A stretch of 64,000 nt of DNA from Meiothermus sp. (GTDB lineage Bacteria > Deinococcota > Deinococci > Deinococcales > Thermaceae), in contig NZ_BPIM01000001.1 of NCBI RefSeq assembly GCF_026004115.1, forward strand, positions 1,964,501-2,028,500, given 5' to 3'. Under the pieces are notes generated by a model. That model was given only the letters and a program-made list of their open reading frames with translations, searched no databases and had not been told where the DNA came from. This document shows, one piece after another, positions 1 to 64,000 of the stretch. A program made the translations under genes and the position numbers. Position 1 is the first letter of the stretch. Each line of letters opens with the position of its first letter.

Positions 1-523
1 TCGGGGCGGGGTCTACAACCCCGAAGGGCTGGATATAGCGGCCCTTGAGCGCCACTACGCCGAGCATGGCCACCTCGAGGGCTTCTCCGGCGGGCAGTAC
101 ATCACCAACCACGAGCTGCTCACCCTGAAAGTTGACTACCTGGTTCCGGCGGCGGTAGAAGGCGTCATCCACGAGGGCAACGCCAAGCAAATCGCCGCAC
201 AGGTGGTCCTGGAGGGGGCCAACGGGGCCATCACCCCCGAGGCCGAATACCTGCTCAAACTCCAGGGCGTCCAGATTGTCCCGGACATCCTGGCCAACGG
301 TGGCGGGCTGGTGCTGTCGTATCTGGAGTGGGTGCAAGACCTCTCCATGCTTTTCTTTGAAGAAGGCGAAGTGCAGCAAAAACTGCGTGAGTTCATTCAC
401 CAGAGCTTGCAGGCGGTGCTCGAGCGGGCCAAACCCTTGCAGGGCGACCTGCGGGCGGGGGCCTATGCGCTGGCTCTCGAGCGCATTAACGAGGCCAGCC
501 GCTTACGTGGGGTATACCCCTGA
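1..523 (+). CDS. gdhA: Glutamate dehydrogenase-like protein (GdhA type), C-terminal part
   Basis: The window opens inside this gene; frame 2 is open from base 2 and ends with TGA at 521-523, giving about 173 residues. The visible part is the C-terminal NAD(P)-binding half of the Glu/Leu/Phe dehydrogenase family: LVPAAVEG, EGANGAITPEA and VPDILANGGG correspond to [18 protein letters not shown] and [10 protein letters not shown] in the gene that follows. Thermus thermophilus has the same arrangement, where GdhA is a regulatory, catalytically poor partner of GdhB and the heteromer responds to leucine. By position and divergence I infer this is the GdhA-type subunit. The catalytic N-terminal lysines lie outside the window, so this cannot be tested here. 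Confidence 0.85.
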   Translation, partial: RGGVYNPEGLDIAALERHYAEHGHLEGFSGGQYITNHELLTLKVDYLVPAAVEGVIHEGNAKQIAAQVVLEGANGAITPEAEYLLKLQGVQIVPDILANGGGLVLSYLEWVQDLSMLFFEEGEVQQKLREFIHQSLQAVLERAKPLQGDLRAGAYALALERINEASRLRGVYP

Positions 524-537
524 ACAGAGGCCGCTTT

Positions 538-571
538 AGCAGTACATCACATACAGCAGTACATCATATAC
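538..571. repeat. Tandem 17-bp direct repeat between the two dehydrogenase genes
   Basis: AGCAGTACATCACATAC is followed directly by AGCAGTACATCATATAC, two units differing at one base. It starts 14 bp after the first gene ends and lies before the GGAGG of the next. It could be a protein-binding site or a slippage duplication; nothing in the sequence decides this. Confidence 0.75.
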
Positions 572-611
572 CAGCTATGAGCCATGAACCATCCGCTCCG
601 TGGAGGAACGC

Positions 612-1889
612 ATGAAATCCGAACCCCTTTCCTATCTTTGCAGCGATAACATCGGCCCCTGGGAAATCTATCTGGCCCAGGTTGACCGCGTCACCCCTTA
701 CCTGGGCAAACTGGCTTTCTGGGTCGAAGACCTCAAACGGCCCAAGCGCATCCTGATTGTGGATGTGCCGGTGCAAATGGACGATGGCTCGGTGGCCCAC
801 TTCGAGGGCTACCGGGTTCATCACAACACCTTCCGCGGCCCCGCCAAGGGGGGGATTCGCTACCACCAGGACGTGACCCTCTCCGAGGTGATGGCGCTAT
901 CGGCCTGGATGACCATCAAGAACGCCGCTGTGGGCCTGCCCTACGGGGGTGGCAAGGGGGGCATCCGGGTGGATCCCCGTAAGCTCAGCCCCGGCGAGAT
1001 CGAGCGCCTGACCCGGCGCTACACCTCCGAGATTGGCATCATCATCGGCCCGGACAAAGACATTCCGGCGCCCGACATGGGCACCGGGGCCCGCGAAATG
1101 GCCTGGATGATGGACACCTACTCCATGAACGTGGGGCGCACCGCACCGGGGGTGGTCACCGGCAAGCCCATCGCGGTGGGGGGTTCGCTGGGGCGACAGG
1201 ACGCCACGGGCCGCGGGGTATTCGTAACGGCGGCGGCGGCGGCGGAAAAAATTGGCCTGCCCGTAGAAGGCAGCCGGGTTGCGGTACAGGGCTTTGGCAA
1301 CGTGGGCAACGCAGCGGCCCGCATCTTCCACGACCACGGGGCCAAAATCGTGGCGGTCTCGGATGTGACTGGAGCGATTCGCAACGATGCCGGTATAGAC
1401 CCCTACGACCTCACCGCCCATGTCAAGCAGATGGGCGGCGTGAAGGGCTACCCCAAGGCCGAGCCCATTCCTGCCGCCGAGGTACTGACTACCCCCTGCG
1501 AGTTCCTGGTTCCGGCTGCCCTGGAAAAACAAATAACCGAAGCCAACGCCTGGAAGGTGCAGTGCAAAATCATCGCCGAAGGGGCCAACGGCCCTACCAC
1601 CCCTGCTGCCGACGACATCCTGAGTGAGCGGGGGATTCTGGTCATCCCCGATGTGATTGCCAACGCAGGCGGCGTCACGGTGAGCTACTTTGAATGGGTG
1701 CAAGACTTCAACAGCTTTTTCTGGACCGAAGATGAAATTAATGCCAAGCTCGAGCGCCTCATGCGCCAGTCATTTGAGGCGGTCTGGCAGGTGGCCCAGG
1801 ACAAAAAAGTCTCGCTGCGCACGGCGGCTTACATTGTGGCAGCTACGCGGGTACTGGAAGCAAGGTCTTTACTGGGGTTGTACCCGTAG
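612..1889 (+). CDS. gdhB: Glutamate dehydrogenase, catalytic subunit type (GdhB)
   Basis: Oxidative deamination of glutamate to 2-oxoglutarate and ammonium, or the reverse, in the cytoplasm. The 425-residue protein has the usual length for a hexameric bacterial enzyme. The substrate lysines sit in GPAKGGIRY (K79) and PYGGGKGG (K115), the catalytic Asp in PAPDMGTG (D155), and the dinucleotide fold in VQGFGNVG. An upstream GTG at 600 is in frame, but GGAGG at 602-606 lies 5 nt before ATG 612, which fixes the start. It follows the GdhA-like gene by about 90 bp in the same direction, probably in one transcript, as in Thermus where the two products form a hetero-oligomer. Confidence 0.95.
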
Positions 1890-2007
1890 CTAGGGGTCTT
1901 TGGTCTCCAACCCCAATGGGTATCTGTACATCAACGGATTTGAGCTTCTCCGGGGTGGTTGATCAAATCCACCCCGACCTATCCGCTCAAAACGCGGTAG
2001 AGTAGCT

Positions 2008-3102
2008 ATGATGCGCGTTTTGGGCCTGATGTCCGGCACTTCGGTAGACGCGGTGGACTTGTTGCTAGCTGAGTTAGACGGGCGGCCTCCAAAGCTCCGC
2101 TGGCACGTGCTCGAGCACAAAGAGGTTCGCTTTCCGCACGACCTGCGGGCCCAGATTATCCGTACCCTGAAGTCGCAGGCCGTTACCCGCGAGGTGGCCC
2201 TGCTGCATCATGCCCTGGGGCGTTTTTATGCCGAAGCAGCGGCCCCTTTCAAAGGCCGGGTAGATCTGGTGGCTTCCCACGGACAGACCGTCTGGCACGA
2301 ACCTCCCCAGGCCACCTTGCAGATGGGCGAGCCGGCTTATCTGGCCGAGGCCCTGGAAGTGCCGGTGGTGTCGGATTTTCGGCCTTCGGACATGGCCCTG
2401 GGCGGGGAGGCTGCGCCCTTTGTGCCCTACCCCGACCTGCTGCTCTATGGAGAAAAGGGGATCAGCCGGGCCATACACAACATTGGGGGCATCTCCAACC
2501 TGACCTACTTGCCCACCGACCTGAACCCCGAGAAGGTGCTGGCCTTCGATACCGGCCCCGGCAATGCCCTGCTCGACGAGGCCGCAGGCCGACTGGGTCT
2601 GCAACAGGATACCGGGGGAACAATTGCCGCTTCGGGCAAGGCTGACCCGGTGCTGGTTGAGCGCTGGCTTACCCACCCCTACTTTGGTCGTAAGCCCCCC
2701 AAATCTACAGGCCGTGAAGTCTGGAATCTGGAGACTTTAGATGAAGATGCGGCACTTCCCCCCGCCAACCTGCTGGCCACCCTGACCGAGTTCACGGCTC
2801 GCTCAATCGCGATGGCCTACCAGAATTTTGTGCTCCCACACGGGCTAGATGAAATCTGGGTAGCTGGTGGGGGGGCCTACAACGCCACCCTGATGCGACA
2901 CCTCCGGACGCTGCTGCCGGTTCCGGTATATACCTTTGAAGAAAAAGGCCTTGACTCCAAACACCGTGAGGCGCTTTGTTTTGCGGTACTGGGATACCTT
3001 CGCTACCTGGAGCTACCCAACATTCTCAAGCAGACCACAGGTGCCCAGAGGGATGCCATCGCCGGAAAAATCACGCTGCCATCCACACACCGGAGCCAAT
3101 AG
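2008..3102 (+). CDS. anmK: Anhydro-N-acetylmuramic acid kinase
   Basis: AnmK phosphorylates 1,6-anhydro-MurNAc to MurNAc-6-phosphate during recycling of cell wall fragments. The N-terminus carries the family signature GLMSGTSVDAVD, followed by VASHGQTVWHEP, the phosphate-binding FDTGPGNALLDE and, near the end, VAGGGAYN. At 364 residues it has the normal length. Two ATGs lie in tandem at 2008 and 2011; TAGAGT at 1998-2003 is a possible -10 box, which would make a transcript starting near the second ATG leaderless. No Shine-Dalgarno is evident. A hairpin CGGGGTGG/CCACCCCG lies at 1951-1976 before the gene, without a T-run. Confidence 0.95.
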   Translation: MMRVLGLMSGTSVDAVDLLLAELDGRPPKLRWHVLEHKEVRFPHDLRAQIIRTLKSQAVTREVALLHHALGRFYAEAAAPFKGRVDLVASHGQTVWHEPPQATLQMGEPAYLAEALEVPVVSDFRPSDMALGGEAAPFVPYPDLLLYGEKGISRAIHNIGGISNLTYLPTDLNPEKVLAFDTGPGNALLDEAAGRLGLQQDTGGTIAASGKADPVLVERWLTHPYFGRKPPKSTGREVWNLETLDEDAALPPANLLATLTEFTARSIAMAYQNFVLPHGLDEIWVAGGGAYNATLMRHLRTLLPVPVYTFEEKGLDSKHREALCFAVLGYLRYLELPNILKQTTGAQRDAIAGKITLPSTHRSQ

Positions 3103-3183
3103 AACAGCCTGAAAAAGGCACGTCCAACGCCACCTAGTCCTGGCCTCTTCTAAAACAGTGAACTGGGCGTTCTTGCAAAAAAC

Positions 3184-3260
3184 TGGTGGGCCGTGCAGGA
3201 CTTGAACCCGCGACCTGGCGATTATGAGTCGCTTGCTCTGACCAACTGAGCTAACGGCCC
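3184..3260 (-). tRNA. tRNA with CAU anticodon, probably tRNA-Ile2 (lysidine type)
   Basis: The reverse strand folds into a 77-nt tRNA with encoded CCA. Acceptor GGGCCGT pairs with ACGGCCC, the D stem is GCTC/GAGC, the anticodon loop is CTCATAA and the T arm is GCGGG-TTCAAGT-CCTGC. A CAU anticodon can mean initiator Met, elongator Met or Ile2. The anticodon arm GCGACTCATAATCGC and the C4-G69 and C5-G68 pairs resemble tRNA-Ile2, the substrate of TilS, more than elongator Met. An A27-C43 mismatch is present. A run of six T follows the CCA end. Confidence 0.9.
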
Positions 3261-3273
3261 CCAAGCAGGGTTT

Positions 3274-3302
3274 AGTTTAGCGGGTTTGCCGGTTTTGCTC
3301 AA
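3274..3302 (-). promoter_or_regulatory. Promoter of the tRNA gene
   Basis: Reverse strand TTGAGC (3302-3297), a 17-bp spacer and TAAACT (3279-3274) lie just before the tRNA. The -35 box overlaps the last codons of the membrane protein gene upstream. Confidence 0.7.
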
Positions 3303-3799
3303 CGCGGGGGATGCCTGTCCTGGCCAGTGAGCTGGTCTTCGAGTTCGCCGATGTAGGCCGCCAGGGTGTTGCCGGCTTTCTCGATATCCTCGCGCAACTC
3401 GTGTTCTACCCGGTCAATGCGCTCGACGAGTGCTTCAAGTTTGGCCTCGAGCCCTGCTGGGCTCTGGGCTTTGATGGCCTCGAGTTCCCCTTCGAGCCAT
3501 TTCTTGAGTTCGGAGAAGCGGCTGGCCTCGGCCTCATCGGCCAGCTTGCGAGCAGAAAGCAGCTCGCGGGCGTATTTCTTGACCTCGAGCAAAGCGGCGG
3601 TCTCGAGCCCCACCGTGTACAAGAAATACACCACGACCAGCACCGCCATGATGGAAAGCATCACGATGCCAAAAGGTGCGGTTATCTGGGTAAAAATCAG
3701 CGAGAGCGTTTTTTCCTCGCTAAATACCGCCCAGTTGCGCCAGGCGAAAACCGCCATCAGGATGATCAGAACCAACAGAAAAACATTGCGCCCCCGCAT
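3299..3799 (-). CDS. Two-TM membrane protein with C-terminal coiled coil (LapA-like architecture)
   Basis: This 166-residue protein has two hydrophobic segments, about residues 5-22 and 40-65, followed by a charged, heptad-rich region (about 70-160, many E, K, L and A) that should form a coiled coil, and a short polar tail. This is the layout of the LapA/DUF1049 family, in which two helices anchor a cytoplasmic coiled coil, but I see no motif that proves membership. It probably sits in the cytoplasmic membrane. It reads towards the tRNA, whose promoter overlaps its end. Confidence 0.7.
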   Translation of the reverse strand: MRGRNVFLLVLIILMAVFAWRNWAVFSEEKTLSLIFTQITAPFGIVMLSIMAVLVVVYFLYTVGLETAALLEVKKYARELLSARKLADEAEASRFSELKKWLEGELEAIKAQSPAGLEAKLEALVERIDRVEHELREDIEKAGNTLAAYIGELEDQLTGQDRHPPR

Positions 3800-4208
3800 C
3801 TCTAGCCTCGTATGGGATTATATCCTTTCCTACAAAGTAAACCTGAGCCGTAACGGTGCTTTAGGGCATATCCAGTAGGGGTTTTGCCCGTTGAGAACAG
3901 CAAAAAATGCACTCCTTACGGCGCGGTTTGATGGGAGCTGGTAGCCAGCGCACACAAGGCTATATTTTGTCTTTGCTCACTCTTTTTCGGTCTGGTATGT
4001 TGCAATCAGATTGAGCGGGTGGCCATATGAGGATTACGGCTCGTGCCGCGCCATGGGGTATCTTCGCAGCAAGGAAATCCCTAGGTGGTCTGGTTACCAA
4101 GAATTCAGTATGCACTTTAGTGCCCCCCAATGGATCGCACATCGCAATTATGGGCAATCAACCTGCTTCAAAACGTGCCGCAAAACAAGTTACCCGTGCA
4201 CTAAGAGC
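3800..4208. other. Intergenic region with no convincing gene; contains a family 3 repeat
   Basis: Short open frames here (for example 4011-4256 and 3960-4157) have no recognisable product and overlap the repeat at 4085-4206. No RNA gene or strong terminator was found. Confidence 0.5.
4085..4206 (-). repeat. Family 3 dispersed repeat, copy A (~120 bp)
   Basis: On the reverse strand this begins TGCACGGGTAACTTG and ends near CCAGACCACC. It matches 42173-42290 over its whole length (roughly three quarters identical by eye) and 30953-31018 over its first half, where the 31 bases at 4176-4206 and 30990-31020 differ at only one position. It ends 3 bp before the stop codon of the ABC ATPase gene. 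Confidence 0.75.
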
Positions 4209-4952
4209 CTAGACCAGCACGGACTCGGGTTGGTTGGCATCCTCGGTGAGCCGTAGGAAGAACTCCTCGAGGTCGGCAGAGCCGTGTTGATGCAAAAGTT
4301 CTTTAGGGGAGCCCAAGGCCAGCAGACGGCCCCGGTGCACCAGGGCTACCCGGTCGGCAACCTGCTCGGCGAGGTGGAGCTGGTGGGTGGCGTACAGCAC
4401 CGCCCGCCCGTCCTTGGAATAGGCGTGGAGCAGGTCTTTGACCAGCCGGGTGGCGTGGGGGTCGAGCCCCACCATCGGCTCGTCCAGAATGAGCGCCTGC
4501 GGCGCGTGCAGCAGGCTCAGGGCCAGCGAGAGCTTTTGCCGCATACCGTGTGAATAGGTTTCAATCAGCGAGGAAGCAAAACGATCCAGGCGAAACTGCA
4601 CCAGTAGCTCCTCGATGCGGGCCTCGGCCTGGGCTTTGGGGAGACGGTATACCCCGGCAGCAAAGCGCAAGAGCTCGAGGCCCGACAGCTTGCCGTACAG
4701 GTAGGGCCGGTCGGGCACGTAGCCAAACTGGGCTTTGGCCCGTACCGGGTCTTTCCAGACATCTACCCCGTTCACCAGCGCCCGGCCCCGGCTGGGCCGC
4801 AGCAACCCCACCAGCGCCTTGATGGTCGTACTTTTGCCGGCCCCGTTGGGCCCCAAAAGGGCCAGGGTTTCGCCGGGACGCACCTCGAGATTCAGGCCAT
4901 CCAGCGCCACAAACGGGCCGTACCGCTTGCTGAGGTCTTCGAGCAGGATCAT
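4209..4952 (-). CDS. ABC transporter ATP-binding protein without an adjacent permease
   Basis: A complete single-domain ABC ATPase of the CcmA/NatA type: Walker [11 protein letters not shown]-loop in FGYVPDRPYLY, signature YSHGMRQKLSLA, Walker B ALILDEP, and a switch His in ATHQ. The open frame reaches a GTG at 4958, but AAGGG lies at a better distance from ATG 4952 (MILLEDLSKRYG), which I prefer; this gives 248 residues. Such ATPases normally pair with an export permease encoded next door. Here the neighbours are a non-coding stretch and ctpA, so the partner must be elsewhere. Substrate unknown. Confidence 0.9.
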   Translation of the reverse strand: MILLEDLSKRYGPFVALDGLNLEVRPGETLALLGPNGAGKSTTIKALVGLLRPSRGRALVNGVDVWKDPVRAKAQFGYVPDRPYLYGKLSGLELLRFAAGVYRLPKAQAEARIEELLVQFRLDRFASSLIETYSHGMRQKLSLALSLLHAPQALILDEPMVGLDPHATRLVKDLLHAYSKDGRAVLYATHQLHLAEQVADRVALVHRGRLLALGSPKELLHQHGSADLEEFFLRLTEDANQPESVLV

Positions 4953-5033
4953 CGCCACCCTTAAAGCCTAAGGCCGAAGGCCCAAAGCAATGGTGCAAAA
5001 CCTGCTCTATAGCCCCGGCCTATGAAGAAAAAC

Positions 5034-6350
5034 CTACCTGAGCTCTTCCAGCGCCCGGCGCAGGATGGCATCCTTATTCAGGTCTACCTCGGCCTGGCCG
5101 CGCTCGGCGGGTAGGTTCACGGCAGGGCGGGGCTGGCTAAAGCTGAACTTGCCCTTGTCGTCGGCCCTGGTCGTAAAGGTCTGGCCGCCAATGCTGATGG
5201 TCACGTTTTCGCCCGGCTTGGCTCCGGTGCCCTCGAAAGCCACCGGTACCTCAAAGCGGGTGTCTTTGACCTCGATATCGGGCTTGATGCCCTGCTTGTT
5301 GATGCCCCGCCGTTTGGGGGTGAGCCACTCGAAGGTCACCAGGGTCAGGTCGCCGCCGTTGGCCAGGTCAATTACGTTCTGTCCCACGCCCTTGCCAAAG
5401 GAGGTTTCACCGATCACCTTGGCCCGCCCGGTGTCCTGCATGGCCCCTGCTACGATCTCCGAGGCCGAGGCCGAGTTGCCGTTGATGAGCACCACCATCG
5501 GGCCGCTCCAGGCGACCTGTCCGTTGGCCTCGCAGTAGAGCCGGGTTTCGCTACGGGTACGGGTATACACGATGGGGCCTTCGCGGATGAAAGCCCGCGC
5601 GACCTGGCAGCCCTGATCCAGCAGGCCGCCCCCGTTGTCGCGCAGGTCGAAGACCAGCTTTTGTACCCCCCGCTGCTTCATCTCGTTCAGGGCGGCATTC
5701 AGTTGCTCAATCACCCGCACATTGCCGAAGGTTTCCAGGGCCACATAGCCCACGTTTCCGGGCAGTATGGTCTTGGAAACCGAGATGATTTCCACCCGTT
5801 GCCGGATCATCTCGAAGCGCAAAACCGCGTTGGTACCATCGCGGCGCACACCTACGGTAACCTTGGTGTTTTGCGGACCGCGAATCTTGGCGACGATTTC
5901 GTTGAGGTCAAGCTTGGTCATGTCCTCGCCGTTGACCTCGATGATGACATCGCCGGCGCGAATTCCGGCATTGAAGGCGGGCAGACCACGAATCACGCCC
6001 TGAACCCGTGCGCCGCCGCCGTTTTCGTTGGGGGCCAGGGTGGCCCCAATGCCAAAGAACTCGCCCTGCACATCCTGGTTGCGCAGGCTGGCCCGCTGGG
6101 GCGGGGAGTAGCTGGTAAACTCGTCGTCCAGGGCCCCGAGCATACCCCGAATACCGCCCTCCAGCACCCGGTTGAGCTTGTCGGCCTCGAGGCGGCTCAA
6201 ATACTGATTTTGGATTAGTTGATAGGTTTGTATCAGGGCTTGTCCGTTGGGGTTGCGGTTGAAGGCTTCGACAGCTCCCCCCGACAGTTGGGCATAGACC
6301 AGGGCAGCCAGAATGCCACCCGCTGCGATTAACCAGGCTCTGCGCTTCAT
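5034..6350 (-). CDS. ctpA: Carboxyl-terminal processing protease (S41 family)
   Basis: A secreted or membrane-anchored serine protease that trims C-termini of envelope proteins. Residues 5-25 are a signal anchor, a PDZ domain lies at about 97-165 (GIGATLAP to KIRGP), and the S41 domain carries the Ser-Lys dyad S295 (in NSASASE) and K320 (in SFGKG), 25 residues apart as in the family. The open frame extends to GTG 6362, but AGGTGA before ATG 6350 supports MKRRAWL as the start. It is divergent from ftsE, and the two share a 185-bp control region. In many bacteria ctpA follows ftsEX and envC, so the neighbourhood is a rearranged version. Confidence 0.94.
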   Translation of the reverse strand: MKRRAWLIAAGGILAALVYAQLSGGAVEAFNRNPNGQALIQTYQLIQNQYLSRLEADKLNRVLEGGIRGMLGALDDEFTSYSPPQRASLRNQDVQGEFFGIGATLAPNENGGGARVQGVIRGLPAFNAGIRAGDVIIEVNGEDMTKLDLNEIVAKIRGPQNTKVTVGVRRDGTNAVLRFEMIRQRVEIISVSKTILPGNVGYVALETFGNVRVIEQLNAALNEMKQRGVQKLVFDLRDNGGGLLDQGCQVARAFIREGPIVYTRTRSETRLYCEANGQVAWSGPMVVLINGNSASASEIVAGAMQDTGRAKVIGETSFGKGVGQNVIDLANGGDLTLVTFEWLTPKRRGINKQGIKPDIEVKDTRFEVPVAFEGTGAKPGENVTISIGGQTFTTRADDKGKFSFSQPRPAVNLPAERGQAEVDLNKDAILRRALEELR

Positions 6351-6521
6351 GGTTTCGTTCACCTAACTCAACAGTGTAGCGGCAATGGATGAGAGCGAAG
6401 TGTTCATTAAAGGACAAAGCCGAAGGCCGAAAGCCAAAAGCACCTGGGCTTCAGCCATGTGACATTTGTGGGGCCCAAAATCCTGTGAACTTGTACTGGC
6501 CTGTAAGGTGGCGCTTTGTTG

Positions 6522-6527
6522 TACCCT
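6522..6527 (+). promoter_or_regulatory. Candidate -10 box of a leaderless ftsE transcript
   Basis: TACCCT ends 8 nt before ATG 6536 and no Shine-Dalgarno is visible. No clear -35 box was found at the usual distance. Confidence 0.4.
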
Positions 6528-6535
6528 GAGTACCG

Positions 6536-7222
6536 ATGATTCACTTCCACCGGGTGACGCTCGAGTACCCCCGCACCCAGACCAAAGCGCTGTTTGACCT
6601 GAACCTGGAAGTCAAAAAAGGCGAGTTTGTGTTTCTGGTAGGGCATTCAGGTGCGGGCAAGTCCAGCCTGCTCAACCTGATTCTGAAGCGCCTCGAGCCC
6701 AGCTCCGGGGCGGTGTACTTTGCCGGAGAAAACCTCAAGGCCCTGCGCGGCGACCGCATTGCCCTGCACCGCCGCCGGATCGGGGTGGTGTTTCAGGATC
6801 ACCGCCTCCTGAAGGAAATGACCGTGGAGGAGAACCTGCTGTTCACCCTGCGGGTGCTGGGGGTGCCCAAAACCGAGTGGGACACCCGCGCCACCCGCGT
6901 GCTGCGCCAGGTGGGGATTGTTCACAAGAAGCGGGCCTACCCCGAAGAACTCTCGGTGGGGGAGGCCCAGCGGGTGGCCATTGCCCGGGCGCTGGTGGGT
7001 GATCCCCAGGTCTTGCTGGCCGATGAACCAACCGGCAACCTCGACCCGGCCAATGCCCTGGCGGTGCTGGAAATTTTCAAATCGGTGCACGCCCGGGGGG
7101 CCACCGTGCTGATGGCTACCCATTCTCGCGACCTGGTGGAAGCCTATCCCCAGCGGGTGGTGGTGCTCAAGGCCGGGCAGTTGGTGCGCGACGAGCGGGA
7201 GGGCAGGTATAGCCTGGTGTAG
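6536..7222 (+). CDS. ftsE: Cell division ATP-binding protein FtsE
   Basis: FtsE is the cytoplasmic ATPase of FtsEX, which links the division ring to peptidoglycan hydrolases. The 228-residue protein has Walker A GHSGAGKSS, Q-loop FQDHRLL (FQDH/F is typical of FtsE), signature LSVGEAQRVAIARAL, Walker B VLLADEPTGNLDP and switch ATHS. The related LolD and MacB ATPases share much of this, so FtsE is the best but not the only reading. The striking point is that no ftsX follows: the next 189 bp are non-coding and then hpf begins. Confidence 0.85.
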   Translation: MIHFHRVTLEYPRTQTKALFDLNLEVKKGEFVFLVGHSGAGKSSLLNLILKRLEPSSGAVYFAGENLKALRGDRIALHRRRIGVVFQDHRLLKEMTVEENLLFTLRVLGVPKTEWDTRATRVLRQVGIVHKKRAYPEELSVGEAQRVAIARALVGDPQVLLADEPTGNLDPANALAVLEIFKSVHARGATVLMATHSRDLVEAYPQRVVVLKAGQLVRDEREGRYSLV

Positions 7223-7411
7223 AAGGGACTGGCGTTGGACATATATCCCTCATGGGGTGGTGATAGTATAAAGGCACCAGGCTAGAGGGGCATTTTGAAA
7301 GCCCAGACCACAGTTTCGGGACTCCCAGGCCCAGCGGAGGTATCCGAGTAGCCTTCGCTCCCCCGAAACCCCGCCTGGAAACCCAACTCGGGCAGCGATT
7401 GGAGGGCGAGA

Positions 7412-7963
7412 ATGAACGTCTACAAGCTGGTGGGTCGTCAAATCGAGATTACCGAGGCCCTCAAGAACTACCTGGACAAAAAAATGGCCCGGCTGGATCG
7501 TCACTTCGAAGACAATGCCGAAGCTCGAGTGGTGCTCTCGCTGGCCCAGGGGCCGCGGGTCGAGCGCAAGGCCAAGGCCGAGATTCAGGTCAATGTGCCG
7601 GGGGGGATGGTGCGGGTAGAGGAGTCCGACCCCGACATGTATGCGGCCATAGACCGCTCGATTGACCGCCTCGAGTACCAGCTCAAGCGCTACAAGGAAC
7701 GTCACTTCCAGCGGACACGCCAGCCGCTTCCTGAGCCCGTCATGATGGGAGCAGGACAGGCTGAGCTCGAGGAAGAAGCCACACCGCGCATTGTTCGTAC
7801 CAAGCGCTTCAACATGAAACCCATGACCCCCGAGGATGCCGCCTTTGAGATGGAGGCCCTGGGCCACGATTTCTTCGTGTTCCGCAACTCCGAGACCGAG
7901 CAGATTAACGTGATTTACCGCCGTCGCGACGGCAATTATGGTCTTATTGAACCTACCGCATAA
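7412..7963 (+). CDS. hpf: Long-form ribosome hibernation promoting factor
   Basis: It binds the 30S decoding region in slow growth and joins 70S ribosomes into 100S dimers. The N-terminal YfiA/RaiA domain spans about 1-100 (ITEALKNYLDKKMARL, DMYAAIDRSIDRLEYQLKRYK). A charged linker follows, and the C-terminal dimerisation domain spans about 125-180 (IVRTKRFNMKPMTPEDAAFEME, GHDFFVFRN, VIYRRRDGNYGLIEP). The length of 183 is normal for the long form. GGAGGGCGAG precedes the ATG. A hairpin terminator follows at once, so it is monocistronic or the end of its operon. Confidence 0.96.
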   Translation: MNVYKLVGRQIEITEALKNYLDKKMARLDRHFEDNAEARVVLSLAQGPRVERKAKAEIQVNVPGGMVRVEESDPDMYAAIDRSIDRLEYQLKRYKERHFQRTRQPLPEPVMMGAGQAELEEEATPRIVRTKRFNMKPMTPEDAAFEMEALGHDFFVFRNSETEQINVIYRRRDGNYGLIEPTA

Positions 7964-7985
7964 AAAAATAGAGTCGAAGCTTCAT

Positions 7986-8016
7986 AAAGATGCTGCTGTA
8001 ACGGGCGGCATCTTTT
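7986..8016 (+). terminator. Rho-independent terminator of hpf
   Basis: AAAGATGC pairs with GCATCTTT, and the stem can extend 3 bp through TGC/GCG around an 8-nt loop. TTTT follows. Confidence 0.65.
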
Positions 8017-8043
8017 GGTTGGTGCAAGGTCACCAGCCCACAA

Positions 8044-8344
8044 TACCGGATTCACAAAGACCGCGTACAAAACCAAACGCCAGAGCAGGGTCGGTGCGTA
8101 AACCCCCTGCAAACCTTAGCTTAGTGCGCTCTAGATAGCCAGTGTTGCAAAATAATGCTCGTAGACAAGCGACCAGGCCGGGTATTAGGCCCCCACCTAG
8201 CCTCCCCCGTTGGGGGAGGAAGGAGAGGTTTTACTTTATGCACCGGCCCTGAGACCCCCAGAGGCTATCTTTTTGAATCCTAGAGTACTCCTTTCAGTCG
8301 GGTTAGTTCGTCACTGTTTAGTGACGAACTAACCGAATCTGGTA
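8044..8344 (+). repeat. Family 1 MITE-like element, copy 1, interrupted by a family 2 element
   Basis: The left end TACCGGATTC starts at 8044 and the right end GAATCTGGTA stops at 8344, directly against the TTA that is the glycosyltransferase stop codon. Removing 8086-8251 leaves an element that aligns with the copies at 17899, 20726 and 40440: the interruption falls in the loop of the first hairpin, between AAACCAAA and GACCCCCAGAGG. The second hairpin, GGTTAGTTCGTCACTG/CAGTGACGAACTAACC type, is intact. The flanking triplets are CAA and TTA, so no clean duplication survives. Confidence 0.8.
8086..8251 (+). repeat. Family 2 MITE-like element, copy 1 (166 bp)
   Basis: Imperfect terminal inverted repeats: CAGGGTCGGTGCGTAAA at the left and TTTATGCACCGGCCCTG at the right (16 of 17 positions pair apart from wobble differences). 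An internal hairpin CCTCCCCC-GTT-GGGGGAGG lies at 8201-8219. The same sequence recurs at 26623-26787. It is flanked by AG on both sides and sits inside a family 1 element. Confidence 0.8.
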
Positions 8345-9994
8345 TTAGAACATGGTATCGGTGAGGACGGTGGGGTTTTTTTCCTGGTTCACCTGCCCGG
8401 ATTTAGGGCGGTGCAGGGTGCGGGGGTAGTAGGTGGGGTTGCTCAGGGCTTGGGTCTGCTTGGCAACGGTGGCCGCCATTTTGGTCCAGCGCAACTCAGC
8501 CAGTCGCTTTCGCAAGGTCTGCTCGCTGATGAAATTTTCGGCCACCAGAATTTCCCCCAGCCGAGGGCGATAAATGCCATAGTTCTGCATTTGCATGGCC
8601 CGTGCGAGCTGTTTTGCGGAGATGTCGTTGTAGAAGAGCAATAAGTCGCCCAGGCGCAGCCGGTGGGCCTCGATGTGGGCTTCGCTCATGTAGGCGGATG
8701 TTGTCCTGGACGATATTTTGTTCAGCAAACCCAATAAAATCCAGCGCAGGGGAAAACCAGGCGGCAACCAAGAAGCCTGGCGTGCTACCTGAGAGCCATA
8801 GAGGGAGTGTACTGCCGTGTAGCGCATGGCCCAGCGAATCAGCAAAATTGCACCAATGAGGGCCAGCATCCCACCCACCACTGGATGATGGGCTGCAGGC
8901 CAGCCAAAGAATTGGGCCAGAAGGGCGTAAACAAAGGTGGGAAAACCCAACAGATGGGCCAGGTTGAGCAGGGTGGGGGCGTACTTGCTGGGCTGGGGAG
9001 GTCGGGCCTCTTTGAATGGGGTTTGTCCCAGTAGCAGACCGAGCAGTTGCCTACCCAGGCCATATGTCCAGGGCGTTTTGTTCCTGCCGATGGCATTATG
9101 GGGGCCAAAGGACTGCTGCACCGCAATCATTTCACGGTGTGTTTCACCGTGGTCGTCCAGGCGCCAGATGGGTTGCAGGTGAAAGTGAACCGGCTGGCCG
9201 ATGCGCCACAGCCGCAGGGCGGGGTCGAAATCGGTTGCGTCCGGCTGTTCGCTAAAGACGTGACCATCGCTGGCCATCTCGGGTAAAAGTTCGCGACGCA
9301 AGGCAAACCCGGTGGATGCGTTGGGTATAAAAACCCCCAGGTGTTCCCGCAGCGGCAGGTGACGAAGCTGCTGTTCGGCCAAATCGGCAGCATAGCTTAC
9401 TTCCAGCCAACGTTTCCAAAAAGGGCTCTGCGATGGCAGCGAGAGCACCGGCAACTGCACGGCGGGATATTTACGCAGCAGGGTGCTGTAGAGCTTGAAA
9501 GTGTAGGGATGGATTACATCGTCTGCACTATGTAGGGCCACGGCCTCGAAGCGTATCCGGTTGTTGCGTTCGAAGCGCTCGAGATAGCCGTACATGCAGT
9601 TAAGCAAATGCCCCTTGGGCAGGGGGCCAGGGCGGTCGTAAACCACCACGTGCACGTTGACGAACTCCTGGGAAAGCGCCTCTACAGCCTCCAGGGTTTT
9701 GGGATCATTGGGGTAGATGCCCACGAAAAAGTCGAGGTGCAAGGGGGAGTAGCTGGTGTAGCCCAGGGAGGCCCGGAGCATCGGGCCGATGCGCTGAGCA
9801 TCCTGCTCGGTGGGCAGCAAAACCGCCAGGCGCTGGGGCCGGTCGGCCTCGAGTTCTTCGGGGGTCAGGGTCTGTTTTTTCAGGCTGCGGAAGCGTAGAA
9901 GATAGGCCACATCGAAAATCAGTTCGTCCCGAAAAAAAAGCGCATATACCAGCAGTATGCTCAGCACCAATCCAACAAGCCACACTTCACTCAT
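8345..9994 (-). CDS. NfrB-like membrane glycosyltransferase with C-terminal MshEN (c-di-GMP binding type) domain
   Basis: A 549-residue processive-type glycosyltransferase. One membrane segment lies at about 4-22 and a cluster at about 330-410. The family 2 fold carries an ADD motif in HSADDVIHP (157-159) and a second acidic motif EQPDATDFD. Residues about 445-505 hold two tandem copies of the MshEN consensus: RLGDLLLFYNDISAKQLARA and RLGEILVAENFISEQTLRKR. MshEN domains bind cyclic di-GMP in type II secretion ATPases. E. coli NfrB has the same pairing and makes a c-di-GMP-controlled surface polysaccharide. I infer an exopolysaccharide synthase. The frame opens at 10051, but GGAGG lies 5 nt before ATG 9994. 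Confidence 0.85.
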   Translation of the reverse strand: MSEVWLVGLVLSILLVYALFFRDELIFDVAYLLRFRSLKKQTLTPEELEADRPQRLAVLLPTEQDAQRIGPMLRASLGYTSYSPLHLDFFVGIYPNDPKTLEAVEALSQEFVNVHVVVYDRPGPLPKGHLLNCMYGYLERFERNNRIRFEAVALHSADDVIHPYTFKLYSTLLRKYPAVQLPVLSLPSQSPFWKRWLEVSYAADLAEQQLRHLPLREHLGVFIPNASTGFALRRELLPEMASDGHVFSEQPDATDFDPALRLWRIGQPVHFHLQPIWRLDDHGETHREMIAVQQSFGPHNAIGRNKTPWTYGLGRQLLGLLLGQTPFKEARPPQPSKYAPTLLNLAHLLGFPTFVYALLAQFFGWPAAHHPVVGGMLALIGAILLIRWAMRYTAVHSLYGSQVARQASWLPPGFPLRWILLGLLNKISSRTTSAYMSEAHIEAHRLRLGDLLLFYNDISAKQLARAMQMQNYGIYRPRLGEILVAENFISEQTLRKRLAELRWTKMAATVAKQTQALSNPTYYPRTLHRPKSGQVNQEKNPTVLTDTMF

Positions 9995-10299
9995 AATGCC
10001 TCCATTCGGATAGGGCGATGGTTGAGACCAATGATGCTCTACAACCATCAATTACCGTCATGGTAGCTGAGAAAAGCCCGCTGTGTGCGAAAAGTAGCGG
10101 TTTAACGCATACTTTATGCAACTGTAACGTTGTTTCGCAGGTGGGGTTGCCGAGGGGAAGGTTCGCAAAGTCCTGTTCAAACGTGGGATTTTGAGAACTG
10201 ACGAAGAACTGCTACAAAACGGATCCTGTCTGAAAACCTTTATGACAGTTAAAAATGCACAACTTTCCTAATCGCTAGACAGAAGGATATGCTGCTATC
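9995..10299. other. Divergent control region between the glycosyltransferase and argJ
   Basis: About 305 bp without a gene. It holds the GGAGG of the glycosyltransferase at the left end and the argJ -10 box at the right end. I found no hairpin or riboswitch-like structure. Confidence 0.5.
10288..10293 (+). promoter_or_regulatory. -10 box of a probably leaderless argJ transcript
   Basis: TATGCT ends 6 nt before ATG 10300, so transcription would start at or next to the start codon. The same hexamer and spacing precede glnA on the other strand. A GAAGGA at 10282 is 12 nt away, too far to be a good Shine-Dalgarno. Confidence 0.6.
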
Positions 10300-11442
10300 A
10301 TGCGACTTCCCATTGGTTTTCGTGCGGGTGCCACCCAGGCTGGAATCAAACCCTCGGGCAAGCCCGACCTGGCCCTCTTGGTCTCGGGGACTCCGTGCAA
10401 CTGGGCCTTTGTCGGAACCCTGAACAAGGCTGCCGCTCCTTGTGTAATTCGGGGCCGAGAACTGCTGGCGAGGGGTCAGCCGCTACAAGCTGTGGTGGTC
10501 AATGCGGGTAATGCCAACTGCGCTACCGGCCCGCAGGGTTTCTGGGCCGACCGGCAGATGGCCGAACTGGCCGCAGCCCAGCTGCATATCGCCCCCGAAG
10601 CTGTCCTGACCGCTTCCACGGGGGTCATCGGGCAGCCCTTGCCGGTGGAGAAAATTGAAGCAGGTCTACCCAATATTCATTTGGGCCAGGACATTGACCC
10701 CTTCATGGAAGCCATCCTGACCACCGACCTGGTGCCCAAGATGGCCGAGGCCACCTTGAAGAGCGGAGCCCGGGTGGTGGGGGTGTGCAAGGGCAGCGGC
10801 ATGATTGCCCCCAACATGGCTACTATGCTGGCCTACATCGTCTCCGATGCCGAGGTTTCCCAAGCAGAGCTGCGCCGGGGCTGGCAGGGGGTGGTGGACA
10901 GAAGCTTCAACCAGGTCACGGTGGACACCGATACCTCTACCAACGATATGGCCGTTTTGATGACCAACGGCGCGGCGGGGCCGGTGGATCTGGGTGAGTT
11001 CTGGCAGGCCGTTGAACAAGTCTGTGTTGAGCTGGCCCGCAAGCTGGCCCGCGACGGCGAAGGGGCTACCAAGCTGCTCACAGTGAAAGTAACCGGGGCC
11101 TCTAGCGACGCGGAAGCCCGCAAAGCTGCGCTCTCGGTAGCGGCCAGTCCCCTGTGGAAAAGCGCTGTCTACGGCAACGATCCCAACTGGGGCCGCGTCA
11201 TGATGGCGCTGGGGAAAGCGGGGGTGGCGCTCGAGCCAGACAAGGTTCGGATTGTCCTGCAAGGCATCCCCCTCTATGCCGGGCGGGTGCTGGATTTTGA
11301 CCGTGCTGCAGCCAGCCAGGCTATGCAAGCCGACGAGGTGCTGGTAGAGGCCGACCTGGGTCTGGGTGAGGGGCAAGGAATGGCCTGGGGATGCGACCTT
11401 ACCGAGGGCTATGTGCGAATTAATGCGCTTTATACCACCTAA
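10300..11442 (+). CDS. argJ: Bifunctional ornithine acetyltransferase / N-acetylglutamate synthase
   Basis: ArgJ moves the acetyl group from N-acetylornithine to glutamate in the cyclic arginine pathway and may also use acetyl-CoA. The 380-residue precursor cleaves itself before the nucleophile threonine in IAPNMATML (T175), giving two chains. The STGVIG motif (oxyanion region) and the [13 protein letters not shown] motif are present. It stands alone between a glycosyltransferase and a secreted barrel protein, not with other arg genes. Whether it is mono- or bifunctional cannot be told from sequence. Confidence 0.96.
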
Positions 11443-11444
11443 AG

Positions 11445-11475
11445 TAACGCAAAAATAACGCAAAGGTGCTAGACT
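11445..11475 (+). promoter_or_regulatory. Control region of the small barrel protein: direct repeat and -10 box
   Basis: TAACGCAAA occurs at 11445-11453 and again at 11457-11465, 12 bp apart. TAGACT at 11470-11475 is a candidate -10 box, 22 nt before the start codon. The repeat lies in the -35 region, so an activator site is possible. Confidence 0.4.
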
Positions 11476-11497
11476 CTCCTTGGAGGTGAGCAATAAA

Positions 11498-11956
11498 ATG
11501 AAACGTTTAGTCCCCTTGATCGTCTTGTTTGCGTTGGTATTTGGCTCTCTAGGCAAAGCTCAGTCGGATGGTTTTGGTCTCTACTCGGGCTTCCCGACCT
11601 GGCTTGGTGTGCAATACCAGGTCAGCAACTTCCGTGTAGGCGCTGGCCTTGCTTTCGCTGGGCTGGGGGCTGGAGCTGACTATATCTTTTTGGAGCAAGC
11701 CATCCCTGCTGCCCCGGGCTTCGATCTGAGCTGGTTTGCCGGCGCGGGAGCTTCTGTGGGTTTTTGGACCTTCAGCGGCGTGGGCGGCATCTACATCTTC
11801 CCCCACGGCCTGGCGGGTATCGAGTATGCCTTCCCGGGACAACCCTTTAGTGTCTATGGCGAACTGCAGGTTGGCTTTGGCATCTTTACAGGCACTGTGC
11901 CAGGCGTAGGTGGCCTGGACTTCAACGGGCGCGCGGGCCTAATTTTTAGGCCCTGA
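11498..11956 (+). CDS. Small secreted protein, probably an outer-membrane beta-barrel
   Basis: I do not recognise the family. The 152 residues start with a signal peptide (MKRLVPLIVLFALVFGSLGKAQ, cut after about residue 22), then alternate glycine- and aromatic-rich stretches (VGAGLAFAGLGAGADY, FAGAGASVGFWTFSGVGGIYIF, VYGELQVGFGIF) and end in FNGRAGLIFRP. This is the pattern of amphipathic beta strands in outer-membrane proteins. The protein at 43928-44677 has similar composition. GGAGGTGA precedes ATG 11498; the frame extends upstream to TTG 11480, which is part of that Shine-Dalgarno. Confidence 0.75.
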   Translation: MKRLVPLIVLFALVFGSLGKAQSDGFGLYSGFPTWLGVQYQVSNFRVGAGLAFAGLGAGADYIFLEQAIPAAPGFDLSWFAGAGASVGFWTFSGVGGIYIFPHGLAGIEYAFPGQPFSVYGELQVGFGIFTGTVPGVGGLDFNGRAGLIFRP

Positions 11957-11964
11957 GCAACTGC

Positions 11965-11970
11965 TAGGAT
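11965..11970 (+). promoter_or_regulatory. Candidate -10 box of the lipoprotein gene
   Basis: TAGGAT ends 6 nt before GTG 11977, which fits a leaderless start. The alternative is co-transcription with the gene that ends 20 bp upstream. Confidence 0.4.
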
Positions 11971-11976
11971 GAAGGG

Positions 11977-12627
11977 GTGCGTTTCGTGCCCCTTCTTTTT
12001 TTATTGCTGCTCTCATCGTGTCAACGGCCTGGGGATACCCAGCCGCCCTTGATTGGCATCACCCAACCCAAAAGCGGGGTGCTTTCGCAGCGTTCGTTGC
12101 AGGTACAGGGGTATGCCCTGGATGATGTGGGGATCCAAAGCGTGAAGGCAGGCGGAAAAGAGCTGCTTTCGGAGACCAACCGGGGGCAGAAGCTGGTGCG
12201 CTTTAGCTTCCGGGTGCAGGCCCCCCAGTCGGGGCAGGTGGAAATCAGGGTAGATGCCACCGACATGAGCGGCCAAACCCGCACGGTTCGGCTGCCCATG
12301 GTGCTGGATGCTCGCCCTCCGCAGGTTGTGATTGAACGGGCCGAGCGAGTAGTGACGGTGGTGCAACCGGCCAGCAAACGTACCCTGCCCGATGGCACCG
12401 AGGAGGAAATCCCCGCCCGCACCGAGTCGAGCTTGCAAATCTCCGGGCGCGTGCTGGACGACACCGGGGTGGATCGGGTGACCTTGCAATACGACCGAAC
12501 CTTTAGCCCTTTGTCCCTGCCCAAGGGCAAGGAAGTTAATTTCTACGTGGAGGTTCCGGTGCGCCGCGTGACCCTGATTGCAGTAGATGCGGCGGGCAAC
12601 CGTACCAGTGTGGAGGTGAGTCGCTGA
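11977..12627 (+). CDS. Predicted lipoprotein with two Ig-like/cadherin-like segments
   Basis: MRFVPLLFLLLLSSCQ is a lipoprotein signal with the lipobox LSSC (C15), so the mature protein should be anchored to a membrane outside the cytoplasm. The 216 residues contain two similar segments of about 90 residues. Each has a D(D/T)(V/T)G(I/V) turn (YALDDVGIQSVKAGG; RVLDDTGVDRVTLQY) and ends in a VDATDMSG or VDAAGNRT loop typical of Ig-like extracellular repeats. The function is probably structural or adhesive, but no enzyme motif is visible. It starts with GTG. Confidence 0.8.
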   Translation: MRFVPLLFLLLLSSCQRPGDTQPPLIGITQPKSGVLSQRSLQVQGYALDDVGIQSVKAGGKELLSETNRGQKLVRFSFRVQAPQSGQVEIRVDATDMSGQTRTVRLPMVLDARPPQVVIERAERVVTVVQPASKRTLPDGTEEEIPARTESSLQISGRVLDDTGVDRVTLQYDRTFSPLSLPKGKEVNFYVEVPVRRVTLIAVDAAGNRTSVEVSR

Positions 12628-12768
12628 GCGACATCTGCATATAATGCCCACTTTACCCAGACAGTTAGCTTTGAGGGTCATCCCAAACTCCCTCATCCAG
12701 CAACACCCCAGGTGCAGCCTATCGTGTTCCTATCGCCGTTTGTAAATAGCATGGTCGGGGTGTTACCA

Positions 12769-12790
12769 CCTTCTCCCACCGGGGAGAAGG
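12769..12790. other. Hairpin between converging genes
   Basis: CCTTCTCCC and GGGAGAAGG pair around ACCG between the lipoprotein and the metal permease, which converge. There is no T-run on either side, so it is not a clear terminator. The rest of 12628-12839 shows nothing recognisable. Confidence 0.45.
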
Positions 12791-12839
12791 CAAGGGGTTC
12801 ATGTGGGTTTGGTATAACAATAGCCGATGCAAGTTTGCA

Positions 12840-13934
12840 TTACAAATCCTGTGCAAAACGGGTTTTGTTGAGGGCAAGCCCGCCAGGGGTGGGACGCAAG
12901 CCGTCTCTCAAGACCTCGAGCCAGCCCTCCCGCAGGGCTTTATTCCTGGCCTGGCGCAGGAAGGCGGGGTTCCAACCAAACTCCGCCAGCACTTCCTGCT
13001 CGGGGACCGGTTGGTCGTGGTGGGCCAGGTGGGCGACCAAAAGACGGGCCGCGACCTCGAGGCGCTCTCGTTCGCGGCGCAGCCGGGTGGTCAGATAGCC
13101 CCCCAGGGGTGAAAAAAGGAAAGCCAGGGCAAAGCAGATTCCGGCTACCGTGGCCATCATGCCGGCAATCGAGGCATCGAGCCAGATGGCCAGCCCGTAG
13201 CCCGCCAGGCTGGACACCACACCCACCCCCACGGCCAGGCCGATCATCACCGGCAGGCGCTGGGTGAGCAGGTAAGCCGTGGCGGGAGGAATAATCAGGA
13301 ACGCCACAATCAAGATGGCCCCTACCGACTGGAAGGCCCCCACCGAGGTAAAGGAGACCAGGGTCATCAGGGCATAGTGCAATACGCCCGGTGCAAAGCC
13401 CAGGGCAGCGGCCAGGCCTGCATCGAAGGTGGAGAGCTTGAGTTCTTTGTAAAACAGCAGCACGAAGAGCAGGTTGAGCAGGGTCAGCGAACCCATCACC
13501 AGCCACGACTCGGGAATTTCACGGCCCCACAGGGTCAGGGTATTGAAGGGTGTATAGGCAATTTCACCATAGAGCACCGCGTCTAAGTCCAGGTGCACAT
13601 GGCGAAAATAAAGCGATACCGCCAGTACCCCCAGGCTAAACAGGGCTGGGAATACGATGCCGATGGCAGCGTCGTTCTTAACCTTGCCGCTGCGGGTGAG
13701 CCACTCCACTAGACTTACGGTGACGAGTCCCGCTGCGGCGGCCCCCAACAAGGCGGGCAGGGTGGCCCGCTCGCCTCCCGAGAGCCAGTAGGCCAGCACA
13801 ATCCCCGGCAGAACCGCATGGGAGATGGCATCGGACAGGAGGGCCATGCGACGCAGCACCAGAAAGGTGCCTACCAGGGCTGCGGCGGTGGAGACCAGGA
13901 TGGCCGTGACGATGATGACCAGGTCGGCGTTCAT
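12840..13934 (-). CDS. Metal ABC transporter permease with fused C-terminal winged-helix-like domain
   Basis: The first ~280 residues are an ABC-3 family (ZnuB/MntB/TroC) permease with about eight to nine membrane helices and conserved LLSDAISHAVLPGIVLAYWL and SVGAFQSVGAILIVAFLIIPPATA stretches. After LSPLGGYLTTRL the chain continues for about 75 charged residues (RERERLEVAARLLVAHL to LNKTRFAQDL) that look like a small winged-helix, as found fused to some metal permeases. The start ATG at 13934 lies one base after the stop of the preceding permease, so the two are translationally coupled. The two permeases probably form a heterodimer. Confidence 0.9.
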   Translation of the reverse strand: MNADLVIIVTAILVSTAAALVGTFLVLRRMALLSDAISHAVLPGIVLAYWLSGGERATLPALLGAAAAGLVTVSLVEWLTRSGKVKNDAAIGIVFPALFSLGVLAVSLYFRHVHLDLDAVLYGEIAYTPFNTLTLWGREIPESWLVMGSLTLLNLLFVLLFYKELKLSTFDAGLAAALGFAPGVLHYALMTLVSFTSVGAFQSVGAILIVAFLIIPPATAYLLTQRLPVMIGLAVGVGVVSSLAGYGLAIWLDASIAGMMATVAGICFALAFLFSPLGGYLTTRLRRERERLEVAARLLVAHLAHHDQPVPEQEVLAEFGWNPAFLRQARNKALREGWLEVLRDGLRPTPGGLALNKTRFAQDL

Positions 13935-13935
13935 A

Positions 13936-15069
13936 TCAGGCGCCCTCGAGCGTTTTCGGCAGAACCCGCATGGCCTGTTCTAGTTCGTGGGCTTTTTGAT
14001 GGCCGGCCGGTGTCAGCGCGTAGCCTGTGCGGCTTGGCTGTACCCAGCCTCGAGTCCGCAACATTTCCAGATGCCGCTGTGCTGCTGCCAGCGACTCGCG
14101 GCGGTGATGGGCCAGGGTCTGGGGGGTCAGGACATCGTGGTTGTGCAGCACATGGGCGTCCAGGAGAAGGCGCTCGAGGAAAATCCGGCGGCGGTTTTGT
14201 CGGGTACGAACCCCGTCCCACACCAGCCCACGCAAGGGGGCCAGGAACAGCGAAACCAGCAGAATTGCACTAATGGAGAGAATGACCAAAGGGCCGGTGG
14301 GCAGGTTCTCGCGGCTGGCCGAGACCAGGGCCCCGCTCACCCCGGCCAAGGCGCCAAACAGCGCCGAGAGCCCAATCATGGTGCTGAGTCGATCCGTCCA
14401 CTGACGGGCTGCCGCCGCCGGCGCAATCAGCATGGCCGCCATCAAGACCACCCCCACGGTTTGCAGCCCCACCATTACGGCCAGCACCGTCAGTGAAGTG
14501 AGCAGGGTGCTCAGGCCGCGCACCGGCAGGCCCAGGCTATGGGCATATTCGGGGTCGAAGGAAAGGAGCTTGAACTCTTTGTAGAAAAGACCTACGGTGA
14601 AGAGGGCCAGCCCCCCCAGCACCATAAAGTTCAATACATCCGAGGCCACGATGGTGGCAGCCTGCCCGAAGATGAATTGATCCAGCCCCGCCTGGTTGGC
14701 GTTGTTGCTGTGCTGGATAAAGGTCAGGAGGGCAATGCCAAACCCGAAAAAGCTGCTCAGCATCACGCCCAGGGCCGCGTCTTCGGGCAGCCGGCTATGG
14801 CGCAACACGGCCAGCACCCCCAAAGAAGCCAGCCAACCGGCCAAGCCCCCACCCAGGAGCAAAATGAGGGGTACTTTGGAGCCCGTGAGGATAAAGGCCA
14901 GACAGATACCCGGCAGCGCCGCATGGGCCAGCACATCACCCAGCAAACTCTGCCGACGCAGCATGGTAAAAGCCCCCAGCACCCCGCCAATCACGCCCAA
15001 CAGAGCCGAACCCAGGGCCACATTGCGCAGGGTATAGTCGGTGAAGATTTGGGATACAAGTTCAAACAT
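13936..15069 (-). CDS. Metal ABC transporter permease with fused C-terminal winged-helix-like domain
   Basis: A paralogue of the permease that follows it. Residues 1-285 form the ABC-3 membrane domain (SLLGDVLAHAALPGICLAF; VGLQTVGVVLMAAMLIAPAAAA). Residues about 292-370 are a soluble extension: RRRIFLERLLLDAHVL, then SLAAAQRHLEMLRTRGWV and a GYALTPAGHQKAHELEQ tail. The latter resembles the end of a winged helix in DtxR-type regulators (compare VRLTEAGYRVALEVLR in the regulator at 16925). The start lies 115 bp after the ATPase gene, an unusually long gap in this operon, in which I saw no clear hairpin. Confidence 0.9.
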   Translation of the reverse strand: MFELVSQIFTDYTLRNVALGSALLGVIGGVLGAFTMLRRQSLLGDVLAHAALPGICLAFILTGSKVPLILLLGGGLAGWLASLGVLAVLRHSRLPEDAALGVMLSSFFGFGIALLTFIQHSNNANQAGLDQFIFGQAATIVASDVLNFMVLGGLALFTVGLFYKEFKLLSFDPEYAHSLGLPVRGLSTLLTSLTVLAVMVGLQTVGVVLMAAMLIAPAAAARQWTDRLSTMIGLSALFGALAGVSGALVSASRENLPTGPLVILSISAILLVSLFLAPLRGLVWDGVRTRQNRRRIFLERLLLDAHVLHNHDVLTPQTLAHHRRESLAAAQRHLEMLRTRGWVQPSRTGYALTPAGHQKAHELEQAMRVLPKTLEGA

Positions 15070-15184
15070 ATTATTTTCGGCTCATTGCAGTACCCGGTGC
15101 CTTGTTGGGCTGCGTGATGCTTGGAATGAGGGTTCTTGCACGCACAGGACGAATACTTTGTTGCACTTTCATATTCGCTTTTGG

Positions 15185-15976
15185 CTATCCACGATGGGCT
15201 ATGGGCAAAGAAGCTGCCATCATACGTTCGCCATAGGTTTGTCTCAGGTTCTCAGCGGTGAAGACCTCGTGCATGGGCCCGCTTGCAATCACCTGTACGT
15301 TGAGCAGGGTCAGGTGGTCGAAGTAGGCCCGCACGGTTTCTAAGTCGTGGTGCACGACCACCACGGTTTTTCCATGACCTTTGAGCTCATGCAACACCTT
15401 CAAAATGGCGTCCTCGGTGACGGCATCTACTCCGGCAAAAGGCTCATCCATAAAATAGAGGTCGGCGTCCTGGGCTAGCGCACGGGCCAGGAAGACCCGT
15501 TGTTGTTGTCCGCCGGAAAGTTGGGAGATTTGCCGATGGGCGAATTCTCTCATCGAGACCTGCTCTAAGCAGTGCATGGCTGCCTCGCGTTCGTGCTTAC
15601 CGGGCCGCTTGAACCAGCCCAACTTGCCATAGAGCCCCATCATCACCACATCCAGCACGCTGGTAGGGAAGTCCCAGTCCACCGTGCCCCGCTGGGGTAC
15701 ATAGCCAATTCGGGTGCGGGCTTCGGTTAAGGTCTGTCCGAAGAACCCAACCTGTCCGGAGGCTCTGGGCACCAGCCCCAGCACGGCCTTAATCAGGGTG
15801 GATTTGCCCGCCCCGTTGGGGCCGACAATGGCGCATAGCTGCCCGGGCGGCACCTCCAGATCTACGTCCCACAGCACCGGCTTTTCGCGGTAGACCACCG
15901 TCAGGTCGCGCACGCTCAGGGGGCTTGGAGCTTCAGGCGCTGAACGCCGGGCAGAGGGGGTGGGTTGGGCGGTCAT
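15185..15976 (-). CDS. Metal ABC transporter ATP-binding protein
   Basis: ATPase of the Mn/Zn/Fe transporter: Walker [10 protein letters not shown], signature [16 protein letters not shown], Walker [13 protein letters not shown] and switch His in VVVHHDLE. The motif [13 protein letters not shown] is typical of the MntB/TroB ATPases. The 263-residue chain has a 20-residue disordered N-terminus. Its ATG overlaps the stop codon of the binding protein gene as ATGA, so translation is coupled. Confidence 0.95.
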
Positions 15977-16935
15977 AGCTGCCTCCCCAGGAGCCCGCTC
16001 ACAATGGTGCGGACGTTGTGTTCCATCATGCCCACATAGGTGCTTTCGGGGGTGCCCGGGTTGCCGGCAGCGTCAGAAAAGAGTTGGCCCCCTACCGCCA
16101 CATTCCAGCCTCGAGCCCGCACGGCGGCCACCACCGCCCCCATGGCCCTCTGGGGCACGCTGGACTCCACAAAGACGGCACGAATCCTTCGCTGGACAAT
16201 AAAATCGGCCAGTTGCTGCACGTCGCGGGTTCCGGCCTCGCTCACCGTCGAGACCCCTTGGAGGCCGCGCACCTCGAGGCCATAGCGCCGCCCAAAGTAG
16301 GCGAAAGCGTCGTGGGCGGTGATCATCACCCGTTGCTGGGCGGGAACTTGCGCGATTTGCTGGCGAATGAAGGCATCGAGCTGCTCGAGGCGACGACCAT
16401 AAGCCGCGGCGTTGGCCCGATAGTAGGCCGCTCCGACTGGGTCTATCTGGCTCAGTGCATCCTGCACGCGAGTTACCGTTAGCTTCCAGAGGGTGACATC
16501 GAACCAGACGTGCGGATCGTAGGTGTACTGCCCCCCAAAACCCCCGGGGGGCCGGATCAGCCGTTCGCGCGGAATGGCATCGCTGACCGCGATGGCCCTG
16601 GGCAGGCGCTCGAGGAGTTCGACCATCTTTCCTTCCAGGTGGAGCCCCGCGTAGAAAATCAGGTGGGCTTGCTGCAGTTTGCGCACATCCCCCGCCGATG
16701 CCTTGTAGAGGTGGGGATCTACCCCGGCCCCCATCAAGCCTTCGACCCGCACGCGGTTGCCCCCGACCTGCTGTACCAGGTCGGTAACGAAATTGACGGT
16801 TGCCACGATTTGGAGGGGTATTTGCTGCACCGGCTGGAGTTGGGCAATTTTGTCCTGCTGGGCTCTAGCTTGAAAAAGACAGGGGGTCAGTATTAGCAGG
16901 CTCAGCACAGAAAGCCACCGCTGTTTATCCATCAT
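15973..16935 (-). CDS. Metal-binding lipoprotein-type ABC substrate-binding protein (TroA/ZnuA family)
   Basis: Periplasmic cluster A-I metal receptor of 320 residues with a signal peptide (residues 1-25, no clear lipobox). The expected ligands are H75 (DPHLY), H142 (DPHVW), H208 (AHDAF) and D288 (LFSDAAG). A His at the third position is the TroA-like set; the Mn-specific PsaA/MntC proteins have Glu there. This leaves Zn, Mn or Fe possible even though the regulator next door is of the DtxR/MntR type. GGAGG lies 5 nt before ATG 16935, and the gene overlaps the regulator by 11 bp. Confidence 0.93.
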
Positions 16936-17644
16936 GGGGGCCTCCCTCGAGGTGCACCCACAGCACCTTGGCCAGGCTCATGGGAAGCAGATAGCGCTCT
17001 TTTCCGACCTGGATGCGGCTGCCCTCGGCTACCTGCTCCAGCAGTTGAAGCGCAGCGCCGGGTTTGAGGCCCAGGTGGGCCAGCAGGTTGAGCGCGTCCT
17101 GATCCTGGGTAGCGACCCGGGCCACCAGGCCACGTACACCGTGCTCCAAAGCGCTCAGGCGGCGGTTGGGGGTGGTGGGGGGCAGCTCGAGGGTTGCGCT
17201 GGGAATGGCGTCGCCGTGGGGGTCGTGGGAGGGGTGGCCCAGCCACTCGGCAATGCGCTCCTCGAAGGCTTCGGAGATGTGGTGCTCGAGCTTTTCTGCT
17301 TCGGCATGCACTTCTTCCCAGCCATAGCCCAGGGCCTCATGCAAATAGGCCTCGATCAGCCGGTGGTGGCGGAGTACCTCGAGGGCCACCCGGTAACCCG
17401 CCTCGGTGAGCCGCACGCCCCGGTAGGCCTCGTATTCCACCAGCCCCAGCTCGGCCAGTTTTTTCAGCATGCCCGTGACCGAAGCGGGCTTGACCTGCAT
17501 CTGATCGGCCAGCGACTGGGTGGACACCGGATGGGTATCTTCCAATCGGCCAGGGCCCTCGCCTCCGCTGCCCAGGAGCAGCACCTGCTTCAGGTAGTCT
17601 TCCTGGGCTTCAGAGAGTGGGGTTCGGTTGGTCAACTTGTACAT
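16925..17644 (-). CDS. DtxR/MntR-family metal-dependent repressor
   Basis: First gene of the metal uptake operon and probably its repressor. The 239-residue protein has the N-terminal winged helix (VSTQSLADQMQVKPASVTGMLKKLAELGLVEYEAYRGVRLTEAG), the metal-binding and dimerisation helices (HHRLIEAYLHEALGYGWEEVHAEAEKLEHHISEAFEERIAEWLGHPSHDPHG) and a C-terminal SH3/FeoA-like domain (about 165-235). These are the parts of full-length DtxR-type regulators. Two operator-like palindromes lie 20-80 bp upstream. The metal it senses, Mn or Fe, cannot be assigned from sequence. Confidence 0.94.
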   Translation of the reverse strand: MYKLTNRTPLSEAQEDYLKQVLLLGSGGEGPGRLEDTHPVSTQSLADQMQVKPASVTGMLKKLAELGLVEYEAYRGVRLTEAGYRVALEVLRHHRLIEAYLHEALGYGWEEVHAEAEKLEHHISEAFEERIAEWLGHPSHDPHGDAIPSATLELPPTTPNRRLSALEHGVRGLVARVATQDQDALNLLAHLGLKPGAALQLLEQVAEGSRIQVGKERYLLPMSLAKVLWVHLEGGPHDG

Positions 17645-17671
17645 GTGCTCTCCCTCAAGACCCGCCCGTTG

Positions 17672-17691
17672 TATTTAGGCAAGCCTTCATA
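17672..17691 (-). promoter_or_regulatory. DtxR-type operator, proximal site
   Basis: TATTTAGGCAAGCCTTCATA has the core TTTAGGC-AA-GCCT, a nearly perfect inverted repeat like the TTAGG...CCTAA operators of DtxR regulators. It is 28 bp before the regulator start. Confidence 0.75.
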
Positions 17692-17704
17692 AATGGGATT
17701 TTAT

Positions 17705-17731
17705 TTTTAGGCAAGACTAAATCTTTGTCAA
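17705..17731 (-). promoter_or_regulatory. Promoter -35 region overlapped by a second DtxR-type operator
   Basis: TTTTAGGCAAGACTAAAT (17705-17722) repeats the operator core; its centre is 32 bp, about three helical turns, from the first site. A consensus TTGACA lies at 17731-17726 on the reverse strand, so a protein bound here would cover the spacer of the promoter. The -10 box is less certain (an AT-rich stretch follows). Confidence 0.7.
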
Positions 17732-17834
17732 GTGCCCTGCGGAAAATGAATGAGGCTACCCGGCCAAATACTGGCCGGACGAGGAAAGTGCTTTTTTAAT
17801 AATCCAGCGGCGGCTGGTGGGCTACTGTGCTCTA

Positions 17835-18113
17835 CCCTCCGCAAAGCGCCAGGCGGTCTCTACGCACTGCCCAGCGGTGGGGGGTGCTGAGGTTGTCATA
17901 CCGGATTCAAAAAGATAGTCATTCAAACAAAAAAATCCAGAGGCTATCTTTTTGAATCCCAGAGCACTCCTTTCAGTCGGGTTAGTTCGTCACTGTTCAG
18001 TGACGAATAACCGGATCTGGTATCAAACACCACAGGGTTAGTCCGGCTTTCTTCAGGGTTTTAGCGGTGTGGCTGCCGATATAGCCCGCCCCTCCCACAA
18101 CCAGAACGTTCAT
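17835..18113 (-). pseudogene. galE: galE remnant split by a family 1 element
   Basis: From ATG 18113 the reverse strand reads MNVLVVGGAGYIGSHTAKTL and then KKAGLT, the NAD-binding start of UDP-glucose 4-epimerase. One base is missing in CTAACCCTGTGG; with it restored the frame reads PVVFD. The family 1 element (17899-18022) then interrupts, and on its other side the frame resumes as DNLSTPHRWAVRRD. Joining the sides through the duplicated triplet gives VVFDNLS, as in GalE. The remaining ~290 codons are gone. The gene would have lain beside the sugar-nucleotide genes that follow. Confidence 0.85.
17899..18022 (+). mobile_element. Family 1 MITE-like element, copy 2 (124 bp), inserted in galE
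   Basis: Ends TACCGGATTC and GGATCTGGTA; flanked by TCA at 17896-17898 and 18023-18025, a 3-bp duplication of the TNA type. It carries two long hairpins: GGATTCAAAAAGATAG/CTATCTTTTTGAATCC and a second around GTCACTGTTCAGTGAC. It has no coding capacity. Confidence 0.9.
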
Positions 18114-18163
18114 CAAAGCACCTCGATCATGGCTGAATCAAAAAATCTTCCCACAGCCCATTC

Positions 18164-19108
18164 CTAATGCGAAGCCGCTGCCTGAAGGCTCCTAAAGTAA
18201 GCGATGGTGTGGGTCAGGCCCTCGCGTACCGGCACCCGGGGCTCCCAGCCCAGCAGCGCTTTGGCGCGGCTGATATCGGGGCGGCGCTGGCGGGGGTCAT
18301 CTTGGGGGAGTGGTTTGTGCTCGAGGGGCATCTTGGAACCTACCAGTTCCTGGATGAGCTCGGCCAACTGGAGCATGGTGTATTCCTCGGGGTTGCCCAG
18401 GTTCACCGGCTGATGGTACTCCACGTCCATCAGGCGGCGGATGCCCTCGATCAGGTCGTCTACGTACTGGAAGCTGCGGGTCTGGCTGCCGTCGCCGTAG
18501 ATGGTGAGGGGCTGGCCGCGCAGGGCCTGGCTAATGAAGTTGGTGACCACCCGCCCATCTTCGGCGTCCATGCGGGGCCCATAGGTATTGAAGATCCGAA
18601 TGATGCGGGTCGAGACCCCTTTGGCCTCTTGGTAGGCCACCGTAAGGGTCTCGGCGTAGCGCTTGCCTTCGTCGTAGATGGAGCGCGGCCCCACCGGGTT
18701 CACGTTGCCCCAGTAGGTCTCGGGCTGGGGGTGTACCAGGGGGTCGCCGTAGATCTCGGAGGTGGAGGCCAGGAAAAACTTCGCACCCTTTTCGACAGCC
18801 AGGTCGAGCAGATGGCGGGTGCCTTCGCCGTTGACCAGTAGGGTCTGGATAGGCAGCTTCAGGTAGCGCGGGGGGGAGGCGGGCGAGGCGAAGTGCATCA
18901 CCCAATCCAGGGGCCCTGCTATCTGGAGGGGCTTGGAAGCATCGGCCTGGACAAAGTGAAACCTGGGATAACGAGAGAGCAGCTCGATGTTGCGCGGCTG
19001 GCCGCTGCTGAAATCGTCTATGCCCACCACTTCGTGACCCTCGAGCAGCAGCCGCTCTGAGAGGTGACTCCCCAGAAAACCCGCTGCGCCAGTAATGAGA
19101 ATTCGCAT
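18164..19108 (-). CDS. UDP-glucuronate decarboxylase (UDP-xylose synthase type)
   Basis: Extended short-chain dehydrogenase that converts UDP-glucuronate to UDP-xylose. The 314 residues show the NAD motif GAAGFLGSH, the family-specific [29 protein letters not shown] split over the active-site loop, the catalytic YxxxK in YDEGK and [10 protein letters not shown]. The frame extends to a TTG at 19126, but AGGAAAGGG lies before ATG 19108. The substrate is supplied by the UDP-glucose dehydrogenase gene just upstream, so the two genes make a short UDP-Glc to UDP-GlcA to UDP-Xyl path. Confidence 0.92.
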
Positions 19109-19259
19109 TTTTACCCTTTCCTGCAAAGCCGGATTATGATTTTTTTCTTTGGTTCAACCCCGTGCATGAATCGCATGTCGCAGTTGGGAGGAATTTTCTT
19201 TGTGCTTTTAACTTCGGCTCCCGGCCATTCTGCAAGTGATCTACAAACCCGGCCCACCC

Positions 19260-20666
19260 CTAACCTTCCGCCGTGACCAGCTGCGGGTTGGTGCCTGTGC
19301 CCACCCCCACATGCTGAAAACCGGCTTTTTCCAGGCGCCGCTTGTCGAGGAAGTTGCGCCCGTCCACCACCAGGGGCTTTTTCATGACCCTGGCCATGCC
19401 CTCCCAGTCGAGGTCGCGGTAGACGGCCCAGTCGGTAACCAGCACCACTGCATCGGCATCCTCGGCCAAGTCCATCACGCTCTCGCAATACTCCACGGCC
19501 AGGTCGGGGTTTTGTTCCCTGGCCTGCTTTAGGGCGATAGGATCGTGGACGCGCACCTTGACCCCCTGCTTGATGAGACGCTGGGCGATATCCAGGGCCG
19601 GAGAATCGCGCAGGTCGTCGGTATTGGGCTTGAAGGCCAGGCCCAGCAGGCCAATGGTGCGGCCCTTGAGGATCTTGAGTTCGCGCTGCAGTTTTTCCAC
19701 GATACGCTCGCGCTGGCGGTAGTTCACCTCGCGGGCTGCCTGCACGATGGGCATCGAGAGGCCGTACTCCTTGGCGGTCGAGACCAGCGCAGCGGTGTCC
19801 TTGCCGAAGCAGCTACCGCCCCAGCCGATTCCGGCCTGAAGAAAACGGGGCCCAATGCGACTATCCAGACCGATGCCACGGGCAATCTGGGTCACATCGG
19901 CACCTACCCGCTCGGCCAGGGCTGCAATCTCGTTGATGAAGCTGATCTTGACCGATAAGAAGGCGTTGGCAGCGTACTTGATCAGTTCGGCAGAGGCCAG
20001 GTCGGCGGAGATTAGCGGCACCGCTTTCATGGCATTGGGACGGGGCTGGAAAGCGGGCTCGGGAAAGCTTTGCTCAATCAGGGGACGGTAAAGGTTGTAG
20101 AGGGTCTCGAGGGCTTCCTCCCGCTCGGCGCCCACCACGATGCGGTCGGGGTAGAGCGAGTCGTAGATGGCTGAGCCTTCGCGCAGGAACTCGGGGTTAG
20201 AAGCCACCGCAAAGTTGCCCTTAGCCTTCTTGCCGTTCTTGGCCTCGTAAGCGCTTTGTACCAGCGACTCCACCCAGTTACCCGAGCCAATGGGTACGGT
20301 GGATTTGTTCACGATTACCGTGAACTTGCTGTTCAGGTGCTGACCGATGCCCTCGGCAGCCGCCTGCACATAGCGCAGGTCGGGGCTGCCATCGGGGGCC
20401 GAGGGGGTGCCTACCGCAACAAAGATCACGTCGGCATCCGGTACGGCTTCGGCGTAGGCGTCGGTGAACTTAAGGCGCTCGCGGGATAGGTGCATGAGTT
20501 CCTCGAGGCCCGGCTCGTAAATGTGCGCCTTGCCGGAGCGTAAAAGGGCCAGCTTCTTGAGATCCACATCCACGCAGGTTACCTGATGGCCAATGTAAGC
20601 CAGCGTGACCCCAGTGGTAATGCCTACGTATCCAGTACCGATGACAGCGACTTTCATAGCTTTCAT
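19260..20666 (-). CDS. ugd: UDP-glucose 6-dehydrogenase
   Basis: Oxidises UDP-glucose to UDP-glucuronate with two NAD+. The N-terminal Rossmann motif is IGTGYVGITTG, the central lysine lies in ELIKYAANAFLSVKISFINE, the catalytic cysteine in GWGGSCFGKD, and the C-terminal domain has GLAFKPNTDDLRDSPA. The length of 468 is typical. GAGGGG precedes ATG 20666. It is followed after about 150 bp by UDP-xylose synthase, its likely partner in making precursors of an acidic or pentose-containing polysaccharide. Confidence 0.95.
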   Translation of the reverse strand: MKAMKVAVIGTGYVGITTGVTLAYIGHQVTCVDVDLKKLALLRSGKAHIYEPGLEELMHLSRERLKFTDAYAEAVPDADVIFVAVGTPSAPDGSPDLRYVQAAAEGIGQHLNSKFTVIVNKSTVPIGSGNWVESLVQSAYEAKNGKKAKGNFAVASNPEFLREGSAIYDSLYPDRIVVGAEREEALETLYNLYRPLIEQSFPEPAFQPRPNAMKAVPLISADLASAELIKYAANAFLSVKISFINEIAALAERVGADVTQIARGIGLDSRIGPRFLQAGIGWGGSCFGKDTAALVSTAKEYGLSMPIVQAAREVNYRQRERIVEKLQRELKILKGRTIGLLGLAFKPNTDDLRDSPALDIAQRLIKQGVKVRVHDPIALKQAREQNPDLAVEYCESVMDLAEDADAVVLVTDWAVYRDLDWEGMARVMKKPLVVDGRNFLDKRRLEKAGFQHVGVGTGTNPQLVTAEG

Positions 20667-20725
20667 GCTCTACCCCTCTCGTTGTAATCCATACAGTTGT
20701 GGCATGGAATATTGCAAAGCTGTTA

Positions 20726-20850
20726 CACCGGATTCAAAAAGATAGTCATTCAAACCAAAAAATCCAGAGGCTATCTTTTTGAATCCCAGAGCACTCCTTT
20801 CAGTCGGGTTAGTTCGTCACTGTTCAGTGACGAACTAACCGAATCTGGTA
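20726..20850 (+). mobile_element. Family 1 MITE-like element, copy 3 (125 bp)
   Basis: Nearly identical to the copy in galE. The left end is CACCGGATTC (first base changed), the right end GAATCTGGTA. It is flanked by TTA at 20723-20725 and 20851-20853. It lies between manC and ugd, both on the reverse strand, in a 325-bp gap that holds nothing else recognisable. Confidence 0.9.
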
Positions 20851-20991
20851 TTATTTAGTTTACAAGGCTCTCTGCCAGACCCAACCGCCAAATATCACAG
20901 CACAGATAGAGAAGCTGCCTCACAGGCGTCAGTTTTACGCCGCAGCGTTACGGTAGAGTGAAAGTGGGGGACAAAGTTCACGTTTTCCAGC

Positions 20992-22389
20992 TTATACATA
21001 GCTTTCCAGCCGCTTGACATCGTCTTCGCCCAGGTACTCGCCGGTTTGTACCTCAATCAAGACCAGATCCAGCAGTCCGGGGTTGATGAGTTGATGGGCA
21101 ACTCCGGCCAGGGCACTGACCGATTCGCCCTGCCTTAGCATCTGTGCTCTGCCGTCCAGCCAGACCTGGGCCGTACCTCGCAACACCGTCCAGTGTTCGC
21201 TGCGGTGGTGGTGCAGGTGGTTGGAGAGGGCCTGGCCCGGCTTGACCACCACCCGCCGTATTTTGAACCCACTCGTTTCTTCCAGCGTCAGGTAGCTTCC
21301 CCAGGGCCGCCGGATGGTGCGGTGGCGGCGTACGGTGTCGTGCTTGGAGTGGGTGAGTTGTTCCACCACCTTCTTTACGTCCTGTACTTTATCGCGCCGG
21401 GCCACCAGCAGGGCATCGCGGGTATCCACGATCACCAGATCGCTGGCACCAATTACCGCTACCACACGGTCTTCAGTCTGGACAAAAGTATTGGTGGTCT
21501 CGAGCAAAACCGCCTCGCCAAACACCCGGTTGCCCGCTGCATCCGGCGGCACCATCAAAGCGGCAGCGTCCCAGGAGCCCAGATCACTCCAGCCCAGATC
21601 AGCGGGTACTACTGCTACCTGCGCGGCTTTTTCCATGACCGCATAGTCCACCGACTCACTGGGAACCTGTTTGAAGAGGTTTGCATCCAGATAGGCCACG
21701 TCCCCCTTCTCGCTACCCTGCCAGCAGTCCAGCGCTGCTTTGTACATATCGGGCTGGAGGTGCTCCAGGGCTTGCAGATAGGTGGTCGCCTTGAAGCAGA
21801 AAATGCCTGCGTTCCAGAAGAAGCGCCCGGTTTGCAGATAAGCCTCGGCAGTCTGCTGGTCGGGCTTTTCCACGAAGCGGGCAACCCGATATGCGCCATC
21901 TTGTAGAGGTAGACCTTGCTCGATGTAGCCAAAATTGGTGGCCGGGTAGGTAGGCTGAATGCCAAATGTCACCAGATAGCCCTCTTGGGCGATGGCCTGG
22001 GCCTGAGTGACCGCCTGGGCAAAGGCCTCTTCTCGCAAAATGAGGTGGTCGGCCGAGAGCACCAGCATGACCTCATCGGGGTTGTGCTCGGCAACCCACA
22101 AAGCGGCCATGGCAATGGCGGGGGCGGTGTTGCGGCGCAGGGGCTCGACCACAAACGAGGTCTGCACTTCGGGCATGCCCAGGGCCTCGTACTCACTGGC
22201 GGTGCTGTAGTAATACTCCAGGCCCGTAACAGTGAGCACCCGCTGAGCTCCAACCCGTGCGGCCCGCAAGAAGGCTTTTTGCAACAGGCTTTGCCCGTCG
22301 GGTAGTTTCATGAAGGGTTTGGGGTACTGTTCCCTCGAGACCGGCCACAGGCGTGTACCGGCCCCACCTGAAAGAATGACTGCCACCAT
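20992..22389 (-). CDS. manC: Mannose-1-phosphate guanylyltransferase / mannose-6-phosphate isomerase
   Basis: Makes GDP-mannose, and probably also interconverts fructose-6-P and mannose-6-P. The nucleotidyltransferase domain (1-~300) has LSGGAGTRLWPVSREQYPK and FVEKPD. The C-terminal cupin (type II PMI, ~350-465) has RPWGSYLTLEETSGFKIRRVVVKPGQALSNHLHHHRSEHW split over its metal-binding histidines. The 465 residues match bifunctional AlgA/ManC proteins. GAGGTGAAGC precedes the ATG. With ugd and the decarboxylase it suggests mannose- and xylose-containing exopolysaccharide. Confidence 0.94.
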   Translation of the reverse strand: MVAVILSGGAGTRLWPVSREQYPKPFMKLPDGQSLLQKAFLRAARVGAQRVLTVTGLEYYYSTASEYEALGMPEVQTSFVVEPLRRNTAPAIAMAALWVAEHNPDEVMLVLSADHLILREEAFAQAVTQAQAIAQEGYLVTFGIQPTYPATNFGYIEQGLPLQDGAYRVARFVEKPDQQTAEAYLQTGRFFWNAGIFCFKATTYLQALEHLQPDMYKAALDCWQGSEKGDVAYLDANLFKQVPSESVDYAVMEKAAQVAVVPADLGWSDLGSWDAAALMVPPDAAGNRVFGEAVLLETTNTFVQTEDRVVAVIGASDLVIVDTRDALLVARRDKVQDVKKVVEQLTHSKHDTVRRHRTIRRPWGSYLTLEETSGFKIRRVVVKPGQALSNHLHHHRSEHWTVLRGTAQVWLDGRAQMLRQGESVSALAGVAHQLINPGLLDLVLIEVQTGEYLGEDDVKRLESYV

Positions 22390-22840
22390 GCTTCACCTCA
22401 AATGCCGTGGGGTCAGCAGACACCGCACTAAAGCATACTGTACGGGCCAGCACGGCAGAGCCGGGGTTATTTGATAGCCCACTGGGCTCGTCCTTTGAGC
22501 TTCTAGCCTTGTGTGGGGCCTTTAGCCTTTGGCCATAAGAAATCCGTTTATTTCGTTCCTAATTTTCCGAACAGTCACCCAAAATGCCACTGCTGGAAAG
22601 AAAAAGTTTTGCTAAGTACGACAACGTTAGGAATTTGCTCTACCCGAAAAGGGGAGCCCATAAGCCGCGCTGCTTTAAACACCGGCCACTTCTTTCGCCG
22701 AGACCGTCACCGCAAAAATCTAATGTGGGCGCACTTAGAGGGTTCCGCGGATGGGCACTGCCCCCCTGACCTCCCCCGCTGGGGGAGGAAAAGGAGGTCT
22801 TTTGCCAGGGCAAAATGGAATGCAACAGGCAGGTTTCTTA
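22390..22840. other. Gene-free region upstream of manC
   Basis: About 450 bp. TATGCT on the reverse strand, some 40 bp before manC, is a possible -10 box. A family 2-related hairpin lies at 22756-22815. The plus-strand frame 22513-22851 has no recognisable product and runs through the repeat. Confidence 0.5.
22756..22815 (+). repeat. Partial family 2 repeat (hairpin part only)
   Basis: GACCTCCCCC-GCT-GGGGGAGG followed by AAAAGGAGGTCTTTTGCC matches the central hairpin and right side of the family 2 elements at 8086 and 26623. The terminal repeats are lost or degraded. Confidence 0.5.
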
Positions 22841-23317
22841 TCAAACCCTGATTCCTTCGCTCCCCCAGCTCGAGTATGCATAGAATCTGCCCCGCTCGCC
22901 CTGCAGGTAGTCCATCAGGGGCTCCAGGAGGGGGCGGTGTTCATCCAGCTTGACGGCTACCTCCTCGGCGGTGAAGAAACGGGCCTCCACGATGTGCCCA
23001 TCGGGGTCTTTGGGGTTGAGCAGGCCCTCGTAATCGGCACGGAAAGCCATGGCGATGGTGCGTTCGCTCTTACGGGCATCCTCTACCTGGATTACATACG
23101 CCAGGTGTTGAATGCCTCGGATCCGGAGGCCTGTTTCTTCCTGTACCTCTCGTGCGATGGCAGCCGGGATGGTCTCCCCAGCCTCGACCATGCCACCCGG
23201 CAGGGTATAGCGCACCCTGCCCCGGCGGCTCCAGTCGTTGGCGACCAGCAAAACCCGTCCCTGCTTGTCCAGCAGGATAGCCGCGGCTACCAATAGGTCA
23301 CGTCGCAACCCATGCAT
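22841..23317 (-). CDS. Nudix hydrolase
   Basis: A 158-residue Nudix protein with a perfect box GGMVEAGETIPAAIAREVQE followed by ETGL (GX5EX7REUXEEXGU), which binds Mg2+ and cleaves nucleoside diphosphate linkages. The substrate (damaged dNTP, ADP-ribose, NADH or other) is not evident. It starts 19 bp after the end of prfA, with AGGCGG before the ATG, so it is the second gene of a prfA operon. Confidence 0.93.
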   Translation of the reverse strand: MHGLRRDLLVAAAILLDKQGRVLLVANDWSRRGRVRYTLPGGMVEAGETIPAAIAREVQEETGLRIRGIQHLAYVIQVEDARKSERTIAMAFRADYEGLLNPKDPDGHIVEARFFTAEEVAVKLDEHRPLLEPLMDYLQGERGRFYAYSSWGSEGIRV

Positions 23318-23336
23318 ACAGACCGCCTTTCACGCC

Positions 23337-24413
23337 CTAGGCGGACTTGGGTGCGCTGGAGAGGGCCTCGAGCTGGCGTTCCTGATCGGCCTTGCGCAGG
23401 GCTTCGTGCAGCTTGGAGAGGTCGCCCGAGAGTACGCCTTCCAGGTCGTGGGTGGTAAAGCCGATGCGGTGGTCGGTAACGCGCGACTGGGGGAAGTTGT
23501 AGGTGCGGATTTTCTCCGAGCGCTCGCCCGCCCCAATCTGGGCCAGGCGGTCTTCGCGGCGGCGGGCGGCCTCCTCGGCCCGTTTGATCTCCAGGAGCCT
23601 CGAGCGCAGGATGGAGAGGGCTTTTTCCTTGTTCTTGATCTGGCTGCGCGACTCCATGCAGGAAACAATTATGCCGCTAGGCTTGTGCAAGACCTGCACC
23701 GCCGAGTCGGTGGTGTTGACCCCCTGCCCGCCCGGCCCCGAGGCCCTCGAGACGGTAATATCCAGATCGGCGGGGTCGAGTTGCACGTCGACTTCCTCGG
23801 CCTCGGGCATCACCGCTACGGTCGCGGTGGAGGTGTGGATGCGGCCCTGGGTCTCGGTGGCGGGCACCCGCTGCACCCGGTGTACCCCGGCCTCGTATTT
23901 CAAGTAGCCATAAGCCCCCGGCCCCGTCACCTCGAAGGAGACCTTGGAGACCCCCCCTAAGTCGGTGAGCGAGGTGTCCAGGAGTTCGACCTTATAGCCG
24001 CCCCGCCGGGCATACTCCATAATCATGTCGCGCAGCTCGGCAGCAAACAGCGCGGCCTCCTCGCCCCCGGTGCCGGCCCGAATTTCCACAATGACGTTTT
24101 TCTCATCGATAGGGTCCTTGGGAAGCAGCAAGAGCTCGAGCTCGGCCTCGAGGGCCTTTACCCTGGGTTCCAGGGCCTCGATGTCGGCCTGGGCCATCTC
24201 GCCCAACTCGGGGTCGAACTGCAGTTCACGGGCCTCCTCGAGGTGGGCCAGGGTTTCTTTGTAGGCGCGAATGGTTTCTACCAGATGCCCCATCTCGGCA
24301 TAGCGCTTGCTGATGCGCTGATACTCCGATGGGTTGGTGAGTACTGCCGGGTCGGCCAGTTGCCGCTCGAGCGTCTGGTACTCGGCTTCTAGGGATGCAA
24401 GTTTCTCTAGCAT
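23337..24413 (-). CDS. prfA: Peptide chain release factor 1
   Basis: RF1 ends translation at UAA and UAG. The stop-codon-reading tripeptide is PAT in RVPATETQGRIHTS (RF1 has PxT, RF2 has SPF), and the catalytic GGQ lies in ASGPGGQGVNTTDSAVQ. The length of 358 is standard. The glutamine of GGQ is normally methylated by PrmC, which is not encoded nearby. The Nudix gene follows closely. Confidence 0.97.
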   Translation of the reverse strand: MLEKLASLEAEYQTLERQLADPAVLTNPSEYQRISKRYAEMGHLVETIRAYKETLAHLEEARELQFDPELGEMAQADIEALEPRVKALEAELELLLLPKDPIDEKNVIVEIRAGTGGEEAALFAAELRDMIMEYARRGGYKVELLDTSLTDLGGVSKVSFEVTGPGAYGYLKYEAGVHRVQRVPATETQGRIHTSTATVAVMPEAEEVDVQLDPADLDITVSRASGPGGQGVNTTDSAVQVLHKPSGIIVSCMESRSQIKNKEKALSILRSRLLEIKRAEEAARRREDRLAQIGAGERSEKIRTYNFPQSRVTDHRIGFTTHDLEGVLSGDLSKLHEALRKADQERQLEALSSAPKSA

Positions 24414-24537
24414 AAACGGTCACTGCCTACCAGGATAACGCGGATGCCACCTGTCCGATAGGTGATGCCTTACCGAGACACCTTGGAATCAGAACTCTCG
24501 GGCTACTGGAAGACCGTCAACAAACAGCCTTTAGCAT

Positions 24538-25149
24538 TTAGCTTTCAGCTTCCTCTTTGGGTTTTAGTTGAATGGGGCTTTGTTTGCTGGGGTCACGACC
24601 TACTTTGTCGGCGTAAAAAGCCTTGATTTGCTCAAAGTCGGTCTCAATGTTGCCGCTGGGGGTGAAGTACCCTCCGATGCCCACCTCTTTACGGCTATAG
24701 TCAATGTAGGCCAGTGCAATGGGCACATTGGCCTCCAGGGCCATGTAGTAAAACCCGCTTTTCCAGTAAGGGGCGCGGCTGCGGGTGCCCTCGGCGGCCA
24801 CCACCACCCAGAGGTTGTCGTGCTGGTCGAAGATGCGGGCTACCTGCTTCACAAAATCGCCGCCTGCTCTGGAGCGGTCTACCGGGATGCCCCCCAGCCA
24901 GCGCATCACCACCCCCAACACCGGGGGAAAAAGCTGTTTTTTGCCCACCCAGCGAAAGCGCGTGCCCGAAGCCATGCCCCACAAAAGCGCATAGAGAAAG
25001 TCCCAGTTGGAGGTGTGGGGGTAGCCTACCAGCACGAACTTTTTTCCGGGAGGCGGAGCCATCACCGCCGTCCAGCCCAGCATTCGCAAGGCCCAAACCC
25101 CAAAACGCTGCCAGGGCGTCTGGGGGTGAATCGCATACGGATGTGCCAT
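24538..25149 (-). CDS. PlsC-family acyltransferase
   Basis: A 203-residue lysophospholipid/glycerolphosphate-type acyltransferase. The catalytic motif HX4D is HTSNWD, and the acceptor motif is EGTRS, preceded by GGIPVDRS. It lacks the long N-terminal membrane region of classic PlsC but has a hydrophobic start (FGVWALRMLGWTAVM). This short form is widespread and its acceptor is usually unknown. It is divergent from the DinB-like gene with 41 bp between. Confidence 0.85.
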   Translation of the reverse strand: MAHPYAIHPQTPWQRFGVWALRMLGWTAVMAPPPGKKFVLVGYPHTSNWDFLYALLWGMASGTRFRWVGKKQLFPPVLGVVMRWLGGIPVDRSRAGGDFVKQVARIFDQHDNLWVVVAAEGTRSRAPYWKSGFYYMALEANVPIALAYIDYSRKEVGIGGYFTPSGNIETDFEQIKAFYADKVGRDPSKQSPIQLKPKEEAES

Positions 25150-25179
25150 TTGCTACTGGTATACCACAGCGGGCGGGGG

Positions 25180-25185
25180 TATCCT
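25180..25185 (+). promoter_or_regulatory. -10 box of a probably leaderless DinB-family transcript
   Basis: TATCCT ends 5 nt before ATG 25191, and there is no Shine-Dalgarno. Confidence 0.5.
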
Positions 25186-25190
25186 GTGCT

Positions 25191-25688
25191 ATGAACAATG
25201 ACCTGCGGGTTTTTTATGGTTGGGTGCGGCGTTCCCGCGAAATCCTCTTTGGCTACTGCACCTCGCTGCCGCCGGAAATCTATACCCAGGAGCGCCCCGA
25301 TTTTGCCTTTGGCAGCATGCGCAACCTGCACGCCCACGTGGCTGACTGCTACTTGTGGTGGGTGGGTACGGTGGGCCTGGGCAAGCCCCAGGCCCCAATC
25401 CAGGGGTCGGAGGTGCCCGATGTAGCGGCCATGAGAAAGGTCTTTGCTCAAGCCGATGCGGTGGTCGAACAGGCCCTGCAAACATTTAACCAGCTCGACC
25501 AGATATACGAGTGGACGCATCCACGCAAGGGCTGGAAGGCCAAGGTGAGCCAGCGCTGGCTGCTGCTGCATCCCATCACCCACGAGTTCCACCACAAGGG
25601 CCAGATTACCGCTCTGGGGCGGGTGCTGGGGCATCCGGCAGTGCTTTCGCCAGGGGTGGACACCGATCTGGTTAATCCTGAGTTTTGA
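25191..25688 (+). CDS. DinB-family metal-dependent protein
   Basis: A 165-residue four-helix protein of the DinB/YfiT superfamily. A His lies in the first helix region (NLHAHVADCYLWW) and two more in HEFHHKGQI, the usual His triad that holds a metal. Family members include thiol-dependent transferases and damage-induced proteins of unknown role. The open frame extends far upstream to 24714, but ATG 25191 (MNNDLRVFYGW) is where homology-like sequence begins and where the -10 box sits. Its 3' end overlaps the channel gene by 17 bp on opposite strands. Confidence 0.85.
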   Translation: MNNDLRVFYGWVRRSREILFGYCTSLPPEIYTQERPDFAFGSMRNLHAHVADCYLWWVGTVGLGKPQAPIQGSEVPDVAAMRKVFAQADAVVEQALQTFNQLDQIYEWTHPRKGWKAKVSQRWLLLHPITHEFHHKGQITALGRVLGHPAVLSPGVDTDLVNPEF

Positions 25689-26544
25689 CCAGGGCCTCCA
25701 GCATTCCCTGCGCCTCGCGCAGCCTGGCCTGTACCTCTTGCACCTGCTGCTCGAGGCTTCCGGGTGGGGGAAGCCGGGTTTCTTGCAGGCTTTTTCGCAT
25801 CTCGTCCATGCTGTTGACCACAATGCCTACCAGCAGGTTCAAGAACACCAGCGTGCCCAGCAGCACAAACGAGACCATGTACACCACCGCCAGTAGGGGC
25901 TGGGCTTTGGGCTGGGTACACAAAGCGGGGTCGGGCAGCTCGAAGCGGTCGCAGCCGAAATACTGGATGCGGAGGATATCCACCCAGCCCTCCAGGGTCA
26001 GGATGCTGAAGAGGGTGAGCAGGGCGGTGTGCAGATTGCCGAAGTGGAAGGGGTCGCCCTGGCCGAACAAAAACACCCCGGCCACCGCATAGACGTAGAG
26101 CAGCAGCATCATCAAGACCAGCACCCAGCCAATGGAGGGGATGCTTTTGAGCAGGGCACCCAAAATAATCTGAAGGTCGGGCAGGGTGCGGATGAGCCGC
26201 AGCACGCGCAAGAGCCGCAGCAGGCGGGCCGCTACCGCATACGTTCCCAGGCCCGGCAGCAGGCTAAGGGCCACAATGACGAAATCGAACACGTTCCAGC
26301 CACTCTGAAAATAGTGCAGAGGCCGGGGCCAGAGGGCCGCCATGCGCAGGAGCACCTCGAGGGCAAACAGGGCCAGCACCAGGTTGTTGAGCAGGTGGAG
26401 GGTAGGGCCAAAGCGCTCCATCAGGGCGGGATAGGTCTCGAGGCCCACCAGCACCGCCGCAAATAGGATGATGACGGTTACCAAGCGGTTGAACGGTGCC
26501 GATTCCACCAGGCGGGAGAGGGTATTGGATACAGAGCGGCTCAC
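25672..26544 (-). CDS. Voltage-gated cation channel of the CavMr/BacNav type
   Basis: A single six-helix subunit of 290 residues that should assemble as a tetramer. S4 is RLLRLLRVLRLIR (about 107-119) with an arginine every third residue, and S5 and S6 flank the pore. The selectivity filter is TLEGW (183-187); NaChBac and NavMs have TLESW, and to my knowledge the Gly variant is the one in the Ca2+-selective channel CavMr of Meiothermus ruber. The filter-S6 loop has two cysteines (C198, C209) that could form a disulphide. A C-terminal coiled coil (SLEQQVQEVQARLREAQGML) should hold the tetramer. It starts with GTG; TATACT ends 8 nt before it. Confidence 0.93.
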   Translation of the reverse strand: MSRSVSNTLSRLVESAPFNRLVTVIILFAAVLVGLETYPALMERFGPTLHLLNNLVLALFALEVLLRMAALWPRPLHYFQSGWNVFDFVIVALSLLPGLGTYAVAARLLRLLRVLRLIRTLPDLQIILGALLKSIPSIGWVLVLMMLLLYVYAVAGVFLFGQGDPFHFGNLHTALLTLFSILTLEGWVDILRIQYFGCDRFELPDPALCTQPKAQPLLAVVYMVSFVLLGTLVFLNLLVGIVVNSMDEMRKSLQETRLPPPGSLEQQVQEVQARLREAQGMLEALVKTQD

Positions 26545-26622
26545 ACCTGAAGAGTATAGGCTGTCCAGTCAGATGAACTGCATGTAACTTCGTCGGTTAC
26601 TGTATCTTAGCTCCGCTACTAC

Positions 26623-26787
26623 CAGGGTCGGTGCATAAACCCCTGCAAATCTCAGCTAAGTACGCTTTAGACAGCCGGTGTTGCAAAAAAATGCTTGTAG
26701 GCAGGCGAACTAGACGGGTATTAGGCCCCCTCCAAGCCTCCCCCGTTGGGGGAGGAAGGAGCGGTTTTGCTTTATGCACAGGCCCCG
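26623..26787 (+). repeat. Family 2 MITE-like element, copy 2 (165 bp)
   Basis: It begins CAGGGTCGGTGCATAAA and ends TTTATGCACAGGCCCCG, and aligns with 8086-8251 from end to end. The hairpin CCTCCCCC-GTT-GGGGGAGG is identical. It lies in the 350-bp gap between the channel and the SDR gene, which holds nothing else recognisable. Confidence 0.85.
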
Positions 26788-26898
26788 CTGCCACTACCTG
26801 ATGGATTGCGAAAAATCCCGAGCAGAAGACCAGGAATGGGGCGACCTGCGCCTTTGGCCGAGGATGGCCTACAGACTGGTGTGGCTGCCAAAAGCGCT

Positions 26899-27561
26899 TC
26901 ATCCCTGGTAGACCACCTCGGTCTTCCACCGGCCGGGCGGCTGGGCGTGCAGCTCCCAGAACTTTTCGGCAATCAGGTCGGGGTCGAAGGGGGTGTTGCG
27001 CTTCACCTGGCCTGCAATGGTCACGGTGGCTACGTGGATGCCTTCGTGGTAGAGCTCCTTGCTGAGCGCACCCACCAGGGCGCGTAGCGAGGCTTTGCCA
27101 ATGGAGAGCGCGGCCAAGTCGGGCGCGGGGTTCAGGGCCAGGCCGCCCCCGGTAAAGAGGAGGGTGCCTTTGCGGCGCGAGAGCATACCGGGGATCACCA
27201 GTTGGGCCGCCACCAGCGCCCCATACAGGTTGACCTTGAGGGTGTCCTCGAGGGCTTCCACGCTGAGCTCCGAAGCCCGGCTGTCCGCCGAGGCATAGGC
27301 GTTGTAAATCAAAACCTCGATGGGGCCAAGCTGCTTTTCGGTTTCCCTTACCGCTGAAATCAGTTGCGGCGTGCGGGTGATGTCGGTGGGAAAGGTTTTG
27401 ACCGTGCAACCGTCGAGCTCGAGGGCGCCCGCATAGTTCTCCAGGTTGGTTTCGCTGCGGGCAACCAGACCCAGCCGATACCCCTCCCGGCCAAAGCGTC
27501 GGGCCACGCTCAGCCCGATGCCCCGCCCCATGCCCACCACCAGACAGACCTTGGGTTTCAT
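26899..27561 (-). CDS. Short-chain dehydrogenase/reductase-like protein lacking the catalytic tyrosine
   Basis: A classical-size SDR (220 residues) with the cofactor motif GMGRGIG, DIT at the adenine pocket and YNAYA in place of NNAG. In the catalytic YxxxK the tyrosine is replaced by leucine (LSIGK), and the usual serine region reads LLFTGGG. Related proteins of this kind exist, and their activity is uncertain. The frame extends to TTG/ATG at 27585/27582, but MKPKVCLVVG at 27561 is the natural N-terminus. Divergent from der. Confidence 0.8.
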   Translation of the reverse strand: MKPKVCLVVGMGRGIGLSVARRFGREGYRLGLVARSETNLENYAGALELDGCTVKTFPTDITRTPQLISAVRETEKQLGPIEVLIYNAYASADSRASELSVEALEDTLKVNLYGALVAAQLVIPGMLSRRKGTLLFTGGGLALNPAPDLAALSIGKASLRALVGALSKELYHEGIHVATVTIAGQVKRNTPFDPDLIAEKFWELHAQPPGRWKTEVVYQG

Positions 27562-27651
27562 ACCTCGAGCGCATGGTAACATCAAGGATGCTTTTTGTGG
27601 ATTCAGGTAACGCTGCCTGGAGCCGTTCTTGAACCGAATGCGAGTGGAACT

Positions 27652-29007
27652 ATGTATCGAGTGGTGATTGTGGGTCGCCCCAATGTGGGCAAGTCGAGCC
27701 TGTTCAACAAACTATTGGGTTTGCGGGCCGCACCCGAGAAGTACGCCAAGGCCGGAAGCCAGTTTGCCGTGGTGGCCGACGTGCCGGGGGTTACCCGCGA
27801 CCTCAAAGAGGGTGTGGTGGAGAACGAGCAGGGACGCTTCAAGCTGGTGGATACCGGGGGCTTGTGGTCGGGGGACGTGTGGGAGAAGAAAATCAAGCAA
27901 AAGGTGGAGCGGGCCATTCAGGACGCCGACCTGGTGCTGTTTGCCGTGGATGGGCGCAGCGATATTGCGACCGCCGACCTCGAGGTCGCCGACTTTTTGC
28001 GCCGCCAGGGTAAACCGGTGTTGCTGGTAGCCACCAAGATAGACGACCCCAAGCACCAGGCCTACCTGGGCGACTTTTATGCCCTGGGCTTTGGTGAAGC
28101 GGTTCCCACCAGTGCAGCCCACAGCCGGGGGTTTGACGAACTGCTGGAGCGCATCTGGGAGTTGTTGCCCGTGCGCCAGGGCGAAAGCGAGCCCGAGGTC
28201 GTGCCTATCCGCCTGGCCATTGTGGGTCGCCCCAACGCGGGCAAGTCCAGCCTGCTGAACGCCATTCTGGGCGAGGAGCGGGTGATTGTCTCGGAAATCC
28301 CCGGCACCACCCGCGACACCATCGACGTGGAGTTCGACTACGGGGGCAGCCGGTTCTTGCTGGTAGATACCGCCGGCATCCGCAAGCGCCCCGAGACCGG
28401 GGTCGAGGAGCAGGCCATCGGACGCGCCCACCAGGCCATTCTGGACGCCGACGTGGTGTTGCTGGTGGTAGACCCTAAGGAACTCGGCGACCACGAGCTC
28501 AAGCTGGCCAACGAGGCCCTGGACGCCGGCAAACCGGTAATCGTGACCATTACCAAGTGGGATCTGATTGAGAGCAAAGAGGAGGCCAAGCGGGTGCGGG
28601 CCGATCTGGCCCTCAAACTCTCCCACATCCAGCACCTGCCCATGCTGTACGTTTCGTCCGTTACCAAGCAAAACCTGCACAAGCTGCTCTCGGAAGCGGC
28701 CCGGCTCTACGAGCTGGCTCGAGTGCGCTTCGAGACCGCCGAACTCAACCGCTGGCTCTCAGTCTGGAGCACCCAGACCATGCTTCCTAACTTCAAGGGC
28801 AAGCCCCTCAAGCTCTTTTTCCTCACCCAGCCCGAGGTAGCCCCCCCGACCTTTGTCTTTTTTTGCAACCACCCCGAGTTTGTGACGCGGGCTTTCGAGG
28901 GCTTCTTGCGCAACCGCATCGGCGAAGACCTGGGCTTGCGCGAGATTCCCTTCCGGATGGTTTTTAGGGGCCGCAGGGAGCCGAAGGGTGGGGGAGAGGG
29001 TTCGTGA
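27652..29007 (+). CDS. der: GTPase Der, ribosome assembly
   Basis: Der has two GTPase domains in tandem and assists 50S maturation. Domain 1 has GRPNVGKSS, a PGVTRD switch and DTGG. Domain 2 (from about residue 185) has GRPNAGKSS, PGTTRD, DTAG and TKWD. The C-terminal KH-like domain ends FRGRREPKGGGEGS. The 451 residues are standard. The frame extends upstream to 27595, but MYRVVIVG at 27652 is the conserved start. Confidence 0.96.
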   Translation: MYRVVIVGRPNVGKSSLFNKLLGLRAAPEKYAKAGSQFAVVADVPGVTRDLKEGVVENEQGRFKLVDTGGLWSGDVWEKKIKQKVERAIQDADLVLFAVDGRSDIATADLEVADFLRRQGKPVLLVATKIDDPKHQAYLGDFYALGFGEAVPTSAAHSRGFDELLERIWELLPVRQGESEPEVVPIRLAIVGRPNAGKSSLLNAILGEERVIVSEIPGTTRDTIDVEFDYGGSRFLLVDTAGIRKRPETGVEEQAIGRAHQAILDADVVLLVVDPKELGDHELKLANEALDAGKPVIVTITKWDLIESKEEAKRVRADLALKLSHIQHLPMLYVSSVTKQNLHKLLSEAARLYELARVRFETAELNRWLSVWSTQTMLPNFKGKPLKLFFLTQPEVAPPTFVFFCNHPEFVTRAFEGFLRNRIGEDLGLREIPFRMVFRGRREPKGGGEGS

Positions 29008-29048
29008 GGTTCAAGAGCCTCTGACCAGGGCTATGTAGACGGGCATTA

Positions 29049-29102
29049 TGCCAGATTCGGTTAGTTCGCCGCCATCCTGTGCCGAACTAACCGAATCTGG
29101 TG
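29049..29102 (+). repeat. Family 1 element, 54-bp single-hairpin form
   Basis: TGCCAGATTCGGTTAGTTCG and its reverse complement CGAACTAACCGAATCTGGTG form a 20-bp stem around a 14-nt loop. Only the second hairpin of the long form is present, with both ends. The flanking triplets are TTA and TGA, both TNA but not identical. Confidence 0.8.
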
Positions 29103-29548
29103 TGAGTGGATGGGAACATGGGCTGGCCCGGATGCGCCTCGAGCACGCGATGCTGGTCGGGCCGGAGGAGGGCGTGGGTCTGGTGCAAAAGTCGCTGGGG
29201 TGGGCCAGAGCCCATTATATTCCCGGTATGGAGACCGAGGCCCTGGCCTACCTGGCGCGCACACTCCTGAGGCTGAGGCGTGTAGAGGAGGCGCTGGAGT
29301 ATAGTGCCTTGGCCCTAAAGCGCCTGAATACATTCCCCCCGCCCTCCACGGGCCTTGGGCTGGCCCGCTATGAGGCCCTCAAAGGAGCGGGAGAGCCCTT
29401 GGCTGGGCAGATGCTACAGAAGGCTTTGGACTGGGTTGACCACGTTGCACAGCAGCACGTTCCCCAGGAGTTCCGCCAGGGCTACCTGAGCCAGAACCCC
29501 ATCAATGCCGAAGTTCTACGGCTGGGCCGGTTGGAGGGATTGTCCTGA
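29103..29548 (+). pseudogene. C-terminal remnant of a TPR-type protein
   Basis: The open frame (from 29048) begins inside the family 1 element, which supplies its only ATG. After that it reads as helical repeats (LGWARAHYIPGMETEALAYLARTLLRLRRVEEALEYSALALKRL) and ends LSQNPINAEVLRLGRL. This is how the TPR tails of large ATPase-type regulators (AAA or STAND with TPR) often end. No N-terminal domain remains. I infer a gene tail left after a deletion next to the repeat; a short expressed gene is less likely. Confidence 0.6.
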
Positions 29549-29566
29549 GCCAGGCGAGACCTCTGG

Positions 29567-30613
29567 CTAATTGGCTGCGCTCGCCAGCACCCGCCCGCTA
29601 GAGTCCGCAAACTCCACCCGCGTAAAGCGCCCCGGCACTTCCAGCAGCACAAAGGGGCTGGTGAGGGCCTGGGTCACAATGGCCCCCGGTGCTGGGCTCA
29701 AGAGGCGCAAGGTGACCCGCAGGGTATTGTCCGAAAGCTGGCTGCTTATGTATTGCACGCTGTAGCCGCCGGTGGGTTTTTGACCCCAGAAGAAAGCCAC
29801 TACCCGGTTCAGGTTGAAGTCCACTGCCGGTGTGGCCGGCTGGGGAATCTGGTTGCCCGTGGCCAGGCGCCAGAGCGTCACCAACTGGCTGGTGTTGCTG
29901 GCCAGGTAGGCCGCCGGGTTCTGGGCGGTGTAGGCGGACTGCCCGCCTTGTTGCAGGATGCGCGGGGTGGGGCTGGGGGTGGGGGGCATAAGGGTTAGCT
30001 CCGTCTCGAGGCCATACTGCACAGCTAAAGCCGCCACCCGGCTTTGAGCGGGGGCGGGCTCATAGCGGTTGGGCACTAAAGGAGGCTCAATTTCGTACAC
30101 CACCACCGGACGCCCTCCCCGGCGGCCCAGAATTTCCCGCAGCACCGCCTCGTTTTCGGCTTCCGAGAGGGGGGCCAGTCGGGGTGCACCAGGGCGGCTT
30201 TCCACCACCTGCGCGGCATTGCTGGCAAAAACATTGCCCAGCCGCGACCAGCCCCCGTCGAAGAGCCAGGTGCTTTGTACGTTGCGGTTGGTACGCACCA
30301 CAAACTGTAAGCCGGGGAAGGTGCGGGTGGTCTGGGCCACGCGGGGCAGGGCAGGGTTTATCTCCCGGTAGAGCGCCTCGCCATCCACCAGCAGGGCGTC
30401 GGCCACGGCCAGGGGGCTGGCCGAGGGGCCACGGGTCAGGGCCAGGCTGCGCTCACCCAGGCGCACGGCCTGGGGTTCGCCGTAAAAGTATGTCCAGCGC
30501 TCGGTGTTCTCGGCGAAGAGCAACTGAATCTCGCTTAGTTGATAAGGTTGCTGCTCCGGTTGTGGTACACAACCCGCCAGCGCCAGCATTGTCAGAACCC
30601 ACCATCGCTTCAT
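29567..30613 (-). CDS. Lipoprotein with a C-terminal PrcB-like domain
   Basis: The signal MKRWWVLTMLALAGCVP has a lipobox (LAGC, C15). About 230 residues of unknown fold follow, with a low-complexity PPTPSPTP segment. The last ~90 residues (NRVVAFFWGQKPTGGYSVQYIS to SPFVLLEVPG) match the PrcB C-terminal domain, named after a protease-complex subunit of spirochaetes: GxKPTGGY, SPxPGxxVTQALTxP. It is probably a periplasmic or surface lipoprotein of unknown role. A ctpA-type protease is encoded elsewhere in the window but a link is speculative. Confidence 0.82.
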   Translation of the reverse strand: MKRWWVLTMLALAGCVPQPEQQPYQLSEIQLLFAENTERWTYFYGEPQAVRLGERSLALTRGPSASPLAVADALLVDGEALYREINPALPRVAQTTRTFPGLQFVVRTNRNVQSTWLFDGGWSRLGNVFASNAAQVVESRPGAPRLAPLSEAENEAVLREILGRRGGRPVVVYEIEPPLVPNRYEPAPAQSRVAALAVQYGLETELTLMPPTPSPTPRILQQGGQSAYTAQNPAAYLASNTSQLVTLWRLATGNQIPQPATPAVDFNLNRVVAFFWGQKPTGGYSVQYISSQLSDNTLRVTLRLLSPAPGAIVTQALTSPFVLLEVPGRFTRVEFADSSGRVLASAAN

Positions 30614-30748
30614 GCCTTCATCTTAGCGGCTTTGGAAGTGCGAATGGCCCTGGGTGAAGCTTTGCTCAAAAGGCGGGGGTAGCTTTGGCTAGGGGTGAGA
30701 AGCTGCTAAAGGGGTATAGAGAGAGGTTTGTTGCAACTTCTGCTTGCT

Positions 30749-30845
30749 TTTGCCTGACGGCCCGGGGTCGAGTGCATCGCCCAACAGATTGAACCCTGGC
30801 CTTACGAACATGATAGCCAGCACTGGAAAGGTGGCCACGTATGTA
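30749..30845 (-). pseudogene. Decayed C-terminus of a second DppC-like permease
   Basis: On the reverse strand one frame reads TFPVLAIMFVRPGFNLLGDALDP, which parallels the end of the intact DppC (FIMFTVLAFNLLGDGLRDALDP) 300 bp away, with a deletion of GLR or LRD. There is no upstream remainder. It lies beside a truncated family 1 element. The match is short, so this is a moderate call. Confidence 0.5.
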
Positions 30846-30863
30846 GACCACGTAGTCGGATAA

Positions 30864-30952
30864 CTTCCAAGGGGCTTACGCCCTCCGCTACGCGGATAAC
30901 TTCGGCCCTTTTAGTTCGTCACCCTTTGATGCCAAACTAACCGAATCTGGTA
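30864..30952 (+). repeat. Family 1 element, copy truncated at its left side
   Basis: It contains the middle segment CTTCCAAGGGGC...CCGCTACGCGGATAACTTCGGCCC, otherwise seen only in the 164-bp copy at 40440, plus the second hairpin and the right end GAATCTGGTA at 30952. TGA follows. The left hairpin and left end are missing. Confidence 0.75.
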
Positions 30953-31020
30953 TGAATGAGCCGCACATGTCAATTTTAGGCAAGCAACATGCCGCAAAAC
31001 AAGTTACCCGTGCACCAAGA
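30953..31020 (-). repeat. Family 3 repeat, copy C, cut by the family 1 element
   Basis: The reverse strand starts TTGGTGCACGGGTAACTTG like copy A, has an internal 12-bp deletion and stops where the family 1 element begins. It lies 25 bp after the stop codon of dppC. Confidence 0.65.
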
Positions 31021-31045
31021 TGCAGTTTATCGTTACTTTCAACTT

Positions 31046-31930
31046 TCACTTAAGGGCCCTTGGGTCGAGGGCATCGCGCAGACCATCGCCCAGCAGATTG
31101 AAGGCCAGCACGGTAAACATAATAAATAGACCGGGGAAGATCATGGTCCAGGGCGAATTAAGTGCATAGCCACCCCGGAAGGCGTCCGATAGCATCGCGC
31201 CCCACTCGGGTGCGGGTGGCTGTGCGCCCAGGCCCAGGAAGCCTAAAGCGGCGGTCTCGAGCGTCGCGGTGCCGATGGAAAGGGTGGCCTGCACGATGAT
31301 TGGGGGCAAAGCATTGGGCAGCAGGTGACGCAGTAGAATCCGCCGGTTGGGTGCGCCCAGTGCGGTAGCAGCCTGCACATAGTCGAGCTCGCGGGCAGAA
31401 AGCACCACACTGCGGGCCAGCCGAATATAGACCGGAATCTGCGTAATGCTGACTGCAATCATGGCATTGGTCAGGCTAGGCCCCACCACTGCCACAACGG
31501 CGATGGCCAGCAAAGTGCTAGGGAAAGCCAGCAAAATATCGGTAATCCAGCCAATCAGAGCCTCGATTCCGCCCCTGAAGTAGCCCGCAATCAGCCCCAG
31601 CAAAGTGCCTACGGTTAGGCTTAGGGCTACGGCGACCAGCCCAACCTGTAGCGAAATTCGGCTGCCGTGAATCACGCGGGTAAAAACGTCGCGCCCAAGG
31701 TTATCGGTGCCAAATACTCGCTCGGCAGAGGGGGGCTTCAGGCGGTTGATGTAGTCGCGGTCGGTAGCGGGATTATAGGGCTTGAACACAGGCGCCAGCA
31801 ATGCGAGCAAGATGAGAAAAACAGCCATTACCAACCCGATTTTTCCCGAGCTGGATTTCATAAAGCGCCGAATCGCCAATCGGCTTGGGGTATCGTTGGA
31901 GGCCTTGGGAGCGGTCACAGTCAGGGCCAT
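31046..31930 (-). CDS. dppC: Peptide ABC transporter permease (DppC type)
   Basis: Second membrane subunit of a dipeptide/oligopeptide/nickel-type importer. The 294 residues have an N-terminal helix, the periplasmic FGTDNLGRDVFTRVIHGSRISL motif, and the cytoplasmic EAA loop ELDYVQAATALGAPNRRILLRHLLPNA, where the ATPase docks. GAGGTGAT precedes the ATG. No ATPase genes (dppD/dppF) follow; the DNA downstream holds only repeats and a decayed permease end. Confidence 0.93.
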   Translation of the reverse strand: MALTVTAPKASNDTPSRLAIRRFMKSSSGKIGLVMAVFLILLALLAPVFKPYNPATDRDYINRLKPPSAERVFGTDNLGRDVFTRVIHGSRISLQVGLVAVALSLTVGTLLGLIAGYFRGGIEALIGWITDILLAFPSTLLAIAVVAVVGPSLTNAMIAVSITQIPVYIRLARSVVLSARELDYVQAATALGAPNRRILLRHLLPNALPPIIVQATLSIGTATLETAALGFLGLGAQPPAPEWGAMLSDAFRGGYALNSPWTMIFPGLFIMFTVLAFNLLGDGLRDALDPRALK

Positions 31931-32000
31931 ATCACCTCGCTAAGCTTGCGAAGTTCAAGCCCACACCAGGGAGATACTTGCTTTGGATGGACACAGTTTT

Positions 32001-33005
32001 TCATCGGTATTGAATCCTTGGGTCGAGCAGGGCATAAGACAGGTCTACCACCAGATTGACCACCACAAACACCAGGGCCACAAAAATAACCCCACCCTGT
32101 ACGACCGGATAGTCGCGGTTGAGGATACCTTCATAAATCCAGCTTCCGATGCCGGGCCAGCTAAAGATGGTCTCGGTCAGGATGGCGCCGCCCAAAAGGG
32201 TTCCGAACTGCAAGCCGATGATGGTCACGACGGGCAGGAGGGCGTTTTTGAGGGCATGACGCCAGATTACCAGCCGTTCGGTCTGGCCTTTAGCCCTGGC
32301 GGTGCGCACGTAGTCCTGCGTGAGCACCTCGAGCATGGCCCCACGGGTGATGCGGGTCAGAATGGCCAGGGGGATGGTACCCAGGGTCATGGCGGGCAGA
32401 ATCAGGTGCCGAACCACATCCCAGAAGCTCTGGGGCTGAAATAGCCCATCCAACACGTAAAACCCGGTAATGGGCTTAAACACTGCATCCACATCAATAG
32501 AAAGCCGCCCGCCTGCGGGTAGCCACTGGAGGTTCACCGCAAACAGGTACACCAGCAGTAAGCCCAACCAGAAAACCGGTAGCGACACCCCTAAGAGCGA
32601 AAAGGAGGTGGCAAGATTGTCCAGGAGCGTGTTTTTGCGCACGGCAGCCAGGATTCCAAAGGGAATTCCAATGACGACCGCAAACAGGGTTGCGGCGATA
32701 GCCAACTCGAAGGTAGCAGGCCAGCGGCGGGCCAACTGCTCGTTGATGGTGAGCTGATTGAAAATGCTCGTACCCAGATCGCCACGCAGCAAGTTGCCCA
32801 CAAACAACAGGTACTGTTCCCACAGCGGGCGCTCGAGGCCCAGCTTGCTGCGAAGCTCGGCGATGCGTTCGGGGCCAGCCCGCTCGCCCAGCATGACCAC
32901 TGCCGGATCACCGGGGATCAGATGAAGAAATATAAAAACCAGCAGTGAGATCCCAAACAAGACCGGGATGACACTCAACAAACGCCTGCCTGCATAAGAC
33001 CACAT
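32001..33005 (-). CDS. dppB: Peptide ABC transporter permease (DppB type)
   Basis: First membrane subunit of the same importer: MWSYAGRRLLSVIPVLFGIS, a family-typical first helix, then IPGDPAVVMLG and GLERPLWEQYL in the periplasmic part and the EAA loop DYVRTARAKGQTERLVIWRHALKNALLP. The 334 residues are standard. It lies 138 bp after the binding protein gene, from which it is separated by a terminator, and 70 bp before dppC. Confidence 0.94.
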   Translation of the reverse strand: MWSYAGRRLLSVIPVLFGISLLVFIFLHLIPGDPAVVMLGERAGPERIAELRSKLGLERPLWEQYLLFVGNLLRGDLGTSIFNQLTINEQLARRWPATFELAIAATLFAVVIGIPFGILAAVRKNTLLDNLATSFSLLGVSLPVFWLGLLLVYLFAVNLQWLPAGGRLSIDVDAVFKPITGFYVLDGLFQPQSFWDVVRHLILPAMTLGTIPLAILTRITRGAMLEVLTQDYVRTARAKGQTERLVIWRHALKNALLPVVTIIGLQFGTLLGGAILTETIFSWPGIGSWIYEGILNRDYPVVQGGVIFVALVFVVVNLVVDLSYALLDPRIQYR

Positions 33006-33095
33006 GTGCTAGATACCTAACCTTTCAGATGATATATTTCTGGATTACAGTTGTGAAGTCCTGAAGAGTAAAAGGTACTGCTACCGATGGCCTCC

Positions 33096-33126
33096 AATAA
33101 AAAAAGGGCGTAGCGAACTACGCCCT
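33096..33126 (-). terminator. Strong terminator between the binding protein gene and dppB
   Basis: On the reverse strand AGGGCGTAG-TTCG-CTACGCCCT is followed by TTTTTTT. The 9-bp stem has a stable UUCG loop. Partial read-through would yield more binding protein than permease mRNA. Confidence 0.9.
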
Positions 33127-33143
33127 ACAGAGGGTCTGTGGGT

Positions 33144-34733
33144 TTAGCGCTTGACGATATCCTCGAAGGACTCGCTGCCCAATGGGCTGGGAACCCAACC
33201 GCTTATGGAAGTGCGCTGAGCGATGAGGGGCTGGCTATGCACGATGGGGATGCGCAGGGCCAGGTTAAAGGTGATTTCGTCGGCCTGCTGGTAGAGCTTG
33301 ACACGCTCGGCCTGGTTGGAACTGGCGGCACCCTTCGCTAGAACCTCATTGAGTTCCTTAATGTCCAGCTTGTTGCCCGCGCTATCGAAGAGGTCGGTGA
33401 TGGGGGAGGCGAAGTGGGGGTCGAAGAAGTTGGAAGGGTCGCCATAGTCACCCGTCCAACCCAGCATGTAGGCCTGGAAGCCTGGCGGGTTGCGGCGGTC
33501 GTTGAGGTAGGTGGCCCAGTCCTTGGTCTGGAATTTCACCCGGATGCCAATGGCCGAGAGGTCGGCGCCCATGGCTTCGGCAATTTCTTTGGGGGTGGGG
33601 AAGTAGGGGCGTGAAACCGGCATGTACCAGAACTCGAGGTCAAAGCCATTGGGATAGCCCGCTTCGGCCAGCATTTGCTTGGCCTTGGCGGGGTTGTACT
33701 CATAATCGGTCACTTTGGGCGAGTAGTAGGTTTTGAAGCTGCTGGGCATGAAGTGACCGTTGGTTACGCCCAGGTCGCCCCAGAAAGCCTTGACGATTTC
33801 CTTTTTGTTGATGGCCATAGCGATGGCCTGACGCACCCGCACATCGGAAAGCGGTTTGTAGCTGGGGTTCAAGGCCAGATAGCCCACATTGAAGCTGGGG
33901 CGGAAGACGGCGCGGAGGTTGCGGTCATTTTGCAGGTCTTTGAGGTTGGCTGGAGGAATGTCGGTGGTGAAGTCAATGGAGCCAGCCTTGAGTTCGGCCA
34001 GGCGCGCGGCAGGGTCCTTGATGAAGCGGAACACTACGCCATCGCTTTTAGGGAGGCCCGTCTTCCAGAAGTTGGTGTTCTTTTCCAGGATCAAGCGGTC
34101 GCCGGGGCGCCATTCCTTGAACTTGAAGGGACCCGTGCCCACTGCACCCCCTGCAGCCGTACCGTACTTGGCCCCAGCGGCCTTGATGGCAGCGGGGCTG
34201 GCAATGCCAAAATAGCCTGAGCCAATGGCCACCGGGAAGTAAGGCACGGGGCTATTGAAGGTGAAGCGTACGGTGTATTTATCCACCGCGCTCACACCTG
34301 CCAGAAAGCTGCCCTTGTCGCCCTTGTAGCCACCAAATAGCTCACCCCAGATTTCATAGTTGGAACCACCGCTGATGCGTGTGGGGTCTTTGGGATCCCA
34401 CCAGCGGTTGACGTTGAACACCACCGCGCTGGCGTCAAAGTCGGTGCCATCGTGGAACTTGACCCCCTGGCGCAGACGGAATGTCCAGGTTTTGCCGTCT
34501 GGAGAGGCAAACCAACTGACCGCCAGCCCCGCCTGGGGATCGGTGGAGCCGGGTTTGAAATCTACCAGGGTATCGTAGATTTGACGCTGGGCATAGATGG
34601 AAATTCCATCGGTGATGTTGCCCGACTCGAGGCTTGCGGGCTCTCCGTTGGAGCCAAACACCAGGGTTTTTTGGGCCATGCCCAGGCTGCCCAATAGCCC
34701 AAGAGCCAAGATACCTAACAGCCGATATTTCAT
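33144..34733 (-). CDS. dppA: Peptide ABC transporter substrate-binding protein (DppA type)
   Basis: Cluster C extracytoplasmic receptor of 529 residues. The signal peptide is MKYRLLGILALGLLGSLGMAQ, followed by LVFGSNGEPASLESGNITDG and the family signature DGKTWTFRLRQGVKFHDGTDFDASAVVF at about 75-100. The frame extends to 34799, but AGGAGG lies 7 nt before ATG 34733. It is the first gene of the dpp operon. The ligand (dipeptide, oligopeptide or other) cannot be read from sequence. TATACT at 34848-34843 is a possible -10 box about 110 bp upstream. Confidence 0.93.
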   Translation of the reverse strand: MKYRLLGILALGLLGSLGMAQKTLVFGSNGEPASLESGNITDGISIYAQRQIYDTLVDFKPGSTDPQAGLAVSWFASPDGKTWTFRLRQGVKFHDGTDFDASAVVFNVNRWWDPKDPTRISGGSNYEIWGELFGGYKGDKGSFLAGVSAVDKYTVRFTFNSPVPYFPVAIGSGYFGIASPAAIKAAGAKYGTAAGGAVGTGPFKFKEWRPGDRLILEKNTNFWKTGLPKSDGVVFRFIKDPAARLAELKAGSIDFTTDIPPANLKDLQNDRNLRAVFRPSFNVGYLALNPSYKPLSDVRVRQAIAMAINKKEIVKAFWGDLGVTNGHFMPSSFKTYYSPKVTDYEYNPAKAKQMLAEAGYPNGFDLEFWYMPVSRPYFPTPKEIAEAMGADLSAIGIRVKFQTKDWATYLNDRRNPPGFQAYMLGWTGDYGDPSNFFDPHFASPITDLFDSAGNKLDIKELNEVLAKGAASSNQAERVKLYQQADEITFNLALRIPIVHSQPLIAQRTSISGWVPSPLGSESFEDIVKR

Positions 34734-35003
34734 AATGGTTCCTCCTACCTTCGAGTTCACCCAATGAGCCGAAAACACATTAATTTGCGTTTTCAGCACT
34801 GGCTGAAATGGGCAAAACTCGGTAGCACAAACTACAGAGCGAAGTATACACCTGCCTGCTTATTCGTGAAGAGAGCCGAAAAAAATGAGCTCATGTTTGA
34901 CGAAAGCAATCTGCTACCATAATCCTTACACCCGTTGGTTGGGGGTGCAACACATGCTTTTTTGTTTGTCCAGCTTGCTTCTGGCGAACCAGGAGGGCCA
35001 AAC

Positions 35004-35369
35004 GTGGCCAGTGAAATTCAAAAACTAGAACTGATAGAGATCGAACCAAGTGAGCGCTACAGCGATGCGGCATTCTGGCGCAAGCTCCGGCGTTTTGCCC
35101 GTTACGCGGGCCGCGAGTTGGTGGAGAAGGCCCTGTGGCTCTACTACACCCTGCAGCACCCGGCCACCCCTGCCTGGGCCAAACGTACCATTGTAGGGGC
35201 TTTGGTCTACTTTTTGGTGCCCCTCGACCTGGTGGCCGACCTGGCGCCTTTGGTGGGCTTTACCGACGATCTGAGCGTGTTGTTGCTGGCGGTGGGCACT
35301 GTGGCTGCCCACATCACCCCGGATATCAAGGAGCAAGCCCGCCGCAAGGCCGATGAATGGTTTGGCTAG
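35004..35369 (+). CDS. YkvA-family (DUF1232) membrane protein
   Basis: A 121-residue protein whose C-terminal half carries the DUF1232 pattern: LYYTLQHPATPAWAKRTIVGALVYFLVPLDLVADL and LVGFTDDLSVLLLAVG, two hydrophobic stretches joined by a P-D-D type loop. The function is unknown in the family. The start is GTG 35004 because AGGAGGG (34991-34997) lies 6 nt before it; the longer frame from 34935 has no such signal. It reads convergently with the GNAT gene. Confidence 0.82.
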   Translation: MASEIQKLELIEIEPSERYSDAAFWRKLRRFARYAGRELVEKALWLYYTLQHPATPAWAKRTIVGALVYFLVPLDLVADLAPLVGFTDDLSVLLLAVGTVAAHITPDIKEQARRKADEWFG

Positions 35370-35371
35370 CG

Positions 35372-35911
35372 CTAGGCTCCGTCCCAGGGGCCGGGGGTTT
35401 GGTCGGGAATCTCCTGGGTTTGGGTATCGGTCTTGTAAAGCCGCATACCCCGGGCCAGGTAGTTGGCCAGGGCTGCCGGGCTATCCAGTGAGCAGGTGTG
35501 TACCCAGACCCTGTGGGCTCCGAGCCGCCAGGCCTCCTCGAGCGCACACGTGAGCAGATGGCCCCCCAGCCCCATCCCACTAAACTGCGTCAGCAGGCCA
35601 AAATAGACAATTTCGACATTCTCCTCGGGTTGCACCTCGAGCTGAAAGTAACCTGCCGGGGTGCCCTTCAGGTAGGCCACCCAGGTGTGCAGGTTGGGGT
35701 TCTGGGCATAGGCCCACCACTGCCGGTAGGTCCAGTGGGCCTTTTCGTACCAGTACCAGTTGCCCCCCACGCTTCGGTAGAGGAAGTGCTGCAACTCGGC
35801 GCAGGGAATTTCAGCTTTCATGACCAGAAGCCCCTCTATTTGTGCATGCTTGGGACGCAGTTCGTTGGGCGAGGTCATCTCGAGGTAATAGGTAGTAACT
35901 TCTGCCCGCAT
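35372..35911 (-). CDS. GNAT-family N-acetyltransferase
   Basis: A 179-residue acetyl-CoA-dependent transferase. Motif A, which binds the CoA pyrophosphate, is QFSGMGLGGHLL; GYFQLEV and VEIVYFGLL are the preceding strands, and HTCSLDSPAALANYLARGM is motif B. The acceptor is unknown. The gene is probably leaderless (TAAAAT 6 nt before the ATG). Confidence 0.88.
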   Translation of the reverse strand: MRAEVTTYYLEMTSPNELRPKHAQIEGLLVMKAEIPCAELQHFLYRSVGGNWYWYEKAHWTYRQWWAYAQNPNLHTWVAYLKGTPAGYFQLEVQPEENVEIVYFGLLTQFSGMGLGGHLLTCALEEAWRLGAHRVWVHTCSLDSPAALANYLARGMRLYKTDTQTQEIPDQTPGPWDGA

Positions 35912-35917
35912 GGGCCG

Positions 35918-35923
35918 ATTTTA
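35918..35923 (-). promoter_or_regulatory. -10 box of the GNAT gene
   Basis: On the reverse strand TAAAAT ends 6 nt before ATG 35911, with no Shine-Dalgarno between. Confidence 0.55.
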
Positions 35924-35977
35924 TCGGGGTGTTTTAGAGATTGACTACAGCGATGGAGTCTTTTGTGGCCATCGCCC

Positions 35978-36313
35978 TTACTTGAGCTTGTCCAGTAAAT
36001 CCTGCCGCACCGGATGGAAGGCATCAAACACCACACTATCCTCGATAAAAAAAGCCTCGTGTTCCACCCCTGAGGGCACGTGGGCAATATCGCCGGGGCC
36101 AAGCTCGAGCCATTCTGCCCCAATCCGCAGCTTGAGCCGCCCCGAGACCACCAGGGTGATCTGTTCGTGGGGGTGGGCGTGGGGTGCTAAGGGCGAGCCT
36201 GCTTTACCCTCGGCCCGCATCAGCATGAGTTGTTCACCTGCAAAGGGGCGCAGCACCGCACCGGGCACCTCGAGGCCCGGCAGGCTGGCCGTGTGGGCAA
36301 ATTTGGTTTTCAT
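35978..36313 (-). CDS. Cupin domain protein
   Basis: A single small cupin barrel of 111 residues. Motif 1 is PHAHPHEQITLVVSGRLKLRIG, with His and Glu metal ligands, and motif 2 is LGPGDIAHVPSGVEHEAF. The function is not evident; it could be an isomerase, a dioxygenase or a small-molecule sensor. GGAGG lies 9 nt before the ATG. It follows livF by 36 bp and may be the last gene of that operon. Confidence 0.87.
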   Translation of the reverse strand: MKTKFAHTASLPGLEVPGAVLRPFAGEQLMLMRAEGKAGSPLAPHAHPHEQITLVVSGRLKLRIGAEWLELGPGDIAHVPSGVEHEAFFIEDSVVFDAFHPVRQDLLDKLK

Positions 36314-36349
36314 GACCCAACGCCTCCGATCCTTGATCTGGGCTAGAAC

Positions 36350-37063
36350 CTAGTGCCCGCCCAGATAGGCCTCCTGAATCTCGGGCCGGGCTGCCAGCTC
36401 TTTGGCGGGGCCGCTCATGGCGAGGTGGCCGGTTTGCAAGACATAGCCCCGATGGGCAATCTGCAGGGCCAGGCGAGCGTTTTGTTCAACCAACAAAATG
36501 GTTTTGCCCTGCTGATTGAGCTTCTGGATAATCTCGAAAATAAAGTCTACCAGCACCGGAGCCAGCCCCATGGAGGGCTCGTCCATCAGCAAGAGCTTGG
36601 GGTCTTGCATCAGGGCCCGGCCGATGGCCAGCATCTGCTGCTCCCCACCCGACAGGGTGCCGCCCTTCTGGTGGCGGCGCTCGGCCAGCCGAGGAAACAG
36701 GGTAAAAGCCTGTTCTTTGCGCTCCTGCACAACCTTGGGGTCGTTGATCAGAAAGCCGCCCATCTCGAGGTTCTCCTCCACAGTCATGCGGGGGAAGATG
36801 CGCCGCCCTTCGGGCACATGCCCGATGCCAAGCCCCACAATTTTGTCGGCGGGCAGCTTATGGATGGGGCTGCCCTGATACACCACCTCCCCTTTGCGGG
36901 GTTTGTTCATGCCGCTAATGGTGCGAAGCGTGGTGCTTTTGCCAGCGCCGTTGGCGCCGATCAGGGTCACGATCTCGCCTTCTTCCACCGTGAGCGATAC
37001 CCCTTTGAGCGCGTGGATGTGCCCGTAGTAGGTATGGATGTCCTTAACTTCAAGCAGAGGCAT
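36350..37063 (-). CDS. livF: Branched-chain amino acid ABC transporter ATPase LivF
   Basis: The second ATPase of the Leu/Ile/Val importer. Walker A is GANGAGKST, the signature LSGGEQQMLAIGRALM, Walker B LLLMDEPSMGLAP and the switch LLVEQN; the QN ending is typical of LivF. It has 237 residues. It overlaps livG by 14 bp. Confidence 0.95.
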   Translation of the reverse strand: MPLLEVKDIHTYYGHIHALKGVSLTVEEGEIVTLIGANGAGKSTTLRTISGMNKPRKGEVVYQGSPIHKLPADKIVGLGIGHVPEGRRIFPRMTVEENLEMGGFLINDPKVVQERKEQAFTLFPRLAERRHQKGGTLSGGEQQMLAIGRALMQDPKLLLMDEPSMGLAPVLVDFIFEIIQKLNQQGKTILLVEQNARLALQIAHRGYVLQTGHLAMSGPAKELAARPEIQEAYLGGH

Positions 37064-37853
37064 GCGTCCCTCCGGCCTGTCCGGCTGCGCCCTTGCCCAA
37101 GTAGGCCTCGATCACCTTGGGGTTGCTGCGAATTTCCGCCGGTAACCCCTCGGCAATCTTGGAGCCGTACTCGAGCACCGCAATCCGATCCGAGATGCTC
37201 ATCACCATGGCCATATCGTGCTCAATAAGTACGATGGTCAGGCCCAGGTCGTCGCGCAGCTTGCACACCCGCGCCTTAAGGTCTTCGGTTTCCTGCTCGT
37301 TCATGCCGGCGGCGGGCTCGTCCAAAAAGAGCAGCTTGGGCTCTAAGGCCAGAGCCCGGGCGATCTCGAGCCTGCGTTGCTCGCCATACGAAAGCCCTGA
37401 GGCCAGTTCCTCGGCCCGCCTGTCTAAGTTCATGTAGGCCAGCAGCTCCATGGCCCGCGCTTTGGCCTTCTTTTCCGCCAGATGAAAACGCGGGGTATGT
37501 AGCAGGACATCAAAATAGGTCTGGTGGGTATGGCTATGATGGCCTACCAACACGTTTTCCAAAACCGTCATGGCCTTGAAGAGGCGGATGTTTTGGAAAG
37601 TGCGGCCAATGCCGTTGCGGGCGACCCAGTCGGGCGAGCGACCGGTGATATCGCGCCCAAAAAAAATCACCCTCCCGGTATCCGGCTTGTAGATGCCGGT
37701 GAGCAAATTGAAAAAGGTGGTTTTACCCGCGCCGTTGGGGCCAATGACCGAGAAAATCTCTCTGGACCGCACCTGCAGACTTACATCGTTTACGGCCACC
37801 AACCCGCCGAATTTTTTGGTGGCGTTCTGGACGTCTAGGGCCAGTTCGCTCAT
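37050..37853 (-). CDS. livG: Branched-chain amino acid ABC transporter ATPase LivG
   Basis: The first ATPase of the importer. Walker A is GPNGAGKTT, followed by NLLTGIYKPDTG. GIGRTFQNIRLF is the LivG-type Q-loop, the signature is LSYGEQRRLEIARAL, Walker B LLFLDEPAAGMN, and the switch VLIEHDM. The 267 residues are usual. Its ATG overlaps the livM stop (ATGA). Confidence 0.96.
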   Translation of the reverse strand: MSELALDVQNATKKFGGLVAVNDVSLQVRSREIFSVIGPNGAGKTTFFNLLTGIYKPDTGRVIFFGRDITGRSPDWVARNGIGRTFQNIRLFKAMTVLENVLVGHHSHTHQTYFDVLLHTPRFHLAEKKAKARAMELLAYMNLDRRAEELASGLSYGEQRRLEIARALALEPKLLFLDEPAAGMNEQETEDLKARVCKLRDDLGLTIVLIEHDMAMVMSISDRIAVLEYGSKIAEGLPAEIRSNPKVIEAYLGKGAAGQAGGTHASA

Positions 37854-39283
37854 TTGCCACCCCCTTCCTGGGCCTCCTGACGGGCTTCTTGTAGCTCGGC
37901 TCTGTGTCTTTGTTCGGGTATCAGCCCTTCGGGCCGGAAGATCATCATCAGGATCAGAATCAAACCAAACACCAGGCGTTCATACTTTGCAGGGTTGAGC
38001 TGGGGGGGCAGGTTGGCCATGTTGTAGCCCAGAATGTTAACACCGGTCTGCCGCCAGGTGTTGAGCAAGTCGGAGAAGTCCTTGAGGATGCCGATGTTGA
38101 GTACGGTTACGGCAGCAGCACCCACCACCGCCCCGCCAATGGAGCCCATACCGCCCAGAATTACAAAGGCCAGAATGTTGATGGAGGCTTGCAAGGTAAA
38201 CGACTCGGGGCTTACGAAGGTCTGCTTGGCAGCAAACACCGCACCCATAATGCCGGAAAAAGCCGCCCCCGTTGCAAAAGCCAGCAGCTTGGAGGGCAAC
38301 AGTGGAATGCCCATGGCTTTGGCGGCGATTTCGTCCTCGCGAATGGCCACCCAGGCCCGTCCAAAGCGTGAGTTGGCCAGCCGAATGTTGACCAGAACCA
38401 CGATGCCAATTACCAGCAGCACCAGTAGGTAGAAGAAAAACGAGTAGGCGATGGGCTCGTCGATGGGGCGCCCATACAGGCGTTCCGCCCCGATGGCTTT
38501 TAGAAACTCGGTGAGCGGCCCCACCTCAGGCCGGTTGACCGGCGTGATGCCTTGGGGGCCGTTGGTGATGTTCCAGGGTTTATCGAGGTTGTTGGCGAAT
38601 ACCCGCACCACCTCGCCCAGCCCCAGGGTTACGATGGCCAGATAGTCGCCCCTAAGCCTCAAGGCGGGCAGACCGATGAGTACGCCGGTGATGGCGGCGG
38701 TGATGATGGCCAGGGCCATGAACAAGTACAGGTAGTTGCCCGGCAGACCACCGGCAGGAAAACCGTCAATAAACGCGGAAGCCTGGGGCGAGCCAAAGAT
38801 GCCCCAGGTATAAGCCCCTATGGCGAAAAAGGCGGCAAAACCCAGGTCGAGCAAACCGGCCTGGCCCACCACTACGTTCAGACCCAGGGCCAGCGCGGCA
38901 AAAATTCCAATCTGGATGCCCAGTTCAAACAAAAACGAGTTGGTAAGCCCGGCAATGGGCACCGCTATAAACAGGATGGCTACGCCCAGGGCGATGCGCA
39001 CCAGATTGCTCAGGTTGGGCAGCAAAAAAGCCGCTACCAGCACGCCCAAGAGGCCATAAAAGGCCAGTTTGTCGTCGGGGTTGAGGCGCAACAGGATGGT
39101 CAGGGTAAGGGCCAGGACAGCCAGCAAGCCAGAGCGCCAGGGGGCAGGTATTTTGCCCAGGCTCACCAATCCCACCGAGATCAGCAAGGCGAGGTTGGTC
39201 AAACCGTTTTGCGGCATCAGCAAGGCCCCTAGAATGGAGAGGGCCGTGAAAGCGAGGGTGAAAGGAAAAATAAACCGGTTCAT
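37850..39283 (-). CDS. livM: Branched-chain amino acid ABC transporter permease LivM
   Basis: Membrane subunit of 477 residues with about ten helices. The family-typical stretches are GLNVVVGQAGLLDLGFAAFFAIGAYT and the EAA-like FGRAWVAIREDEIAAKAMGIPLLPSKLLAFATGA. The N-terminal ~110 residues add extra helices compared with short LivM proteins, as in E. coli LivM. Translation is coupled to livH by an ATGA overlap. Confidence 0.95.
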   Translation of the reverse strand: MNRFIFPFTLAFTALSILGALLMPQNGLTNLALLISVGLVSLGKIPAPWRSGLLAVLALTLTILLRLNPDDKLAFYGLLGVLVAAFLLPNLSNLVRIALGVAILFIAVPIAGLTNSFLFELGIQIGIFAALALGLNVVVGQAGLLDLGFAAFFAIGAYTWGIFGSPQASAFIDGFPAGGLPGNYLYLFMALAIITAAITGVLIGLPALRLRGDYLAIVTLGLGEVVRVFANNLDKPWNITNGPQGITPVNRPEVGPLTEFLKAIGAERLYGRPIDEPIAYSFFFYLLVLLVIGIVVLVNIRLANSRFGRAWVAIREDEIAAKAMGIPLLPSKLLAFATGAAFSGIMGAVFAAKQTFVSPESFTLQASINILAFVILGGMGSIGGAVVGAAAVTVLNIGILKDFSDLLNTWRQTGVNILGYNMANLPPQLNPAKYERLVFGLILILMMIFRPEGLIPEQRHRAELQEARQEAQEGGGK

Positions 39284-40260
39284 ACCTTTTCGCTCACATT
39301 CTGGCCAAAGATGCCCTGGGGTCTAAAAAGCAAGAGCAAAACCAGGGTCAGGAAGGCGAACACATCTTTGTACTCGGTACCGAAATTGCCGTTGGTGAGG
39401 AAGGGCAGGTAGGTGCCCGAGAGGGTCTCGAGCTGCCCCAGAATCAGACCCCCGACCATGGCCCCGGGTATGTTGCCAATGCCGCCCAGAACTGCTGAAG
39501 TAAAGGCTTTGAGCCCGGGCAACACCCCGGAATAGGGGGTTACATTGGTGTAGAGCAGGCCAAACAAGACCCCGGCCACCCCGCCCAGAGAACCCCCGAC
39601 CAAAAAAGTGCGCGAAATGATGGTGTCGGGGTTAATACCCATGAGCGCAGCCGTCTGCATATCCTGGGAGACGGCCCGGATGGCCTTGCCAAGCTTGGTG
39701 CGGTTGACCAGGTAGGTGAGCCCGATCAGCATCAGAATCGAGACCACAATGACGATAATGCCCTTGACTTGAATGGTGGTTTGTAGGGGTAGCTCGAGCA
39801 CAGTGTTGAGAGCATCGAAAGTGCGGTACTGCATGTTGAACTCGTTGTGCCTGAGCGCTGCATAGATTCGGGTCAGGTCTTGCAACAAGAAGGAGACCCC
39901 GATGGCGGTAATCATGGGTACCAAAATGCTCTTGCTACCGCGCTTGCGCAGCGGACGGTAGGCAAAACGCTCCACAAGCACGGCCATGATGCCCGAGCCT
40001 ATCGCAGCAAAAACCAGGGCAACCAGCAATAGCAAGAAGGGATTGGAAATTACTGGGGCTTCGGGGTTGCCCCAGAAGCGGAAAACCTCGAGGCCAATCA
40101 CCGCCCCGATCATGAACACCTCGGAGTGTGCAAAGTTAATCAGCCCCAATACCCCGTAGACCATGGTGTAGCCCAGGGCTACCATGGCATACACAAAGCC
40201 CAGCAATAGCCCCTCGAGGAAAGTTTGCGGCAGGATGGCAAACAGATCGGCAACCGTCAA
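39280..40260 (-). CDS. livH: Branched-chain amino acid ABC transporter permease LivH
   Basis: The partner permease, 326 residues: LLLGFVYAMVALGYTMVYGVLGLINFAHSEVFMIGA and RAVSQDMQTAALMGINPDTIISRTFLVGG are characteristic. It starts with TTG at 40260; AGGAGG 6 nt before it makes this start convincing, and the reading matches the family N-terminus. It is the first gene of the livHMGF unit and has its own promoter. A strong Shine-Dalgarno with a TTG may tune its level. Confidence 0.95.
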   Translation of the reverse strand: MTVADLFAILPQTFLEGLLLGFVYAMVALGYTMVYGVLGLINFAHSEVFMIGAVIGLEVFRFWGNPEAPVISNPFLLLLVALVFAAIGSGIMAVLVERFAYRPLRKRGSKSILVPMITAIGVSFLLQDLTRIYAALRHNEFNMQYRTFDALNTVLELPLQTTIQVKGIIVIVVSILMLIGLTYLVNRTKLGKAIRAVSQDMQTAALMGINPDTIISRTFLVGGSLGGVAGVLFGLLYTNVTPYSGVLPGLKAFTSAVLGGIGNIPGAMVGGLILGQLETLSGTYLPFLTNGNFGTEYKDVFAFLTLVLLLLFRPQGIFGQNVSEKV

Positions 40261-40344
40261 GTAAAACCTCCTATTTTTAGATTATACGAATGCACGCATA
40301 TTTACTCACATGCAGATGCATTCTTTCCAGCTTTAGCCTGCCAG

Positions 40345-40373
40345 AGTATATCGGTTGCCGGTTGGGCTGACAA
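40345..40373 (-). promoter_or_regulatory. Promoter of livHMGF
   Basis: On the reverse strand TTGTCA (40373-40368), a 17-bp spacer and TATACT (40350-40345) give a near-consensus housekeeping promoter. The leader is about 78 nt. Confidence 0.8.
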
Positions 40374-40406
40374 CGGGGGTCACGGTGATTGGTCACAGCG
40401 TCAAAT

Positions 40407-40422
40407 CTGACCCTGGGGTCAG
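40407..40422. promoter_or_regulatory. Inverted repeat upstream of the livH promoter
   Basis: CTGACCC-TG-GGGTCAG, perfect 7-bp arms. It lies about 35 bp before the -35 box, where an activator could bind. It sits between the promoter and the family 1 element. The related GGTCAC sequence occurs twice at 40379 and 40392. Confidence 0.5.
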
Positions 40423-40439
40423 TTTAGGGTTGGATCTGA

Positions 40440-40603
40440 TACCAGATTCGGTTAGTTCGGCGCCGTATGGCGCCGAACTAACAGGGCCGAAGTTATCCGC
40501 GTAGCGGAGGGCGATACCGCCCCTTGGAAGGGAGTGCTCTAGGATTCAAAAAGATAGCCTCTGGGGGTCTTTGGTTTGGATGATTACCTTTTTGAATCCG
40601 GTA
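40440..40603 (-). mobile_element. Family 1 MITE-like element, long copy (164 bp)
   Basis: Flanked by TGA at 40437-40439 and 40604-40606. Ends TACCAGATTC and GAATCCGGTA. It lies opposite to the copies at 17899 and 20726 and carries a ~45-bp extra middle segment with its own palindromes (CCTTGGAAGGG; CCGCGTAGCGG). It separates livK from the promoter of livHMGF. Confidence 0.9.
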
Positions 40604-40611
40604 TGACCACA

Positions 40612-40642
40612 AACAGAAAAGACTCCCGCCTCGGCGGGAGTC
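40612..40642 (-). terminator. Terminator of livK
   Basis: On the reverse strand GACTCCCGCC-GA-GGCGGGAGTC is followed by TTTTCTGTTT. A 10-bp GC-rich stem just after the livK stop codon. Confidence 0.9.
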
Positions 40643-40656
40643 TATGGGTTTGAACC

Positions 40657-41817
40657 TTATTGCTTGGCAGCCGGGGGGGCAAACTGAATGACCCGCAGCA
40701 CGTCACCGGGGTACTTGGCTTCCTTCATGCCCACGATGTAGTAGTCGGAGAGCTTACGGTCACCCTTGCTGTCAAACTCGATACGACCGGTAAGGCCGTC
40801 GAGCTTAACCTCGCGCACGGCGCGGGCTACCTGCTCGCGGGTGGGCTTTTTACCACCGTTGGCCTTGATAGCGGCCTCGAGGGCATTCAGGATCACGTTG
40901 GCAGCATCGAAGGCATACACGGCGTAGGCCTCGGGGTCTTTACCGAACTTGGCCTTGTAGCGCTGGGCAAAGGCGGCAGCCTTGGGAAGGGTGCTGATGG
41001 GGCCCGCGGTGGTGGTGAAGAGCACGCCCTTCGAGGCGCTACCGGCAATCTTGACCAGGTCGGAGGCGTCCAGACCGTCGCCGCCCATGAAGGTAGCGGT
41101 GATGCCGCGCTCGCGCATCTGCTTGACCAGCACGCCGCCCTTGTCGTAAATGCCGCCGTAGTAGACCAGGTCGGGGCGCTGGGCCCGCATCTGGAGAATG
41201 AGGGGCTGGAAGTTAGAGGCTTCCTCAGTGCCAACAATGGACAAAATGTTGGCCCCCAGTTCCTTGGCCCGGTTTGCAAAGGCTTCCGCCAGGCCCTGGC
41301 CGTAGGGGGTCTTATCGTGGATCACGAACAGGCGGGTACGCTTGAGAACCTTCACAGCGTACTCGGCTCCTACTGGCCCCTGTACGTCGTCTCGCCCGCA
41401 GATGCGGTTGACGCTCAAGTAGCCGCGGTCGGTAACGCGGGGGTTGGTATTGGCCGGGGAGACCATGACCAGGTTGGTGTCCTTGTAAATTTCTGAAGCG
41501 GGGATGGCTACGCCCGAGTTCAGGTGGCCCACAATGCCCAGTAGGTCGGCATCGTTGACAATACGGCGCGCTACCGCCACACCCACATCGGGGGTCGCCT
41601 GGTCGTCTTGAGGGGCAAACTGAAGCTGGAAGCCAAGCTGCTGGAAGCGGGCTTGGGCATCCTCGATGGCCATCTGGGCGCCCTGCTGGATGGCTGTACC
41701 CAGACCCGACTGCGGCCCGGACAGGGGCGAGACCGAAGCGATCTTGATGACGTTGGACTGAGCCGAGGCCACACCCAGGGCCAACGCGCCCAGCGCTAGA
41801 ATTGCGAGTTTTCTCAT
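40657..41817 (-). CDS. livK: Branched-chain amino acid ABC transporter binding protein (LivJ/LivK type)
   Basis: Periplasmic type I receptor of 386 residues: signal peptide MRKLAILALGALALGVASAQ, then SNVIKIASVSPLSGPQSGLGTAIQQGAQMAIEDAQ, which is typical of this family. The conserved SPANTNPRVTDRG and GLTGRIEFDSKGDRK follow. AGGAGG lies before the ATG. It has its own promoter and terminator, so it can be made in excess over the permeases. Confidence 0.95.
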   Translation of the reverse strand: MRKLAILALGALALGVASAQSNVIKIASVSPLSGPQSGLGTAIQQGAQMAIEDAQARFQQLGFQLQFAPQDDQATPDVGVAVARRIVNDADLLGIVGHLNSGVAIPASEIYKDTNLVMVSPANTNPRVTDRGYLSVNRICGRDDVQGPVGAEYAVKVLKRTRLFVIHDKTPYGQGLAEAFANRAKELGANILSIVGTEEASNFQPLILQMRAQRPDLVYYGGIYDKGGVLVKQMRERGITATFMGGDGLDASDLVKIAGSASKGVLFTTTAGPISTLPKAAAFAQRYKAKFGKDPEAYAVYAFDAANVILNALEAAIKANGGKKPTREQVARAVREVKLDGLTGRIEFDSKGDRKLSDYYIVGMKEAKYPGDVLRVIQFAPPAAKQ

Positions 41818-41862
41818 GCCGATTCCTCCTAAACCTTCTTTTAGCCAAAAAACGGCTGGCCT

Positions 41863-41893
41863 ATTCTACCTAACCCAGGCCGATGTGTGTCAA
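41863..41893 (-). promoter_or_regulatory. Candidate promoter of livK
   Basis: A consensus TTGACA (41893-41888) and TAGAAT (41868-41863) on the reverse strand, with a 19-bp spacer, slightly long. Confidence 0.6.
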
Positions 41894-42288
41894 TGTGGGT
41901 CATCGTTTTATAATCCAGCCACTATGAGGGTACACAATTTTGGTGAGACTGCAAACTTGACTCAAGACACAATTGCGCACTTAAAACCATGAAGCATACC
42001 AGTAAGCCTCGGAGGAGAGGGCGCCAAGGCAGGCCATCCACCGTTGGGTGGAGAGAGATCGATAGGCAGTAGGGCAATGCCCTATCTGCGGGGTCGTAGG
42101 TGAAGTGCGCTGCTCTGCGCCCGACTTGACAGAGTGCTTTGTATTCGGGGCGGGTAATAATTGAGCGTACTCGGTGCACAGGCAACTTGTCTTTCGGCAG
42201 TTTTGAAGCACGTCGACCGCCCAAAATTGTGATGTGCAGATCATTGAGGGGGACTGCAATGTGCATGAAATCCTGGTTGCCAGACCGC
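41894..42288. other. Gene-poor region between livK and glnA
   Basis: A reverse frame of 137 codons (41922-42335) starts inside glnA in another phase, and half of it is the family 3 repeat. I do not support it as a gene. No terminator for glnA was recognised. TGCGGGGTCGTAGGTGAAGTG and other short sequences gave no match I know. Confidence 0.45.
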
Positions 42289-42290
42289 TC
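42173..42290 (+). repeat. Family 3 dispersed repeat, copy B (118 bp)
   Basis: It begins GGTGCACAGGCAACTTG and ends CCAGACCGCTC, aligning with copy A (4085-4206 reversed) along its length with a few single-base gaps. Its end touches the stop codon of glnA. Its orientation relative to the neighbouring gene is opposite to copies A and C. Confidence 0.75.
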
Positions 42291-43650
42291 AGTATTCGGC
42301 CAGATACTGATTGAGTTCCCACTGGTGAACGGCAATGCGGTATGAGTCCCATTCGACCCGCTTGGCGTTCAGGAAATCCTTGTAGACCTGCTCTCCTAGG
42401 GCATTGCGTACGACCCGGTCTTTTTGTAAGGCTTCCAGGGCCTCGCGCAAGGTTCCGGGCATCTCGCTAACACGGTACTTGCGCCTGTCACGTACCGAAA
42501 GCTCATATACGTCACGTTCGATGGGGGGTGGGGGGGTCAGGTTGCTCTCGAGGCCCTCGAGCCCGGCGGCCAGAATCACCGCCAGGGCCAGGTAGGGGTT
42601 GCAGGAAGGGTCGGGGAAACGAAACTCTGCCCGGGTTCCCGCACCACGACGCTTGGGCACCCGAATCATGGCGCTGCGGTGCGAGACCGACCAGGCCACA
42701 CTGGTGGGGGCTTCGTAGCCTGGGGTCAGGCGTTTATAGGAGTTGACCAACGGGTTGGTGATGGCGGCCATACCCTCTGCGTGTTCAAACAGGCCGGCAA
42801 TAAACTGCAAGGCCGTTTTAGAGAGTTGATGCGGCCAGACCTCGAGCCTTCCTTTAGGCTCATAAAAGGCATTTTCGCCGTTTTTGAAGAGCGAGAGGTG
42901 AAAGTGCAGGCCCGAGCCGTTGATACCAGCAATGGGCTTGGGCATGAAGGTGGCGTGCAGGCCGTGGTTGATGGCCACACGCTTGACCACAAACTTGAGC
43001 GTGGTCAGGTGATCGGCTGCCTGAAGGGCATTGGTGTATTTCAGATCAATTTCGTGCTGACCGGGGGCCCCTTCGTGATGGGCGGCCTCGAGGGGCAAAC
43101 CCAACCGAACCAACACATCCACCATATCCCGCCGGGCTTCTTCACCCTTATCGGTGGGAGCCAGATCGAAGTAGCCCGCCCGGTCGTAGGTGTGGGTGGT
43201 GGGGCTGCCTTCAGGACTGCGGTTGAATAGGAAGAACTCCACCTCGCTGCCCACGTAAAGGTTCTCGAAACCTTTTTTCTGGGTTCGCTCGATTTGTCGC
43301 TTGAGCACCTGCCGGGGGTCGCCCTCAAAGGGCTTGCCATCGGGGTAGGCAATATCGCAAATGAGGCGGGCAACAGCGCCTTTGGTGGTGGGCTCGAGCT
43401 CCTTTGGGTAGATGATAAAGGTGTTGTAATCCGGCTTCAGCAGCATGTCCGACTCTTCGACCTCGGTGCGACCAAAGCCCTCGATAGAGGAGCCATCGAA
43501 CATAATTTCGCCGTCCAGCGCTTTTTCGAACTGGTTGACGGGCAGTTCTACTACCTTGTTGATGCCCAGAATATCGGTGAACTGCAATCGCAAAAAGCGT
43601 ACCTGATGGGCTTTTAGCTCTTGCAAAATGTCCTGCTTGGTTCGTGCCAT
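42289..43650 (-). CDS. glnA: Glutamine synthetase type I
   Basis: Makes glutamine from glutamate, ammonium and ATP as a dodecamer. The 453 residues carry LQFTDILGINK, DGSSIEGFGR, the metal ligands in GSEVEFFLF and HHEGAPGQHEIDLKY, NHGLHATFMPKPIAGINGSGLHFHLSL and the ATP loop KRLTPGYEAPTSVAWSVSHRSA. The size fits the GSI-alpha subtype, which lacks the 25-residue insert and the adenylylation site, so control is probably by feedback or transcription. It appears leaderless. Confidence 0.97.
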   Translation of the reverse strand: MARTKQDILQELKAHQVRFLRLQFTDILGINKVVELPVNQFEKALDGEIMFDGSSIEGFGRTEVEESDMLLKPDYNTFIIYPKELEPTTKGAVARLICDIAYPDGKPFEGDPRQVLKRQIERTQKKGFENLYVGSEVEFFLFNRSPEGSPTTHTYDRAGYFDLAPTDKGEEARRDMVDVLVRLGLPLEAAHHEGAPGQHEIDLKYTNALQAADHLTTLKFVVKRVAINHGLHATFMPKPIAGINGSGLHFHLSLFKNGENAFYEPKGRLEVWPHQLSKTALQFIAGLFEHAEGMAAITNPLVNSYKRLTPGYEAPTSVAWSVSHRSAMIRVPKRRGAGTRAEFRFPDPSCNPYLALAVILAAGLEGLESNLTPPPPIERDVYELSVRDRRKYRVSEMPGTLREALEALQKDRVVRNALGEQVYKDFLNAKRVEWDSYRIAVHQWELNQYLAEY

Positions 43651-43656
43651 GTGTAC

Positions 43657-43662
43657 AGCATA
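43657..43662 (-). promoter_or_regulatory. -10 box of a probably leaderless glnA transcript
   Basis: On the reverse strand TATGCT ends 6 nt before ATG 43650, the same sequence and distance as for argJ. Confidence 0.6.
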
Positions 43663-43927
43663 CTGGTACCGCCGGGGCTTTTGACAGGCGTATTGTTATA
43701 GCCAGGTGCATGGGTGCGATTCGTAGAACCGGTGCTCAAATCCCAAAAAACGATTGCAGGTTATACCCAAAAGTGGTCACTACAAAGCCTGTGGGCTGCG
43801 ACATAGCCACAGGTTGTGTTTGATTCAGATTAAGGCATTTTGTGTTCCATCTCAGTCAAGGGGTGATTGAAGCCACTATCATTGACCCGTTTTGTGGCGC
43901 TTTACGCAGCCAAACTTGGGAGGAAGC

Positions 43928-44677
43928 ATGAAACAAACCTGGTTGGCAGTAATGGCTTCGTTGGGAATCGGTAGCATGGCCCTCGCGGATGGCTTTTCCA
44001 TCACCGGAAACTTGCAGTTTTTGCCCGATTTTGGCGTGGTGGGCGGGCAGTTCGTTACGCCCTACCGCAGCTACCGGGGTACGGCGGTCAACTACACGTT
44101 TAACCTGACCGACAATATTGTGGCCGGCGCCAGTCTGCGCCCGGGGTTTTTTGCCGGGCAGTTCGTACTGGCCAGCCGCGCCGGGCTGGTGGGGGTTGCT
44201 AAGCTCAACGAATCCAATTCGGGCTACGTGGAAGGAGCAATTCGTTTCGGCTCGAACCAGATTATCCTGCCTGGCCCGTTTAGCTTCGACTTCGATGCGG
44301 GCGGGGAAATCTTCATCACCCAGCGTATTGCCGATGCAGCCGTGTTATATGGGGGCGCAGGCCTGGACGCAAGCCTGGTGGTCGTGCCAACCATAACGCT
44401 GAACGCAGCAGCCAATGCCTATGCGGGCCTGAAACTCGAACTGACCCGCGACCTGAGTGCCTATCTGGAAGGGGGTCTTCGCTATCCGTTTGGCCTCAGC
44501 CTGGGCTACGACATAACCGCTTCCCTGTATTACACCATCGTGCGGGGTGTGCGCCTGGGCATATATGGGGGTTATGCCAATGCCAGTGGGGCCGCAGGCG
44601 CATGGAAACTGGGTATTGCCGGCGAATGGACGGAAAAACCCGAAACCCTGGGAACGCCGGGCAACTACCTGCCCTGA
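43928..44677 (+). CDS. Secreted beta-barrel-like protein of unknown function
   Basis: The 249 residues have a signal peptide (MKQTWLAVMASLGIGSMALA) and then repeated short strands of alternating polar and hydrophobic residues rich in G, Y and F (VNYTFNLTDNIVAGASLRPGFF; FSFDFDAGGEIFITQRI; LSAYLEGGLRYPFGLSLGYDITASLYY). I do not recognise the family; an outer-membrane barrel is the best guess. Composition resembles the shorter protein at 11498-11956. GGGAGGAAGC precedes ATG 43928. A terminator follows at once, so the gene is monocistronic. Confidence 0.75.
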   Translation: MKQTWLAVMASLGIGSMALADGFSITGNLQFLPDFGVVGGQFVTPYRSYRGTAVNYTFNLTDNIVAGASLRPGFFAGQFVLASRAGLVGVAKLNESNSGYVEGAIRFGSNQIILPGPFSFDFDAGGEIFITQRIADAAVLYGGAGLDASLVVVPTITLNAAANAYAGLKLELTRDLSAYLEGGLRYPFGLSLGYDITASLYYTIVRGVRLGIYGGYANASGAAGAWKLGIAGEWTEKPETLGTPGNYLP

Positions 44678-44697
44678 AGTAAGCTCGATAAGCCAGC

Positions 44698-44722
44698 AGC
44701 CTCCCGAACGGGAGGCTTTTTT
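44698..44722 (+). terminator. Terminator of the barrel protein gene
   Basis: AGCCTCCCG-AA-CGGGAGGCT followed by TTTTT. The convergent sugar dehydrogenase gene ends 5 bp further on. Confidence 0.9.
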
Positions 44723-44727
44723 GATAC

Positions 44728-45831
<1,104 letters not shown>

Positions 45832-45837
45832 GGCTCC

Positions 45838-45843
45838 AGTGTA
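45838..45843 (-). promoter_or_regulatory. -10 box of the sugar dehydrogenase gene
   Basis: On the reverse strand TACACT ends 6 nt before ATG 45831. Confidence 0.5.
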
Positions 45844-45875
45844 GCCAAGCGCAGCCTGAGGCCGATGTGTATGGG

Positions 45876-46967
45876 CTACAAGTTTGGTTTCAAGCGCAGA
45901 ATCTTTCCGTTGTCGGTGGAGATATATATCAAACCATCTGGCCCAGTGACGATATCGCGCAAGCGGCCAAAACCAGGATTGGGGCCGCTGTTGGTATCAA
46001 TCAGGATCTCCTCCTGCACGACCGACTCCCCGTTCAAAACCAGCCGGTATAGCCGCCCGGTTTTAAGCGTGACAAAGAAAAGGTTGTTGCGCCAGGCGGT
46101 AAAGACGTTGCCTGTGTAGAACATCATGTCGCTGGGTGCGATGGTGTTGGTGGCCGTGTAGTGCTTGATGGCCGGCTGGTAGTTGTTCAAGCTGGGGCAG
46201 GGGTCGGTCCCCAAGCAGTTGGGCCAGCCGTAGTTCTTGCCCTTATTGATGACATTGAGCTCGTCCTTTACATCGGGCCCATGCTCGGTAGACCACAGGA
46301 GGCCGGTGCCTGGCTGGAAGGCCAGCCCCTGGGGGTTGCGATGGCCCAACGTCCAGACAGGACTACTGGGGAACGGGTTATCGCTGGGAATCGAGCCATC
46401 GGGATTGATGCGGAAAATTTTGCCAGCCAGCGCAGATACATCTTGCGCGGCTGGCTGGTCTTGGGCATCCCCCATCGAAAAGTAGAGCTTGCCATCGGGC
46501 CCCCATACCACCCGGCAGCCGTTATGGGTAGATGCGCCACGCATGTTGTCCAGCAAGATCAATTCATTGCTCAAAGCACTGCCGGAAATCTCGAAGCGCG
46601 AAAGCCGGTTGCGCGAGCCGCCACTGGAAATGGAGTAGCAAATGTAGACCCGGTTGTTACTGGCGAAGTTGGGGTCGAGTTCCATACCCAGAATGCCGCC
46701 TTCGCCATCGTCTCGTACTGCCGAGGTGCCGTTGTAGTGGGTTATGGCGCCGGTACTCACGTTCAGGGCGCTCACACGAATCTGGGTCAAATCCCGATTG
46801 GTAAAGAGCAGCCGACCGTCGGGGGCGAAGTTAAGGCTCCAGGGCACACCGCCCAGACCACTCTTAACTTCTTCTACCCGAAAGTTGATGGGACCCGAAG
46901 GGGGATCGTTGGGTTGACAACTGACCAGGCTGAGGGCTAACAATGCAACAATTGAAATTGGTCTCAT
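45876..46967 (-). CDS. PQQ-dependent sugar dehydrogenase-like lipoprotein
   Basis: A second member of the family, 363 residues, with a lipoprotein signal (MRPISIVALLALSLVSCQ, lipobox VSC). Motifs are GILGMELDPNF, THNGCRVVWGPDGKLYFSMGDA, GKIFRINPDG, TLGHRNPQGLAF, STEHGPD and NYGWPNC. Its neighbour is secreted without a lipid anchor, so the two paralogues probably act in different places or on different sugars. The frame extends to 47009, but GGGAGAG precedes ATG 46967. It lies 44 bp before the other gene, on the same strand. Confidence 0.88.
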   Translation of the reverse strand: MRPISIVALLALSLVSCQPNDPPSGPINFRVEEVKSGLGGVPWSLNFAPDGRLLFTNRDLTQIRVSALNVSTGAITHYNGTSAVRDDGEGGILGMELDPNFASNNRVYICYSISSGGSRNRLSRFEISGSALSNELILLDNMRGASTHNGCRVVWGPDGKLYFSMGDAQDQPAAQDVSALAGKIFRINPDGSIPSDNPFPSSPVWTLGHRNPQGLAFQPGTGLLWSTEHGPDVKDELNVINKGKNYGWPNCLGTDPCPSLNNYQPAIKHYTATNTIAPSDMMFYTGNVFTAWRNNLFFVTLKTGRLYRLVLNGESVVQEEILIDTNSGPNPGFGRLRDIVTGPDGLIYISTDNGKILRLKPNL

Positions 46968-47144
46968 GGACTCTCCCGAGCTGGATTTGGCTGTGACTCC
47001 ATTGGACATGACTGAATTAAAACTAAGCCGAACTTCTGAGTGCTTTCTGAAATAGCGCTCAACAGTTCAAAACTGGATTGGCCTGATGGATGGTTGACCT
47101 CGAGCAGTTATAGAATGACCTGGCAGTGTAGCAGAGGAGGAATC

Positions 47145-48812
47145 ATGCGCCGTAGAGACGTACTCAAAGCAGGTTTGGTTGGCGGGGCTGCCCTGGCTGG
47201 GTTGACCCGGGCCCAGGGCGGCAACTTTACCATGACCATCGTCCACATCAACGATACCCACGCCCGGCTCGAGCCCACCGGCGGCCTGACCCTGGGGGGG
47301 CAGCAGAACCAGCGCCTGGGGGGTTTTGCCCGGGTGATCTCGCTATTTGACCGGCTGCGGGGCACCGCCACCAACCCCCTGTTCTTGCATGCGGGGGATG
47401 TATTCCAGGGCACGCTTTACTTCAACCAGTACCAGGGCCTGGCCGACCGCTACTTCCTGCACCGCATGGGCATCCGGGCTATGTCTCCTGGTAACCACGA
47501 GTACAACCTGGGGCCCGATGGGCTGGCCAACTTTTTGAACGGGGTGCGCTTTCCGGTGGTCTCGGCCAATACCGACGTCTCCAGGGAACCCAAACTGGCC
47601 GGGCGCATCAGGCCCTATGCGGTGGTAAGCGTGGGGGGCCAGCGGGTAGGGATTATTGGCCTGACTACCCCCGAGACCTCCATTCTCTCGAGCCCCGGCC
47701 CCAACGTGCGTTTTACCGATCCGGTTCCGGCCACCCAGCAGGCTGTAGTGGAGCTGCTGGCCAAAGGCGTGAAGAACATCGTGGTGCTTTCGCACCTGGG
47801 CTACCTGCAAGACCAGGAGTTGGCCCGCAAGGTTACGGGTGTACAGGTAATTGTAGGCGGTCACAGCCACACCCTGCTGGGGCAGACCCCCTTCCCCGAG
47901 CTGCGCCCGGGCGGGGCTTACCCCACCATCGTGAAGAACCCCGAGAACAAGGATGTGTTGGTGGTACAAGCCTGGGAGTGGGCCAAAGTGGTGGGCCGCT
48001 TGCAGGTTACCTTCAATGCCCAGGGCGAACTGGTGGCCCACCAGGGCCAGGTGATTCCAATGAGCGCCAACCTGCCCGAGGATCGCTTCGCGCTGGACGC
48101 CATTGCTGCGTATGGCCTGCCCATCGCGGCGCTGCGGGCCCAGGTGGTTTCCAGGGCAGCTGTGGCCCTCAACGGCGAGCGCAACGATGTGCGCCGCCGC
48201 GAGACCAACCTGGCCAACCTGATTGCCGATGCGATGCTCTGGAAGACCCGCCAGGCTGGGGCCACCATCGCGCTGCAAAACGGTGGGGGCATCCGGGCCA
48301 GCATCCCAGCAGGAAACATTACCGTGGGGCAGGTCAACGAGGTACTGCCCTTTGGCAATACCCTGACGGTGCTCGAGCTCAAGGGCAGCGAGATTTTAGC
48401 GGCCCTGGAGAACGGGGTTTCCCAGTGGGAGCAGATTGCAGGCCGCTTCCTGTCCGGTGTGGCCGGTATCCGCTACACCTTCGATATGGCCCGTCCGGCG
48501 GGCAGTCGTGTGACCCAGGTTCAAGTCCAGACCCAGACTGGTTTCCAGCCGCTTGACCCGAACGCCACCTACCGAATCGTGACCAACAGCTTCACGGCCT
48601 CAGGGGGCGATGGCTTTACCTCCTTCCGCGATGCCAAAGGCTTCCGGGTAGACACCGGCTTCAGCGATGCCGAGGTGTTGATCGAGTACCTGCGAACCCA
48701 GCCCTCCTGGGAGCCCCGCCTGGAAAACCGCATCACCATCCTCAACGAACCCAGGGGCCAGCGCTGGGAAGGGCCGTTCTACGTGGATAGCTTCCTCCGA
48801 GTGGGGGTGTAA
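47145..48812 (+). CDS. Tat-exported 5'-nucleotidase / metallophosphatase (UshA-type)
   Basis: The 555 residues begin with a twin-arginine signal (MRRRDVLKAGLVGGAALAGL). The metallophosphoesterase domain has the di-metal motifs IVHINDTHARL, HAGDVFQG, GNHEYN, LSHLG and GGHSHTL. The C-terminal 5'-nucleotidase domain has ETNLANLIADAM, NGGGIRASIPAG, EVLPFGNTL and FTASGGDGF. It would release nucleosides or phosphate outside the cell. Tat export suggests that metals are loaded in the cytoplasm. AGAGGAGG precedes ATG 47145; the longer frame from 47040 lacks such a signal. Confidence 0.92.
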   Translation: MRRRDVLKAGLVGGAALAGLTRAQGGNFTMTIVHINDTHARLEPTGGLTLGGQQNQRLGGFARVISLFDRLRGTATNPLFLHAGDVFQGTLYFNQYQGLADRYFLHRMGIRAMSPGNHEYNLGPDGLANFLNGVRFPVVSANTDVSREPKLAGRIRPYAVVSVGGQRVGIIGLTTPETSILSSPGPNVRFTDPVPATQQAVVELLAKGVKNIVVLSHLGYLQDQELARKVTGVQVIVGGHSHTLLGQTPFPELRPGGAYPTIVKNPENKDVLVVQAWEWAKVVGRLQVTFNAQGELVAHQGQVIPMSANLPEDRFALDAIAAYGLPIAALRAQVVSRAAVALNGERNDVRRRETNLANLIADAMLWKTRQAGATIALQNGGGIRASIPAGNITVGQVNEVLPFGNTLTVLELKGSEILAALENGVSQWEQIAGRFLSGVAGIRYTFDMARPAGSRVTQVQVQTQTGFQPLDPNATYRIVTNSFTASGGDGFTSFRDAKGFRVDTGFSDAEVLIEYLRTQPSWEPRLENRITILNEPRGQRWEGPFYVDSFLRVGV

Positions 48813-48820
48813 TTCCATGT

Positions 48821-48866
48821 TCCGATAGTTCGTTACCGAAAAGTAACGAATCAACCGAATTGGGTA
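48821..48866 (+). repeat. Degraded family 1 hairpin
   Basis: GATAGTTCGTTAC-CGAAAA-GTAACGAATCAACCGAATTGGGTA corresponds to the second hairpin and right end of family 1 with several changes. TTA follows, again a TNA triplet. Confidence 0.55.
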
Positions 48867-48894
48867 TTACCAGGGCCCTTTGACCGCTCAAGCA

Positions 48895-48930
48895 AAACAA
48901 TAAACCTCCGCATGCGGAGGTTTATTGTTT
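48895..48930. terminator. Bidirectional terminator (36-bp perfect palindrome)
   Basis: AAACAATAAACCTCCGCA is followed immediately by its exact reverse complement. The ends are AT-rich on both strands, so it can serve both the nucleotidase gene and the convergent sdrP gene. Confidence 0.88.
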
Positions 48931-48947
48931 GGGTGTGACCGGTTGCT

Positions 48948-49556
48948 TTACGCGGCTTCCTTGGAGAGGCGTTCCAGGCCACCAGGGTTTTCCAGCACCA
49001 GCTTGCCGTAGCCGGAGCGGATGTAACCCTCGCGGGTGAGTTCGCCGATCACCTTGGTGACGGTCTCGCGAACCGAGCCCACTGCCGAGGCGATCTCGTC
49101 GTGGGTGGCCTTGACCCCCACCCGCCCGTTCTTCTCTGTGTAGGCCACGGGGGTGCGGGAAAGGTCGAGCAAGGTCGCGGCAATACGGTTTTTGAGGCGC
49201 TGTCCGGAAATGCGCTGGATGGTCTGGTAGGTCTGGGCCAGGGCTTTGACCAGGCCTTGCACCAGGCTGGCCATTTCCTGGGCGGATAGCTGGGCCGGGG
49301 CCAGGGCATCCACCTTGGTTTCGGTGACGGCCTCGGCAAAGTAGGTACGCTCGGCACCGGAAATAACCTCTTCGCCAAAATACTCACCAGGACGCACAAA
49401 ACGTAGGGTCAGGGCATTGCCTTCTTCGTCTACGCTCTGGAGCCTTACCAGACCCTCCCGAACCCGGTAGAGCTGATCCTTGGGGCTGGGCACTCCGGGA
49501 TAGAGAATGATCTCGCCAGGATCGAAGGTTAGGGTGTCTAGGATGCTGGTTTGCAT
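48948..49556 (-). CDS. sdrP: CRP/FNR-family regulator, SdrP type
   Basis: In Thermus thermophilus SdrP is a CRP-like activator that works without an added effector and turns on oxidative and nutrient stress genes. This 202-residue protein closely resembles what I recall of SdrP in its N-terminal beta-roll (FDPGEIILYPGVPSPKD, YRVREGLVRLQSVDEEGNALTL, PGEYFGEE) and its helix-turn-helix (ATHDEIASAVGSVRETVTKVIGELTREGYIRSGYGKL). The cAMP-contacting residues of CRP are not conserved. I prefer ATG 49556 over GTG 49574, which lies within the AGGAG region. Confidence 0.88.
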   Translation of the reverse strand: MQTSILDTLTFDPGEIILYPGVPSPKDQLYRVREGLVRLQSVDEEGNALTLRFVRPGEYFGEEVISGAERTYFAEAVTETKVDALAPAQLSAQEMASLVQGLVKALAQTYQTIQRISGQRLKNRIAATLLDLSRTPVAYTEKNGRVGVKATHDEIASAVGSVRETVTKVIGELTREGYIRSGYGKLVLENPGGLERLSKEAA

Positions 49557-49579
49557 GGGTTCATCACTCCTCACAACCG

Positions 49580-49608
49580 ACTATAGCAGGCTTGAGTGAT
49601 TTTGTAAA
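49580..49608 (-). promoter_or_regulatory. Promoter of sdrP
   Basis: On the reverse strand TTTACA (49608-49603), a 17-bp spacer and TATAGT (49585-49580). An inverted repeat ACACAT-N8-ATGTGT at 49641-49660 lies upstream of the -35 box and could bind a regulator. Confidence 0.75.
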
Positions 49609-49738
49609 CATTTATATTGATTTATTTGAAGTGAGTGAGGACACATTTGGAAAGATGTGTGTGTTGGGCTTGATATGTGTGTGTACGCGAGTAACAGGTG
49701 CGCTGGATGTAACCATGGCTGGGCAACCAATAACCCCA

Positions 49739-50647
49739 TTACCACCAACCCCGACGTTTCATCCAGAGGGCCAACCCTCCCCCAATGAAGAGCAGCCCCC
49801 CCCAGAAAAAGGCTCGTCCGCTAGCCCACTGGTACTCGGTGAAGGCCTCGAAATTGGTGCCGTAAATCCCGGCCCACAGGGTCATGGGTAAAAACAGCAC
49901 CGAGATGACCGTGAGGGCCTGCACCACCCGGTTGAGCCGGTTGTTCTGGGCTGAAAGGTGGACTTCCAGTACGTTGGATAGTTCGTCCCTGGCCGCATCT
50001 AAGCCCTCGTAGACCCGGCCCATGCGGTCGGTAAGATCGCGGAACAGGTAGGCCTCGGCGCCCAGCAAGGGGAGGCGCTCGAGGTGTAGCAAGGCCTCGC
50101 GGGCCTGCGAGACCAGGCGTCGGGTGCGCAGCACCTCGCGCCGGGCGGCAAAAACCCGGCGGGGGGTCTCGGGGGTGTTGTCGCCGTTCAGGGCCAGCTC
50201 CTCGAGGTCTTCGACCCGGTCGGTGAGGGCATCGGTGTACTCGAAAAAGGTTTGGACGCCCTGATCAAGCAGGCGCTGCCACACCCGCAGGCAAGAGCCC
50301 CCGCGAAAGCTGTTCCAGATTTGCTCGAGGTACTCTACGGGCTCGTTGCGATAGGTGAGTAGCACCTGGGTTTCGGGAAAATAAAAGTATGAGACCCGCT
50401 CGGTGCGGCTGTGGGCGTTTTTGGGGGTCTCGAGGGTGCGAAAAATTAGGAAGAGGTGCCTGGGGTACTCCTCGAAGCGGCTCCAGTGGCCAATCTCCTG
50501 GGCATCGGCCAGAGCCAGGGGGTTGAGGGGATACTGCTTTTGAATCAGGGCAATTTCCTCTGGGGTGGGGGTCTCGACATCCACCCAGACCTGGGCTTCC
50601 AGCAGGCCACAGGTTCCACCGTCGGAAAGTTGCTTGGCCCGAATCAT
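49739..50647 (-). CDS. CorA-family divalent cation transporter with a GTN variant signature
   Basis: The 302 residues have the CorA layout: a large soluble N-terminal domain with long helices, then two membrane helices at the C-terminus (LTVISVLFLPMTLWAGIYG and FFWGGLLFIGGGLAL). After the first helix, where CorA has YGMNF, this protein has YGTNF. The GMN loop forms the Mg2+ entry of CorA, and ZntB has GVN. The substrate is therefore uncertain. The acidic loop between the helices (NFEAFTEYQW) is retained. Confidence 0.85.
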   Translation of the reverse strand: MIRAKQLSDGGTCGLLEAQVWVDVETPTPEEIALIQKQYPLNPLALADAQEIGHWSRFEEYPRHLFLIFRTLETPKNAHSRTERVSYFYFPETQVLLTYRNEPVEYLEQIWNSFRGGSCLRVWQRLLDQGVQTFFEYTDALTDRVEDLEELALNGDNTPETPRRVFAARREVLRTRRLVSQAREALLHLERLPLLGAEAYLFRDLTDRMGRVYEGLDAARDELSNVLEVHLSAQNNRLNRVVQALTVISVLFLPMTLWAGIYGTNFEAFTEYQWASGRAFFWGGLLFIGGGLALWMKRRGWW

Positions 50648-50698
50648 GCCCTTTAGCTTACCCCTCGGGAGAGCGGCTCACAAAAAACGCACGGCTTG

Positions 50699-51007
50699 CT
50701 AGGTGCTTTGCTCGATCCACTCGAGGTAGCTTGGCAGGCCTGCCTCAATTTTGTGGGCGATAATCTCGGGTACTTCGTAAGGGTGGAGCTCTTTGATGCG
50801 GGCTTCCAGGGTTTGGTAGCGGGCTTGACGGGTTTTGATGATGAGCAAAAGCTCGTGGTTCTCCCGCACCTCGCCCTGCCAGCGATAGACCGAGGTGGTG
50901 CCCGGTAGCAGGTTTACGCAGGCAGCCAGCCCTTCATGCACCAGGGCTTGCGCTATTCTTTGACCGCTGTCCAGGTCGGGCACGGTGCAGAAAACCGTCA
51001 GGTACAT
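50699..51007 (-). CDS. cutA: Divalent cation tolerance protein CutA
   Basis: A 102-residue trimer-forming protein. The family pattern is plain: VFCTVPDLDSGQRIAQALVHEGLAACVNLLPGTTSVYRWQGEV, split by the short strand into ELLLIIKTR and HPYEVPEIIAHKIEAG. The frame extends to 51106 but would overlap the next gene; MYLTVFCTV at 51007 is the conserved N-terminus. Its exact role (copper tolerance or signalling) is unsettled in the family. Confidence 0.93.
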   Translation of the reverse strand: MYLTVFCTVPDLDSGQRIAQALVHEGLAACVNLLPGTTSVYRWQGEVRENHELLLIIKTRQARYQTLEARIKELHPYEVPEIIAHKIEAGLPSYLEWIEQST

Positions 51008-51017
51008 GCTTACCAGC

Positions 51018-51914
51018 TTACTGCATGCCCAGCTTATGTACCGCCAGACGGGCCGCTGCCAGATCCCATAGGGCGTGGCCCACGCTCTTGAAAAGCACCG
51101 GGCCATCGGTGGGCTTGGGCTGCTGCAGGGCGATTTCCAGAGGCTTCACCTGGTTCCAGTCCACCTGGGCTTGTAGCAGATCGCCCGCTTCAGAGCGGGC
51201 ACCCTTGAGGGTATCCACATAGATCCGGGCCTGTCGAACCACTTGCGGGGCCACCTCGGCCATATCGGGCCGATAAGCGCCCACCGCTGCGATAAAGGCA
51301 CCGGGAGGAACCTTGAACAACAGCGGCGTCTGGCTGCTGGTGGCACAGACAATCAGGCTGGCTTCATGCAGGGCAGGCTCGAGGGCAGAAATAGCCTGGG
51401 CCAGCATTCGGCGCTGGCGGGCATAGGAGGCCAGCGCTTCGGCGTGTTCAAAGCTACGCGAATACACATACACCTTGTCCGTTCCCAAGCCCTCCTGGAA
51501 GGCTTCCAGGTGGCTTTTGCCCTGGGTTCCCGCCCCCAGGATGAGGAGCGGTCCCGAGGGGTTGGGGGCCAGGGCCTGGGCTGCCAGGAGGGATACCGCA
51601 GCCGTGCGGCGGGCCGTCACCACTGAACCCTCCAGCAAGGCCAACCGCTCGCCGGTGTCGGTGCGCATCACCCAGACCTCGGCCCGCACGCTGGGGTGCT
51701 GCTGGGGGTGTACCGTCACCAGCTTGGTCGCGGTGATGGTGGGGTCGGCAGCGGGCATTAGCAACAGGGTTGCACCGCCTGCGAGCGGCACCACCAGGCG
51801 CTCGGGAGCGGTTATCTGACCCCTGGCGTGGTCAGCCAGCACCCGCGCAATCGATTCGGCCAGCACGGGGTACGGAAGAAGAGCAGCGGTTTCCTCCGCT
51901 GAAAGAATTCGCAC
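51018..51914 (-). CDS. Ornithine cyclodeaminase / mu-crystallin family protein
   Basis: A 298-residue NAD(P)-binding protein. KLVTVHP and EGSVVTARRTAAVSLLAAQALA are the substrate-site motifs with the conserved T-R-R-T-A, and LLILGAGTQGKSHLEAF is the dinucleotide motif. Members are ornithine cyclodeaminases, pyrroline-2-carboxylate reductases or ketimine reductases; I cannot choose. It lies 10 bp before cutA on the same strand. Confidence 0.87.
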   Translation of the reverse strand: MRILSAEETAALLPYPVLAESIARVLADHARGQITAPERLVVPLAGGATLLLMPAADPTITATKLVTVHPQQHPSVRAEVWVMRTDTGERLALLEGSVVTARRTAAVSLLAAQALAPNPSGPLLILGAGTQGKSHLEAFQEGLGTDKVYVYSRSFEHAEALASYARQRRMLAQAISALEPALHEASLIVCATSSQTPLLFKVPPGAFIAAVGAYRPDMAEVAPQVVRQARIYVDTLKGARSEAGDLLQAQVDWNQVKPLEIALQQPKPTDGPVLFKSVGHALWDLAAARLAVHKLGMQ

Positions 51915-52047
51915 CTGTCTAGCCTACCCCGAAAACTGCGCTTGCGGAGTGGTTTGCGGTTTTATTCCGACGGGAGAGAAGGGTGGCAGTCCACCTCTCC
52001 GATGGCATCACCGCCCGTATCAGCCGGAGGGGGTCTCCTGAACCGTC

Positions 52048-52491
52048 CTATGCAGGTTGCCTTGAGAGAATCTGCACCCCATTGCCGACCTGAACCACGC
52101 CACCCTCGAGCACCCTGGCGTAGAGGCCGCGCTGACCCAGAAGCACTTTGGGCAAGCGCAGGTCGAACACCGAGAGAGAGCTGCATACCGTGCAGACGGT
52201 GGTTAGTTCCAGCAATGCCGTTCCGATCTGAAGGTGGGCCCCAGGCTCCAACCGGTGGGGGTCAAAATCCACCAGAATGTTCTCGCCCAGCGCCCCAGAA
52301 GGTAGCAGGATGCCCGCTCGAGCGGCCCGGTCATAGGTTGCACGCCCTGCAATTAGCACCGCACGGTCGGGGTGCTTACCGAAATGCCGATCCCCTTCCA
52401 CGCCTTTGCCAGCCACCAGCACTGCATGAGGGATGGGGGGTTTGGGCAGGGTGGTGCCCTGCCCGGCGTGCAGGGACAAGACCCTATTCAT
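52048..52491 (-). CDS. MOSC domain protein
   Basis: A 147-residue single MOSC (molybdenum cofactor sulfurase C-terminal) domain: GKGVEGDRHFGKHPDRAVLI, ALGENILVDF, LEPGAHLQIGTALLELTTVCTVCSSL with the conserved Cys and GLYARVLEGGVV. These proteins bind or pass on sulfurated molybdenum cofactor. The start ATG 52491 overlaps the cytochrome stop codon (ATGA), so it is coupled to the sulfite dehydrogenase operon, which fits a role in cofactor handling. Confidence 0.88.
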   Translation of the reverse strand: MNRVLSLHAGQGTTLPKPPIPHAVLVAGKGVEGDRHFGKHPDRAVLIAGRATYDRAARAGILLPSGALGENILVDFDPHRLEPGAHLQIGTALLELTTVCTVCSSLSVFDLRLPKVLLGQRGLYARVLEGGVVQVGNGVQILSRQPA

Positions 52492-53192
52492 CGCAAACCA
52501 AGCTGTTGGCGGGCCGAGAGCACTTGCTGAGCGGTTAGGTTCTTGCCGCGCTGGGCCTGCACCTCGGCCTCGGTAAAAGCAGCCTGGCCTGCGGGCAGGG
52601 CATTGCCCCACTGGGTGGCAATGTGGGTGAGTACGGCAGCAATTTCGGCATTGCTGAGCTGGGCGTACCCAGGCATGATGCCGTTGTAGCTAGCGCCCTT
52701 GACGCTAATCTGGCCCTGCAGGCCGTAGAGCATCACCTGAATTAGCCACTCGCGCCCGCCCCGGGCCGCCAAAATCTCGGGCACATGCCCGGCCAAAGGT
52801 GGGAAAGCCCCAGGAATGCCCGCGCCGGTGGCCTGATGACAGCCGATGCAGTTGTTGTAGACCGCAGCACCACTGGCTGTAGCGGCAGCCTGGGTTTGAG
52901 TGGGTGCCGGAGCTGCCGCGCCTGGGGCCAGGCGGGTGGCCAGATAGTCCAGGATGGCTGCGCGTTCTTCAGGGGTGACCTTGAGGCCGTAACCCTGCAT
53001 TTCGGTAATCAGGCCGTCCCAGCGCTCTCGGGTCTGCCGCTCCCGGGTTACGAAGCCGATCTCGTGGCAGCTTTGGCATTTCTGCAAAACGAGTTCCCGC
53101 CCAGGCCCTTCTGGCAGTGCATTTTGACCTAGACCCATCCAGAGAGCTGCGAGGGCCAGCAGGGTTACCCAGACCAGGTATCTGACTTTCAT
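52488..53192 (-). CDS. Dihaem cytochrome c, probable electron acceptor of the sulfite dehydrogenase
   Basis: Signal peptide residues 1-23. Two haem c sites are present: CQSCH (C39, C42, H43) and CIGCH (C115, C118, H119). Alanine/proline/threonine linkers connect the domains. The 234 residues end with a long helix. The start is ATG 53192, preceded by GGGAGG; the frame opens at 53216. The gene follows the sulfite dehydrogenase gene, so by analogy with SorAB/SoxCD it would take electrons from the molybdenum centre and pass them to the terminal oxidase. Confidence 0.88.
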   Translation of the reverse strand: MKVRYLVWVTLLALAALWMGLGQNALPEGPGRELVLQKCQSCHEIGFVTRERQTRERWDGLITEMQGYGLKVTPEERAAILDYLATRLAPGAAAPAPTQTQAAATASGAAVYNNCIGCHQATGAGIPGAFPPLAGHVPEILAARGGREWLIQVMLYGLQGQISVKGASYNGIMPGYAQLSNAEIAAVLTHIATQWGNALPAGQAAFTEAEVQAQRGKNLTAQQVLSARQQLGLR

Positions 53193-53270
53193 TACTATCT
53201 TCCTCCCTGATACCAAAGAATAGCATGCTTCTAGAGGCGGTTTTGTGTGGTGGCCACACCCGAACCCAGG

Positions 53271-53325
53271 CTAAAAAAAACGTAAAGGTTCGACCGGCAA
53301 CTAGGGGTATAGGGCTGCCGGTCGA
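53271..53325 (-). terminator. Terminator or attenuator between the sulfite dehydrogenase and cytochrome genes
   Basis: On the reverse strand TCGACCGGCA pairs with TGCCGGTCGA around a 16-nt loop. A T-run follows, but only after 9 further bases (ACCTTTACG), so termination is probably partial. Confidence 0.5.
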
Positions 53326-53346
53326 GCAGGGCTGATGTCCAGGCGT

Positions 53347-54603
53347 TCAGGTGACCTTAAACTTGACCCGCATCACCCCGTTCCACTCGTAGCCGCGTTC
53401 GTTCCACCAGACGTTGCCATCCAGGGGCTGGGTGCGGCCCAGGGCATCGGTAGCACGGGCCATCACTTCGTAGTCGCCGGGGGCCAGCAGTTGCGGCGAG
53501 ACCCAGCGGTACCAGCCAAACTTGCCCTCGTTGCCTTCGATGATGGCCTTGCGCCAGCTAGTGCCGCCGTTGACCGAGACTTCGACGCTCTCCACCGGGG
53601 CCAGACCGTCGTTCCAGGCAACCCCGCGAACCTCGACCAGGCGGCCCTTGACGCTGCTGCCGGCCAGGGGCGATAGGATAAAGGAGTTGATGTTGGCGCC
53701 CCAGTTGGAACGCGAGTTGTTGAGGGTATAAGGATAACGGCTGCCCGGCTGGGTAGGCAGGATGGGGGTGTTCCAGCCCGGCAACACCGGCACCCGGTAG
53801 CGGGGCACCTGCTCGTTGCCAGAGCTTTCGTTGGCGGTGAACTCGAGCTTCGCCAGCCACTTCACGTTGGCGGTGCCAAAAGTGCCTGCCGCCACCAGCC
53901 GCACCGGGCCTCCGTGAACAGCGGGCAGGGGCTCGCCGTTCATGCCCAGGGCCAGCATGGCGCTGTTGTAGTCCAGCACGCTGATGGGGAAGCTCTTCTC
54001 GTAGGGCTGGGCACCGCCCTGGGTCGAGGCGTTCATGGTGATGAAACGGGCGTTTTCGTTGAGCTTGACCCCTTTGGCCTCGAGCAGGGTCTTGAGCAAC
54101 ACCCCGCGCCAGGTAACCTGACCCACCCCGCCATAAGTCCAGGGGTTCCCCGAGGGACGGGGGTTGAAGAAAGAGCGGCCGTTGCCCGAGCATTGCAGCA
54201 CGCTGGTGACCTCGGTCTGGGGTAGCCGCGAAAGCTCCTCAACGGTAATGCGGAAAGGAGCGCTTATGAGCCCTCCAACTTCCACCACCCAGCCCGGCTG
54301 CACGTTGGGCTCGGTGGTGTTGAGGCCGGGCAGGTCGATGTTGTTGCGAATAAATAAATTGGCCTTGCTGGTGATACGTTCGGAACCCAACAGCTCCAGG
54401 GTAGACTCCATGACCACCGGGCGTGACGACAGCACCACCAGCTTGGGGTTCTTGCCGCGCACCACCTGGTCGGCAGTGGGTTGCTGCTGGGCCATCCCCA
54501 GCCCCATCATGCCCACGGCGGCCCCAGCCGCAGCCGTCTTCTTCAAGAAAGCGCGGCGGTTCATTTCAGCCTGTTCTAAAGATACTTTTTTCTGCTCATC
54601 CAT
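53347..54603 (-). CDS. Sulfite dehydrogenase catalytic subunit (SorA/SoxC family, molybdopterin)
   Basis: Oxidises sulfite to sulfate outside the cytoplasmic membrane. The 418 residues have a Tat signal (NRRAFLKK, RR at 16-17), the molybdopterin domain with the Mo-ligating cysteine in LQCSGNGRSFF (C138), GGPVRLVAAGTFG, and a C-terminal dimerisation domain (VRGVAWNDGLAPVESVEVSVNGGTSW). GAGGAGG lies 5 nt before the ATG. The dihaem cytochrome and MOSC genes follow, giving a compact operon. A SoxC-type role in thiosulfate oxidation is possible but no other sox genes are in view. Confidence 0.93.
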   Translation of the reverse strand: MDEQKKVSLEQAEMNRRAFLKKTAAAGAAVGMMGLGMAQQQPTADQVVRGKNPKLVVLSSRPVVMESTLELLGSERITSKANLFIRNNIDLPGLNTTEPNVQPGWVVEVGGLISAPFRITVEELSRLPQTEVTSVLQCSGNGRSFFNPRPSGNPWTYGGVGQVTWRGVLLKTLLEAKGVKLNENARFITMNASTQGGAQPYEKSFPISVLDYNSAMLALGMNGEPLPAVHGGPVRLVAAGTFGTANVKWLAKLEFTANESSGNEQVPRYRVPVLPGWNTPILPTQPGSRYPYTLNNSRSNWGANINSFILSPLAGSSVKGRLVEVRGVAWNDGLAPVESVEVSVNGGTSWRKAIIEGNEGKFGWYRWVSPQLLAPGDYEVMARATDALGRTQPLDGNVWWNERGYEWNGVMRVKFKVT

Positions 54604-54721
54604 CTGAGCCTCCTCCCAAACAGTAGAAGTGATTGAGTTATTGAAACTACCTTAGTTTGAGTCTTTTGAAGACAGCGTAATGCTACACCAAAACCGTGGC
54701 ATACTCAACTGGGGTATACAA

Positions 54722-54766
54722 CAGGGCCGTGCATAAAATAAAACCACTCTTTCCTCCTCCCTCCCC
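54722..54766 (+). repeat. Partial family 2 element (one end)
   Basis: CAGGGCCGTGCATAAAATAAAACC matches the reversed right end of the family 2 elements, followed by a degraded CCTCCTCCCTCCCC. It lies 33 bp after the mutL stop codon. Confidence 0.6.
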
Positions 54767-54799
54767 TCACCATGTGGGGCGTCATGGTGGGAAAAGCGA

Positions 54800-56431
54800 T
54801 CAGGTTTTCTCGAGCCTGAAGCGCTCCACCGCTCGTAGACCGCGCCGCCCAAAACGCCGGGCCAGCTCCAGTTCGCCCATTACCAGCACCGTGGGCCGCC
54901 CATGGGGACAGACCCAGGGTAGCTCGCATTCGGCCAGAGCATCCAGCAGGGCCTGGGCGGCAGCACCCGCCAGCGGATGCCCGGCCTTGACGGCGGGCAG
55001 GCAGGCCAACCGGGCCAGCACGTTGCGCCAGGCTTCGGCAAAGCTGGCAGCGCCCAGGCTCCCCCTAACCACCTCGGGAATGAGGGAGGGATGGCCAGCC
55101 AGAAAAGCCGGAACACTACGGATGCGGTATTTGCCAGGGCCAAACGGCTCCAGGCGCAACCCGGCTTGCTCGAGTTCCTCCGCCCGCTCGGCAAAGTTCA
55201 GCTCTTCACCCAGCGATAGCGAGACCAGCTCGGGGTGAGGAAGCTCGAGGGGCGGCTCTTTGCGATAGCGGCGAGACAGCTCCTCGTAGAGGATGCGTTC
55301 GTGGGCAGCGTGCTGATCTACCACATACAGCTCGTCGCCCGACTCGGCCAGAAGGTACAGCTCGCGAAAGCTACCCAGGTAGCGCAGGCGGGGGAAACGG
55401 GCGCGCTGCACCGGCACCGGCCCGGTCAGGGGGGTGGGCTCGGGTAAAGCACGGGCCAGGGGGTGGGCCGATAGCAGGTTTTGCACGGCCTGGGAGACAA
55501 AGCCCAGAATGGCCTCGGCCCGGATGAGTTTGACCCTGGATTTGTCGGGTGAGGTGTTGATCAGCAGGTGTTCGGCAGGAACGTCCAGGTTCAGCACCCC
55601 CACCGGAAATTGACCCGCGGGCAATAGCTCCTTGTAAGCGGCCAGCACAGCCTGGAGCAGGGGCTCGGGCCATTCTACCGGGCGGCCATTCAGGGCCAGC
55701 AGCAGCCGGTCGCGGCGGGGGCGCGAGAGCTCCGGGCGTGAAAGCAGACCGCAGAGGCGGAAAGCCCCTTCGGTGGCCTCGAGCGCGAAGAGCCGGTTGG
55801 CGACCACCGAACCCCACAGCAGCTTGGCCACCTCGGCAAAGCCCCCGCCAGCGTGGGCAATTTTCTCATCGCCGTCTAACAACAGCCGCAAAGCCACTTG
55901 CGGGCGGTGCAGCAGGTAGCGCGAAACCAGTTGCACCACCTTACGGCCCTCGGCGGCGGGGACCTCGAGCGCATTCCGACGGGCGGGCAGGTGGCTGAAC
56001 AGGGCGGTCACCTCGACCCGGGTACCGGCAGGGGCGGGGTGTTCGTGGAGTTCTACTTGGTCCTGAAATGCCGTCAGGGTAGCTCCCCCCAGTTGATGGG
56101 GGGGCCTCGAGGTCAGCCGTACCCGGGCGGCTTGCCGAATGGCCCAAAGCCCTTCGCCCCTAAAGCCCAGGGTGCGGATATGTTGCAGGTCGCTGAGCTT
56201 GCTGGTGGTGTGGTGTTCCAAAGCCAACGGCAGTTCTTCTCTGGGGATACCCGCGCCGTTATCGCTGACCACAATCTTATCCAGGCCCCCGCCCAAAAGC
56301 TCGACCAGGAGCCGGGTTGCGCCTGCGTCTAGGGCGTTCTCGAGCAGTTCGCGCACCACATCAGCAGGGCCCGACACCACCTCCCCCGCCGCAATCTCGC
56401 GGATCAGGTCGGGAGGCAGTTTGCGAATCAT
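54800..56431 (-). CDS. mutL: DNA mismatch repair protein MutL
   Basis: The 543 residues contain the GHKL ATPase (VVRELLENALDAGA, VSDNGAGI, TSKLSDL, GFRGEGL) and a C-terminal dimerisation domain with the endonuclease motif DQHA(X)2E(X)4E at D372 (DQHAAHERILYEE), plus CPHGRPT. It should therefore nick DNA itself, as in species without MutH. Its start lies 5 bp after the mutS stop codon. Confidence 0.96.
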   Translation of the reverse strand: MIRKLPPDLIREIAAGEVVSGPADVVRELLENALDAGATRLLVELLGGGLDKIVVSDNGAGIPREELPLALEHHTTSKLSDLQHIRTLGFRGEGLWAIRQAARVRLTSRPPHQLGGATLTAFQDQVELHEHPAPAGTRVEVTALFSHLPARRNALEVPAAEGRKVVQLVSRYLLHRPQVALRLLLDGDEKIAHAGGGFAEVAKLLWGSVVANRLFALEATEGAFRLCGLLSRPELSRPRRDRLLLALNGRPVEWPEPLLQAVLAAYKELLPAGQFPVGVLNLDVPAEHLLINTSPDKSRVKLIRAEAILGFVSQAVQNLLSAHPLARALPEPTPLTGPVPVQRARFPRLRYLGSFRELYLLAESGDELYVVDQHAAHERILYEELSRRYRKEPPLELPHPELVSLSLGEELNFAERAEELEQAGLRLEPFGPGKYRIRSVPAFLAGHPSLIPEVVRGSLGAASFAEAWRNVLARLACLPAVKAGHPLAGAAAQALLDALAECELPWVCPHGRPTVLVMGELELARRFGRRGLRAVERFRLEKT

Positions 56432-56436
56432 GGCAG

Positions 56437-58989
56437 TCAGGCACCAGGGGCTTCGACGACCTCCTGGGAAAGGCCCATGAGCATCGCTTGCAATTTTCGC
56501 AGGAAGAGCAGGGCGTCTAAGGGACTGGTGCGAGCCAGGTCGAGCTCCAGAAGTTCTTCCAGTACTTCCCTGGACAACCCTTTCTGGCTGGCTTCCAGCC
56601 CGCTCACGACGGTTTTAGCCCGCAGCACGACCTCTACTGGAAGGCCTGCTAGCCGGGCCACTTCCAACCCGTAGCTTTTGCTGGCCGGTCCTGGCAGCAC
56701 TTGATGATAAAACACCAGCCCCCCCGCCTCCTCTTTAGCGGCTACATGGGCGTTGCGTGCTGCGGCCATACGCTCGGGCAGGGCGGTGAGTTCAAAATAG
56801 TGCGTGGCAAACAGGGTATAGGCCTGTACCCGGTCGTGCAGGTGTTCACAGGCCGCCCAGGCCAGGGCCAGGCCGTCGTAGGTACTGGTGCCTCGCCCAA
56901 TCTCGTCCAGCAGCACCAGGCTTTGGGCGGTTGCGTTGTGCAGAATGGTGGCCAGCTCTTCCATTTCTACCATGAAGGTGCTGCGTCCGCCCGCGATGTC
57001 GTCCGAAGCGCCAATGCGGGTATAGATGCGGTCAAAAAGGGGCAGCGTGGCCGACTCGGCAGGCACGAAGGAGCCAATCTGGGCCAGCAGGGCAATCAGG
57101 GCCGTCTGGCGCAGATAGGTAGACTTCCCGGCCATGTTGGGCCCGGTCAGAATCAAAAGCCGGGCCGAAGGGCTCATGGAAAGGTCGTTGGGAATAAAGG
57201 GGGTGCTTCGCTCCACCACTGGATGCCGCCCAGCCACAATGTGGAGGGTGCCGTTGTGCGAGAAGCGAGGACGGCTGTAACCGTACTCCACGGCGGCCTC
57301 GGCCAGCGCAGCGTATACGTCGAGTTCAGCCAGCACCTGCGCGGCCTGGCGCACCTCATCGGCCGCCTGAGCTATCTGCTCGCGCAACTGTAAAAACACC
57401 GCATACTCGCGCTTGACGGCCTCGGTTTCGGCTTGCAGGATTTTGCGCTCTTGCTCCTTGAGTTCGGGGGTGCTGAAGCGCATGCGGTCTTTGAGGGTCT
57501 GGAGGGCCCGCCAATCTTTGGGCACCAGGGTGTAGTGGGGGCGGGTGACCTCGAGGTAGTACCCAAACACCGCGTTGTAGCCCACCTTCAGGTTGGATAT
57601 GCCGGTACTATCACGCTCTTCGGTTTCCAGCCGGGCAATCCAGGCCCGCCCTTCCTCGGCCCGGTGGCGCAGCTCGTCCAGCTCTGGGTCGAAGCCTTCT
57701 CGAATGAGGCCGCCATCGGTTAGCTTGAGCGGTGGGTCTTCTACGAGAGAGGCCGTGATCTGTTCGACCACGTGGCTCAGGCTGGGCAATCGTTCGGAGA
57801 GGCTCGAGAGGGGCCCCAAACCGATCAGAAGCCCCGATAGCTCGGGTAAGAGCGACAAGCTACGCTGCAAGGCCGAAAGGTCGCGGGCGCTGGCTTTTCC
57901 TGCCAGCAGGCGGGCTGCGAGGCGCTCGAGGTCGTGCATGCGGTATAGAATTTTCCGCACTTCGCTTCGCATGACCCCGTCGCGTACCAGTGCCTCGACC
58001 GCATCCAGCCGGGCCTGCAAGGGAGCTTCCTCTACCAGTGGATGCCGCAACCAGGCCCGCAGCAAGCGCCGTCCGGGTGCAGTGCGGGTCAGGCCCAGCA
58101 CCCCCAGCAGGGTGCGCTCCTCGCTTCGGTCCCCCACAAAACTCGGCTCGTAGATTTCCAGTGTGCGCAGGGTGGCCTCGCTTAGCTGCATGAAGGCGCT
58201 GGGGTCGTAGCGCACAAAGCTGCGCACCTGGGGTAGCCCATTCTCCTGCACCCGCAGCGCGTAGGCCAGCACCGCCCCCGCCGAGCGCAGTAAGGCTGGG
58301 TGCTCCAACCCCGCGGGCAAAGGGTCGAATTGCGATTGCAGGGCAGCCTTCCCAACCTCCCCCTGAAAGCCCTCTTCCGACAACATCACCGGGAAACGCC
58401 GCTGGAACTCTTGTAAGAAGGCCTGGTTATGGTACAGCTCCGGAGCCAGCAGCACCTCGGCAGGCCGGAAGCGAAAAAGCTCGTCATAAAGGGTGCTTTT
58501 GCCATACAGAACGCTGCCACGAAACTCGCCAGTGGAGATATCCAGCAGGGCCAGACCGTAGCCGTCGCCGGTGCTAATGGCGGCCAGGTAGTTGGCCTCC
58601 GGCTTCAAAAGGTTCTCGCGCATGACTGTGCCGGGCGTAAGCAGTTGGGTCACCTCGCGGCGCACCAGTTTGTCGGCCTCTTCGGCCAGCTCCATCTGGT
58701 CGGCTACGGCCACCCGGAAGCCCAGCTTGAGGAGTTTTTCCAGGTGCACATCCACCGAGCGTACCGGAATACCCGCCATGGGGGTGGTGAAATCCTTGGC
58801 GGTTTTGTGGGTCAGGGTCAGGTTCAGGGCTCGTGAAAACCGCTCGGCGTCCTCGCCAAAGGTCTCATAAAAGTCGCCTACCTGAAAGAGCAGCAAATAG
58901 TCGGGGTAGGCATCCCGCAGTTCGACGTACTGCTCGAGCAAAGGCGGTAAGGGGCCCGGCCCCTGGCCCTTGAGGGTCATGTTCAACAT
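56437..58989 (-). CDS. mutS: DNA mismatch repair protein MutS
   Basis: Recognises mismatches and, with ATP, recruits MutL. The 850 residues begin with the mismatch-binding domain, which has the Phe-X-Glu motif at F40-Y41-E42 (GDFYETFG). The connector, lever and clamp domains follow, then the ATPase with Walker A GPNMAGKST, YTRIGASDDIAGGRSTFMVEM, LLDEIGRGTSTYDG and ATHYFELT. A short tail ends the protein. ATGs at 58989 and 58980 are both possible. It is the first gene of a mutSL operon. Confidence 0.97.
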   Translation of the reverse strand: MLNMTLKGQGPGPLPPLLEQYVELRDAYPDYLLLFQVGDFYETFGEDAERFSRALNLTLTHKTAKDFTTPMAGIPVRSVDVHLEKLLKLGFRVAVADQMELAEEADKLVRREVTQLLTPGTVMRENLLKPEANYLAAISTGDGYGLALLDISTGEFRGSVLYGKSTLYDELFRFRPAEVLLAPELYHNQAFLQEFQRRFPVMLSEEGFQGEVGKAALQSQFDPLPAGLEHPALLRSAGAVLAYALRVQENGLPQVRSFVRYDPSAFMQLSEATLRTLEIYEPSFVGDRSEERTLLGVLGLTRTAPGRRLLRAWLRHPLVEEAPLQARLDAVEALVRDGVMRSEVRKILYRMHDLERLAARLLAGKASARDLSALQRSLSLLPELSGLLIGLGPLSSLSERLPSLSHVVEQITASLVEDPPLKLTDGGLIREGFDPELDELRHRAEEGRAWIARLETEERDSTGISNLKVGYNAVFGYYLEVTRPHYTLVPKDWRALQTLKDRMRFSTPELKEQERKILQAETEAVKREYAVFLQLREQIAQAADEVRQAAQVLAELDVYAALAEAAVEYGYSRPRFSHNGTLHIVAGRHPVVERSTPFIPNDLSMSPSARLLILTGPNMAGKSTYLRQTALIALLAQIGSFVPAESATLPLFDRIYTRIGASDDIAGGRSTFMVEMEELATILHNATAQSLVLLDEIGRGTSTYDGLALAWAACEHLHDRVQAYTLFATHYFELTALPERMAAARNAHVAAKEEAGGLVFYHQVLPGPASKSYGLEVARLAGLPVEVVLRAKTVVSGLEASQKGLSREVLEELLELDLARTSPLDALLFLRKLQAMLMGLSQEVVEAPGA

Positions 58990-59047
58990 GATACCCCTGA
59001 TGTCCAGCAGTAAAGAATAAGTAACTATTGTGGCCGTAATCGGTGGC

Positions 59048-59560
59048 CTAGCGGGCTACTTCCCAGGCCAGATGTTCAAGTTCAGGCTTGATTAGCTTGG
59101 TCCAGGCCACCATCACCGCGTTGGGCGAACCTGGAGTGGAAATGACCACCTTCTTACGGTAGGTTCCGGCGGTGGCACGGGAGAGCATGGCGGCAGCGCC
59201 CACTTCGCTATAGGAAAGCATCCGAAACAGCTCGCCAAAACCCGGCATGGGCTTCTCGATCTTGCGGGCCAGCACGTCGTAGGTGGTATCGCGGGGGGCG
59301 ATGCCGGTGCCGCCGTTAAACAGGATAATTTGCGCCCCGGCATTGACCATGTCATCCAGCGCCTGCGCTACCTGCTCGGGCTCGTCCTTGATGATGCGGT
59401 AGCCCACGATGCGGTGACCCATAGCCTCGATTTCGGGCTTCAGGTAGTGGTAGTTGGTGTCGGTCTCGGGGGTGCGGGTGTCGGAGGCTGTAACGATGGC
59501 GATGTTTACCGGCCCTCTGGCCATGGCGATTTCTTTATGCTTTTCGGTACTCTCAGACAT
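59048..59560 (-). CDS. moaB: Molybdenum cofactor biosynthesis protein B
   Basis: MoaB/MogA family adenylyltransferase of molybdopterin, about 170 residues: [51 protein letters not shown] and STPGSPNAV. The frame extends to 59605, but MSESTEK at 59560 follows a TAGAAT box at the right distance for a leaderless start. The sulfite dehydrogenase at 53347 is a likely user of the cofactor. Confidence 0.94.
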
Positions 59561-59567
59561 GGTCGGA

Positions 59568-59573
59568 ATTCTA
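59568..59573 (-). promoter_or_regulatory. -10 box of a probably leaderless moaB transcript
   Basis: On the reverse strand TAGAAT ends 7 nt before ATG 59560. Confidence 0.55.
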
Positions 59574-59669
59574 CGCTGTTGCAGGGTCAGATGAGCGTGG
59601 GACAAATGGGATTTTACCTCTTCTCTTCACTTTGACTTTTAACCTTCGAGTTATTCCCTGTGGCGCAGC

Positions 59670-62090
<2,421 letters not shown>

Positions 62091-62118
62091 TCAATATCTC
62101 CTGTTTCGTTTTCGGCAC

Positions 62119-62143
62119 AAAAAAAGCGCCTTGGACGCGCTTT
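62119..62143 (-). terminator. Terminator-like hairpin upstream of gyrA
   Basis: On the reverse strand AAAGCGC-GTCCAAG-GCGCTTT is followed by TTTT. It points the same way as gyrA but lies 30 bp before it. It may be the terminator of a gene that once lay upstream, or an attenuator in the gyrA leader. Confidence 0.6.
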
Positions 62144-62210
62144 CTATCCAACACAATATTATACCTTATCTGGGCTTTTACGTCAAAAACATAAAATTGC
62201 CGAGTCATAT

Positions 62211-63226
62211 AAAAAATTCGGTTGAGCAAAGAAAGGGGCTTCTAAACTGGATTTGTGAATAACCCAGAGAAGCCCAAAGACAGTGTAGCTTGCCGGAACT
62301 GCGGAAGTGTGAAAGTCGAGTGTGGCGGCTATCGCAAGCGGAAGCTGCGAACCCTGAATGGCATAGAAGAAACCCGACTCAAACGCCTGCGCTGTGCTGG
62401 GTGCAAACGGCAGATAAGGGTGGAATATACCCCAGAATGCCAACGTTATCGCTGGTATAGCCGCCTGGTGCAGGGTTTATTTGCCATCCTTGACAGCTAT
62501 CGGGTTACCGAGGCGGTCAAAGCGGATATCGCTGCCTTGCTGGGTTATCCGATTGTGCTGGCCACCCGACTGGATTGGGCCCAAAGCGGTGGTGACCGGG
62601 GACAGACCTTGCTCAAAGCAGAGAACGCACAGATCAAAGGGCTTATCCGCACGGTTTGTGTGGATGACTGGGTGTATGGACGGGATAGCCGGGGCCAGGG
62701 TTATGGGGTCTGGGAAGCCCAGAGCGGCTGTCCTGTATCGGCTGATCTGGCCGAGGAGCGGGGGTTTGAACGGGTACGGGATTTGCTCAGCGATGGGTTG
62801 CTTGATGATGTGGTTTCCGATGGGGCGCCCGAGATCGCCGAGGCTTTGCACTGGCTGGGGTCTAAAGTGCAACAGGTCAGGTGCTGGTTCCACCTGAGCA
62901 GGGATATCCTGGGCAAGACCCCCCAAGATCAAAGGAATCGGCTGCAGCTGGAACTGCAAGTGCTGTTGGAGATGAAGACCTTGGGGGAGGCGGAAGCCAA
63001 CAACACCGCCGAAGTGGGGAATGGCAGGCTGTGGCGACGGCAAAAACGTAGAAACATCCGGTCTATTCCTAGAGCTAAGGACTGGCTGCAGATTGCCCTT
63101 TACCGTACTCGTCACCGTCCAATACAACATTCCCTCTCTGCTTGGCAACGGCTTTCAAACCAATCCTCGCCAAAATGTTGGTTTTTACCCATCATCACAC
63201 CACTTCGTTACTCAACCGAATTCTTT
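62211..63226 (+). mobile_element. Insertion sequence, about 1 kb
   Basis: Terminal inverted repeats AAAAAATTCGGTTGAG (62211-62226) and CTCAACCGAATTCTTT (63211-63226) match at 15 of 16 positions and enclose a transposase gene. No clear target duplication is visible (flanks CATAT and AGATG). The right end lies 9 bp from a family 1 hairpin. Confidence 0.85.
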
Positions 63227-63232
63227 AGATGA
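62255..63232 (+). CDS. IS transposase with an N-terminal zinc-ribbon
   Basis: The 325 residues begin with CX2C...CX2C (CRNCGSVKVECGGYRKRKL, then CAGCKRQ), a zinc-ribbon typical of several IS families. VCVDDWVYG and VVSDGAPEI fit the first two acidic residues of a DDE/RNase H fold, and QQVRCWFHLSRDI follows the second. The third acidic residue is not obvious, and the stretch after WFHLSRDI is short (LLEMKTLGEAEANNTAEVG), so an internal deletion is possible. The last ~8 codons run through the right inverted repeat. It starts with GTG. I cannot name the family with certainty. Confidence 0.75.
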   Translation: MNNPEKPKDSVACRNCGSVKVECGGYRKRKLRTLNGIEETRLKRLRCAGCKRQIRVEYTPECQRYRWYSRLVQGLFAILDSYRVTEAVKADIAALLGYPIVLATRLDWAQSGGDRGQTLLKAENAQIKGLIRTVCVDDWVYGRDSRGQGYGVWEAQSGCPVSADLAEERGFERVRDLLSDGLLDDVVSDGAPEIAEALHWLGSKVQQVRCWFHLSRDILGKTPQDQRNRLQLELQVLLEMKTLGEAEANNTAEVGNGRLWRRQKRRNIRSIPRAKDWLQIALYRTRHRPIQHSLSAWQRLSNQSSPKCWFLPIITPLRYSTEFFR

Positions 63233-63234
63233 GT

Positions 63235-63276
63235 CTAGTTCGCCGCCATCCGGCGCCGAACTAACCGAATCTGGTA
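63235..63276 (+). repeat. Family 1 single-hairpin copy, left end lost
   Basis: CTAGTTCG and CGAACTAACC flank a GCGCC-type loop, and the right end is GAATCTGGTA followed by TAA. The left end would lie where the insertion sequence now ends. Confidence 0.7.
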
Positions 63277-63280
63277 TAAT
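63272..63280 (+). promoter_or_regulatory. Extended -10 promoter made by the repeat end
   Basis: TGG-TATAAT is a perfect -10 hexamer with the extended TGN motif. TGGTA is the last part of the repeat and TAAT comes from the flanking DNA. It lies 24 bp before ATG 63304. No -35 box is evident, which extended -10 promoters do not strictly need. Confidence 0.55.
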
Positions 63281-63303
63281 AAAGTGTTCTTTATGTAACT
63301 TTA

Positions 63304-64000
63304 TGCCGGAAACGCCTATGGGTTCTCCATCGCGAACTTTGGGTAGCCGGTTGCTAAACGCGCGCCGTCGCCGTTTTGTGGGGCGGGGCGCTGAGCTGGC
63401 GCTGTTGCGAACCACGCTCGAGGAAGCCGAGTTGCCCTTTGCGCTCTTGCATGTGTACGGACCAGGGGGGGTAGGGAAGACCGCCTTGCTGGGAGAGTTT
63501 GCTCGAGTAGGGGGGGAAGCCGGGGTTGGGGTAGTGCGGCTCGATGCCCGCAATATGGATTCCTCACCAGAGGGTTTCCTATCGGCCCTGAGGCTGGGAT
63601 TGGGTCTGGATGCAACGGCCTCACCGATCGAGTTCCTGTCGCGGCAAGGGCGTAGCCTGCTCCTGTTGGATACCTATGAAAACCTGACCCCACTGGACGC
63701 CTGGTTGCGCGAGACCTTTTTGCCACAATTGCCAGAGCATACCCTGGTGGTGTTTGCCGGGCGTAAACCGCCCGGTGCGGCCTGGCGCTCCGATCCCGGC
63801 TGGCGCGACCTGATCCGTACCCTTAGCCTGCGCAACCTGCGGCCCGAAGAAAGCCGTGAGTATCTGACCCGGCGTGGTGTGGTGGAAGAAAAGCATCAAG
63901 CTGTGCTGGACTTCACACACGGGCATGCGCTGGCGCTCTCGCTGGTGGCTGATGTGCTGGAGCAGGGCGCAGGCGAGTGGGACTTCGACCCAGGCCGTCA
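63304..64000 (+). CDS. STAND/AAA-type ATPase, N-terminal part
   Basis: The frame from ATG 63304 stays open to the end of the window (232 codons). It starts with a basic stretch (NARRRRFVGRGAELALL), a Walker A loop YGPGGVGKTALLGEFA, a Walker B strand RSLLLLDTYE, and an ARP-like LVVFAGRKPPGAAW, followed by a winged-helix-like LRNLRPEESREYLTRRGV. This is the NB-ARC/STAND layout of large signalling ATPases, often followed by TPRs or a LuxR-type HTH. The C-terminal domains lie outside the window. A second ATG at 63319 is possible. Confidence 0.85.

Follow-up and report, generated by a model that had tools for sequence, protein, structure and literature searches.

Positions 17822 to 18113 of the window (the whole 64,000-nucleotide stretch of Meiothermus sp. 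contig NZ_BPIM01000001.1 analysed here) carry on their minus strand a galE gene that is interrupted soon after its start, and the locus raises the questions of what interrupted the gene and whether the interruption is what destroyed it. When both strands were read directly, the minus strand gave a GalE start (MNVLVVGGAGYIGSHTAKTLKKAGLT), a frame slip, TTTGA at 18023, an element of 124 bp and then DNLSTPHRWAVR. The junctions read TTTGA / TACCAGATCCGG...GAATCCGGTA / TGACAACCTCAGCACC, with the element at 18022-17899, and on its 3′ side lies a second TGA (17898-17896) followed by CAACCTCAGCACC (DNLST). The 5′ remnant of galE (18023-18113, with the ATG starting at 18113) corresponds to nucleotides 1-92 of galE from the relative G005 less one base, at 93.5% identity, and the remnant past the element (17863-17898) corresponds to nucleotides 90-125, at 91.7% identity. 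An intact minus-strand gene at 18167-19126 encodes an NAD-dependent sugar-nucleotide epimerase/dehydratase (UDP-xylose-synthase-like) and adjoins galE in relatives too.

The galE gene is intact and uninterrupted at the same locus in six Meiothermus relatives (G003, G004, G005, G006, G011, and G014), and both flanks of the interruption match a single unbroken galE in G005 and G003. An empty site, CTTGACAACC, with a single TGA was aligned in G005, where the gene reads GGTCATAACCCTGTGGTGCTTGACAACCTCAGCACC without the element; the window instead reads GGACTAACCCTGTGGTGTTTGA, the element and TGACAACCTCAGCACC, an excess of exactly 124 + 3 bp, and G004 reads VVFDNLSTGHRWAVR unbroken. The TGA at 18023-18025 (upstream in galE) and the TGA at 17896-17898 (downstream), both on the minus strand, therefore represent the single TGA of G005 in duplicate. 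A sequence-only reading of this locus had proposed that the element entered galE with a clean 3-bp duplication, that removing it together with one TGA would restore VVFDNLS, and that one base is missing before the insertion; comparison with G005 confirmed all three, the last as GGACTAACC in the window against GGTCATAACC in G005. The same reading held that the rest of galE had been deleted, and here it overlooked a 3′ stub of 43 nucleotides with the stop codon (17822-17864, minus strand, G005 nucleotide 933 onward). Alignment against G005 galE showed a jump from nucleotide 125 to nucleotide 933 with CG common to both sides (17863-17864), that is, an internal deletion of about 809 bp with 2-bp microhomology that joins codon 42 to codon ~312. 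Past this junction, the window matches the remainder of galE, stop codon included, and then the shared 3′ flank. The length of this deletion, 809 bp, is not divisible by three, and each of the two deletions, this one and the 1-bp one, should inactivate galE even with no element present.

The features of the element are those of a miniature inverted-repeat transposable element (MITE). It is short (below ~500 bp, with a main form of 124-126 bp) and non-coding, stop codons breaking the translation of this copy, and it has terminal inverted repeats, TACCAGATTC at one end and TACCGGATTC at the other. The galE copy matches our covariance model R1 over its full length (1-125) at 138.7 bits, and a second full-length copy in the window, also on the minus strand (L072, 20726-20850), scores 151.5 bits and is flanked by TAA/TAA. 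Among 38 full-length copies of this genome the ends are nearly constant, and a fixed 3-bp target-site duplication of the form TNA is perfect in 30. In 27 of 35 distinct copies the two flanks match, whereas permuting the right flanks gives an expectation of 9.0 (maximum 19 in 10,000), so the match is not a product of chance. The six uninterrupted relatives and the aligned G005 site add insertion polymorphism to these features. From the empty sites in relatives and the TNA duplications at most copies we infer that the element moves, as the sequence-only reading had held.

Copy numbers rest on pattern and model searches, with copies analysed as individual stretches. The arm GATTCAAAAAGATAG, with up to two mismatches, has 165 matches on one strand and 164 on the other, compared with 2 and 1 for its reversed control; each element holds one arm per strand, which suggests about 160 copies in the genome. 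Lengths cluster into subfamilies near 125, 158, 196, 211, 234, and 272 bp. Within the window, a 164-bp variant at 40440-40603 carries an internal module, AGGGCCGAAGTTATCCGCGTAGCGGAGGGCG...CTTGGAAGG, between TGA/TGA duplications, and short palindromes at 29049-29102, 30889-30952, 48813-48866, and 63223-63276 hold hairpin A plus the ends only and are apparently solo or truncated derivatives. A separate repeat family of ~149 nt is present at 8101-8249 and 26637-26785 in copies that are 86% identical, the first of which lies within, and splits, a member of the MITE family (8044-8344).

The element is common in Meiothermus and is also present in Calidithermus and Allomeiothermus. Among the matches listed, with at most 113 places scored per genome, R1 found at least 109 to 113 in each of G000 (the present genome), G002, G008, G010, G013, and G015; other members of the genus gave intermediate numbers, a sister genus gave 26, and G006, G011, and G014 gave 0 to 1. 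In the other families of the order there were none, apart from two weak matches in G022. Many copies in G008 share one R1 score of 144.8 bits, suggesting a recent burst. The element was also found in records of Meiothermus hypogaeus, M. taiwanensis, M. rufus, Calidithermus chliarophilus, and C. roseus; it lies on a plasmid of M. taiwanensis and, as a partial copy, on a plasmid of Allomeiothermus silvanus. A match in Zixiibacteriota is not recognised by R1 and was set aside as chance, as was a miRNA match, the sole result of an Rfam search. Phage records that were searched for the element gave no match.

On sequence evidence, the stretch at 17899-18022 is very probably a non-autonomous MITE copy that a transposase supplied in trans put into galE at a TGA (TNA) target with duplication of 3 bp, in a gene also broken by 1-bp and ~809-bp deletions. 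IS1031-type insertion sequences of the IS5 family target TNA, and their transposases make a 3-bp staggered cut there. By the mechanism we propose, an element with TACCRGATTC ends, two internal hairpins and no coding capacity would have been placed by a trans-acting transposase into the TGA of the galE that follows the UDP-xylose-synthase-like gene. A DDE-type enzyme would have cut TNA with a 3-bp stagger and so left the 3-bp duplication. We infer both the enzyme type and its action in trans, which the anatomy of the element and the empty site support.

The 3-bp TNA duplication is shared with IS1031-type elements; however, the TACCRGATTC ends are unlike the GAGGCTGTCGTAAAAG ends of a DUF4096-type insertion sequence in the same genome, and no IS5-type transposase examined has TACC ends of its own. 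An autonomous element with these ends was found neither at the IS5-type transposases of this genome (PF01609, PF13340, PF13586, and PF13359), nor at the DUF4096 loci examined in the genus, nor in loci totalling 896 kb from Thermaceae that bear the element. Several candidates for a parent were rejected. At L096, an IS5/DUF4096 transposase lies between two TACC ends in a stretch of 1166 bp (1315-2480), but this insertion sequence has GAGGCTGTCGTAAAAG ends and a TGA duplication of its own and sits within a composite formed by two elements. The 380-aa transposase at L083 (864-2206) and that at L137 (about 1100-1904) likewise belong to other insertion sequences nested in or beside an element copy. 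Since three different insertion sequences are found in this position, copies of the element serve as landing sites for them. A TACCAGATTCACCGTG motif near L090, L130, and L133 was a chance match to the start of an hslV-like coding sequence, and the long pairs at L296, L260, and L259 proved to be two separate copies or an assembly gap. As a separate observation, G007 has about 40 DUF4096 (IS5-type) transposase matches, many equal in score, an expansion of an insertion sequence.

The element resembles bacterial MITEs (reviewed in PMC10969869) in its short, non-coding main form of 124-126 bp, its terminal inverted repeats, target-site duplications and high copy number, and its patchy presence across related species. 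It differs from them in having short imperfect terminal repeats (TACCAGATTC / TACCGGATTC), two long independent internal hairpins, several length subfamilies, and no autonomous parent at the transposase loci examined. An alternative is that the element was not transposed and spread by homologous recombination or as an extragenic palindrome of the REP/BIME type. Its strongly palindromic character and the paired changes that reshape hairpin A would fit this, and with REP/BIME sequences it shares many copies and covarying hairpins. Such sequences spread without target-site duplication, however, whereas most copies of this element have a 3-bp TNA duplication; its ends are defined and precise, and a coding sequence holds an exact empty site for it. 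The single TGA of that empty site refutes the alternative for the galE copy, and overall we regard it as very improbable.

With transposition as the preferred reading, it remains to be asked whether the insertion is what killed galE, and here the fate of the gene in relatives is informative. The neighbouring epimerase/dehydratase gene is present at the locus in ten genomes of the genus, and in six of them galE stands intact beside it (425-450 bits against TIGR01179). Of the other four, G000 has the element allele, and the remaining three have lost galE without any element: G009 (L120, 1750-1948) through an independent internal deletion of ~757 bp that left both gene ends and no mobile element, G002 down to the last few bases of the gene, and G013, where the stretch examined next to the epimerase/dehydratase gene yielded no match to galE. 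Because of these element-free losses, galE at this locus is dispensable and can decay by internal deletion. They fit the reading that galE was already dead, by the internal deletion, the 1-bp deletion or both, when the element arrived, so that the insertion had no phenotypic effect. We give this about an even chance; an intermediate allele, with the deletion and no element or the element and no deletion, was not found, and the position of the element favours neither order. The sequence-only reading had proposed instead that the insertion inactivated galE and that decay went on afterwards. A full-length galE offers a larger target, and the part ahead of the insertion retains 93.5% identity to G005 and so is no ancient ruin, but the sequence gives no indication of which event came first, and the losses without an element in three related genomes speak against this order. 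We rate this order as nearly, though not fully, an even proposition.

The further claim that a sugar-nucleotide gene was lost holds for this locus alone. A second protein above the curated TIGR01179 GalE cut-off (306-321 bits) is present in all 18 genomes of the genus, in G000 at C1:2230270-2231250, where 135 of 321 residues are identical to the G005 GalE. This protein is a putative epimerase, and with it in every genome the lesions at this locus need not have cost the cell its epimerase function. This corrects the view that galactose metabolism was lost through the element. As galE has been broken in more than one independent way and another gene of the galE type lies elsewhere, the insertion is real but biologically ordinary.

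The hairpins of the element provided the side result of greatest interest. On the minus strand, hairpin A (17980-18012) is a palindrome with a GAAC loop, which in this copy is short of one left-arm base, and hairpin B (GGATTCAAAAAGATAG... / ...CTATCTTTTTGAATCC) spans 17903-17959; a single strand of this copy folds at z = -7.3 relative to shuffles. Across 51 copies, compensating double changes were found at 10 of 15 pairs in hairpin A and 3 of 16 in hairpin B, a covariation above all 500 shuffles and all slid registers, where the rows are related and the counts are not probabilities. The four-base loops of hairpin A (alignment A1, columns 11-44) include six reverse-complement pairs among 17 distinct loops, namely GAAC/GTTC, AAAC/GTTT, CTTC/GAAG, ATTC/GAAT, ATCC/GGAT, and ATAC/GTAT, where composition-matched draws average 1.7 and reach six once in 5000. 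For several pairs, both loops are carried on identical arm sequence. The loops thus look as if the hairpin tip had been inverted or copied across, of which two orientations would be the expected trace. Very small inversions at hairpins have been described in other genomes, and this turnover is therefore a lead and not a new principle. A more specific proposal, which we consider rather unlikely, is that the left hairpin of these MITEs, in Meiothermus and relatives, is held in perfect pairing by some process that works on the hairpin once it is extruded, through compensating pairs and loop flip/flop. While the element replicates or transposes, the hairpin would be exposed as a single strand or cruciform, and the enzyme involved may be a TNA-specific transposase from a family not yet described.

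The Thermus insertion-sequence survey (PMC6352166) and the prokaryotic MITE review (PMC10969869) were consulted, and the literature searched for Meiothermus MITEs gave no description of this family, which does not prove its absence elsewhere. The MITE insertion at this locus is well supported and lies in a galE that is easily lost among related species, a surface-sugar gene repeatedly removed through different lesions. The locus also introduces an apparently undescribed MITE family of Meiothermus, Calidithermus, and Allomeiothermus, for which there are a clean empty site, a preference for TNA targets and signs of recent activity. The hairpin covariation and loop turnover are the part most worth following, as the two-orientation loop may provide a natural record of hairpin inversion in bacteria.
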